Made by a program: the position numbers and the translations under genes
In this document: positions 1 through 30,089 of the stretch, one piece after another
Position numbering within the stretch: position 1 is the stretch's first letter
How the letters are laid out: each line of letters starts with the position of its first letter
Virus record (IMG/VR): IMGVR_UViG_3300033141_000928
Span: 1-30,089 of that record
Length of the DNA: 30,089 nucleotides
Source of the DNA: a virus
Reading direction: 5' to 3' (one strand)
Notes under the pieces: model-generated
Database searches by the model: none
Seen by the model: the letters and a program-made list of their open reading frames with translations, nothing else
What the model was told of the DNA's origin: nothing

Positions 1-104
1 TTTAGCTCAAATGATTTTATGCTTTTATAAGCTGTTATTGCTTTCTTGCCGCATGACTGGCATTTAGCTTCAAATGTGTGTTTTCTATTTATTCTGTTTG
101 GCAT
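1..104 (-). CDS. Small CxxC protein, cut by window edge
   Basis: An open frame begins with ATG at 104 and runs off the left edge without a stop. The visible 34 residues are basic and contain one CQSC pair, as in half of a small zinc ribbon; the second pair would lie outside the window. The Shine-Dalgarno is weak (GTGTGAG about 10 bases upstream). It follows the leftward gene at 135-332 in the same direction, so it would be the next gene of the leftward operon. The family is not recognised, and the call rests on an open frame and position. Confidence 0.4.
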   Translation of the reverse strand, partial: MPNRINRKHTFEAKCQSCGKKAITAYKSIKSFEL

Positions 105-134
105 TTTTATTTATATCTCACACGAACACCCTCT

Positions 135-332
135 TTAAGTTGTTGGGGTTTGATATTCATCAATCATTCGGCCACAAATAGAATCTAGCTTCTCTGACAT
201 ATACCACATATCATTGTTATCTCTGCGGCTAACTACCCGACATCGGGCAACATTCCTACCTTGAAGGATTTTGATAGCAATTCTAATCCACATAACTTCC
301 CAATATTTTTTGAGATTCATTCGTATATCCAT
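135..332 (-). CDS. Small basic hypothetical protein
   Basis: This encodes 65 residues with no recognised family. I place the start at the ATG at 332 because AAAAGG lies 7 bases before it; a GTG two codons upstream is also in frame but sits on the Shine-Dalgarno. The N-terminal half is hydrophobic and basic (an amphipathic WIRIAIKIL stretch), and the C-terminal half is charged. There is no clear membrane segment or catalytic motif. It follows the 27-residue ORF at 382-465 at the downstream end of the cassette-like region, but no convincing attC core was found between them. Confidence 0.5.
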   Translation of the reverse strand: MDIRMNLKKYWEVMWIRIAIKILQGRNVARCRVVSRRDNNDMWYMSEKLDSICGRMIDEYQTPTT

Positions 333-381
333 ACCCACACCTTTTATTTGTTAATAAGCATTAAGAAGCTTCTAGCCTCCG

Positions 382-465
382 CTAAATTATCAAATTATCC
401 AGATTAATAAACATAATTAACGAGAATATTAACCCCGCTATTGTTCCTAATACTATGCTTTTCAC
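382..465 (-). CDS. 27-residue single-span membrane microprotein
   Basis: A GTG start at 465 is preceded by GGAG at 8 bases. The peptide is almost entirely one hydrophobic segment (roughly residues 4-20) with a short polar tail, ending in TAG. The Shine-Dalgarno begins directly after the attC-like core GTTATAG (minus strand, 484-478), which is the normal place for the ORF of an integron cassette. No family is recognised. The coupling of core site, ribosome site and ORF is visible in the sequence; that it is translated is inference. Confidence 0.45.
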   Translation of the reverse strand: MKSIVLGTIAGLIFSLIMFINLDNLII

Positions 466-477
466 TTCTTGCGCTCC

Positions 478-531
478 CTATAACACGCTATTTAAAGGGG
501 ACACTATGCGCCCCTTAAATAAGCGTTATAC
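478..531 (-). repeat. attC-like site (GTATAAC ... GTTATAG)
   Basis: This 54-base near-palindrome has outer boxes TATAAC/GTTATA, then CGCT and TTTAA-GGGG arms facing CCCC-TTAAA and AGCG. Small mismatches and an extra base in one arm are typical of folded attC DNA. It directly precedes the microprotein ORF at 382-465 on the minus strand. Confidence 0.6.
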
Positions 532-569
532 GCCCGTAGGCGCTGTTAGTTATTGGTTATAGCTTTGCT

Positions 570-607
570 ATATAACAAAGCACTCAATTGGACCAACTAC
601 GTTAGCC
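570..607 (-). repeat. Short, probably deleted attC-like site (GGCTAAC ... GTTATAT)
   Basis: The core 7-mers are present at 601-607 and 570-576. The right arm (TTGAGTGCTTTGTTATA on the minus strand) looks normal for attC, but the left arm is only a few bases, as if internally deleted. Together with the site at 478-531 it bounds a segment of about 40 bases with no ORF. Confidence 0.4.
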
Positions 608-613
608 GCTAAT

Positions 614-811
614 TCAATAGCTGATAAACCACCTAAGAGATTCCTCTGCCAGCTCATCAGTGTATTCTTCTGCTGAGTAATTAGCCTTTGACTCTGCCTC
701 TTCCTTCCACATTTCGTATGCTTCCTCTAAAGCTTTATCGTAGTTCTCTGCCTCTATCTCTTGATGTGCCTCACCGTAGCCAGCGTCCCAAGTAATAATA
801 AATTTTCGCAT
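614..811 (-). CDS. Small acidic phage-type protein (WDAGYG family)
   Basis: This encodes 65 residues, opening with a beta-strand-like FIITWDAGYG segment followed by an acidic, helix-rich tail. From memory, short proteins with this opening are common in phages of Gram-negative hosts; their function is unknown. The start is the ATG at 811, with GGAG 9 bases upstream. An upstream in-frame ATG at 826 would lie on the ribosome site. The leader begins at the core-like GTTATAA (837-831 on the minus strand), so it sits like a cassette ORF, although its closing core does not match the opening one. Confidence 0.65.
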   Translation of the reverse strand: MRKFIITWDAGYGEAHQEIEAENYDKALEEAYEMWKEEAESKANYSAEEYTDELAEESLRWFISY

Positions 812-830
812 CTCTATATTCTCCATCGGT

Positions 831-885
831 TTATAACAAATTAAAGCAGCCGACCCTTCGGGCTGCTGTTTAAGGGGTTCTCAGA
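831..885 (-). repeat. Degraded attC-like hairpin
   Basis: GCAGCC and GGCTGC arms are flanked by TTAAA/TTTAA blocks, with GTTATAA on one side and a degenerate GAGAAC on the other. Its right arm CTGCTTTAATTTGTTAT is identical over 17 bases to the site at 3174-3228. It could also act as a transcription terminator, since stem, loop and TTTAATTT follow in order on the minus strand. Confidence 0.5.
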
Positions 886-1212
886 AGATCGAAGGCGCTC
901 GACCTCCTTGCGAAGTCGCTCGTTTTCTTGCTCAAGGTCAGGGAAAGCATTGAACCGTCTCACTAGCTCGATGGATACTAGCTTACAGGTATCGCTGTAT
1001 TCCTTGCTGGGAAACTGCATCCACGGTTGAATGAAGTAGAACTCAGGCTTGCTTTCAAACTCCACAAAATCGTGAGATTTTCCGAAGTCGTAAAAGATGT
1101 CGAAGCCCCGTCCGTTATTTGTCCCCTGAACGGAGAGACGCAGCTTCCCAAACTGAGAACAAGACGGTGCTGACCGATCCGCTCCCGCTGGTGTTTCCGT
1201 TGTGGTTTTCAT
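841..1212 (-). CDS. Hypothetical protein with C-terminal coiled coil
   Basis: This encodes 123 residues, family not recognised. Residues 1-20 are polar and Ser/Thr/Ala-rich. The middle is rich in aromatic residues (FDIFYDF, EFYFIQPWMQF), probably a small globular domain. Residues 93-109 (LEQENERLRKEVERLR) form a clear heptad coiled coil. The start at 1212 has AAGGAAAA about 8 bases upstream. The last 14 residues are encoded by the attC-like hairpin at 831-885, so the natural C-terminus may once have been different. It is in the minus-strand cassette series, but no intact core precedes its start. Confidence 0.6.
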   Translation of the reverse strand: MKTTTETPAGADRSAPSCSQFGKLRLSVQGTNNGRGFDIFYDFGKSHDFVEFESKPEFYFIQPWMQFPSKEYSDTCKLVSIELVRRFNAFPDLEQENERLRKEVERLRSSENPLNSSPKGRLL

Positions 1213-1271
1213 AGCTATTTTCCTTTCTGTGTTTTCGGTGGTTCGCCGCCATCGGACGGCAGACCTTCAGC

Positions 1272-1278
1272 GTTAGGT
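1272..1278 (-). repeat. Consensus attC core (GTTAGGT / ACCTAAC)
   Basis: GTTAGGT here matches the consensus GTTRRRY exactly and is the perfect complement of ACCTAAC at 1634-1640, the other end of the cassette that carries the 1285-1602 ORF. The partner arm that should follow on the minus strand is not evident; only a GC-rich hairpin (GCCGCC/GGACGGC, near 1247-1262) is seen. Confidence 0.6.
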
Positions 1279-1284
1279 GAATAA

Positions 1285-1602
1285 ATGAGCGATGAACTAG
1301 ATAAGGCTTTTGACTCCAATATGAATGGAGATAAAAACAATCTTCGCGTAACTCTCATTAACCCTCCTATTGATAACCCTTGGGCAACAAGGCAAGACTA
1401 CCTTGATGACCAAAAGCGGATAACGACTGCGCAACGATGGACTATCGCCGCAGCTATGGCCGCAATAATTAGTTCTATATGCAGTGTGGCATTAACATAT
1501 TCGGAATTACGCCAAGAACCGTTAAAGACAGAGCAAGCGCGAGAAGCCCCATTGCAACCGTTAAAAAACGAAAACACCACTCAGAAAGCTGGTCAAAAAT
1601 AA
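1285..1602 (+). CDS. Single-pass membrane protein, reversed cassette ORF
   Basis: This encodes 105 residues: a polar N-terminal half, one transmembrane helix at about residues 52-72 (WTIAAAMAAIISSICSVAL), and a short Pro/Gln-rich charged tail. No family is recognised. It starts 6 bases after the core GTTAGGT and is the only ORF of the array on the plus strand, opposite to the other cassettes. There is no strong Shine-Dalgarno (GTTAGGTGAATAA precedes the ATG), and AGGTGA in the core itself may serve. Cassette ends ACCTAAC/GTTAGGT match exactly. Confidence 0.6.
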   Translation: MSDELDKAFDSNMNGDKNNLRVTLINPPIDNPWATRQDYLDDQKRITTAQRWTIAAAMAAIISSICSVALTYSELRQEPLKTEQAREAPLQPLKNENTTQKAGQK

Positions 1603-1633
1603 TGCCAAATTTCTCACTTAATTTCATAAAATC

Positions 1634-1690
1634 ACCTAACAAGTTAATCAAAATGGACGGCTCACGCCGCCAGTTATTAAGGCGTTATGC
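1634..1690 (-). repeat. attC site (GCATAAC ... GTTAGGT), best preserved
   Basis: This 57-base site is bounded by ACCTAAC (1634-1640) and GTTATGC (1684-1690), with TTAAT blocks in both arms, a GG-ACGGC/GCCGCC inner stem and unpaired bases in one arm. Both cores match cores of the neighbouring cassettes exactly (1272-1278 and 1890-1896). Confidence 0.75.
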
Positions 1691-1873
1691 CTCTACTTTT
1701 CTAAAAAGATGGGGATAATCCCTAACATCATCCTTATAGCTGTTGTCGCTTATCTCCACCATGTAAAGCATTCCTGTGTTTTCGTACACAGTTACTATCT
1801 CTCCCACCTCAAACATTGATGCAGGGAAATTAGCAATCACTTCATAGGTTACTGTTTTTGGCTTGTCATTCAT
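1685..1873 (-). CDS. Small cassette-encoded protein, possible SH3-like fold
   Basis: This encodes 62 residues, from ATG 1873 with GGAGG 8 bases upstream. The pattern of short beta strands with GEIVTVYENTGMLYMVE and a terminal FRKVEA looks like a small barrel domain of the SH3/KOW type (inference from pattern only). The stop codon TAA is the TTA of core GTTATGC read on the minus strand, so the ORF ends exactly at the attC boundary. The opening core GTTATGC lies 17 bases before the ATG and is followed by CTTGGAGGGCA, nearly the same leader as the gene at 2961-3155. Confidence 0.65.
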   Translation of the reverse strand: MNDKPKTVTYEVIANFPASMFEVGEIVTVYENTGMLYMVEISDNSYKDDVRDYPHLFRKVEA

Positions 1874-1889
1874 TAATCTGCCCTCCAAG

Positions 1890-1965
1890 GCATAACAAAA
1901 CAATGTTGGTTCGCCCTGCGGGCTGGACAGTCGCTGCGCTCCTGCCCCAAATTTAAGGGTTAGCA
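1890..1965 (-). repeat. attC site (TGCTAAC ... GTTATGC)
   Basis: This 76-base site has cores at 1890-1896 and 1959-1965. The inner part contains GC-rich sub-hairpins (CGCCCTGCGGGC, GTCGCTGCGC), as in longer attC sites. Both cores match the far ends of their cassettes exactly. Confidence 0.7.
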
Positions 1966-2322
1966 GGCAAATCCAGCCCACTGAGTTAACTTATCTTTTA
2001 ATATAGTTAATATCTCTTTTGCGTCATCACCTTTTAAGCTTATATACTCTGGCGTCCAAAACCCATTATGTGCAGCGGTAAATACTTTTACAAAATCATT
2101 ACTGTAAGCAAATTCAAAAGCCATTGTTCTACCCATACAGTAACTAGGGTTTTCATCATAAACTGTAGCGGTAAAGCCACAGTAATGGTTTTCGCCATCG
2201 AACTCAAAATGTTCGCTATCTCGCTCCTTCATAAACTCAACAAATGCGCTTATGAACTGCTTTTCGTTTTGTGGTTTCTCACCATCGATCTTGTGCCATT
2301 TTTCAACGTATTCTTTTAGCAT
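1960..2322 (-). CDS. Cassette-encoded hypothetical protein
   Basis: This encodes 120 residues, start 2322 with AAGGAC upstream. The N-terminus is helical and charged; the centre is rich in aromatic residues and His (EHFEFDGENHYCGF); the end is helical. It has no membrane segment or known motif, and no family is recognised. The stop TAA is supplied by core GTTAGCA (1959-1965 read on the minus strand). The opening core is GTTAGCA at 2355-2349, complementary to its closing core, so it is a complete cassette with one ORF. Confidence 0.65.
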   Translation of the reverse strand: MLKEYVEKWHKIDGEKPQNEKQFISAFVEFMKERDSEHFEFDGENHYCGFTATVYDENPSYCMGRTMAFEFAYSNDFVKVFTAAHNGFWTPEYISLKGDDAKEILTILKDKLTQWAGFAC

Positions 2323-2348
2323 TATCTGTTGTCCTTGTGTTATCGCTC

Positions 2349-2438
2349 TGCTAACAACTCGCTCAAATCGGAGCGCTAACAGTTGGTTGTTTATTAATTT
2401 AAGGGCGGTGTTAGCGCCCGTTTAGCTTTAGGTTATAT
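2349..2438 (-). repeat. Long attC site (ATATAAC ... GTTAGCA)
   Basis: This 90-base site has cores at 2349-2355 and 2432-2438. The stem includes GCT-AAA-CGG blocks and a perfect 9-base inner stem, GCGCTAACA against TGTTAGCGC. Length and form resemble VCR-type attC sites. Both cores match their cassette partners exactly. Confidence 0.7.
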
Positions 2439-2726
2439 TGCCTTTCTATTTTCGTACTCTTTTAATCTACCGCTTTCTCTTGAAGCAACTTCAATCGAGC
2501 CTTTTAATATTTCACGGTTAGCTTTTCCGATCACGTTATCACCTAAATCAAGACCTTTAAATTTGTCGGTTTTTGCGCTTTCTTCTGTAATTATTTCTTG
2601 TCGTTGAAAGTCTCTTGTTTCAATAACACTATCAAAACATTCTTCGCAAGCTACCGCGCCTCGGTACTCATAAGCCTCATGTCCGTCAATTTCTTTATGA
2701 CATTTACTGCAAGTGTATTCTTTCAT
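2433..2726 (-). CDS. Zinc-ribbon (two CxxC) protein, LIM-like start
   Basis: This encodes 97 residues from ATG 2726, with AAAGGA 9 bases upstream. CSKC (residues 6-9) and CEEC (residues 27-30) probably bind one zinc. The rest is charged, with the stretch KFKGLDLGDNVIGKANREIL followed by a helical tail. I recall similar small proteins in phages and bacteria, with no assigned function. The stop TAA lies within core GTTATAT (2432-2438). The matching core is at 2756-2762, so the cassette ends agree. The start codon overlaps the stop of the preceding ORF (ATGA). Confidence 0.7.
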   Translation of the reverse strand: MKEYTCSKCHKEIDGHEAYEYRGAVACEECFDSVIETRDFQRQEIITEESAKTDKFKGLDLGDNVIGKANREILKGSIEVASRESGRLKEYENRKAI

Positions 2727-2977
2727 TTTCTTGGATCCTTTCTTTGTAGTGGCAAATATAACAACCAATTCAACATGACTGCTACAGTTCGCTGCGCTGG
2801 ATTCGTCATATCATTCTTCGTTTCACTCATTTTATTCGCCTCAATGCTGGCCATTGTTGCGGCATGGTTTTTAACCTCGTAAATAGCCCAACTGCAATTT
2901 GTAGTTGTTGCAGTTGAGCAGCACTCCCTAAGTTGTTGTAATTCATCATCATTCATTGCTTCAATTGTAGTTAGCAT
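2723..2977 (-). CDS. Small Cys/Thr-rich protein with tail read from half an attC site
   Basis: This ORF of 84 codons opens inside the last codons of the gene at 2961-3155; ATG 2956 (MNDDELQQL) is an alternative start, and neither has a strong Shine-Dalgarno. Residues 1-55 look like a genuine small protein (helical DDELQQLREC, then STATTTNCSW and a charged helix). The end, from about residue 59, is translated from the right arm of an attC site whose left arm is missing, so it is probably a fusion made by deletion. The family is not identified with certainty. Confidence 0.5.
   Translation of the reverse strand: MLTTIEAMNDDELQQLRECCSTATTTNCSWAIYEVKNHAATMASIEANKMSETKNDMTNPAQRTVAVMLNWLLYLPLQRKDPRK
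2756..2800 (-). repeat. Half attC site (only GTTATAT arm)
   Basis: ATATAAC at 2756-2762 followed by AACCAATTCAACATGACTGC and CGCTGCGC has the form of one attC arm, but no complementary arm or second core is found to the right. The core matches GTTATAT at 2432-2438 exactly, so this is the opening end of the zinc-ribbon cassette with its partner arm deleted. Confidence 0.55.
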
Positions 2978-3155
2978 CTTTAAGTGTAAGTCGTTTTTCT
3001 AGCTGTTCTGTTCTCTGTTTGTCCTGTCCTTGCCATCCAGCAACACAGCACGCTATAAGCTCATCTCTAGTCATTTCTTCAATAGGTACTCCAAAAAACT
3101 GCGAGCCTTTTGCTCTCCCTAAATTACTTTCTACAAAACTTCTTGGTATAGCCAT
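2961..3155 (-). CDS. Small hypothetical protein, first complete cassette ORF
   Basis: This encodes 64 residues from ATG 3155. GGAGGG lies 9-10 bases upstream in the leader GTTATGCCTTCGGAGGGCA, nearly identical to the leader of the gene at 1685-1873. The protein is polar, with a motif-poor middle (GVPIEEMTRDELIACCVAGW) and a charged helical C-terminus (KQRTEQLEKRLTLKDA). No family is recognised. Its cassette opens with GTTATGC (3180-3174), but the expected GCATAAC closing core is missing, consistent with the deletion at 2756-2800. Confidence 0.6.
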   Translation of the reverse strand: MAIPRSFVESNLGRAKGSQFFGVPIEEMTRDELIACCVAGWQGQDKQRTEQLEKRLTLKDANYN

Positions 3156-3173
3156 AATCTTTGCCCTCCGAAG

Positions 3174-3228
3174 GCATAACAAATTAAAGCAGTTGGATTG
3201 TTCCAACCGCTGCTTAAAGTGGTTACAC
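3174..3228 (-). repeat. attC site (GTGTAAC ... GTTATGC)
   Basis: This 55-base hairpin has outer TAAC/GTTA boxes, an unpaired 3-base spacer, a TTAAAGCAG/CTGCTTAA stem, two extrahelical bases, a TTGGA/TCCAA stem and a 4-base loop. That is the R-box, spacer, L-box, extrahelical-base layout known for folded attC DNA. It marks the upstream end of the array. Confidence 0.65.
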
Positions 3229-3330
3229 TCTTTTGAACCGCAATAAATTATCCGGCTTCTTTGGTGCTTCTGTCATAGCTAGCACAATTAAGGCGGGAGA
3301 TATTGCCGCAAGTATTATTAAGTTCTTCAT
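3223..3330 (-). CDS. 35-residue membrane or exported microprotein
   Basis: ATG 3330 with AAAGGTGA upstream opens a 35-residue peptide: a hydrophobic stretch (LIILAAISPALIVLAM) preceded by one Lys, then a basic tail. It could be a single-span inner-membrane peptide or a signal-like peptide. Its TAA stop is the TTA of core GTTACAC at 3222-3228. It follows the Cys-repeat gene by 16 bases. Its leader carries the same 16-base sequence as the leader of that gene (see 3335-3350 and 4068-4083). Confidence 0.5.
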   Translation of the reverse strand: MKNLIILAAISPALIVLAMTEAPKKPDNLLRFKRV

Positions 3331-3334
3331 ACGT

Positions 3335-3350
3335 CACCTTTACCTGTTAT
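3335..3350 (-). repeat. 16-base leader repeat, copy 1
   Basis: ATAACAGGTAAAGGTG on the minus strand is identical to 4068-4083. Each copy carries the Shine-Dalgarno (AAAGGTG) of the next gene and a stop of the previous one, so it may be a duplicated junction that couples translation. Confidence 0.6.
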
Positions 3351-4063
3351 GGGGTAGGGGTTAACTCTTCTTTAGCGCATCTTTTAATGTCTTCCATAGC
3401 TTGGTCATCGGTTTCAAAAAACCTTGGGGGTGAAACTTTTATTTCAGATGATGCGTTATAAATTTGCAAGGCAGCAAATCCGGTAGAAGTTTTACTTTCT
3501 AATTCCTTACCTTCTCTCCCTGCTAACTTAACCACCCATCCCGCTCGGCAATGCGTGGTTTCGCATGTATGCCATGTAGACATATCCAAGGCGTTATCTT
3601 GTGATACAACCTCCAGCACTCGGTTATGAATATTTTCTATTTTTGGAATTTTCATCATTCCTTCTTTTTTGCCTCCTGTTTGGTCAGAGCAGCGAGAGCA
3701 GCCAGAGCAGCGAGAGCAGCCAGAGCAGCGAGAGCAGCGAGAGCAGCGAGAGCAGCCATAGCAGTCAGAGCAGTCAGAGCAGCCAGAGCAGCCATAGCAG
3801 CCATAGCAGCCATAGCAGTCAGAGCAGCCAGAGCAGTCAGAGCAGTCAGAGCAGCGAGAGCAGTCAGAGCAGCCATAGCAGCCATAGCAGTCAGAGCAGC
3901 CAGAGCAGTCAGAGCAGTCAGAGCAGTTCCAGCAAGCTTTATTTGTTAAGTTATCCTTTTCAAAATTAGGATGTGCTTCTGCAAACTCCTTACTAACACC
4001 ATTTTCGTTTCTATCTTCTCTTTTTAAGAAGTCTTTATAGTTTTCATAAATTTTAGTTTTCAT
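3347..4063 (-). CDS. Cys-x-x tandem-repeat protein with C-terminal CETTHCRAGW domain
   Basis: This encodes 238 residues in three parts. Residues 1-42 are a charged helical head. Residues 43-126 are 28 uninterrupted Cys-x-x triplets, nearly all CSD, CSG, CSR or CYG. Residues 138-238 form a soluble domain with WHTCETTHCRAGWVV. From memory, this C-terminal domain recurs in phage and bacterial proteins, often behind such repeats, with no established function; the repeats would fit a stacked-coil or metal/disulphide-rich rod (inference). The start at 4063 has AAAGGTG 4 bases upstream. An internal ATG pair near 3658, after AAGGA, could yield the C-terminal domain alone. Confidence 0.75.
   Translation of the reverse strand: MKTKIYENYKDFLKREDRNENGVSKEFAEAHPNFEKDNLTNKACWNCSDCSDCSGCSDCYGCYGCSDCSRCSDCSDCSGCSDCYGCYGCYGCSGCSDCSDCYGCSRCSRCSRCSGCSRCSGCSRCSDQTGGKKEGMMKIPKIENIHNRVLEVVSQDNALDMSTWHTCETTHCRAGWVVKLAGREGKELESKTSTGFAALQIYNASSEIKVSPPRFFETDDQAMEDIKRCAKEELTPTP
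3682..3933 (-). repeat. 9-bp tandem repeat array encoding Cys-x-x
   Basis: About 28 head-to-tail 9-base units of form TGC-TCT-GAC (minus strand). Variation is nearly confined to the second base of codon 2 (Ser/Tyr) and the first two bases of codon 3 (Asp/Gly/Arg). A six-unit block (CSD CSD CSG CSD CYG CYG) occurs twice, suggesting growth by unequal exchange or slippage. All six frames are open through the array for this reason. Confidence 0.9.
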
Positions 4064-4067
4064 AAAA

Positions 4068-4083
4068 CACCTTTACCTGTTAT
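4068..4083 (-). repeat. 16-base leader repeat, copy 2
   Basis: Identical to 3335-3350. It holds the stop of the 34-residue membrane peptide and the ribosome site of the Cys-repeat gene. Confidence 0.6.
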
Positions 4084-4177
4084 TTGCATCCTCTGCCCTT
4101 GCAGCCATCCCTATAGATACTACACATAGGGAGGCTATTATAAATATTGCTATTGGTATTAATAATAAGTACATCAT
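4073..4177 (-). CDS. 34-residue single-span membrane peptide
   Basis: ATG 4177 overlaps the stop of the SSB-like gene (TAATG), so translation is probably coupled. The peptide is a strong hydrophobic helix (about residues 3-23, LLLIPIAIFIIASLCVVSIG) with a short charged tail ending DANNR. No family is recognised. Small inner-membrane peptides in phage early operons are frequent; a role in exclusion or host takeover is speculation. Confidence 0.5.
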   Translation of the reverse strand: MMYLLLIPIAIFIIASLCVVSIGMAARAEDANNR

Positions 4178-4476
4178 TAGAAAGGCGGCTCTTCGAAGTC
4201 GTCTAAATTACCCTTGGCTTGTTGTGCGCCTTCTTGCGTCTGTGGAGCGTCTGACCAGAAAACCTTTACATTACCCAGAATAGGCGTATTCGTTTTGGCT
4301 TCCTTCTCTTCTTTAGTCTGTTTATGAGATACAAACCCGTTATTGTCGTACTGGTCTTTGTTATCAACATCTATAAAAGTAGTCATTGTTAGGTAATTAC
4401 CTTTCTTGCCTTGGTATAACCTAGCTTTTTCAATCTTTGTTACGTCAATACTTATCTCTACGCCATATTTACTCAT
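4177..4476 (-). CDS. Single-stranded DNA-binding protein-like
   Basis: This encodes 99 residues. A beta-rich body (VEISIDVTKIEKARLYQ, YLTMTTFIDV, GNVKVFWSD) is followed by a disordered Gln/Ala linker and an acidic tip ending DDFEEPPF. That tip matches the protein-binding C-terminus of SSB proteins (acidic run ending in Pro-Phe), and the short OB-like body fits small phage SSBs. It lies in the same leftward operon as the annealing protein at 4836-5615, the usual recombination partnership. The start at 4476 has AGGAAG upstream. It binds ssDNA in the cytoplasm during replication and recombination. Confidence 0.75.
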   Translation of the reverse strand: MSKYGVEISIDVTKIEKARLYQGKKGNYLTMTTFIDVDNKDQYDNNGFVSHKQTKEEKEAKTNTPILGNVKVFWSDAPQTQEGAQQAKGNLDDFEEPPF

Positions 4477-4487
4477 TTTTACTTCCT

Positions 4488-4832
4488 CTATTTAATTGTT
4501 CTCAGTTCAAAATATCCGTTTAACTCTGGGAAAAGCTCCATTGATATACGGGCTAGATACTTACTTAAATTGTTATTAATCTTAAAAGTTTTGTCTGTGT
4601 CTTCAATAGCTGTGTAGAATCTAATTACCTCAACAATACACCTAGAGCCTATATGTTTATTACTTTTAAGGGCTTTTAAAGATAGCTCGGCAAACTTATC
4701 TAACACTTTAATATTATCTAAAATAACATTTCTACCCTCTATCCCTATTCCTGCATCAGTATAAAACTTTCTTACCAGTGCTTTCTTTTCGTTTTTAGAT
4801 AGCGTGTTTAGCCAGTAGTTAATTGATACCAT
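4488..4832 (-). CDS. Hypothetical helical protein between annealing protein and SSB
   Basis: This encodes 114 residues, start 4832 with GGAG 6 bases upstream and a 3-base gap from the annealing-protein stop. It is mainly helical and Lys/Leu/Asn-rich with no membrane segment or metal motif. No family is recognised. Its place between two recombination genes suggests an accessory recombination role, by position only. Confidence 0.65.
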   Translation of the reverse strand: MVSINYWLNTLSKNEKKALVRKFYTDAGIGIEGRNVILDNIKVLDKFAELSLKALKSNKHIGSRCIVEVIRFYTAIEDTDKTFKINNNLSKYLARISMELFPELNGYFELRTIK

Positions 4833-4835
4833 TAT

Positions 4836-5615
4836 TTACTCCGATAATGTTTTTAAGAATTTAAGAGTTTCAGGATCTACATTCTTGCTTATTAATCTTT
4901 TCTCGTTATCAGACAGGCCTCTAATTACCTCAGATGCAGAAATATCCTGAGCTTGAGCTAGATTATCTAGCTCCTCGCAAACCTCTGAAAGCTTGCCTAA
5001 CCCCTTGTTAATAAGCTGATTACACTTTTCCTTGCTTTTCATCTTGTCACTTTTAAATGACTTAAATAAATCCTCGTAAGCCTTTTCGCTTAACGACTTA
5101 TGAAAGCAGTAGAACTTCAAAGGATTATCTTCTAAAAATATACTGTGGAATTGATCATGCTCAAACTCGTTATAAGCTGGGCCAGCAAATTCACTTTCCA
5201 TCCGTTTAACATACTTATTATCATCAAACTTACCTAAGAAAACATCAGCATTAAACCCCATACATGATAAACACTTCGTAAGTCCGTCAGTAGTCGCTTT
5301 CTTCATATGGTCTGTATCTTTTTTCTTCATATCTTTATCAATATAAAGGCCATTTTGGCCCCATTGTTCGATATATCCAGCATCTTTAATCCATACCCTA
5401 ACCAGAACAGCGACCTCTTTAGTTTCAAATATTTCAGTCTTCCTTACCTCCCATCCCCACCCCTGACCAGCAGGCCCGAATTGCTCAGTAGCATTCTTGA
5501 TTTGATGGTAAGGATCAATCGCTGTTATAGCTCTACCAAATGTTACTTTTTTAGTATGAGCTGGGTTAGTCTTTTCGACAGCATTCCATAAATCCATATT
5601 AGAAAGGTTCGACAT
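4836..5615 (-). CDS. Single-strand annealing protein, Sak3/Rad52-like
   Basis: This encodes 259 residues. The N-terminal half carries the pattern GPAGQGWGWEV, then charged strands, then KKATTDGLTKCLSCMGFNADVFLGKFDDNKYV, which I recognise from phage recombinases of the Sak3 (DUF1071) group of the Rad52-like superfamily. These proteins form rings that anneal complementary single strands. The C-terminal half (from about residue 140) is helical and variable, probably for partner contacts. The start at 5615 has GGAGG 8 bases upstream and overlaps the preceding gene by 17 bases. With the SSB-like gene it forms the recombination module; no exonuclease gene was seen beside it. Confidence 0.8.
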   Translation of the reverse strand: MSNLSNMDLWNAVEKTNPAHTKKVTFGRAITAIDPYHQIKNATEQFGPAGQGWGWEVRKTEIFETKEVAVLVRVWIKDAGYIEQWGQNGLYIDKDMKKKDTDHMKKATTDGLTKCLSCMGFNADVFLGKFDDNKYVKRMESEFAGPAYNEFEHDQFHSIFLEDNPLKFYCFHKSLSEKAYEDLFKSFKSDKMKSKEKCNQLINKGLGKLSEVCEELDNLAQAQDISASEVIRGLSDNEKRLISKNVDPETLKFLKTLSE

Positions 5616-5787
5616 TGCTAAAATCCTCCGCTTCTCGTGCGTTATTTACTTCCATTGATAAAATTTCAATTTCTTCTTGGGTAATCTCTATTAGCATTGA
5701 GTAGTCAGTTAATGCCTTTTCAAGTTTAAAGCTAAGGTTTTCCATGTGATAACTAATAGGATCACCGTTTAGTGAGTGTTGGTACAT
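5599..5787 (-). CDS. Small coiled-coil-like protein
   Basis: This encodes 62 residues, acidic and helical (SFKLEKALTDYSMLIEITQEEIEILSMEV). Its start overlaps the stop of the upstream gene (TAATG), and its end overlaps the annealing protein by 17 bases. No family is recognised. Tight coupling suggests it is co-produced with the recombination genes. Confidence 0.6.
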   Translation of the reverse strand: MYQHSLNGDPISYHMENLSFKLEKALTDYSMLIEITQEEIEILSMEVNNAREAEDFSNVEPF

Positions 5788-6032
5788 TACTTACCCCCAA
5801 ATATTGTTAAGTTATCTAAAGCTTCTCTAGTACCCTCAAATATTGGCATTTCTTCAGCTATAAAATGTCTATTATTTTCTTCAATTTCTTTTATCTGTTT
5901 TTTTGCGTCTGCTTCACTTGATGCAACACCGCTTAAGCAATTTTCACCATCATTATCATCGTGCCAAAAATCCCAATCACAACACCTTAAAGGGATAGGC
6001 TTTGGGTTAAACTCTATATTCCATCCGTTCAT
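5787..6032 (-). CDS. Conserved phage-type protein (WDFWHDD motif)
   Basis: This encodes 81 residues, opening MNGWNIEFNPKPIP followed by CDWDFWHDDNDGEN and a helix with alternating Ala/Glu/Lys. I recall similar short proteins in many phages of Gram-negative bacteria, without known function. The start overlaps the previous stop as ATGA. The cluster of Trp, His and Asp could be a binding surface, but no catalytic family is claimed. Confidence 0.7.
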   Translation of the reverse strand: MNGWNIEFNPKPIPLRCCDWDFWHDDNDGENCLSGVASSEADAKKQIKEIEENNRHFIAEEMPIFEGTREALDNLTIFGGK

Positions 6033-6343
6033 ATCATATTCTCCACTTCATCTCTTATATGTTGATTATTAATATAAGTTTCTATTAAGTCCCAAGCTCT
6101 AGATTCAACTTTGCCCAAACCAAAAGCTGGCCTCTCACCATTCTTCATTGGTAGAGATTGGTATAAGTCTACAATTGCCTTTGCTTCTTCTTCGCTATCA
6201 GTAGCGATTAGAGGCAACAACTTATCAGCATTAGTAAGTATCTCTTCTAAGATATATTCAGTAATTAGATTCTGATACCTGTACTCGTGAGTGTCGTTAG
6301 ATTCGTGTGCGTTTAGCTCTTCTGTAACTCTACATCTGGTCAT
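6029..6343 (-). CDS. First gene of the leftward early operon, hypothetical
   Basis: This encodes 104 residues, start 6343 with GAGGA 7 bases upstream. It is acidic and predominantly helical, with no recognisable motif. As the promoter-proximal gene of the leftward operon (promoter at 6375-6403) it would be among the earliest products. Its function is unknown. Confidence 0.65.
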   Translation of the reverse strand: MTRCRVTEELNAHESNDTHEYRYQNLITEYILEEILTNADKLLPLIATDSEEEAKAIVDLYQSLPMKNGERPAFGLGKVESRAWDLIETYINNQHIRDEVENMI

Positions 6344-6359
6344 TTATAAATCCTCGTTA

Positions 6360-6388
6360 TTGCGCTTGATTGTTAATTTACATATAAT
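6360..6388 (+). promoter_or_regulatory. Rightward early promoter
   Basis: TTGCGC (6360-6365), a 17-base spacer and a perfect TATAAT (6383-6388) give a sigma-70 type promoter reading into the Cro-like gene. The -35 box is poor (3 of 6), as in promoters that need or escape regulation. Confidence 0.55.
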
Positions 6389-6403
6389 TACCCCATGTGT
6401 CAA
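6375..6403 (-). promoter_or_regulatory. Leftward early promoter
   Basis: On the minus strand, a perfect TTGACA (6403-6398), a 17-base spacer and TAAATT (6380-6375) read into the leftward operon. It overlaps the rightward promoter almost completely, so one bound regulator could control both. Confidence 0.55.
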
Positions 6404-6467
6404 ACTTTTTCTTTACTTTTATTTTTTAATAGTTTAATTTACTAATCATCAACTGGAGATTTAAACC

Positions 6468-6665
6468 ATGAACGTAGGCAAATCAGTAAAAATTGCACTA
6501 GCAACACAAGAAAAGAATCAAGGCTGGTTAGCCGATCAATTAGAGGTGACAAAACAGCAAGCCTCTAATATCACCAATAGCCCTAAAGCATCTAGCCAAA
6601 CAATTGATAAGCTTTCTAAGGTTTTTAGAATGTCATCTTCAGACTTTATTGCATTAGGCGAATAA
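6468..6665 (+). CDS. Cro-like helix-turn-helix regulator
   Basis: This encodes 65 residues with a helix-turn-helix at about residues 16-38: QGWLADQLEVTKQQASNITN matches the XRE/Cro pattern (Ala after the first helix, a Val-Thr turn, Gln-Gln-Ala recognition helix). It is a DNA-binding protein with no dimerisation or cleavage domain, so Cro rather than CI type. The start at 6468 has GGAG upstream. It is the first rightward gene and lies beside the overlapping early promoters, which it most likely controls. No CI-type repressor gene is in the window. Confidence 0.75.
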   Translation: MNVGKSVKIALATQEKNQGWLADQLEVTKQQASNITNSPKASSQTIDKLSKVFRMSSSDFIALGE

Positions 6666-7378
6666 TGAGAGAGCAAGGTTGGATAAGTTTACATCGCAAG
6701 ATTTTGGATAACCCATTATTCAAAGACCCTCAAGCATTAACGCTCTGGGTTTATCTTCTACTAAGGGCTAATCATAGTGATACAAAAGCCCTTGTAGGAA
6801 ACAAAGCAATACCTGTAAAAAGGGGGGAATTCATAACAGGAAGAAAGTCTTTAGCGACATCAACGGGTATCAACGAATCAAAAATACAAAGGTTATTAAA
6901 GCTGTTCGAAAATGAACACCAAATCAAACAACAAACTTTCACAAAATATCGTTTAATATCAATAGCTAACTACAGCCAATACCAAGATAAAGAACAACGA
7001 AAGAACAGCAAACGAACAGCAAACGAACAGCAAGTGAACACAGATAATAATGGTAATAATGGTAATAATGGTAATAATGGTAATAAAAATGATTATGTAA
7101 TCCCTGACGGTATTAATCGTAATTCATGGACTGAATGGGAAGAGTTTAGAAAGGATAAGAAAAAGAAAATAAGTAATAAGGCAGCGGTTAAGCAATTTGA
7201 ACTATTACTAAAACATACTAAAGAAGAGCAGCAGCAGATTATCGACAAATCTATACAGAATGATTATCAAGGTTTATTTGAGCTAAAAGGTGACAACAAT
7301 GAAAACTCCAAAGGACATAACGATAGAAAGTCTCCAGCACAAAGAACAGCAGAAGCAATCCAGAGGGAGTTTGGATAA
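6665..7378 (+). CDS. Replication initiator, lambda O / DnaD-like
   Basis: This encodes 237 residues. Residues 1-110 form a winged-helix domain with the familiar opening GWISLHRKILDNPLF and the pattern IPVKRGEFITGRKSLA, seen in phage replisome organisers. Residues 115-145 are a polar linker with NNG repeats. The C-terminal region has SWTEWEEFRKDKKKKISNKAA, frequent in O-like proteins. It would bind the origin and recruit the helicase loader encoded next. The start overlaps the cro-like stop (TAATG). The origin repeats lie inside the linker DNA, as in lambda O. Its family is fairly sure from overall pattern. Confidence 0.75.
   Translation: MREQGWISLHRKILDNPLFKDPQALTLWVYLLLRANHSDTKALVGNKAIPVKRGEFITGRKSLATSTGINESKIQRLLKLFENEHQIKQQTFTKYRLISIANYSQYQDKEQRKNSKRTANEQQVNTDNNGNNGNNGNNGNKNDYVIPDGINRNSWTEWEEFRKDKKKKISNKAAVKQFELLLKHTKEEQQQIIDKSIQNDYQGLFELKGDNNENSKGHNDRKSPAQRTAEAIQREFG
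6992..7090 (+). other. Probable replication origin: iterons and AT-rich repeats within the initiator gene
   Basis: Five 11-base units starting at 6992, 7003, 7014, 7025 and 7036 follow GAACAGCAAAC (two exact, the others partly degenerate), one per helical turn. They are followed by four to five 9-base GGTAATAAT units (7043-7090), strongly AT-rich. Because 11 is not a multiple of three, the first set does not encode a repeated peptide, which points to selection on DNA. Iterons plus an AT-rich stretch inside an O-type gene is the lambda origin layout. Confidence 0.65.
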
Positions 7379-7745
7379 AAAATTACTGGCTAAGATATGG
7401 CTCGTTATGAGCGCCTTATTCGGTACTAAGTGGTCAAATCCCTATGGCGAATGGAACGAAGAAAACAAAACTATACCGATATGGGGTGCAGCGTTAAGAG
7501 GCTTAACCAGTGAGCAAGTAGAGTTTGGATTGAATGAGATTTCTAATAGTGGGTCAACATATGTGCCAACAGCCCCAGAATTTAAAGAGTATTGTATTGG
7601 ACCAAAAGAACACTGTGAGCACAAAAGAATGAGACTGACAGAGGAACAGAACAAAACTAATCTGCTAGAACGTAAAGATAAAGCGCTTACAAGGGCTGAA
7701 GGCAAGATAGCTTTTGAGGCTATGAGCCAAAAACTTAAATTATAG
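7299..7745 (+). CDS. Helicase-loader, lambda P-like
   Basis: This encodes 148 residues from ATG 7299 (AAAAGG 8 bases upstream; a GTG at 7290 falls on the ribosome site). The core reads KIWLVMSALFGTKWSNPYGE, then WGAALRGLTSEQVEFGLNEI and STYVPTAPEFKEYC, the pattern of phage replication protein P, which loads DnaB helicase at the origin. The protein is short for P, lacking an extended N-terminus. The C-terminal 40 residues are a charged helix. It overlaps the initiator gene by 80 bases in another frame; O followed by P is the expected order. Confidence 0.75.
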   Translation: MKTPKDITIESLQHKEQQKQSRGSLDKKLLAKIWLVMSALFGTKWSNPYGEWNEENKTIPIWGAALRGLTSEQVEFGLNEISNSGSTYVPTAPEFKEYCIGPKEHCEHKRMRLTEEQNKTNLLERKDKALTRAEGKIAFEAMSQKLKL

Positions 7746-7753
7746 GTGATGAT

Positions 7754-7912
7754 ATGAAAATATATGAATTTATAGGCACAAGCCGAAGAGATGTAACCAT
7801 ACAGGCTAGAGAGAAAGGTTTATCTAACAAACCAATTTTGAAGTACACATATATTAACAATGTATCTCGATTAGTGGTTGATAGTTCAGCTAAAGATATA
7901 CCATGCCGATAG
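7754..7912 (+). CDS. Small hypothetical protein (52 aa)
   Basis: ATG 7754 with AGGTGA 5 bases upstream opens 52 residues (begins MKIYEFIGTSRRDVTIQA, ends KDIPCR). Beta-rich and basic; family not recognised. It overlaps the next ORF by 10 bases, consistent with a coupled operon. Confidence 0.6.
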   Translation: MKIYEFIGTSRRDVTIQAREKGLSNKPILKYTYINNVSRLVVDSSAKDIPCR

Positions 7913-8076
7913 TTAACTTTGATAGAAGCTTAATAGGCTGTAAAGACAAATGCACACCTAATGAAAAGGTTTGCTTGGGGTGCGGTAGGACGGTTACGCA
8001 GCGCCTAGAATGGCCTGAATATACCGATAACGAGAAGCGTAGGATTATCGAATTGATTAATAGGGGTGGAAAGTGA
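7903..8076 (+). CDS. DUF1289-like small Cys protein
   Basis: This encodes 57 residues with GCKDKCTP, then VCLGCGRT and a downstream EWPEYTDNEKRRIIELI helix. The four-cysteine pattern followed by GCGRT and a Trp matches DUF1289-type proteins, small putative iron-sulphur or zinc proteins of unknown role found in bacteria and phages. It overlaps the preceding and following genes; the methyltransferase start (GTG 8073) lies in its last codons. Confidence 0.65.
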   Translation: MPIVNFDRSLIGCKDKCTPNEKVCLGCGRTVTQRLEWPEYTDNEKRRIIELINRGGK

Positions 8077-8948
8077 AGGTATTGGATTTATTTAGCGGTA
8101 TTGGAGGCTTCAGCTTAGGGCTTGAACGCGCCGGGATGGAAACAATAGCCTTTTGCGAGATAGAAGATTACCCGCGTCAAGTTTTAAAGAAGCATTGGCC
8201 TGAAATACCGCTGGCTGGTGACGTAACTAAACTAACTTACAAAGATGGGGCGTTATACGATGACGGACAAGAAATCTACAGAGGACCAATTGACGCTATT
8301 TGCGGAGGGTTCCCCTGTCAAGATATCAGCCTCGCAGGAAAGCAGGAAGGTATCAAAGACGGCACAAGGTCGGGCCTCTGGTCAGAGTGCGCCCGTTTAC
8401 TTAGGGAAATTCGACCCGATTACGCAATCTTTGAAAACGTCACAGCGCTCCTTAGTGGACAGCAAGGGCGATGGTTTCAGCGAGTTTTGTTCGACATTTC
8501 CGAGGTCGGGTATGATGCGGAGTGGCACTGTATATCAGCTTCAGAACTTGGCGCACACCATCACAGAGATAGGGTCTGGATTATTGCCTACGCCGAGGTC
8601 ATGCAGCGCTATGGCGGGGAACTTGACCGAAAAAATGTCAAACCATCCTCACAACAATTTGGAGGTAGCTATAGCCAAAACTTTGTACCCAACACCCAGA
8701 GCGCGAGACTACAAAGGCGCGAGAAGTTTGGAATCTTTGGAGAAGGCAGGGAGGGATGGCACAAACTCATTGCCGGACTCGTTCGCGGTATCTGGGAAAA
8801 CAGCACAATTGAACCCACACTTTGTGGAAAATCTAATGGGGTTCCCAATAGGTCACACAGACTTAAAGGATTAGGAAACGCAGTAGTACCGCAAATACCA
8901 GAAATTTTAGGGAGGGTCATACTAAATGACACAAATAAACCACAATGA
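8073..8948 (+). CDS. DNA (cytosine-5) methyltransferase
   Basis: This encodes 291 residues, starting at GTG 8073 after AGGGGTGGA. All key C5 motifs are present: motif I DLFSGIGGFS (5-14) for AdoMet binding, motif IV GGFPCQDIS with catalytic Cys82, ENV (121-123), HRDRVWI (164-170) and GLGNAVVPQ (about 266-274). The spacing between motifs VIII and X is only about 100 residues, so the target-recognition region is small. It is likely active on phage DNA to block host restriction. A second open frame inside the gene (8260-8874) appears to be coding too. The recognition site cannot be read from sequence. Confidence 0.9.
   Translation: MKVLDLFSGIGGFSLGLERAGMETIAFCEIEDYPRQVLKKHWPEIPLAGDVTKLTYKDGALYDDGQEIYRGPIDAICGGFPCQDISLAGKQEGIKDGTRSGLWSECARLLREIRPDYAIFENVTALLSGQQGRWFQRVLFDISEVGYDAEWHCISASELGAHHHRDRVWIIAYAEVMQRYGGELDRKNVKPSSQQFGGSYSQNFVPNTQSARLQRREKFGIFGEGREGWHKLIAGLVRGIWENSTIEPTLCGKSNGVPNRSHRLKGLGNAVVPQIPEILGRVILNDTNKPQ
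8260..8874 (+). CDS. Second protein encoded in +1 frame inside the methyltransferase gene
   Basis: This is an open frame of 204 residues from ATG 8260 (another ATG at 8245); the Shine-Dalgarno is weak (GGGG, 9 bases). It opens TEDQLTLFAEGSPVKISAS, has PRSGMMRSGTVY, two GLLPTP/LYPTPRARD-type segments, and ends NPHFVENLMGFPIGHTDLKD. I recall phage proteins with this series (LFAEDSPVS, PRSGM, PTP..D, NP.WVEWLMGFP.GWTDL), usually found with methyltransferases. LFAEGSPV is the shifted reading of the CGGFPCQ motif, and LMGFPIGHTDL is the shifted reading of NGVPNRSHRLKG. Either the overlap is dual coding or the resemblance follows from DNA conservation. Function unknown. Confidence 0.55.
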   Translation: MTDKKSTEDQLTLFAEGSPVKISASQESRKVSKTAQGRASGQSAPVYLGKFDPITQSLKTSQRSLVDSKGDGFSEFCSTFPRSGMMRSGTVYQLQNLAHTITEIGSGLLPTPRSCSAMAGNLTEKMSNHPHNNLEVAIAKTLYPTPRARDYKGARSLESLEKAGRDGTNSLPDSFAVSGKTAQLNPHFVENLMGFPIGHTDLKD

Positions 8949-9273
8949 TTCGCCACACAAGGCCGTAGACGCGATTTACCACTTAAGCAAGGGGTATGCA
9001 CAAGCCAAGGCCAATAGAGTATACCTAGAGCAATTTAGGAAGTCTAAGAAGGCGCTCTTAATTAATGAGTGTGCAGAGGGTACAGGGCAAACTAGAGAAT
9101 CTTATGCTTATGCTCATCCAGAATATATTGAACTCTTAGAAGGTCTAAAAGTAGCAGTGGAAAAAGAGCAAGAATATTATTGGAAATTGAAAGCGGCAGA
9201 ATCAAGGATTGAGGTGTGGCGTACTGAGTGCGCGAACTCTCGTAGAGAATTAACAGCAAGTAATATGACTTAA
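8926..9273 (+). CDS. Conserved phage-type helical protein
   Basis: This encodes 115 residues, start 8926 with GGGAGGG 10 bases upstream, overlapping the methyltransferase end by 23 bases. It is helical and charged; segments AQAKANRVYLEQFRKSKKALL and AESRIEVWRTECANSRRE match my memory of a widespread phage protein of unknown function located in replication/recombination regions. No metal-binding or catalytic motif is visible. Confidence 0.7.
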   Translation: MTQINHNDSPHKAVDAIYHLSKGYAQAKANRVYLEQFRKSKKALLINECAEGTGQTRESYAYAHPEYIELLEGLKVAVEKEQEYYWKLKAAESRIEVWRTECANSRRELTASNMT

Positions 9274-9282
9274 GGGGTAGAT

Positions 9283-9471
9283 ATGCCAATCAAAAATATA
9301 GATATAGAGAATAGCTGGATTAATTTATTTGATGAAGTTATTGATGATCAAATGAAGCGAGGTTTTACCAGAAAAGAGGCAGAGGAAATATTAGATAGAT
9401 CTCTTGAAGAGTTTTTAAATAAAGAGAGAGCTATAAGGTTTGATGTAAATAAAGAATTAGCAGGTGAATAG
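9283..9471 (+). CDS. Small acidic hypothetical protein
   Basis: This encodes 62 residues with AGGGG upstream of ATG 9283. It is helical and highly charged (GFTRKEAEEILDRSLEEFLNKERAI), without a recognised family. It ends one base before the likely TTG start of the next gene. Confidence 0.6.
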   Translation: MPIKNIDIENSWINLFDEVIDDQMKRGFTRKEAEEILDRSLEEFLNKERAIRFDVNKELAGE

Positions 9472-9472
9472 T

Positions 9473-9835
9473 TTGAACGGAAACCCAAACAGCGCACAAA
9501 AACGATTCCATGATGATCTTAGACTGATGTACTTTGAAACACAGCATCACAACGGTATAGGCGAATTGCATCATTTATTTGGGAGTAAGGCTAAGTTTAA
9601 ATTACTCTCTGAAGCTGGTATAGATAAGGGCGGGGAGTGGCTAATAATAATGATACCAAAGACGGTACACGATGATATTAAAGAGTACGGCTTTGAGTAC
9701 GAAAGAGGTACTTTCCTATCCCAGCAGAGGGAGTATCAAAGTTTCTTTGGAAAACCTAGCCCTATTCCTGAAGAGGTTATAGAGTATATGAAGTTATTAC
9801 CTAGTAAACACGCTATTTTAAAAACTTGGAGTTAA
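9473..9835 (+). CDS. HNH-like phage protein (ELHHLFG motif)
   Basis: This encodes 120 residues from TTG 9473, chosen because AGGTGA lies 6 bases before it; GTG 9464 is the alternative with no ribosome site. ELHHLFGSKAK followed by GGEWLIIMIPKTVHDDI resembles small phage proteins with an HNH-type His-His strand-helix arrangement. The usual zinc cysteines are absent, so nuclease activity is uncertain. Its position beside a nuclease-like gene suggests a recombination or DNA-processing role. Confidence 0.55.
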   Translation: MNGNPNSAQKRFHDDLRLMYFETQHHNGIGELHHLFGSKAKFKLLSEAGIDKGGEWLIIMIPKTVHDDIKEYGFEYERGTFLSQQREYQSFFGKPSPIPEEVIEYMKLLPSKHAILKTWS

Positions 9836-9837
9836 TT

Positions 9838-10026
9838 ATGTATGTAAGCAATGAGCAATCAAGAATTGATGCAAATGAGAAGGAAAACAGAGATAGAAGG
9901 GAAGGACAAGAAGAATGGAGAAAGAATAATAAAATAAAAGTATTACCTGTAGATTTTACAGACATAAAATACAAAGCTGCCAGCACATTCTCATCCAAAG
10001 TATACGAAAACGCGCAATTTAATTAA
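9838..10026 (+). CDS. Small charged hypothetical protein
   Basis: This encodes 62 residues from ATG 9838 with GGAG 7 bases upstream. Strongly charged, helical first half (SRIDANEKENRDRREGQEEW), then a short hydrophobic patch. The stop overlaps the next start (TAATG). The segment RIDANEKE is shared with the N-terminus of the next protein, hinting at a common docking peptide or duplication. Confidence 0.6.
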   Translation: MYVSNEQSRIDANEKENRDRREGQEEWRKNNKIKVLPVDFTDIKYKAASTFSSKVYENAQFN

Positions 10027-10328
10027 TGAGCAAGCATAGGCAAGCAGCCCGAATAGATGCTAACGAGAAAGAAATAGTTAAGGCTCTACGTAAAATACCT
10101 AATGTAACAGTACAGCAAGGGCACGACGACTTACTTTGTGGATATAAGGGGGTAACGTACTGGTTTGAGATAAAAGACCCTGACAAGGTGTTTAATAAGG
10201 ATGGCGGTTTTAAGAAAGGAGCTATTAAACCTAGTCAGGAAAAGCTTCTAGAGAACTGGACAGGGCATTATCAGATTGTTTGGGAGTTAGATCAAATATT
10301 AAAAGCGATGGGGATATGTGGTACTTAG
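10026..10328 (+). CDS. PD-(D/E)xK nuclease-like protein
   Basis: This encodes 100 residues. GHDDLLCGYKGVTYWFEIKDP gives Asp34/35, Glu48 and Lys50 in the spacing of a PD-(D/E)xK catalytic core, and an N-terminal helix carries NEKEIVKAL. Size and layout suggest a VRR-NUC or resolvase-like nuclease, perhaps processing branched DNA during recombination. Start coupled to the previous stop by TAATG. The exact family is not certain; motif residues are visible, the activity is inferred. Confidence 0.65.
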   Translation: MSKHRQAARIDANEKEIVKALRKIPNVTVQQGHDDLLCGYKGVTYWFEIKDPDKVFNKDGGFKKGAIKPSQEKLLENWTGHYQIVWELDQILKAMGICGT

Positions 10329-10423
10329 TAATATATGGACAAATAGTAGGGTGGTCGGATGATTTAGACCACTTAACAAAAGAGCAGTTTAAATTAGGCG
10401 GGACAATTAAAAGGTGGAATTAA
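10316..10423 (+). CDS. 35-residue hypothetical peptide
   Basis: ATG 10316 opens inside the end of the nuclease-like gene and ends in TAATG with the endolysin start. The peptide (MWYLVIYGQIVGWSDDLDHL, then a Lys/Gly tail) is beta-like and aromatic. The ribosome site is poor (GGGG two bases away). Stop-start coupling on its 3' side supports translation. Confidence 0.5.
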   Translation: MWYLVIYGQIVGWSDDLDHLTKEQFKLGGTIKRWN

Positions 10424-10815
10424 TGTATAAATTCGGAACTAAATCACAGCAAAAAATAGCTACTTGCCATCCTGATTTACAGGATATTTTAGATGAGGCA
10501 ATTAAGATAGTTGATTTTACAGTGCTTTGCGGTCATCGTGGCGAAGAAGAGCAAAACGAATACTTTCATTCTGGAAGATCCAAGGTTCAATACCCTAATT
10601 CAAAGCATAATCAAATGCCAAGCGTAGCGGTAGATATTGCACCCTATCCTATCGACTGGAATAATATAGAAAGATTCGCCCAACTAGGCGGTATTATTAA
10701 AGGAATAGCCCATACCAAAGGAGTTAAAATAAGGTGCGGGTTTGACTGGGATTGTGACGGAGATATAACAGATCATTCATTCATGGATTGGCCGCATATT
10801 GAGCTTGTACTATGA
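10423..10815 (+). CDS. Endolysin, M15-type peptidase
   Basis: This encodes 130 residues from ATG 10423 with AAGGTGG 7 bases upstream. SKHNQMPSVAVDI supplies His62 and Asp71, and DWPHIEL supplies His125, the zinc ligands of the M15 (VanY/L-alanyl-D-glutamate peptidase) family; CGHRGEEEQNEYF is also typical of phage M15 endolysins. It would cleave peptide stems of murein at lysis. There is no signal peptide, so release needs a holin. It is transcribed rightward, while the holin candidates and spanins are on the opposite strand. Confidence 0.85.
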   Translation: MYKFGTKSQQKIATCHPDLQDILDEAIKIVDFTVLCGHRGEEEQNEYFHSGRSKVQYPNSKHNQMPSVAVDIAPYPIDWNNIERFAQLGGIIKGIAHTKGVKIRCGFDWDCDGDITDHSFMDWPHIELVL

Positions 10816-10964
10816 CACACACTATAAAGTTTGGATCGGTCGAGCTATCTAAAGAAGATGACGAATATATAATAACGAATAGTAATGGCTATTCTATAGC
10901 TATGTCTGAATCAGCTTTAGAGGAATTAATGGAAATAGCTTTATTATCTGTATTTGAGGAATAA
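10812..10964 (+). CDS. 50-residue acidic hypothetical protein
   Basis: ATG 10812 overlaps the endolysin stop (ATGA). Acidic, with beta strands then a helix (ESALEELMEIALLSVFEE). No family recognised; coupled to the lysin, but no transmembrane segment to suggest a holin. Confidence 0.55.
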   Translation: MTHTIKFGSVELSKEDDEYIITNSNGYSIAMSESALEELMEIALLSVFEE

Positions 10965-10967
10965 ATT

Positions 10968-11147
10968 ATGATTTGGGATAAAAAGAAAAACAATGTGAAC
11001 GCAATACAGCAAATGTTACTAGATGGCAGGACAATTAAAAGCCTTTCCAATATTGAACTTGTAGAGCTTTGGAATAATACAAATATAGAGAATTATTTTT
11101 ATAATATGATATTCCAAGAAGTTAGCACAAGGATAAACCCGCAATGA
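10968..11147 (+). CDS. 59-residue hypothetical protein
   Basis: ATG 10968 follows GAGGAATAAATT (Shine-Dalgarno GAGGA). The peptide is mixed polar/hydrophobic, helical, with KSLSNIELVELWNN. Ends in ATGA overlap with the next gene. No family recognised. Confidence 0.55.
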   Translation: MIWDKKKNNVNAIQQMLLDGRTIKSLSNIELVELWNNTNIENYFYNMIFQEVSTRINPQ

Positions 11148-11338
11148 GCAAAGGAAGTACACAAAGACCTTGTGAGGTATCTAAAGAAGACTTCAATTCT
11201 AACTTTGACAGGATATTTAATAGTGCATCATATGAAAATACATGCACATTCTGTAAAGAAGAGTTTCTAACTAAGATCAAAGTCAGTCATGGGCTAATAT
11301 GTAGAACTTGTGACGATAATAGAAGCCAGCGTTTTTAA
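11144..11338 (+). CDS. Small zinc-finger-like phage protein (KGSTQRP start)
   Basis: This encodes 64 residues. The opening MSKGSTQRP followed by an FNSNFDRIF helix is, from memory, a recurrent phage small protein; here a CTFC...CRTC pair probably binds zinc. It is the last gene of the rightward operon, and its stop overlaps the stop of Rz1 on the other strand by three bases. Function unknown. Confidence 0.7.
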   Translation: MSKGSTQRPCEVSKEDFNSNFDRIFNSASYENTCTFCKEEFLTKIKVSHGLICRTCDDNRSQRF

Positions 11339-11619
11339 TCAATCTGAGTATCGACCCACGAGTTATGGCGAACGTAACAAGGTCTATAAGCGTTCATAAT
11401 CTCTTCAAGGGTGTAAAGATATTCAGCAATAGTATCTTCTCGAACAGGCTTAGGCCATTCACATTTAGTTAGGTGAAAGACTGTGGCCTCGTTCTTTATT
11501 TCGGCTAAGTTCTCAGCCTTGGTAATTGGGAGCGGTTCCGATAATTTGGTTCCACAACTCGAAAGAGTCAGCGCCCAAAGACTTGCACTTACTATTAGTA
11601 GCGGCTTCTTGTATTTCAC
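11335..11619 (-). CDS. Rz1: Rz1-like outer-membrane spanin lipoprotein
   Basis: This encodes 94 residues with a basic start, a hydrophobic segment and lipobox LSSC (Cys22), so it should be lipid-anchored. It begins inside the Rz gene in another frame (107 bases shared), the classic embedded Rz/Rz1 arrangement. It works with Rz to fuse inner and outer membranes at the last step of lysis. The mature part is longer than in lambda and less proline-rich, with paired Cys residues. Confidence 0.8.
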   Translation of the reverse strand: MKYKKPLLIVSASLWALTLSSCGTKLSEPLPITKAENLAEIKNEATVFHLTKCEWPKPVREDTIAEYLYTLEEIMNAYRPCYVRHNSWVDTQID

Positions 11620-11884
11620 GGTATTTACCTTTTACTTTGCTTAATTCCTGTAGAAGTCTAGCAGATTCTAACTTTTCCTTTTTACTGTCATCTAAAGCTT
11701 TTCCTATCTCTTTAGTATAAGTTTCTTCTACTTTCTCATTAGCCTTAGCCTGTATCGCTATCTGGTGATTTATACCCGCATCGAATACCTGACTATAGTG
11801 CCACTTGTAAAACGCCACCAAGCCCACTATAAGAGCTGTAACAAGCCCTAGCTTTACAATCGTTTTATCAAGGTATGGAATCAT
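11513..11884 (-). CDS. Rz: Rz-like inner-membrane spanin
   Basis: This encodes 123 residues: an N-terminal signal anchor (about residues 9-27), then a long charged coiled coil (residues 45-95, KANEKVEETYTKEIGKALDD and on) in the periplasm. Anchor plus coiled coil plus an embedded downstream lipoprotein gene identifies an i-spanin. It overlaps the membrane gene upstream by 17 bases. Confidence 0.85.
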   Translation of the reverse strand: MIPYLDKTIVKLGLVTALIVGLVAFYKWHYSQVFDAGINHQIAIQAKANEKVEETYTKEIGKALDDSKKEKLESARLLQELSKVKGKYREIQEAATNSKCKSLGADSFELWNQIIGTAPNYQG

Positions 11885-12107
11885 TTTGCACCGCTACTAT
11901 TGGTTTGTTAGATGGGTCAGTCTCGCCGTAGAATTTACCATAAGCCGCTCCCGCCATATACACAGTAGAAACAATAGCCGCCTGCGCATTACTTAGATCA
12001 GGCTGAGTCATAGCCCATTCTGTAACCCTATAAATAAGGATCGCCCAAAATATCAATTGAGCTTTAGGCCATATTCTATGATTTTTCTGAAATGCCGCAA
12101 TATCCAT
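11868..12107 (-). CDS. Holin candidate, two membrane spans
   Basis: This encodes 79 residues with hydrophobic segments at about 15-34 and 40-58 and a polar, charged end. Size, two spans and position directly before Rz/Rz1 fit a class II holin. The start overlaps the stop of the next upstream gene (TAATG). The family name is not certain; a phage membrane protein of other function is possible. Confidence 0.6.
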   Translation of the reverse strand: MDIAAFQKNHRIWPKAQLIFWAILIYRVTEWAMTQPDLSNAQAAIVSTVYMAGAAYGKFYGETDPSNKPIVAVQNDSIP

Positions 12108-12259
12108 TAACTTTTACTTACCAATAAATCTATTTTAGCGTTTTCCGCTGTTACTTGCTTACCGTTATCTTCAACTTTTTCCATGAAAGCATTATAGAAA
12201 GGAAGGCCCACCATACCGGCAACTATCAAGCCGCCCAATGCAGCCGCTTCTGCTTCCAT
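12107..12259 (-). CDS. 50-residue single-span membrane protein, lysis cluster
   Basis: ATG 12259 opens a peptide with one hydrophobic segment (about residues 5-25, AALGGLIVAGMVGLPFYNAF) and a charged C-terminal helix. It is two bases from the stop of the gene before it, whose final codons provide the ribosome site (AGGCGGTGA). It could be a small holin or antiholin. Frame and coupling are clear; the role is inferred from position. Confidence 0.55.
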   Translation of the reverse strand: MEAEAAALGGLIVAGMVGLPFYNAFMEKVEDNGKQVTAENAKIDLLVSKS

Positions 12260-12261
12260 AG

Positions 12262-12609
12262 TCACCGCCTAATGTCTTCAAGGTGTTGAATCTTTAATTC
12301 TAACAAATGTATTTTTCTTGCGTTATCCTCAACGCCTAGAGTGTTTATTTCTGAATGATCTTTTAAAGGAGCTAGAGAATTATCAAATAACTTAAGATCA
12401 ATAATTATAGATTCTGTTTTTTCAATAAATTTTTTTAAATCTTCATCAAGATCATTAAATTGACTTAAAATGTAATTACTTAAAAAAAACACTGTAAAAA
12501 GTAAAGCCGTGAATAATGACGCTCCAGTGCTTACACTCCTGCTATCTTGCTTGGACCCTTCATCATTCCTTATCACTCTCTCCGCTAAGTTTTGTATTTG
12601 TTCTTGCAT
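12262..12609 (-). CDS. Membrane-anchored coiled-coil protein
   Basis: This encodes 115 residues: a polar N-terminus, one membrane helix at about 28-50 (TGASLFTALLFTVFFLSNYIL), then helical charged sequence to the end with coiled-coil features (LKDHSEINTLG, KIHLLELKIQHLEDI). The start overlaps the preceding gene by 47 bases. The ribosome site is weak. A lysis-regulation or superinfection role is possible; no family is recognised. Confidence 0.6.
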   Translation of the reverse strand: MQEQIQNLAERVIRNDEGSKQDSRSVSTGASLFTALLFTVFFLSNYILSQFNDLDEDLKKFIEKTESIIIDLKLFDNSLAPLKDHSEINTLGVEDNARKIHLLELKIQHLEDIRR

Positions 12610-12835
12610 GGATTCGCTCTTTTTCTATTTTGATTAATACAAACCCACTTAATAAGCATGAAAAAAAGAAGAAAATTAGAGGGTATTCTAAATTTACTGT
12701 TAATAACACTGTTCCTGATGTTGTTATAATACCAAACGCACCAATTTGGTGAAAAATACCTATAAAGTAAAATACTGATAAAAGTGCAAATGTAGTTAAA
12801 ACACCGCTTATTAATAGGTTAAATGTTATGTTCAA
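12563..12835 (-). CDS. Three-span membrane protein, first of the lysis transcript
   Basis: This encodes 90 residues with hydrophobic segments at about 5-28, 32-48 and 51-70, then a basic and polar cytoplasmic tail (KIEKERIHARTN). Three spans and a charged tail match class I holin topology, so this is a competing holin candidate. It is the promoter-proximal gene; AGGTGA lies about 10 bases before the ATG. Confidence 0.6.
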   Translation of the reverse strand: MNITFNLLISGVLTTFALLSVFYFIGIFHQIGAFGIITTSGTVLLTVNLEYPLIFFFFSCLLSGFVLIKIEKERIHARTNTKLSGESDKE

Positions 12836-12959
12836 GCTATCACCTTACACCCTAATTTAGATAATTAAAATAATGTCATATTGACATCAATAAAACCACT
12901 ATTTGTTATAATTAAAAAAATAGAATATATTATAGGGTCTGAGTAAAAAGGCTGCAAAC
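12836..12959. promoter_or_regulatory. Divergent control region with 15-base palindromic operator
   Basis: ATGTCA-TAT-TGACAT at 12873-12887 is a perfect inverted repeat, as expected for a dimeric repressor site. Rightward, an extended -10 (TGTTATAAT, 12904-12912) follows TTGACA (12881-12886), which lies inside the palindrome; spacing is 20 bases, so the extended -10 may do most of the work. Leftward, TTGATG with TAATTA at 17 bases is weak. The region separates the lysis genes from the 12960-13384 pair. Confidence 0.5.
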
Positions 12960-13214
12960 ATGAGCGAAATAACCCCTATTGAATGGACTGACGAAAAGGT
13001 AAAAAAAGTTACTAGAGAAATAATAAATGATGGCAAAAACAGGGAATGGAGCCATGTTCATGATGGTTTGAAGGAAATAGCCCATATGAGCGGTAGCAGA
13101 GGATTGTCTAAAAATCAGTTCCTAGCGCTTAGAAAAGACATTATACAAGCAATTGAAAAGTTTGAACCGTTTGCCAAATCCTACATAGAAATAGCAGAAA
13201 AGGGTCTACAATGA
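12960..13214 (+). CDS. Hypothetical protein, rightward pair 1
   Basis: This encodes 84 residues, ATG 12960 with AAAAAGG 8 bases upstream. Helical and charged, with EWSHVHDGLKEIAHMSGSRGL in the centre. No family recognised. With the next gene it forms an isolated two-gene unit between lysis and structural transcripts, the kind of spot where accessory (moron-like) genes sit. Confidence 0.65.
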   Translation: MSEITPIEWTDEKVKKVTREIINDGKNREWSHVHDGLKEIAHMSGSRGLSKNQFLALRKDIIQAIEKFEPFAKSYIEIAEKGLQ

Positions 13215-13384
13215 GCGAAGAAACTAAAAAGAGCGAAGAAAAGAAACCTAAAAAACAAAAAGAGCAATCCCTAGAAGAAAGGGTTAAGTTTCTAGAAGAC
13301 GCCATTATCATGATAGCTAAACAGACTGGCCTACCCAATAGGCTATTAGCGCTTAAAAATGGTGAAACTAAGACTCCAAAGTAG
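13211..13384 (+). CDS. Lys/Glu-rich small protein, rightward pair 2
   Basis: This encodes 57 residues with a very basic and acidic first third (SEETKKSEEKKPKKQKEQ) and a helix with LEERVKFLEDAIIMIAKQTG. The start overlaps the previous stop (ATGA). Its last 17 bases overlap the end of the tail-fibre gene on the opposite strand, so the two transcripts converge. No family recognised. Confidence 0.6.
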   Translation: MSEETKKSEEKKPKKQKEQSLEERVKFLEDAIIMIAKQTGLPNRLLALKNGETKTPK

Positions 13385-14762
13385 GGTCTTTTATTTTAGT
13401 CCATTTAATATAAGAGCCTTGCTGTAATATCATGTTATCCGATGGACCACCTGCAAAATTAACAGCGGGTACACCTGCGGTTGTAGAGTTTAAAAATCCT
13501 TTTACTTGAATAGTCTTTAAAACCCCGCCAGTTGTGGTAATTGTAACGATAGTGGTCTTGATAAAAGAACCGCCTTTAGTGCCCGCCCATCTATAAGGAC
13601 CAACAACACCAACATCGACTATTTCAAAATTAGACACATGACCATCAAGTGCAAAGCCAGATGTTTGCCTCATGCTCACACCGATAGCAACATCGGTATA
13701 CATGCGCATTTTTAAAGTGAAGTCGTACTCATACCAACCACCGCCTAAAGGGTTTTCAAACTCAGATATTGGAACCGTAACATTTTCACTGGAAAATCCG
13801 GCTAAATCAGCTTCTACAATAATTGTCCTGCTTTCTTCTATTCCGCTTTCAGCAGATAGGACAATTGCCGCAACTTCATTATTGGTTAATGGTGATCTTA
13901 CGCCAGTACCAGCGCCTACAGCTCGACCACTTACAGTAGATTCAGGTATTTGAGGCCTTTTCTCGTCGGTAATCTGACCAGTTCCAACCTGTTCCTCGCC
14001 TACGGCGTCATCCTGTATTTGGAATGGCCCAACACTATCCCCCCCTAAAGAGAGAAATAACCAACGACCCGGATCAAGGGAGTCAATACTATTAGGCTTA
14101 ATAATAGTAAACCCGTTATCAGCAGCGGTACTAGCCGCATCAAAATAATAAGAGGCTTGCAGACCATCATTAGCAACAGCATTACCATTAAGAAACGCAC
14201 TAATACTACTCGTTGGATCAGCAGCCCTTAAATCAGTCACATTATTAGCCACAACCTGACTACCTGCATTTACAGTAGGTATGGCATCGATGTTTTCAAT
14301 ATCACCAGTAGGACCCCAAGAGAGGACTTTACCAACATCGGGAGATGGTATTAAATTAGTGTTACCGCTTCTGTCTTGACCATCAGAAAACTTTAATAAA
14401 CGATCTGAAAGGGTGTCAGAGGCACCACCACCATTCTCAAATTGTTGAGTAAATAAGGTGTATATTCGGTCAAAATCAGAATTAACTACTGTCGCTTCCC
14501 AATCACCGTCAGTTTGATAATCAATTAATCGAGAAAATGGTACATCCTGAACCAAAGCGATAGCACCCCCAACGCCTGCAGGGTTAACTAAAGTAATAGA
14601 GCCACCAATAGAAGGTAAAGCTAAATTACTAACCGTATAATCAGTGGTTAGGGTTAATAGCACATCATTTTGATAGACCTGTATTTCAGAGTCTTCAAAG
14701 ATTTGGAATGTGTATGTAAAAACTGTTTGACCGCCCGTTGCGGTGTAGTCATGTCTAGCCAT
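13368..14762 (-). CDS. Tail fibre with T7 gp17-type N-terminal domain
   Basis: This encodes 464 residues. Residues 1-115 carry the T7 tail-fibre attachment pattern (YTATGGQTVFTYTFQI, IQVYQNDVLL, DYTVSN, VPFSRLIDYQTDGDW), which docks the trimer to the tail. The middle has collagen-poor, helix-linker sequence (SDRLLKFSDGQDRSGNTNL) and the end is a beta-rich receptor-binding part, unrelated to T7 (553 residues there). It is the last structural gene of the leftward transcript and probably sets host range. Confidence 0.85.
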   Translation of the reverse strand: MARHDYTATGGQTVFTYTFQIFEDSEIQVYQNDVLLTLTTDYTVSNLALPSIGGSITLVNPAGVGGAIALVQDVPFSRLIDYQTDGDWEATVVNSDFDRIYTLFTQQFENGGGASDTLSDRLLKFSDGQDRSGNTNLIPSPDVGKVLSWGPTGDIENIDAIPTVNAGSQVVANNVTDLRAADPTSSISAFLNGNAVANDGLQASYYFDAASTAADNGFTIIKPNSIDSLDPGRWLFLSLGGDSVGPFQIQDDAVGEEQVGTGQITDEKRPQIPESTVSGRAVGAGTGVRSPLTNNEVAAIVLSAESGIEESRTIIVEADLAGFSSENVTVPISEFENPLGGGWYEYDFTLKMRMYTDVAIGVSMRQTSGFALDGHVSNFEIVDVGVVGPYRWAGTKGGSFIKTTIVTITTTGGVLKTIQVKGFLNSTTAGVPAVNFAGGPSDNMILQQGSYIKWTKIKDPTLES

Positions 14763-14775
14763 TATTAACCCCTAT

Positions 14776-17175
14776 TTAAAACTTTGGCGGAAAATCGCCC
14801 GGCTTCCACCAATAGTTCTGATTATATTCTTTTTGTCGTTTTCTAACTACCCTGTTAAACCGCCTTTGAGCTTTAGGATCCGCCATTAACTCAATCTGAT
14901 CAAACATAGAATCACTTAGTAGTCGTGTCTGCCATATATCCGGTGTATACCGTTTAGCAAATTTAGTAGCCTCGCCTAATACGTTGGTTTCTTCGCCTCT
15001 ATAAGCTTGCTGCACGTTGCCTATAGTTAAGCCGCCTATATCGTTGACCAAATCAGGAACAGGGCCAGCAGCAGTAGAAAGAAATCCGCTGCCAAATCGG
15101 TTAACGTCACTAAACATAAAATCACCGAATATGCCTAAGCCGCCACCTTGAAGCCATGCAGCCTCTAAGAATTTTTTGTTTTCTTCTAAACTTGCATCCG
15201 TCCCAATTGGTCTAGGCTCGCGCCCAGCGGCAAAGTCTTTAGCCATTACCGCAACGCCACCCATAACCGTACTAGCAGCCATTAAACCGCCCATGTAGCC
15301 AACCCTTTCAGTATTAGTTGCCTGATAAGCAGCTCTATAAAAATGAGTAGTCATTAAGGTAATAGGGAAACTTTTAAACATTGAAAAACTACGCCACAAC
15401 TGACCCGCAACGGTAGCCCTACCTAGCCCGCCTGTAGTAATAGCTCTAACTTTTGCATCTGGTGTAGGTACTGCGAAATCTGTCTCACTCATAATCATTT
15501 GATGAAATTTACGGCTGCCGGGCTGAAGCATGTCAGCAAACTTAACGCCCTTATGGTCTAAAGGCTTTGATACTCTAAATAAATCCCAATCAGCCTTAGT
15601 AATACCATACGAATCAAAAGACCTTAAAAGTCTAGGGTCTAGGTCGTCAGCAGCCTTAGAAAAATTCTCAGCCAGCATAGAGCTAAATTCCATACCAAAA
15701 GCTTTACGCCCTGCATCTGTCCAAGGAGATAGCAAGCTAGCCCTCATAACGCCCTCAGAGATTTTAGCAGTAGCACCCGTACCAAAGGTATCAGAAAACC
15801 TATTGCTCGCATTAGCGCGACCTGTCCAAGCTTCAGCCATTAAACCCATTTTTACAGAAAACAATCTATCTTCTTCGTTTGATGGGTCCATTAACTCCAA
15901 TTGTCTTTTAAACGTCTTGATAGCAGGAATATTATTATATCTGGTAGTTATCCCCTGATAAGCTACGTCAGACAATGCCGATAAAAAAGCACCCCCAAGC
16001 GTACTAGCCACGATTACATTTCTAGTAGACTCCATAAAATCCGCTGTAGTAACAAGATCGCCCCTATTTAACTTACCTGAAACCACATTAAATAAAGTCT
16101 CAGAAAAGGCTTTTTGCCTGCCTGTCATGCCGGTTTCTTTCTCTATCTGACCCTTTAACGCCTTAAAGGTACTATCAGGATTAGGACCAAGAACCTTTAA
16201 CAATGCCGCGTCATTTCCTTTAGCATCTAAATGGTCTGTTAAGGTCGTGAATATATCGCCCTTACCAAAATCTTTTTGATATTCAATCCATGAATCTGCA
16301 TCTTTAAAGAATAAAAACCTTTTTTCTGAACCTTTCCGGCTTAATTTGGCACTAATATTAGGAACGGATGAGAAGTCGTCCATCTTACTAAGGCCGTATG
16401 TAGTAATAGAATCAAAAGCAGCATTCATACCCTCATCAAATTCCTCATCACTCAAAGGTCTACCAATATCATCAAGCATCTGAGAACGGTCTAATCTAGG
16501 GATTGTGATTTCTTTCCATCTCTTTCTAGCTAGGTTTACATCAATATCCTTCATATTAAAAGCTTGCTTTACATTAATATCACTTTTAACTTTTCCAAGA
16601 TTTAAAATAGACCTAGGGTCATGGCTTTGAGGCATTAACCATTTTTCATTCTTAGATATAGAACCACCTAGAGAATTAACAGTATTTCGGATTTTCTCAG
16701 TAACTTTAAGCCAATCTTCACCAAATCCCATAATTTCGGAATCATCGACCTTTTCACCATAGATAGCCTTGATTAATTTTCTAAGCCCTTCTTCATCTTG
16801 AGAGAAGCCTATACGCCTAGTCCGAAACCTAGACATTGCCTCAGCAAAATCAGCATGAAATTCAGCCGTATATGTTTTGGCTAAATATTCAACATTATCA
16901 TAACCTGCACGGCCTGTAGGGTCTTTTGTAAGTAGAGCAATTAACCCGTTGTAACGCTTATTCTTTCCTTTGGTTTTGTGTGAGTTTATATCATCCCAAG
17001 CTTTAGAAATGACCACAGCTTGTATTGCCGCCTCTCGTTTTTGCCGGGTTAAGTCACTAACAATATTATCTATAGATACTTCAGGATTATCAGCCGCCTT
17101 AATCTCTTCGGCTAGGGCTTTAGTAATCTTCCCCGCTTTAAATGCTGCATCTATACAGAAATCAAATTCAGCCAT
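14776..17175 (-). CDS. Internal virion protein, C-terminal gp16-like part
   Basis: This encodes 799 residues from ATG 17175; a GTG two codons earlier is possible. Mostly helical with hydrophobic patches near residue 390-410 and 620-660 that may enter the membrane on ejection. Position after the gp14- and gp15-like genes, and combined length with the 534-residue gene upstream (about 1330, against 1318 for T7 gp16), suggest that together they replace gp16. No transglycosylase domain is evident in either part. The start lies inside the upstream gene's last codons. Confidence 0.65.
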   Translation of the reverse strand: MAEFDFCIDAAFKAGKITKALAEEIKAADNPEVSIDNIVSDLTRQKREAAIQAVVISKAWDDINSHKTKGKNKRYNGLIALLTKDPTGRAGYDNVEYLAKTYTAEFHADFAEAMSRFRTRRIGFSQDEEGLRKLIKAIYGEKVDDSEIMGFGEDWLKVTEKIRNTVNSLGGSISKNEKWLMPQSHDPRSILNLGKVKSDINVKQAFNMKDIDVNLARKRWKEITIPRLDRSQMLDDIGRPLSDEEFDEGMNAAFDSITTYGLSKMDDFSSVPNISAKLSRKGSEKRFLFFKDADSWIEYQKDFGKGDIFTTLTDHLDAKGNDAALLKVLGPNPDSTFKALKGQIEKETGMTGRQKAFSETLFNVVSGKLNRGDLVTTADFMESTRNVIVASTLGGAFLSALSDVAYQGITTRYNNIPAIKTFKRQLELMDPSNEEDRLFSVKMGLMAEAWTGRANASNRFSDTFGTGATAKISEGVMRASLLSPWTDAGRKAFGMEFSSMLAENFSKAADDLDPRLLRSFDSYGITKADWDLFRVSKPLDHKGVKFADMLQPGSRKFHQMIMSETDFAVPTPDAKVRAITTGGLGRATVAGQLWRSFSMFKSFPITLMTTHFYRAAYQATNTERVGYMGGLMAASTVMGGVAVMAKDFAAGREPRPIGTDASLEENKKFLEAAWLQGGGLGIFGDFMFSDVNRFGSGFLSTAAGPVPDLVNDIGGLTIGNVQQAYRGEETNVLGEATKFAKRYTPDIWQTRLLSDSMFDQIELMADPKAQRRFNRVVRKRQKEYNQNYWWKPGDFPPKF

Positions 17176-18772
17176 GAGCACAACTTAGCACCGATTCGAT
17201 GCCCTCCAATTCGTCATCAATACTTTTCATAAAAGGAGCAGCATCTTGAAGGCTATCATCTATTAAAATCTTAGGCTTATCTATCTCGTTAAAATCCTGA
17301 ATAGCTCTATTGTAATCATCTTTTATACCCATCTCATCAAGAATGAAATCCTGCCTTGATATCTGTACTTGGTTGCTAGCCTTTGGTATATCTGGCCTAG
17401 CGAATTTCTCAGGGGTTATACTAGGCTTATTAAATTCATCATACTTTTGCTCTAAGGCGGATAGATAATCTAAATCGTCTTGAACATCAGCCTCCCTAGC
17501 ACCCTTATAAATAGATTCTAAATAATCCTCATCAGGTCTTAAGCTTAAATCATCTATCTGCTTTTGATTAAACTGTATATGTGCATCGACTTCAGGATTA
17601 GTAAGGATACGATCACCCCTAGCCAAAGAATCAGCAAGGTCTATAACACTGTTCTCATCCCAATTACCGCCCCTAAAATTGGCCTCGTTTAACATTTCCG
17701 CTACTTCATCGGGAAGCTTTCCGCCTGTCTTTCTAAATAAAGGGTTGCTTCCCTGCCACTTGAATGATGCAGGGTCTATACCTTCAAGCTCTAGCCTAGC
17801 CCTATCAAATCCACCAGCCGCCTTTATTAAATCGTTTACCGTTTCTGCGTCTTTTGAAACTTCTGTGATTTCTCTTTCTAATTCTCTTACAGTGTTTTTA
17901 GATGCAGCTAAAAAGCTATCATACTCACCCTTCAAGACCTTATCATAATCAACCATAGATACATCATAAGTCTGCCTTTGTGCCCGCCCATATTCTATAG
18001 AGTCAGTCATTCTAGCTATACTTTCAAGGGCGTATTCTCCGTCACTATCTATAACACCCTTAGCTTCGACCTCACCTATAACGCGCTTTAAATAACCCGA
18101 AACACCACCGACAACACCACCCAAAGCAGCGCCACCCAAAGCCGCCATACCTATAGACTCTATAGCATCACGCCCTGTATATGGTGATTCTATATCCTGC
18201 TTATGCGTATAAACTAAAGGCTGTATGGCTAACTCAGTAGCCGCCTCAATACCCGCAACATTTCTAGCAGTTAATAAAGCACGTCCAGCAATAGACAAAG
18301 ACTTAGCCGCATTTCCCGGCAAAGCAATTGGCATTGTTGCTATAGATATAGGGTCGAGCATATAAGCATTAGCCATCCCTAAGAATTGAGCTATACCGTT
18401 ACCACGCGCCAAAACATCCTCACTATAAGCACGTCGATTAGCTAGCATCTCATTCCTTTCAATAGTTAATTGCTCATCTGTCTTTATGGATGGGTCGTTT
18501 AAATCCATAGAGGCCCTATTATAATCGAACCGACCACGGGCATCTAAATACTTAGACCTGTCTAATTGGTCAGTATCTATTTTTTCCTTAATAAGCCTCT
18601 GCCTGTTCTCCCATCCTTCACGGTTTAAAGTGCCAGATATGGATAGATTTTCGTCAATAGTATTGCCTAAAGAAGCCGCGAAAGTTTCTCCAAAATCAGG
18701 AGCCTTTTCATTAGTAGCTGGGACAGCATTTTGCATCACTGACCGCCTATCTGTTTGGTCTATAAAAGGCAT
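17168..18772 (-). CDS. Internal virion protein, N-terminal gp16-like part
   Basis: This encodes 534 residues. It is helical, with Gly/Ala-rich hydrophobic segments at about residues 130-160 and 200-225 (SIGMAALGGAALGGVVGGVSG) suited to membrane insertion, and a charged coiled C-terminal half. Start 18772 has AGGAAAAGATA upstream and overlaps the previous stop (TAATG). It probably forms part of the ejected trans-envelope channel. It ends ESVLSCAHG and shares 8 bases with the next gene. Confidence 0.65.
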   Translation of the reverse strand: MPFIDQTDRRSVMQNAVPATNEKAPDFGETFAASLGNTIDENLSISGTLNREGWENRQRLIKEKIDTDQLDRSKYLDARGRFDYNRASMDLNDPSIKTDEQLTIERNEMLANRRAYSEDVLARGNGIAQFLGMANAYMLDPISIATMPIALPGNAAKSLSIAGRALLTARNVAGIEAATELAIQPLVYTHKQDIESPYTGRDAIESIGMAALGGAALGGVVGGVSGYLKRVIGEVEAKGVIDSDGEYALESIARMTDSIEYGRAQRQTYDVSMVDYDKVLKGEYDSFLAASKNTVRELEREITEVSKDAETVNDLIKAAGGFDRARLELEGIDPASFKWQGSNPLFRKTGGKLPDEVAEMLNEANFRGGNWDENSVIDLADSLARGDRILTNPEVDAHIQFNQKQIDDLSLRPDEDYLESIYKGAREADVQDDLDYLSALEQKYDEFNKPSITPEKFARPDIPKASNQVQISRQDFILDEMGIKDDYNRAIQDFNEIDKPKILIDDSLQDAAPFMKSIDDELEGIESVLSCAHG

Positions 18773-20835
18773 TATCTTTTCCTATTGGAGCGCCTACTGG
18801 TTTTACTTTCTGCTATAGCTTGGTTAGTAGAATCTAAGTCTAATGAATAAGTTAATATAAAAGGTTTCCCATCCTTTCCAAAAAGAGTAGTTACAGTATC
18901 GCCAGATAAAGGGATATTAAAACGACTTCCAGAAGCCAGAAATCCCAAACCCTGACCAACCTCTACAACATATTCCCCACCACCTATAGCGGTTATTTTG
19001 CCGTCTCGTATAGCCTCTGCCGCTTCTTCATCAGTGAAACCAGCAACCCCGCCCATTCGGGCTATAGTTTCCGGCTGAATATTACCCACATAATCCTGAA
19101 AGGTATCTTGAGGAACACCTCTAGGTAATTCTGTTTTAAATCCATTTACTTTAGATATACCACCACTTACAGATTGGATAGCGTTTCTAAAATCCTGTTC
19201 GTTAAACTCACCGCTAACAGCAGCAGTAGAGCTTCCGTAGTAATAATTTAAAGACGCATCTAAAATGGCTCGCTTATCATTTGTACCATAAACCCCTCCT
19301 ACCTCTTCATCGAAAACAGGAAGGTATAATGTAGGCTTTATATTCTTGACTAGCTTTGCTTTAACCAATTCCTGACCTTTAAAAACTGTATTCATTACAA
19401 GTTCGACACCTGTAGCGCCAGCCATTGCAAAGGCACCAGCATTCTTTTTGTCTAATTGCCCCCATACACCAAGATTATCACTAAACATCATGGCTAGATT
19501 AGTTTTCTCGTTAACGGTCATAGTCTCTAAATCTTCGACCAAAGATTTAGCCTCGGGATCAGTTAGAGGTGAAACAGGAACATTATAGTGCTCTGACAAA
19601 ACCTGTACTTGCTCAAGACGAACCGCTAACGATTCAGGGTTGCCAATTTCCAAAGGTGCGAAGTCTATAATTCCCTGACTAGCACCCAAAGAATACCCAT
19701 CCTTAAGTGCCATTTTGTTGATTTCTGCATCAGCTTTTACGATGGATGCAAACATATCAACATCCTTAAGCCTATCTGTTCTCGATTCGCCTATAATATC
19801 ATTGCGATCAGCTTCGGATAAAACCGAAAACTTAGCCGTCTCGTCTATTATCTTTTTCTTCTGTACCAATTCAGTACCAGCAATACGCCTATTAAGCTCA
19901 ACCTCATCTTGTAAGGACACTTCAAACCCTAGAGATTTTGCTAGCTCATACTGTCTCAGACTGTTTCTAGCATCCTTTAAAGAGCCTGAGCGCCTAGCGT
20001 TCTTTCTGGATTCTTTCCGGTTAGCATCGGTTTGGATGGCATCGGTTATAGCGTCCCACTCATCAGAACTGACCCCGTCTTGCGGTTTGCCTTCATTCTT
20101 AGTTAACCAATCATTAACAGCCCTTATGCCGCCTTCCTCGTAAAGTCGATCAGCATTACCTTTAAAGGTTTGCTCTGTAAGTTCTAAACCATAAGCTTCT
20201 ATCATTTCTTCCTTTTTGCTTTCGGGAATATCCATTGCATCAACATCGGCAACGATTTTTATAAATTCCTCAGCAGCGCCAATCGTATCGCCACCACGAG
20301 CAAGGTCTGAAACCTCAGTCATTGTGTCATTAGCGTTATTTTGTAGCTCGTTTAATATCTCATTCCTTTGGGCTTGTATTGCATTACCCTGAATCTGAAC
20401 AAAAGAACGGTTTATTTGAGCATCAATATTCTGAGTTGCTTTAGTTCTAATCTCATCAGGCACACCCGATAAAAGCGCATCTCGATAGCTATTAACTTGT
20501 TTTGAAAAGCTATTTGGATCTGCTGGATTTTCACTAGCAATACGTGCTATTTCTGTCCTATTTTCATTATCAATAGAAGAGATATAGGATTGTGTTAACC
20601 CCTGATTAAAGGATTGAGCAGCCAAACTAAAGTCATCTTTAAGTGGCGCTTTTTTCTCCAAACCAGCCTTAGCGCCTTCTTTTAAGCTTTCCCTGACAAC
20701 TTGGTCCCGTCTTTCCGAGCCTATTCTCGCTGAAAACTCAGACAGTATAGAAGATAATTGTCTAGTTGCATCCGCACCGCCAGTATCTAAAGATGATGTT
20801 AGTTGTTGTGGGCCTTCTCTGAATCTCTCAACCAT
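18772..20835 (-). CDS. Internal virion protein, gp15-like
   Basis: This encodes 687 residues (T7 gp15: 747). Almost entirely helical, rich in Asp/Glu/Asn/Gln/Ala, no membrane span, with long repeats of charged helices, as expected for the tubular ejection protein gp15. Its place between gp14- and gp16-like genes supports the call; sequence motifs alone would not. Start is coupled to the previous stop by TAATG. The C-terminus is very basic (SKTSRRSNRKR). Confidence 0.7.
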   Translation of the reverse strand: MVERFREGPQQLTSSLDTGGADATRQLSSILSEFSARIGSERRDQVVRESLKEGAKAGLEKKAPLKDDFSLAAQSFNQGLTQSYISSIDNENRTEIARIASENPADPNSFSKQVNSYRDALLSGVPDEIRTKATQNIDAQINRSFVQIQGNAIQAQRNEILNELQNNANDTMTEVSDLARGGDTIGAAEEFIKIVADVDAMDIPESKKEEMIEAYGLELTEQTFKGNADRLYEEGGIRAVNDWLTKNEGKPQDGVSSDEWDAITDAIQTDANRKESRKNARRSGSLKDARNSLRQYELAKSLGFEVSLQDEVELNRRIAGTELVQKKKIIDETAKFSVLSEADRNDIIGESRTDRLKDVDMFASIVKADAEINKMALKDGYSLGASQGIIDFAPLEIGNPESLAVRLEQVQVLSEHYNVPVSPLTDPEAKSLVEDLETMTVNEKTNLAMMFSDNLGVWGQLDKKNAGAFAMAGATGVELVMNTVFKGQELVKAKLVKNIKPTLYLPVFDEEVGGVYGTNDKRAILDASLNYYYGSSTAAVSGEFNEQDFRNAIQSVSGGISKVNGFKTELPRGVPQDTFQDYVGNIQPETIARMGGVAGFTDEEAAEAIRDGKITAIGGGEYVVEVGQGLGFLASGSRFNIPLSGDTVTTLFGKDGKPFILTYSLDLDSTNQAIAESKTSRRSNRKR

Positions 20836-21263
20836 TACTTAGCCTTTGGCTTAAAGCCAGTTTTAGCAATATCTGCGCCTGTCCCTAATAGAGAGCCAAT
20901 AGCTTTAATTTGAGAATTCCTTCTAGTAGCAGTCGCTCTAGCCCTTAAAGACAATTGAATACCTCGGGAATTAAGCAAGTCAGCCTGAGAGGCTCGCGAT
21001 TCCATTCTGAAATTATCCTCCATTATTCTTTGCGGAGAACCAGAAGGAGCAATTCCCCTAGCGCCTGTTGCTGCATTATTAGTAGAGACAATATCTAGAA
21101 GTTTTTCTAATCGGGCATTATTTCTAAGACGAACATTAACCGCTTCTTGCTCAGATTTAAACTCTAAAGCCCGAGCCTCTTGTTTAGCTGCATCACTAGC
21201 CAGCTTTGCCGAAAACAAAGAAGTACCTACTTGGGCAAATAGTAATGCTGCTGGAATGGCCAT
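20835..21263 (-). CDS. Internal virion protein, gp14-like
   Basis: This encodes 142 residues (T7 gp14: 196). A hydrophobic N-terminus (AIPAALLFAQVGTSLFSAKLA) is followed by an Ala/Glu/Arg-rich helix and a motif ARGIAPSGSPQRIMEDN typical of podovirus internal core proteins. It would insert into the outer membrane during DNA ejection. Order gp12-gp14-gp15-gp16 is as in T7. Confidence 0.75.
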   Translation of the reverse strand: MAIPAALLFAQVGTSLFSAKLASDAAKQEARALEFKSEQEAVNVRLRNNARLEKLLDIVSTNNAATGARGIAPSGSPQRIMEDNFRMESRASQADLLNSRGIQLSLRARATATRRNSQIKAIGSLLGTGADIAKTGFKPKAK

Positions 21264-23296
21264 TATCCTAACTCCATTGCTAAGCTGGTGATTGTGAACG
21301 GTAAAGGGTCTTTTTGATATATGTCCAATTGTGCTTCATAGGTCCAACCCAAGAACTTAACGCCCTGACCTATACCGCTTCTTGGATCTAAAGAACTGTT
21401 TAGGGTGTCCACATTAAATAACCTGTCTGATAAAAATATCTCATCCGTACCATTAGAGATACAAACCCCTAAAGAATCTAAAAGTAATGGTCTTATTCTA
21501 ACGAATCGCTTGCGCAATGGGAAACTTGAACCCCTTTGAGTCTGTACCACAGCGGGCATTGTCTTGATATTAGGATTATAATTTAACCCAACCCATCCAA
21601 ATTCTGTATCACGGCCCAAAGTAACAGACCCGGCAACGGGCGCTTGGTCGGCTTGTACGTTGTTATCAGAAACTATTCGAATTTCTTCGCCGTCTAAATG
21701 ACCTAATCCGTTTATAGTAGGTGAGGCAGCTTGATCATAACGAACACCGGCATCACACCACATTTGATCATCTTGACTGTTATAAAGCCTTTCAAGGAAA
21801 TGAACCGTATTACCATCTATTGTCCTAGTAACTGAGAAAAACAATTCATCTTGAGCCGCTACCACTGAATTAATCGTGCCGTTAGTATCCCACTTAACCC
21901 AATTATTAATTTGTTCTTCTTTTTTAGAGGAATAAACCGATAAAGTACCATCGCCATTAAGCAAATAAAGGTATGAGGCGTCAATATTAAAAGCACCCCT
22001 CTGTACGGTCATCTCCGTGGGACCATTAACCAATTCAGGCGCTAGAAACGAAACACTGATAGATTCATAGCTTGATTCAAACTCAGTCAATATAAACCGT
22101 CTTAAAGCCCTACCTGTCCTTTGTACGTAACAGGTAAAGCCGTCAATTACTTGAGGCTTAATAGGCAAAGCGCCATATCTAGACTGAGGCTTAATAACAA
22201 TGTTACCCGGTGTAATGGGTGATACAGGCACAAAGAATTCCTGACCTGTAGTAAATATTTGTAAATTCCTATTTGTACTTAAGCCAACAATACCGTTTAG
22301 CTGGTCAGTATCTAAAGTCGCTACAATTGCCTCATCATCGCGCCCAGTACCTTCTTTAAAGTTAAAGAAATCATTAGCAAAGCTAAACCATATAGTCGCT
22401 GGTCGAGACTTTGAGCCGCCAAATACCAACCTTCCCTCATGGAATATCACTGATACAGGATAGCCACGACCAGCACTCCAAACAGGCTCTTTCTTAGTGG
22501 TACCAGGAGTTGCAACAACCGCTGTTGCTGCTGCACTTAAAGACTGTGATTCAACAATAACACCGTTTAATTCTTCGTAATCTGAGGCGCTATTACCTGA
22601 AAAAGTAATAGTATAAGTTGTAAGGCCGCCCGTTACCGTTACCGTAGAGGGATCACTGTCGATCAAAGGCATATCTAATAGAGCCTGTTTTATTCTGGTT
22701 ATATTATCGGCTGAAGTAGATGCAAATGATATCTCAGCACTCAAGAAATCATTTAATACCAATTTATAACGGTCTGAAACGGCAAAACTTGAAAATGTTA
22801 ATGTTTGAACACACGAAACAGGCACAGGACTGCTCGCATCGTCAAAATTAAAAGTAGGGATATTCAGTAAAGTAATATCGGAGAAATTAAAGTCTACTGC
22901 TGTATCTCTAACCAATTGCGCGGGTGCATGGTCAGGATGTACCAATATCAGGAAATCAGCACTTTGTACAAAATCAGCATCGAAGATATCAGCACCAAAA
23001 GTATGCGTATCCGTGTCGATTTGAACACCATCTAAATCCCATACAATCCAATCAGTATCATCAAAACCAACGACATAGCTTTGATCTACATTGAATTCAA
23101 AAGCAAAAAGCCTAACAGGATTAGTTGTGCTATTTAGATATTCAAAACCGGGTCGACGAGTGAAACCGCCTTGAGGTAGAGCGATAACATTTAAACCCTC
23201 CTCAACGCCATTATAATAAGTGCTTAAGTCAATACGACCTTTTAGCTTAGGATCTAATACACCGGCTGAAAAGTTAGATTGTATTTCCCATGTCAT
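21263..23296 (-). CDS. Tail tubular protein B (gp12-like nozzle)
   Basis: This encodes 677 residues (T7 gp12: 794). The opening NFSAGVLDPKLKGRIDLSTYYNGVEEGLNVIALPQGGFTRRPGFE is the recognisable start of the nozzle family; the body is beta-rich throughout, fitting a propeller. It forms the tail tip below the gp11-like adaptor. ATGA overlap with the gp11-like gene and TAATG with the gp14-like gene. Confidence 0.9.
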   Translation of the reverse strand: MTWEIQSNFSAGVLDPKLKGRIDLSTYYNGVEEGLNVIALPQGGFTRRPGFEYLNSTTNPVRLFAFEFNVDQSYVVGFDDTDWIVWDLDGVQIDTDTHTFGADIFDADFVQSADFLILVHPDHAPAQLVRDTAVDFNFSDITLLNIPTFNFDDASSPVPVSCVQTLTFSSFAVSDRYKLVLNDFLSAEISFASTSADNITRIKQALLDMPLIDSDPSTVTVTGGLTTYTITFSGNSASDYEELNGVIVESQSLSAAATAVVATPGTTKKEPVWSAGRGYPVSVIFHEGRLVFGGSKSRPATIWFSFANDFFNFKEGTGRDDEAIVATLDTDQLNGIVGLSTNRNLQIFTTGQEFFVPVSPITPGNIVIKPQSRYGALPIKPQVIDGFTCYVQRTGRALRRFILTEFESSYESISVSFLAPELVNGPTEMTVQRGAFNIDASYLYLLNGDGTLSVYSSKKEEQINNWVKWDTNGTINSVVAAQDELFFSVTRTIDGNTVHFLERLYNSQDDQMWCDAGVRYDQAASPTINGLGHLDGEEIRIVSDNNVQADQAPVAGSVTLGRDTEFGWVGLNYNPNIKTMPAVVQTQRGSSFPLRKRFVRIRPLLLDSLGVCISNGTDEIFLSDRLFNVDTLNSSLDPRSGIGQGVKFLGWTYEAQLDIYQKDPLPFTITSLAMELG

Positions 23297-23850
23297 CCGC
23301 GCACCTCTGTGAACGGACTTGACCTTATGGCCTCGTTAGTGTCGTTTTGAGCGTCGATACCAGCAGCCCTAACCCATTGAGCATCTGCTTGGTTACGCAT
23401 CTCGGCGGCTAATGTAGAACGATCTGTGACCGCCATAGCAGCCCTAGCGGCAAGCTCAGCTTCCATAAGTCTTACAAAATAAGGAGGTAAGTCACCCTCA
23501 TTAGGTTTTATAAAATATTCAAGTTGTGCCGAGGAATCATTTGTGTAGATTAATTTACCCTCATACGTGTAGTAATCCATATTAGAGCGCAGACCAAACA
23601 AAGTAAGCGCATCTGCTGGAATAGTATAACTGTATTGGTAGTTATCGAACGTAGGAGGTGTTGTATTCTGTGATAGGTTTTGTTGTTTCTTAGTAAAGCC
23701 CCAAGGTGTTGACGTGATCATGTCAAGATAGGTACTTTCGTACAAATTACTCATAACTTGAGCACCCGCCCCTGCACCCTCAAAAGAGGATATAGGAGCG
23801 TCACCCAATAACAATAAGGCGTTAGACGCCATATCTATTTGACTTGCCAT
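23293..23850 (-). CDS. Tail tubular protein A (gp11-like adaptor)
   Basis: This encodes 185 residues (T7 gp11: 196). The start IDMASNALLLLGDAPISSF and STYLDMITSTPWGFTKKQ is characteristic of the tail tube A family, which joins the portal to the nozzle. It directly precedes the gp12-like gene, as in T7-like phages. Confidence 0.9.
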   Translation of the reverse strand: MASQIDMASNALLLLGDAPISSFEGAGAGAQVMSNLYESTYLDMITSTPWGFTKKQQNLSQNTTPPTFDNYQYSYTIPADALTLFGLRSNMDYYTYEGKLIYTNDSSAQLEYFIKPNEGDLPPYFVRLMEAELAARAAMAVTDRSTLAAEMRNQADAQWVRAAGIDAQNDTNEAIRSSPFTEVRG

Positions 23851-24116
23851 TATGCAAAGTCGTTAGCGCTATTTACAGTCGAAACACCAGCAGCAACAGC
23901 CATATCTAAAAAGCTAGAAGCATCGGAAGCTTTAACATAAATAACATCACCATCTTTTAAACCTAAACCGCCAGTGGTTAGAGCTGCGTTATCAAAATAA
24001 TTAGCTCCTTTAACTGTGGCCAAGTTGTCAGAATCAGAACTATAGCTGAATTGACGTGGCGCGTTACTATTGGCAAGGCTTGAAAGTGGTAAAAAATTTT
24101 CTGATTCAAAAGCCAT
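23850..24116 (-). CDS. Short head-fibre/decoration-like paralogue (copy 4)
   Basis: This encodes 88 residues beginning MAFESENFLPLSSLANSNAP, then YSSDSDNLATVKGANYFDN, LKDGDVIYVKASD. This is the same domain plan as the N-termini encoded at 26543-27838, 27860-28699 and 28699-28932. Start 24116 has GGAG upstream. Its position just behind the capsid gene suggests a capsid decoration protein. Stop and start with the gp11-like gene overlap. Confidence 0.65.
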   Translation of the reverse strand: MAFESENFLPLSSLANSNAPRQFSYSSDSDNLATVKGANYFDNAALTTGGLGLKDGDVIYVKASDASSFLDMAVAAGVSTVNSANDFA

Positions 24117-24139
24117 TGTATTTCTCCAAATTAATTAAT

Positions 24140-24170
24140 AAAAAGGCAATAGGGGGCGAGCAACCCCCTA
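24140..24170 (-). terminator. Rho-independent terminator after the capsid gene
   Basis: On the minus strand AGGGGG, a 7-base loop and CCCCCT form a GC-rich stem followed within 6 bases by TTTTT. It lies 12 bases after the capsid stop. A leaky terminator at this place would keep capsid mRNA high and downstream genes lower, as T-phi does after T7 gene 10. Confidence 0.75.
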
Positions 24171-24181
24171 AAGCGTAAAGT

Positions 24182-25006
24182 TTATGATTCGTCAGTTTCT
24201 ATAGTAACGATGCCTTCAGGATCACGGGCAACCGCACCAGCTTTCAAGATTCCATTGGCAAGCCAAGAAGTCTTTTGGGCGATGTAGTTAACCTCAGTTT
24301 TAGGACCGATACCAACAGCGATACCTATACCTTTCATGTGATACCCCATTGTAGAACGGATATTAGCCGCAATAGGTAATCCGCCCTCATCTCGATCTTC
24401 TATAGTGTGAAACTTAAAACTAACAAAAGTATCAATCTCACCCTGAACCAAAGCCTTAACCACTGCGAAATCAGAACTAGTGGCCTCTGTTTCTCCAAGC
24501 ATAGAATCAAGGCCTTCAGCGCTAACCAAAATATGACGATCCTTACTAGGAACCCCAGCTTTATTAAGGTTTTTTGCTCCAGCTCGAAGTTTAGCGACTG
24601 TAAGATTAGTACCGCCAGCGGCAACAGTAGAGCCTGTACCGGCAACAGCAGCATCAATAATAAGCTGATCTTCACGACGACCGATAGCCATTGCGATGGC
24701 TTCAGCTAGCTCTGATTGCTCATCAAAGTTAACAGCAGCTTGATCAAAAATATCGGTATACTCTGCAGCATTCCAATTTTGTAGGGTCGCTGGAATTAAA
24801 CCGTTTGCAACATCCATAGGAGTTACATCGGCTTGAGAGGCTTTCTGATTAGCTAAGCCCTTACCCATTGAACGAAAATTATAAGTATCACCTACAACGC
24901 CTTGACGCTGTGTAACGGTACTACGTAGATTAGACATGCCTTGATAGGCTTGTTTTACTTCGCTGTCAAACTCAATGCTTGCAACGGATGATAATGTTTT
25001 AGACAT
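24182..25006 (-). CDS. Major capsid protein (HK97-fold type)
   Basis: This encodes 274 residues. The N-terminal arm (EFDSEVKQAYQGMSNLRSTV, then GDTYNFRSMGKG), a middle with DEQSELAEAIAMAIGRREDQLII and a beta-rich C-terminus (ANGILKAGAVARDPEGIVTIET) match podovirus capsid proteins. It lacks the hallmarks of a protease-cleaved delta domain; a separate scaffold gene is present. Start 25006 has GGAG upstream. It has its own promoter (25139-25166) and terminator, the signs of the most highly expressed gene. Confidence 0.85.
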   Translation of the reverse strand: MSKTLSSVASIEFDSEVKQAYQGMSNLRSTVTQRQGVVGDTYNFRSMGKGLANQKASQADVTPMDVANGLIPATLQNWNAAEYTDIFDQAAVNFDEQSELAEAIAMAIGRREDQLIIDAAVAGTGSTVAAGGTNLTVAKLRAGAKNLNKAGVPSKDRHILVSAEGLDSMLGETEATSSDFAVVKALVQGEIDTFVSFKFHTIEDRDEGGLPIAANIRSTMGYHMKGIGIAVGIGPKTEVNYIAQKTSWLANGILKAGAVARDPEGIVTIETDES

Positions 25007-25032
25007 TATGATTCTCCAAAAAAGATTAAAAT

Positions 25033-25050
25033 ACTTAGAATTAACTAAGT
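25033..25050 (-). other. Small hairpin in the capsid mRNA leader
   Basis: ACTTAG-AATTAA-CTAAGT is a perfect 6-base stem with a 6-base loop in the 5' leader of the capsid message. It may stabilise the message or shape ribosome access; it lacks the GC content of a terminator. Confidence 0.4.
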
Positions 25051-25138
25051 GTTACGTTTGACCATTATCCCCGAAGGTGATCTAAACTATCTCATTTGGG
25101 CCTCATAATAAGGTTATCCCTTGATAGTGAATACTTAC

Positions 25139-25166
25139 ATTATAATTACTTAAAGCTTTATAGCAA
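25139..25166 (-). promoter_or_regulatory. Promoter for the capsid gene
   Basis: On the minus strand TTGCTA (25166-25161), a 16-base spacer and a perfect TATAAT (25144-25139). It lies in the only sizeable gap (25007-25167) of the structural block, giving a leader of about 120 bases before the capsid ATG. The rest of the gap shows no ORF. Confidence 0.6.
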
Positions 25167-25167
25167 G

Positions 25168-25527
25168 TTAGTAATTATTCTTTAATTTCTTAAATTGTGA
25201 TTTTATAGGCTTTATCATTTTAAGAGCGCTTAAATGAGCCTTATAAACAAAAGCTGTAATCCTAACCATTACAAAACCTACTGAGGCATAAATCCATGAC
25301 CAGTTCGAGCCTTGCTCTTTAGCCTCATCATAAACATTAAGCATAAACTCTATATCATCACGAGTATTAGGACCTCCGTATTCAGGCCCCCACACATGAT
25401 CATGGCGTTTACATGATTTTTCAAAATTCATCTCACAAATATCAAGAAGCTTTCTAATGCACCACGATAATACTTTGGCAATAGAACCATCGCCATAAGG
25501 GCCGCATGAGTAGTTATTTTTAGTCAT
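25168..25527 (-). CDS. Phospholipase A2-like CxxHD protein with membrane segment
   Basis: This encodes 119 residues from ATG 25527 (an upstream TTG at 25554 has no ribosome site). SCKRHDHVWG has the Cys-x-x-His-Asp signature of phospholipase A2 active sites, and RDDIEFML downstream can supply the second Asp, as in small phage PLA2-like proteins. A hydrophobic helix follows (WSWIYASVGFVMVRITAFVY), then a basic tail. The calcium loop is not obvious (YGDGS near residue 13 is a possibility). It lies among structural genes, so a role in envelope entry or exit is possible. Catalysis is inferred. Confidence 0.55.
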   Translation of the reverse strand: MTKNNYSCGPYGDGSIAKVLSWCIRKLLDICEMNFEKSCKRHDHVWGPEYGGPNTRDDIEFMLNVYDEAKEQGSNWSWIYASVGFVMVRITAFVYKAHLSALKMIKPIKSQFKKLKNNY

Positions 25528-25559
25528 AATTTTATGTCTCGATACGTCAACCAAAGTAT

Positions 25560-25832
25560 TTATATATTATTATTAGATTGCGCTATCTGTCGCCTAGTGG
25601 CTTTTTTCCAATTTAATTTTGTATTAACTTCAAAGGTATAAGGCTTATGCTCGTTCATTTCCATTACCGTGTTGTCGGTGAAATGTACTAGAACTATAGG
25701 GGATTGAGGGACCACTTTTACATAATCCACTATTTTTTGATCCTCTCCCTCTTGATCGTCTTGAACCCACATTATCCGACCCTTCATAATCTCATTAAGA
25801 ACCATTTCTCTAAGAACAAAATCAGCTTTCAT
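25560..25832 (-). CDS. Small hypothetical protein, structural block
   Basis: This encodes 90 residues: a charged helical start, then beta strands (KIVDYVKVVPQSPIVLVHF, TVMEMNEHKPYTFEV) and a basic end. No family recognised. The start overlaps the end of the preceding gene (TAATG-type junction at 25832), so it is in the same transcript. Confidence 0.6.
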   Translation of the reverse strand: MKADFVLREMVLNEIMKGRIMWVQDDQEGEDQKIVDYVKVVPQSPIVLVHFTDNTVMEMNEHKPYTFEVNTKLNWKKATRRQIAQSNNNI

Positions 25833-26539
25833 TAATATTCACCTTTCCTGATTATGTTCATAATATCATTTATGAGGTTTGTTTCGTCTGGATCACCGTT
25901 TTGCATGGTGTATCCTTTTGACGCTAGGCCAGCGAATTCGTACACAGTGCCCGGAGTGCTTTCTACATAATCAAAAAGCCCTATCTCTGAGCCATCTTTA
26001 GAGCCTTTTATAGCTTGCCTTTCAAAAGCAAAATATAGATTTTCTACAGTCGTGAAAAAGTCGGTTGTATCTGCCAAGCTAAGATACACCCCAATATCAG
26101 AATATAGCCTAACTGCTGTGGCTCGTTGTCCACATGCAACCACATCCAAAACATGATGATCAGCCCAAGCATCCACAAGAAAAATGCGACCCTCTTCAGT
26201 TGTAGAGGCTTGCCCAGTTGTTATTAAGTAAGTTATTTTATTAGTGGCATCTGCTTCAGGAGTTATAGCCGTTTCTTTAGCATAAATTTCTATAACAAAA
26301 TCTTTTTCGGCATCACTCAAAGCGGCCCATGTTTTTATGTCGAGCTGTTCTATTACCCTAGTTCTAAATTGTGTATAGTCTCGACAACCTTGGAGGCCGT
26401 AAGCTTTCCATGCAAGTAAGTCTTGCGAAGAATCAATATAGGAGTCGCCCGTATCCCCTATCGGTATCGGGTCAGTGTCTAGCAATACCTTTACAACTGG
26501 ATTTATAGCAATGTCTTCTATGTATAGTTTGTATCCCAT
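25832..26539 (-). CDS. Hypothetical protein, probably virion-associated
   Basis: This encodes 235 residues, mixed helix/strand with no membrane segment. Segments WKAYGLQGCRDYTQFRTRVIEQLD and LSDAEKDFVIEIYAKET are distinctive, but I cannot name a family. It sits three bases after the fibre gene at 26543-27838; position suggests a fibre chaperone or capsid-linked protein (inference only). Confidence 0.65.
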   Translation of the reverse strand: MGYKLYIEDIAINPVVKVLLDTDPIPIGDTGDSYIDSSQDLLAWKAYGLQGCRDYTQFRTRVIEQLDIKTWAALSDAEKDFVIEIYAKETAITPEADATNKITYLITTGQASTTEEGRIFLVDAWADHHVLDVVACGQRATAVRLYSDIGVYLSLADTTDFFTTVENLYFAFERQAIKGSKDGSEIGLFDYVESTPGTVYEFAGLASKGYTMQNGDPDETNLINDIMNIIRKGEY

Positions 26540-26542
26540 AAT

Positions 26543-27838
26543 TTATCCTGTTCTATTATAAGGTCTCCAGCGCAATGAGGTATGATCATACCAAAAAGCC
26601 GCTGTCTCATTTGGTTTAATAGATTTATTTGCACTATCCCTAACAAGGATTCTGTTTGCAGCAACGCTGCCTGAATTATTATTTAAAAATCTAAGATCAA
26701 ACCCAGAAGTAGAGAGGTTATTTATTCTTATAATACGATTAACGCCAGCCGACGGGGCTAAAAATCCGCTAATTTCTCGATTGTTAGCGTTTATATCCTG
26801 TCGAATCATGTTGGCAGTGGAGAAGCCTGTAGGATTATAATTATCTGCAGTAGCTGTTAAGGTTGGCGGGGTGATTATTGGGCCTGTAATTTGCTCAATT
26901 CCAGTTTCATTAGCTTTATCATAAACATCCAACTTTATCTGTAATTCTTGACCAGATAAAGCAAGCGCGTCTTGTGTTTTGGTGTCAGCGTTAAGCGTAA
27001 GCGCATCATGCCTAGATGCTGTATTTGCAGATACATCAGAATTTGAACTAACGCGAACATCTGTATAATAAAGATTAGAAGCCTCTGTTACTTGGTCTGT
27101 GTCATAGTCACCATTAGAAGAAACTACAGCTCCAGTTCTGCCATGTACGCTTAATACATCGTCAGTATTATCTATTTTAAACCAATTACCCGCTAAACCA
27201 TCATCCCATACAGCTAAGTCTTTAACACGCCAATTAGTTTCTCCATTTAAATTGGTCGAACCGTTTGTATCTACTTGATATGCTTCACCTTGACCCAAGG
27301 TTAAAGCTGATAAGTCAGGAGTGTTTGTATTAGCATTCCAAAAGCCAACAACTTTAATACCCCCAATAACAGAGGTAGGAATAACAGAAATATCTAACTT
27401 TCCACTTGATAGCCCTGCATATCCATTTAATGCATTTTTATTAGCGGCTTGCTCGGCTCCTGAAACCAAAGCATTAGCATTAACTCTAGCCTCTGTGTAA
27501 TAGAGATTAGAAGCCTCTGTTACTTCGCCTGTGTCGTAGTCTCCACTCTGAGCAATCACAGCACCAGTACGACCAAAAACAGAATCGACAGTACCAGACC
27601 CCCCTGAGATATCAGGAATAGCCGTAGAGGTATCAACACCCATTCTAAAAAAAGCAGTGTCACTACTTTGAGCAACGACTAATATTATGTCATTTTGCTT
27701 AAGTTGTTGATCCTTTTGCGAAAAATATCCACTTACAGAAACGTCCAAAAGGCTATCTTCAGTTTCATATTTATATACAGAGATACCCTCACTAGAATTA
27801 GCACCTAATGGACTAAATGTTTCAGGAGTAAAAGCCAT
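26543..27838 (-). CDS. Head-fibre-like protein with two GRTGAV...LYYT repeats
   Basis: This encodes 431 residues. Residues 1-75 are the shared MAFT...YFxxKxQQL...D domain. Residues 85-119 and 229-263 are two copies of a fibre repeat (VFGRTGAV ... GDYDTxxVTEASNLYYT), well known from phage tail fibres and spikes. Between them lies a Trp/Gly-rich segment (WNANTNTPDLS, TNWRVKDLAVWDDG). The end is beta-rich (NNSGSVAANRILVRDSANKS). The shared first domain probably anchors it to the capsid, so I read it as a head fibre rather than the main tail fibre. Confidence 0.7.
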   Translation of the reverse strand: MAFTPETFSPLGANSSEGISVYKYETEDSLLDVSVSGYFSQKDQQLKQNDIILVVAQSSDTAFFRMGVDTSTAIPDISGGSGTVDSVFGRTGAVIAQSGDYDTGEVTEASNLYYTEARVNANALVSGAEQAANKNALNGYAGLSSGKLDISVIPTSVIGGIKVVGFWNANTNTPDLSALTLGQGEAYQVDTNGSTNLNGETNWRVKDLAVWDDGLAGNWFKIDNTDDVLSVHGRTGAVVSSNGDYDTDQVTEASNLYYTDVRVSSNSDVSANTASRHDALTLNADTKTQDALALSGQELQIKLDVYDKANETGIEQITGPIITPPTLTATADNYNPTGFSTANMIRQDINANNREISGFLAPSAGVNRIIRINNLSTSGFDLRFLNNNSGSVAANRILVRDSANKSIKPNETAAFWYDHTSLRWRPYNRTG

Positions 27839-27859
27839 TATATAACCTCGCTATATTTC

Positions 27860-28699
27860 TTAAGCATCACAATAGCTCACAGCGCCAACCGTAGAGATTA
27901 CAAAGGCTGAATCTCCTATATTAGCTGTTTGCGTTATCTCATCACCTAATGTATCGCCAGCATTAGCACCAAACCCCGCATAAGTAGGATTAAGGTTATT
28001 ATAAGCAGGGCTTAAAGTAACGGATAACGGCGATGTATTAGCATTATTATCCTTAAAGGTTACTGTACTGGTCGCTGTGTTTAAGTCTAATGAGGCCGTA
28101 TAAACGCCAGGTGCCATTACCGATACAACGCCAACTGGTGAAGCACCTAAAGCATCAAATATAACGCCCGTGCTTGGGTCCATCACCAAGCCGCATAGCA
28201 CATCTGAAATACCTGTAATAGGCGAGGCCGAAATAAACCCTAAAATAAAACTATTCCCCGTACCTGTCTGAGCTTGAAAGGTTGTTTCAATATGAACAAT
28301 TGATGATTGACTTGTAAACCCAAAGGCTGCATCAACCACAACAGGCGTATTATTTCCAACAGTTGAGGCGTTATTTATACCTGTAATGTTATTGCCAACT
28401 ATATTAGTTGTTTGACCGCCAGCAATAACGGTAGGCGTATAAGTAGGAGATGCGCAGAAAGTAGCGCCACCAATAACCACTGAACCGGTCGAGGTATCAG
28501 CACCTATCTGAACAATAACAACCCCATCAGACAATTTGCACAATATTTGATCTTTTTCATTAAGTTGCAACTTCTTAGTATCAAAATAGCCTGTAGCCGT
28601 AACCGTGGCTGTATCATCAGCCGTTTTATAGGAATAAAGAGCCTGGGCTAGTGTTGAGTTAGTTGCTACTGAGGCAAATGTGCTTTGTGTAAAGGCCAT
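27860..28699 (-). CDS. Head-fibre-like protein with beta-sandwich extension
   Basis: This encodes 279 residues. Residues 1-75 are the shared anchor domain (MAFTQSTFASVATNS ... GYFDTKKLQLNEKD). The remainder is Ser/Thr/Gly/Asn-rich and all-beta (SSIVHIETTFQAQ, GVYTASLDLNTATSTVTFKD), looking like a lectin- or SPRY-like jelly-roll. Surface display on the capsid with glycan binding is plausible. It overlaps the next gene upstream by one base (28699). Confidence 0.65.
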   Translation of the reverse strand: MAFTQSTFASVATNSTLAQALYSYKTADDTATVTATGYFDTKKLQLNEKDQILCKLSDGVVIVQIGADTSTGSVVIGGATFCASPTYTPTVIAGGQTTNIVGNNITGINNASTVGNNTPVVVDAAFGFTSQSSIVHIETTFQAQTGTGNSFILGFISASPITGISDVLCGLVMDPSTGVIFDALGASPVGVVSVMAPGVYTASLDLNTATSTVTFKDNNANTSPLSVTLSPAYNNLNPTYAGFGANAGDTLGDEITQTANIGDSAFVISTVGAVSYCDA

Positions 28700-28932
28700 T
28701 AGGTAATACTCAAAGTTACGGTAGACATATCAGCATTGACTGTAGCGATTGCTGGACCGTCAGAAGCCGCTACCATGATAAAATCATCTTCATTTAGTTG
28801 CTGCTGCTTATCAATAAAATAGTCTGTTGAACTTACTGTTGCCAGTGAGTCGACAGTATTATAAGCGTAGACCGCTGGAGCCTCCGTGCTATTGGCCCCA
28901 ACTGGACTAAATGTTTGCTGTGTAAATGCCAT
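28699..28932 (-). CDS. Minimal anchor-domain paralogue (head-fibre-like)
   Basis: This encodes 77 residues consisting only of the domain shared with the neighbours (MAFTQQTFSPVGANSTEAPA, DSLATVSSTDYFIDKQQQL, NADMSTVTLS). It may be the basic capsid-bound unit onto which other paralogues carry extensions. The start lies 3 bases after the scaffold stop. Confidence 0.65.
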   Translation of the reverse strand: MAFTQQTFSPVGANSTEAPAVYAYNTVDSLATVSSTDYFIDKQQQLNEDDFIMVAASDGPAIATVNADMSTVTLSIT

Positions 28933-28935
28933 AAA

Positions 28936-29667
28936 TTACCCCGTAAACCCTGAAGCCGCGCAATCATCACGCCAAGCCTGAGCGTATGCTTTGTTTTGCA
29001 TCAATCTATTGCCGTTCTCATCTTTAGCAAATTGACGCTTTCTTAAATCATCGTGAATACTAACTACTTCACTCGATAAATCCTCTTTTGGTAGAGTAGG
29101 ATTTTTTGTAGAAGATATCAAACCTTCCATAGCTTCCACAATAGCAGCAGAATTAGCAGCACCTTTAAGGGCATCAGCCAAATGGCTGGGTAGACTTGCA
29201 TCAAGCCATAATTTAACATCTTTAATCCTACGTGAAGCATGTTCACCCAAAGCATCAAGCTCTCTAGCCTTCTCGGCTTGTACAGCCTGCTCTTTCTCGA
29301 ATTCATCTTTAGCGGTGAGATTTAATAACCTATCAAAACCTTCTTGATCCATATCTGAATCTTTGGCTATTTCTATAAGTGATTTTACGTAGTCTGATTC
29401 ACTATCTAAACCTTCTAGTAATTCTTCTGGAATATCTTCAGAGAAATTAAATTCATAAGCATCTGGAGCAGATTTCTTGCCGCTTAATTTATCGCTAGCG
29501 TGTTTCCAAGACTTGTGCACATCTTCAGCCCTTAGCTCGCCTTTCTCACCATCCCAAAAGCGTTCGTCACACCACTCAGGACGTTCAGCTAAAGTAGTCT
29601 CTTCAGTGGTTTGCTCTGTAGTTTCTTCTGTAGCCTGCTCTGTAGTTTCTTCGGTAGCTTCAGTCAT
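28936..29667 (-). CDS. Capsid scaffolding protein
   Basis: This encodes 243 residues (T7 gp9: 307). An acidic, repetitive N-terminus (TEETTEQATEETTEQTTEET) is followed by PEWCDERFWDGEKGELR and PDAYEFNF, the pattern seen at the start of many podovirus scaffolds, then highly charged helices. A basic C-terminal region (HDDLRKRQFAKDENGNRLM) would bind the capsid protein. Located between portal and capsid genes, as expected. It overlaps the previous gene by 8 bases. Confidence 0.8.
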   Translation of the reverse strand: MTEATEETTEQATEETTEQTTEETTLAERPEWCDERFWDGEKGELRAEDVHKSWKHASDKLSGKKSAPDAYEFNFSEDIPEELLEGLDSESDYVKSLIEIAKDSDMDQEGFDRLLNLTAKDEFEKEQAVQAEKARELDALGEHASRRIKDVKLWLDASLPSHLADALKGAANSAAIVEAMEGLISSTKNPTLPKEDLSSEVVSIHDDLRKRQFAKDENGNRLMQNKAYAQAWRDDCAASGFTG

Positions 29668-29953
29668 CGCTATTCTCCGTAGGTTGGTTATAGTTATTTT
29701 CTACCATTTCAATGGTTTTAATTATATGTCGAACAAAACTTGCTGTCCCTTCTCGTATACCGTGGGCCTCTAAGCTATTACCCGGAATAACTGTAGGAGA
29801 CATTACGTAATCATCAAACCATTTATCAAGGAGCTTTGCCCCTTCCTGATTCTGTTTAAATACCCTATGTATCTGGTTATGGTATTCAACTAAGGCAAGT
29901 TCATCTATCTCACTTAAACCTTCTTCACCATCTTCAAAAACATCAAACGACAT
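29660..29953 (-). CDS. Bbp19-like small structural-region protein
   Basis: This encodes 97 residues from ATG 29953 with GAGG 6-7 bases upstream. EYHNQIHRVFKQNQEGAKLLDKWFDDYV followed by a helix with REGTASFVRHIIKTIE resembles the Bbp19-like family, small proteins coded between portal and scaffold/capsid in podoviruses. Function unknown. It starts within the last codons of the portal gene. Confidence 0.7.
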   Translation of the reverse strand: MSFDVFEDGEEGLSEIDELALVEYHNQIHRVFKQNQEGAKLLDKWFDDYVMSPTVIPGNSLEAHGIREGTASFVRHIIKTIEMVENNYNQPTENSDD

Positions 29954-30089
29954 TTTCAACCTCACCAACACCAGCCGCTAAAGATTCCCCTGTATCCATC
30001 ACCGTTTGAGCTGCCTGCTCCGACTCTGTTTTAGTTCTGATTAATGTCTCAAAACCACCATATTTAGCAGCAAGGAAGCTAGGCACATC
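29943..30089 (-). CDS. Portal (head-tail connector) protein, C-terminal end only
   Basis: The frame enters from the right edge and ends in TGA at 29945-29943; 48 residues are visible (DVPSFLAAKYGGFETLIRTK, then a Gln/Ala/Glu-rich tail). Position before the Bbp19-like and scaffold genes, and the polar Ala/Gln/Glu tail, fit the end of a podovirus portal. The body lies outside the window, so the call is mostly by context. Confidence 0.55.
   Translation of the reverse strand, partial: DVPSFLAAKYGGFETLIRTKTESEQAAQTVMDTGESLAAGVGEVENVV

Follow-up and report, generated by a model that had tools for sequence, protein, structure and literature searches.

Sites, genes and flanks of the array

The window (the whole stretch of DNA analysed, IMGVR_UViG_3300033141_000928, 30,089 nt) carries an array at positions 478-3228 in which eight attC-like sites, every one on the + strand, lie between eight small ORFs. 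The first-pass annotation had proposed an integron-type cassette array inside a phage genome, with GTTRRRY/RYYYAAC-like hairpins between seven or more small genes and no visible integrase. This description was borne out: the sites score as attC, phage genes lie on both sides, and intI was found neither in the window nor in two contigs from other metagenomes (L002 and L082) or the relatives considered below (best E 0.2). The boundaries drawn there, 478 and 3228, are the outer edges of sites A and H. The genes are:

614-826, - strand: gene b, 70 aa, no assigned function; no significant Pfam/PHROG match
841-1212, - strand: gene c, 123 aa; start codon and leader within attC C, stop within attC B
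1285-1602, + strand: gene d, 105 aa; one hydrophobic helix apparent
1685-1873, - strand: gene e, 62 aa; stop codon flush at the crossover
1960-2322, - strand: gene f, 120 aa; 44% identity to a hypothetical protein of Vibrio phage 1.161.O
2433-2726, - strand: gene g, 97 aa, four N-terminal cysteines; 55% identity to a protein of Pseudoalteromonas phage vB_Pun_Y3
2723-2977, - strand: ORF h2, in a two-gene unit with h1
2961-3155, - strand: ORF h1, overlapping h2

None of the window's cassette genes had a Pfam match above curated cut-offs, and the cassette proteins had zero matches in viral contigs (searched with exact peptide patterns) and in plasmids. A membrane cassette protein gave one marginal match, within a 303-aa frame, in 369 gammaproteobacterial genomes; it was disregarded.

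The sites were scored with position weight matrices (PWM) and a covariance model (CM):

478-531, + strand: attC site A; CM R1 23.3 bits, E 0.0012; PWM 36.4
570-607, + strand: degenerate attC-like site A'; CM 12.2 bits, E 0.61, alone non-significant
831-883, + strand: attC site B; CM 28.0 bits, E 9e-5
1154-1278, + strand: attC site C, 125 nt; PWM 27.0; closure on both sides
1634-1690, + strand: attC site D, the most canonical; CM 47.4 bits, E 1.8e-9
1890-1965, + strand: attC site E; PWM 23.8; CM 10.4 bits, alone non-significant
2349-2438, + strand: attC site F, R' at 2432; PWM hit; closure on both sides
2756-2826, + strand: attC site G, weak; R'' closes cassette g; R' GTTTCAC atypical
3174-3228, + strand: attC site H, right end of the array; CM 13.1 bits, E 0.36

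Of the nine best hits in the window from a PWM-plus-duplex scan trained on 26 published attCs, six are sites of the array region, all on the + strand; dinucleotide shuffling of the whole window gave a background of about 1.5 hits scoring at least 20 per 30 kb. The Infernal model, built from 24 chromosomal attCs, returned three window sites at E<0.01 (D, B and A; best 1.8e-9), with H, E, F and A' below significance, again all on the + strand. All eight sites read 5'-(R/N)YYYAAC...GTTRRRY-like on that strand. In its R''/R' core boxes (RYYYAAC/GTTRRRY) D is fully canonical and A, E and F nearly so; in B, C, G and H one box deviates, yet mostly pairs with its cassette partner. A second PWM had been trained partly on the present sites; polarity was re-scored with a PWM built from references only, and for 23 of 24 phage sites this agreed with the polarity assigned. 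The hairpins of these 24 sites tend to have extra-helical bases on the L'' side, the bulge asymmetry being left>right in 15 and reversed in 3, against 23 and 0 of the 26 references. An Rfam search yielded nothing at gathering thresholds and a tRNA search found none. With at least two attC sites and no integrase nearby, the segment has the makeup of a CALIN; the window holds neither the PF00589 match expected of the intI of a complete integron nor any other tyrosine recombinase that our search could find. Together these data support an attC/cassette array within a phage genome, without a visible integrase.

The phage genes nearest to the array are:

135-338, - strand: left flank phage gene, phrog_23588 (E 1.5e-22); 99% in L002, beside terminase
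3347-4063, - strand: right flank phage gene, phrog_31265/15341 (E 8e-26)
4177-4476, - strand: early phage gene, phrog_24909 (unannotated); SSB-like by sequence judgement

On either side, the array is contiguous with structural and replication genes of a phage, probably a virulent one. L002 reproduces the left flank, matching window positions 1-510 at 97% before running on into terminase/portal; L082, whose terminase matches at 100%, links terminase/portal with the right end of the window, and the right junction of the array itself is covered by no second contig. This last point, and the fact that L002 stops inside attC A at 510, could be taken as signs of an assembly chimera between a host integron and a phage. 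Such an artefact is hardly credible given that a single contig has phage genes on either side of the array, that the left flank runs into terminase in an independent metagenome, and that related phage contigs bear arrays of the same relative polarity. No useful close DNA relatives turned up in the phage collection, and the TerL relatives L083, L087 and L088 have no array before terminase.

Closure of the cassettes

If the segment is a true array, each cassette should be able to close into a circle, and this property can be read from the boxes at its ends. Strict RYYYAAC/GTTRRRY pairing inside single sites revealed nothing convincing in the array, because the true partner of a box is at the opposite end of its cassette. 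In five consecutive cassettes, delimited from G|TT to G|TT, the first box and the R'' box at the cassette's own end are complementary over 8-9 nt:

878-1272, + strand: cassette c, GTTCTCAG ... CTGAGAAC; closure 8 nt (B-C)
1273-1684, + strand: cassette d, the sole one with its gene in attC orientation; closure 9 nt (C-D)
1685-1959, + strand: cassette e; closure 9 nt (D-E)
1960-2432, + strand: cassette f; closure 8 nt (E-F)
2433-2820, + strand: cassette g; closure 8 nt (F-G)

Complementarity of at least 7 nt occurs in 1 of 49 other pairings, and closure is present in cassettes of the relatives as well. Beyond these five pairings, the signature is not shown by cassettes b and h or by sites G and H; for the R'' of H, the matching start box (9 nt) is that of cassette e and not that of cassette h. 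Lacking closure in b and h, the array is thus partly decayed. The hairpins sit between small phage genes and are transcribed, and several are weak by CM, so one might take them for the usual terminators between genes, or for RNA elements, in a phage accessory-gene region, their likeness to attC being convergent. We regard this as very unlikely, since terminators predict neither box complementarity before and after one gene, found in all five cassettes, nor strand consistency, bulge asymmetry and breakpoints at G|TT.

Gene polarity and reordered cassettes among related phages

Seven of the eight ORFs in the window run opposite to attC polarity, cassette d alone being co-oriented. Reversed cassettes make up 26 of 32 in phages and 8 of 112 in chromosomal integrons (26:6 vs 8:104, Fisher p 4e-16, kinship ignored); the 112-cassette set comes from 80 integron loci plus two reference phages, and two H101 cassettes scored as "same", which look like false sites, were kept in the count, where they work against reversal. 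The usual arrangement, with the gene upstream of its attC and co-oriented with it, is therefore not that of the window; at 93% in chromosomal integrons it is a strong tendency and no absolute rule. In 18 of 25 reversed genes the stop codon starts at the first T of G|TT. The first-pass annotation had passed over this reversal, as well as the existence of published phage attC clusters.

Such clusters are described in Qi et al. 2023 (PMC9892861), which reports CALINs in virulent phages (Pseudoalteromonas PH101/H101, Tetrasphaera TJE1, Polaribacter P12002L and myophage MW202573), experimentally active attC sites in three of these four, and action of IntI1 in vivo on the bottom strands of H101 attCs. 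Integrase-less attC clusters in phages are, on that published account, not new, and the window resembles them: here too a phage without intI has cassettes of small genes with attC sites. It differs in belonging to another phage lineage, in having mostly sites of GG|TT/AACAAC type and in having relatives with reordered cassettes. Reversal is seen in H101 (attCs +, GenBank genes -) and MW202573 too, and is unmentioned in the available part of that paper (PMC9892861); TJE1, unlike the window, has its genes in the normal direction. The reversal relative to attC in this phage and its relatives appears to be new.

Further arrays were found in related or SSB-sharing phages (L103, L177-L180, L189, L193, L194, L249, L251 and L258), the SSB-like gene at 4177-4476 having served as bait; as relatives were found mostly by proximity to this one gene, the prevalence and location of arrays seen among them are biased. 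Some of their cassettes are normally oriented, including a recurrent small membrane protein, and several of their cassette genes are DNA methyltransferases. Cassette order is MTPSQQTK-MEATKYIP-TM in L258 and MEATKYIP-TM-MTPSQQTK in L180, the identity between shared cassettes starting and stopping at G|TT. L179 and L180 carry differing first cassettes at one common backbone junction, ...TTTTGCAGTG|TT. L347 (vB_PspP-H6/1) has 72 bp in common with L180 and no array. The recurrence of reversal in related phages suggests a phage-adapted pool of swappable genes.

These comparisons bear on the origin of the array. Had a single illegitimate or homologous recombination event brought in a block from a host's chromosomal integron, the array would be a passive passenger; such capture has a precedent in V. 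anguillarum phages (PMC9892861), and the fully canonical appearance of site D and cassette d speaks for it too. We find it improbable, as a chromosomal block should be mostly co-oriented (104 of 112), shuffled versions are present in related phages, the relatives' attC pattern, found in 4 viral contigs, is absent from all 84,980 genomes searched, and proteins f and g match phages and not plasmids or the 369 gammaproteobacterial genomes, this last being a weak negative. Sedentary chromosomal integrons (Shewanella, Vibrio, Pseudidiomarina, Rheinheimera, Marinomonas) resemble the window in their R''-L''-L'-R' architecture, with its additional base on the L'' side, and in cassettes that can close and contain a single ORF; however, they have intI, and usually co-oriented genes and a C before GTT, none of which holds for the phage arrays. 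Similarly, the integrons of temperate phages (V. anguillarum p16, Shewanella M16-3) bring parts of an integron into the genome of a phage or prophage, but they carry intI and resemble host-integron blocks, whereas the window lacks intI and its cassettes look phage-specific.

A proposed phage cassette pool and its possible significance

On the strength of the sites, the polarity, the cassette ends that close, the phage genes on either side, and the arrays of relatives, reordered with breakpoints at G|TT, we consider it likely that the segment is a phage-adapted, integrase-less cassette array (CALIN) of a probably virulent phage, worked in trans by a host integron integrase. Folded into single-strand hairpins, the attC sites would recombine at G|TT, so that phage DNA could lose, gain or reorder small circular cassettes. 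Host IntI would be the acting enzyme. One might instead attribute the movement to another recombinase, or to phage homologous recombination between hairpins: intI was not found, the phage encodes a recombination-associated protein near the array (4836-5615, matching phage exonuclease families), and many phage-type sites are unlike chromosomal ones (G and not C before GTT, AAC after R''). This seems a poor candidate: a search of the window for other tyrosine recombinases came back empty, breakpoints fall exactly at G|TT, where IntI would put them, and attCs of H101, a phage that also has reversed genes, are recombined by IntI1 (PMC9892861).

Inverted polarity places the attC body 5' of the gene, with the stop codon usually flush at the crossover, so that genes read with the phage operon though the array points the opposite way. 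Phage promoters would then drive the cassette genes. Selection for co-transcription may have produced the inversion, perhaps together with selection for an active attC strand on the lagging-strand template. We give roughly even chances to the broader proposal that phages keep a cassette pool of their own, apart from the bacterial one, marked by inverted polarity, GG|TT-type attCs and a 5' attC that can supply the start codon, exchanged between phages via hijacked host integron integrases and expressed by phage operons. Its cassettes would consequently be largely silent from the standard integron promoter.

Integron cassettes are regarded as a gene-sharing currency of bacteria. A flipped-polarity phage pool, if real, would mean that phages also exchange accessory genes by integron recombination, and would explain why such genes should go unexpressed from a bacterial integron promoter. 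The DNA methyltransferase cassettes of the relatives could protect phage DNA. The lagging-strand idea leads to a testable prediction on attC strand activity during phage replication, and the direction of genes relative to attC provides a simple sequence signature to seek in any virome.

The attC array and the closure of its cassettes

The window (30,089 bases) is the complete IMG/VR record. At its left end, a 2.75-kb interval in which hairpins alternate with small ORFs separates two genes of phage type:

135-338, minus strand: phage-type gene (PHROG match), left of the array
3347-4063, minus strand: phage-type gene (PHROG match), right of the array

The gene at 3347-4063 has a long series of 9-bp repeats, more than 20 units, that encode CSxCSxCYxC-like motifs; Flavobacterium phage FL-1 and contig L087 have similar ones.

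A position-weight plus duplex scan, derived from 26 published attC sites of Vibrio anguillarum phage Va_90-11-286_p16 and Shewanella phage M16-3, placed six of its nine top window matches in 478-2416, all on the plus strand (shuffled background, about 1.5 matches scoring at least 20 per 30 kb). The first-pass annotation had proposed attC sites here, and a covariance-model search bears it out. With an Infernal model built from 24 chromosomal attCs, the best scores were those of sites D (1634-1690; 47.4 bits, E 1.8e-9), B (831-883; 28.0 bits, E 9e-5) and A (478-531; 23.3 bits, E 0.0012). Weaker matches, every one on the plus strand, fell on H (3174-3228), E (1890-1965), F (2349-2438) and a degenerate attC-like site, A' (570-607). 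Taken by themselves, the covariance-model scores leave five of the window's eight sites below significance.

The strongest single evidence in the window is independent of trained models. The start of an integron cassette (TTRRRY of the preceding R' box) must pair with the R'' box ending the same cassette, because the two boxes together made up a single attC while the cassette was a free circle. Closure extends over 8, 9, 9, 8 and 8 nt in cassettes c, d, e, f and g, respectively, and persists in non-consensus boxes, such as GTTCTCAG with CTGAGAAC. Only one of 49 other combinations reaches 7 nt (start of e with R'' of H). Cassettes b and h are irregular; the array is thus partly eroded.

A phage genome with no integron integrase found

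By PHROG matches, the window encodes head and tail proteins, an endolysin, a helicase loader and a methyltransferase. Its major capsid protein has its nearest match in Methylophilales phage MEP301 (51%), with those of Vibrio phages of 31-35 kb further away. This protein (24182-25006) is also 44% identical to its counterpart in "Dunaliella viridis virus SI2", which, despite the algal-virus label of its record, appears to be a podovirus-like phage. Independent cover of the array junctions was obtained in part: L002, from another metagenome, reproduces the left flank (window 1-510, 97%) but ends inside site A. On its other side L002 continues into terminase and portal; L082, whose terminase is 100% identical, links these genes, at about 99-100%, to the right end of the window. 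Taken together, the overlaps would put the genome size at about 33.8 kb. No integrase was seen in the stretch they add, and no integron integrase was found in this phage, in line with the original impression of an array without a visible integrase. The phage is therefore probably virulent.

Integrase-less attC clusters (CALINs) in phages are already known: Qi et al. 2023 (PMC9892861) reported 17, and recombination by IntI1 of five of six tested phage attCs, bottom strands being favoured.

Gene polarity in phage arrays

Seven of the eight array ORFs lie on the minus strand, the direction of the phage operon and opposite to attC. The exception, d (1285-1602), precedes D, the most canonical site. 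The TTA just past the crossover (G/TT) reads on the opposite strand as TAA, the stop codon of reversed genes e, f and g, which places the end of each gene exactly at the cassette boundary; in phage arrays such a flush stop is present in 18 of 25 reversed genes. Their start codons lie mostly 21-40 nt from the R'' box. For window gene c (841-1212) and several genes in contigs L249 (6738-8265), L189 (12310-12666) and L258, the start codon lies within the gene's own attC, and the site encodes a short, hydrophilic N-terminal leader. The window's cassettes are of unassigned function; homologues of f and g occur in other marine phages.

Arrays in L177/L179, L178/L180, L189, L193, L194, L249 and L251 came to light when viral contigs were queried with the SSB-like early protein (window 4177-4476) and with its homologue, a search that sampled relatives mainly near one gene; that of L258 was found by attC pattern and that of L103 by terminase search. 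L178 has structural proteins in common with the window phage (50% over 794 aa). Except for L103, the TerL relatives tested gave no attC match at the corresponding place. Where checked, arrays run antiparallel to the SSB-like gene, the sole exception being in L189. Among the products of relatives' cassettes are a Dam-type adenine methylase, a C5 cytosine methylase and a PAPS-reductase-like protein. A cassette for a small membrane protein, normally oriented and with a canonical attC after it, recurs in L179 (1426-1731), L193 and L258; it would be transcribed opposite to the phage operon, and its attC pattern matched viral contigs only.

Polarity was compared with that in 80 chromosomal integron loci retrieved by intI (closure of at least 7 nt, polarity from a reference-only matrix, duplicates dropped). 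Of the genes in chromosomal and reference arrays, 104 read with attC and 8 against it; in phage arrays 6 read with it and 26 in the opposite direction (Fisher p 4e-16, cassettes that are related not being independent). Support for the assigned polarity comes from bulge asymmetry and, in 23 of 24 phage sites, from the reference-only matrix. G precedes GTT in 33 of 45 validated phage sites versus 8 of 205 chromosomal ones, where C is usual.

Among published phage CALINs, H101 (L343:25919-27987) and MW202573 (L346:2281-2703), re-read here, carry reversed genes like the window array; TJE1, in contrast, has genes reading with attC. The available text of Qi et al. describes the H101 cassettes solely as "oriented in the same direction", with no mention of reversal (PMC9892861). 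We found no description of such reversal in the literature searched, most subscription journals lying outside it.

Signs of cassette movement and a possible mechanism

L258 and L180 have two cassettes in common, as well as a membrane-protein cassette of the same type, and the order of these differs between them. Identity of their MTPSQQTK cassette runs from one site's G/TT to just past the next, and the same backbone (TTTTGCAGTG/TT, in attC direction) abuts different cassettes in L179 and L180. Since no other enzyme was found and breakpoints fall at G/TT, the most economical candidate is a host IntI, which would recombine folded attC strands at that point. Reversal would follow if genes are bound to the reading direction of the phage operon while arrays run antiparallel to it. 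This antiparallel arrangement makes the attC bottom strand the operon's coding strand and, if replication runs with transcription, would make it the lagging-strand template. Placing the bottom strand there, by inverting a chromosomal integron, raised cassette excision (PMC11023631); for the phage arrays this final step is an inference. GC skew tracks gene direction and does not separate replication from transcription direction.

A 158-aa gene in L180 (14016-14492) appears to be a fusion of two cassettes at an attC R'' box, its parts being separate in L258 and L179. If it is such a fusion, these arrays may also create new genes.

Follow-up and report, generated by a model that had tools for sequence, protein, structure and literature searches.

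To our knowledge, few long same-strand overlaps in bacteria and phages come with strong evidence for both proteins. M.EcoHK31I (YGGCCR), a two-polypeptide C5 methyltransferase reportedly described by Lee, Kam and Shaw in 1995, is said to have a small subunit that is read from another frame inside the gene of the large one. In the multispecific methyltransferases of the SPR type, recognition units and catalytic motifs share one chain. According to the passages that treat M.EcoHK31I in a published account, motifs I-VIII and X are found on the larger polypeptide and motif IX on the smaller one, and the predicted recognition domain belongs to the larger subunit (PMC3404938); the enzyme is also treated in passages of another article (PMC3439449). 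M.AquI (CYCGRG) is named in the former passages as a C5 methyltransferase made of two polypeptides (PMC3404938), and Bacillus phages such as SPR are mentioned, in an excerpt of a further article, as having multispecific C5 methyltransferases (PMC8936443). Here, we report a locus within a virus record of 30,089 bases carrying head, tail, and internal virion genes, the whole of which we call the window. Sequence comparisons make it likely that a single DNA stretch specifies both subunits of a C5 cytosine methyltransferase here, with the specificity cassettes in the second, overprinted subunit.

The two chains, termed alpha and beta, and their features are listed in Table 1. The names of motif IV (GGFPCQ), the motif VIII region (HHHRDRVWIIAY), and motif X (LGNAVVPQ) follow what we take to be the C5 methyltransferase numbering from I to X. 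The start codon of alpha overlaps the TGA (8074-8076) of the preceding gene, making translational coupling possible. A short way downstream on the same strand lies an endolysin-like gene (10414-10815; phrog_465, E 2e-39).

Table 1. Features of the overlapping methyltransferase locus, in positions of the window.
Feature	Position	Strand	Remarks
DUF1289 gene, directly upstream of alpha	7903-8076	+	PF06945, E 1.7e-10 on 7906-8074
Alpha gene	8073-8948	+	Frame 0; C5 cytosine methyltransferase, 291 aa, GTG start
Beta gene	8260-8874	+	+1 frame; 204 aa from ATG 8260, stop 8872-8874
Alpha GGFPCQ (motif IV)	8304-8321	+	Overlaps beta LFAEGSPV (8296-8319)
Beta PRSGMM	8500-8517	+	
Alpha HHHRDRVWIIAY (motif VIII region)	8556-8591	+	End of the confident catalytic domain
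Beta cassette 1, type C14 (LPTPRSCSAM...)	8584-8685	+	
Alpha residues 178-268, low-confidence stretch, putative linker	8604-8876	+	pLDDT <50 throughout
Beta cassette 2, type C03 (YPTPRARDYKGAR...)	8686-8808	+	
Beta LNPHFVENLMGFPIGHTDL, motif IX-like end	8809-8865	+	Just before alpha LGNAVVPQ
Alpha LGNAVVPQ (motif X)	8871-8894	+	TTA Leu codon and next G form the beta TAG stop

Alpha possesses the catalytic domain of a C5 methyltransferase with motifs I-VIII. PF00145 matches its residues 1-176 (E 8e-46; profile positions 1-164 of 324) and ends at motif VIII, and phrog_363 matches residues 1-284 (E 1e-73). A match stopping at motif VIII is no rule for alpha, since the PF00145 match of an alpha-type gene elsewhere (L319) reaches position 323. 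The AlphaFold model of alpha, built with 31 relatives (mean pLDDT 67.1, pTM 0.65), has pLDDT values of about 70-97 over residues 1-177 except for residues 85-96, about 30 for residues 178-268, and about 84 for the end helix. Its best structural match is M.HhaI, with a Z-score of 21.6 and an rmsd of 2.6 over 193 aligned residues. A matrix of canonical motif IX found no site of note in alpha. In the model, alpha is without a confident recognition domain, and residues 178-268 would be a disordered linker at the position where an ordinary enzyme has this domain.

The first-pass annotation, made from the sequence alone, had described a second protein of 204 residues overprinted on the methyltransferase gene in the +1 frame. 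This open reading frame lies where it had been placed, and its LFAEGSPV over motif IV, its PRSGMM, and its LNPHFVENLMGFPIGHTDL before motif X were likewise recovered. Across the alpha gene, the +1 frame is open for 212 codons. We compared this length with 1000 shuffles in which the alpha codons were permuted among identical residues, preserving both the protein and the codon usage; the longest +1 stretch averaged 72 codons with a maximum of 180, and none of the shuffles reached the observed length. The +2 frame of the window is ordinary, with 45 codons observed versus a shuffle mean of 57. For a set of 79 genes (71 picked with alpha, the window, and seven found through beta), which was also used for the selection counts, 200 shuffles each never attained the observed +1 length in 67 genes, and in none did more than 5% of the shuffles do so. 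The alpha-picked relatives are the 71 distinct genes among the best 80 of at least 599 obtained by scanning viral contigs with the window alpha. The +1 frame is open in all 71, over 170-287 codons (median 224), versus 24-99 codons for the +2 frame. The end of beta is also fixed, its stop lying 2 nt before the GN of alpha motif X in 65 of the 70 genes in which this GN was found. The Leu codon that creates the stop is TTA or CTA at 68 of 71 sites, including the window, as opposed to 26% of 1435 other Leu codons.

Synonymous constraint in both frames, which the first-pass annotation had suggested measuring across homologues, points in the same direction. At the four-fold sites of alpha, 33 disjoint close pairs show a difference of 44.6% over the N-terminal part, which is single-coded, and of 51.5% over the tail, versus 25.3%, 7.6%, and 9.7% for three consecutive segments of the overlap at motifs IV-VIII. 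The low four-fold divergence over these motifs indicates that the +1 frame is constrained in this part. Of 560 changes scored across 30 disjoint pairs in the variable region, 72% leave beta unaltered (26% expected), and only 12% leave alpha unaltered (25% expected). For the motif IX-like end, 59% of 162 changes are silent in beta and 27% in alpha. Counts by codon position agree with the counts of silent changes; one codon-position count used all pairs, which are non-independent, and the other selection counts used disjoint pairs. The window's own variable region offers two comparable runs with 60 codons in all, which follow the same trend. Selection is thus inverted in the variable region, where beta is preserved over alpha. 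Frame openness, the fixed stop, four-fold constraint, and inverted selection together show computationally that the locus is dual-coding, as the first of two possibilities raised in the first-pass annotation had it.

The variable part of beta is composed of units of about 30-50 residues, each starting with a PTP-like motif. Clustering of these cassettes, with edges set by the PTP-like pattern and with L005, L006, and L093 omitted, resulted in 34 types across 76 loci, of which 43 have two cassettes, 19 one, 13 three, and one none. Cassettes are shuffled among loci, a given type being combined with various partners; C01 is seen in 10 arrangements and C08 in 8. The pair in the window, in the order given in Table 1, is common to L014. 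Alpha is longer where there are more cassettes, its mean length being 253 residues with one, 294 with two, and 330 with three.

The cassettes are followed by LNPxxVEWLMGFPxGHTDL, which sits immediately ahead of motif X, where motif IX would be expected. With the motif IX matrix, constructed from 18 canonical sequences and applied without the betas of L017, L005, and L006, in which the pattern had no match, the beta end ranked first in 56 of 76 betas and no lower than third in any of the 76. The matrix scores of this end are negative (mean -8 versus 40-62 for canonical sequences), and in single betas they do not go beyond shuffles, a mean share of 0.19 of which reached the score. When the beta profile was compared with the PDB, the same kind of segment in the DNA methyltransferase 4onj was retrieved at an E-value of 2.2, behind an unrelated PHD finger at 2.1. 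It is from its place that we infer a motif IX identity for the beta end.

In the two-subunit enzyme we favor, alpha would bind the cofactor and methylate the flipped cytosine, supplying motifs I-VIII and X. A ribosome starting inside the alpha gene, in the +1 frame and upstream of motif IV, would produce a beta of about 22 kDa, which would comprise, in this order, an N-terminal part from the DNA of motifs IV-VIII, two target-recognition cassettes, and the motif IX-like end. Alpha and beta would then assemble into one active enzyme, in which the cassettes choose the methylated sequences, presumably with one specificity per cassette, and methylation may shield the phage DNA from host restriction. 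Most probably, the second product serves this enzyme as its recognition subunit, a reading that goes beyond the first-pass annotation.

By motif layout and description, the locus is probably of the same kind as M.EcoHK31I, the closest precedent. The larger chain of the locus likewise has motifs I-VIII and X without motif IX, and its smaller chain appears to be encoded in another frame of the larger gene, as is reportedly the case for M.EcoHK31I. SPR-type enzymes resemble it as phage enzymes with tandem target-recognition units, which are putative here; in contrast to their layout, a second frame carries the units in this locus, and it is the +1 frame on which selection acts in the variable region. 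In contrast to M.EcoHK31I, for which the cited passages put recognition in the larger subunit (PMC3404938), selection here places recognition in the smaller chain, and the phage betas bear tandem shuffled cassettes. A blastn search with the window gene against E. coli genomes returned no match. The split of catalytic motifs and recognition part between two chains is shared with M.AquI, as portrayed in the passages on that enzyme. Unlike in M.AquI, motif X of the window remains on the catalytic chain, and the second frame reaches back across motifs IV-VIII. Relative to these partial accounts, the recognition units in beta, the tandem shuffled cassettes, and the wide spread in phages are new. 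Among the matches listed in openly licensed literature, as far as their excerpts go, there was no account of a nested arrangement in phages, which does not imply absence.

The ShiLan-type homing insertion likewise places a second protein out of frame in a phage DNA methylase gene. That insertion encodes an HNH endonuclease and is absent from some genes, whereas the +1 open reading frame reported here lies over catalytic motifs and is present in every one of the 71 alpha-picked genes. Neither Pfam nor PHROGs gave an HNH match in beta or the window. These two observations do not fit an out-of-frame homing insertion of this type.

Searching databases with the 204-residue product, as had been proposed, identified relatives, and no beta standing alone turned up among the loci read. 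Beta is matched by phrog_1008 (E 6.7e-28), and tblastn with the beta product retrieved 232 phage records at E <= 1e-3, 202 of which are Mycobacterium or Paenibacillus phages. The family phrog_1008, labelled DNA methyltransferase, appears to contain beta-type chains. Four scans gave 182 non-duplicate loci, of which 171 have a +1 frame that stays open beyond motif IV of an alpha frame, either for 120 codons or more or as far as a motif IX-like match, which 149 of the 171 reach. By scan, this was the case for 66 of 69 loci found with the beta profile in viral contigs (11 duplicates removed), 62 of 65 found there with a beta from a Leptospira plasmid (15 duplicates removed), 32 of 35 found there with a distant Bacteroides phage alpha (10 duplicates removed; the other three were unmatched by the pattern), and 11 of 13 found with the beta profile in genomes (0 duplicates). 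The viral scans with the two beta queries covered the best 80 of 451 and the best 80 of 596 relatives, and many contigs of one of them are those of the window-alpha scan.

The +1 frame is shorter in two of the 182 loci (L107 and L240), and nine had no match to the motif IV pattern. Five of these nine (L110, L114, L248, L261, and L106) were read by eye, leaving out L111, L310, L311, and L312, and all five have an alpha frame. The suggestion that the family also exists in stand-alone genes therefore found no support in the loci read. The first-pass annotation had named as adverse to its reading a lack of homologues outside overlapping frames combined with +1 stops in close methyltransferase relatives; the former is what the loci read display, and the latter is contradicted by the relatives picked with alpha. 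In L248 (2001-2728), the alpha frame runs after motif IV into the C-terminal reading of beta, as if one indel had joined the frames, apparently either a sequencing error or a real change. In L091 (600-1800), on a Bacteroides finegoldii plasmid, stops interrupt the alpha frame, and the beta frame still reads several PTP-like cassettes and the IX-like end; the annotation has two separate small genes.

We speculated whether a programmed +1 frameshift near motif VIII fuses the catalytic part of alpha to the beta cassettes and the motif IX-like end, in which case a separate beta would be neither made nor needed. A single +1 shift after motif VIII would join these parts, and no clear ribosome-binding site is present at either ATG of the window (8245 or 8260); the start codon of beta is uncertain, with ATG 8245, giving 209 aa, and TTG 8290 as alternatives. 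However, the four-fold constraint on alpha begins at motif IV, far upstream of the needed shift, which makes such a fusion less likely. Moreover, SD-like sites (at least 5 nt) precede a beta start at 32 of 79 loci versus 15 expected, a modest excess, and motif X would require a second shift back. We consequently regard a frameshift fusion as improbable.

Beta could also be a separately acting protein, such as a regulator, an anti-restriction protein, or another phage protein, that was overprinted by chance and stands outside the enzyme. Joining the chains in silico did not extend the PF00145 match (alpha 157.4, alpha-beta chimera 158.8, shuffled insert 160.9 bits), nor was there a gain with TIGR00675 (133.6 for the chimera versus 134.5 for the shuffled one). 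With an HMM of motifs IX-X, built from only five canonical sequences caught by pattern, the chimera scored above the shuffled one in 59 of 75 cases and above the +2 reading in 72, and above the alpha-only ends in just nine. Besides these negative chimera tests, the separate-protein reading is favored by the lack of a recognizable domain in beta: a Pfam scan of 44 betas produced no family above chance, and the AlphaFold model of beta has no confident fold (pLDDT 52.7, pTM 0.21). Nevertheless, the stretch in which alpha has no confident recognition domain is precisely the one that beta takes over, the cassettes and IX-like end of beta follow the order and occupy the position of the missing part, and beta never occurred without alpha in the loci read, so we deem a role outside the enzyme unlikely.

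For control, we used 30 PF00145 loci from 11 genomes chosen for carrying beta relatives, 22 of which were readable by pattern (some being the same gene twice) and eight not. The canonical enzymes among them (L313, L314, L324, and L332) are without an unusual +1 open reading frame, theirs spanning 40-70 codons and being reached by 142-200 of 200 shuffles. In nine alpha-type control loci, it spans 190-302 codons, reached by 0-4 of 200 shuffles. That of L318, L321, L328, and L333 is not beyond chance at 5%, and L323 has a short one of 74 codons, reached by 4 of 200 shuffles. Although at least one shuffle attained the observed length in 12 of the 79 genes, never exceeding 5%, and the high-GC loci L318, L328, and L333 are within chance, it is hardly conceivable that the openness is a mere by-product of alpha conservation and codon usage, a reading rejected by the excess openness over codon shuffles, the silent-in-beta changes, the constrained four-fold sites, and the fixed stop with its biased Leu codon.

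Returning to the two-subunit enzyme, we are inclined to generalize, with some reserve, that a common class of phage cytosine methyltransferases consists of nested heterodimers, with specificity residing in overprinted combinatorial cassettes, the annotated gene supplying just a passive linker there, and the N-terminal part of beta being a new domain born on motifs IV-VIII. The nested arrangement appears common in phages and mostly missed by annotation; annotators name both products methylase or list alpha only. Cultured phages with this layout include Paenibacillus phage Shelly and Synechococcus phage S-H1. If our reading is correct, databases may contain many annotated orphan phage methyltransferases without the recognition subunit that belongs to them, orphan alphas cloned alone may be inactive, and their specificity would need to be deduced from a frame that is not annotated. 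The shuffled cassettes could serve as a natural set for decoding recognition modules, and the recurrence of the overlap in many phage contigs opens its cost, benefit, and origin to study.

A different layout is found in the actinophages Wile, Samy, and Upyo, where frame 0 ends after motif VIII, and the +1 frame contains the cassettes, the IX-like end, and a GNGVV motif X. This layout is expected if the two frames share one enzyme, and with motif X on the second chain it resembles that of M.AquI, as far as the passages on the latter describe it. One possible evolutionary path would begin with a frame shift behind motif VIII, and a second shift would then have returned motif X to the first frame. 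In Streptomyces phage Samy (L369) and Gordonia phage Upyo (L371), the +1 open reading frames have 372 and 421 codons, respectively, with several PTP-like units. Samy gp50, a member of phrog_1008, has cassettes, the IX-like end, and motif X without catalytic motifs. In Mycobacterium phage Wile (L003, 2651-3394), gp74 is annotated from 2825, and the frame is open from 2651. The part before 2825 resembles beta, so that gp74 may begin earlier than annotated, with ATG 2741 and GTG 2663 among the candidate starts. In Paenibacillus phage Shelly (L370, 1150-1854), the depositors annotated a nested open reading frame, 'g55 internal gene', inside a DNA-cytosine methyltransferase.
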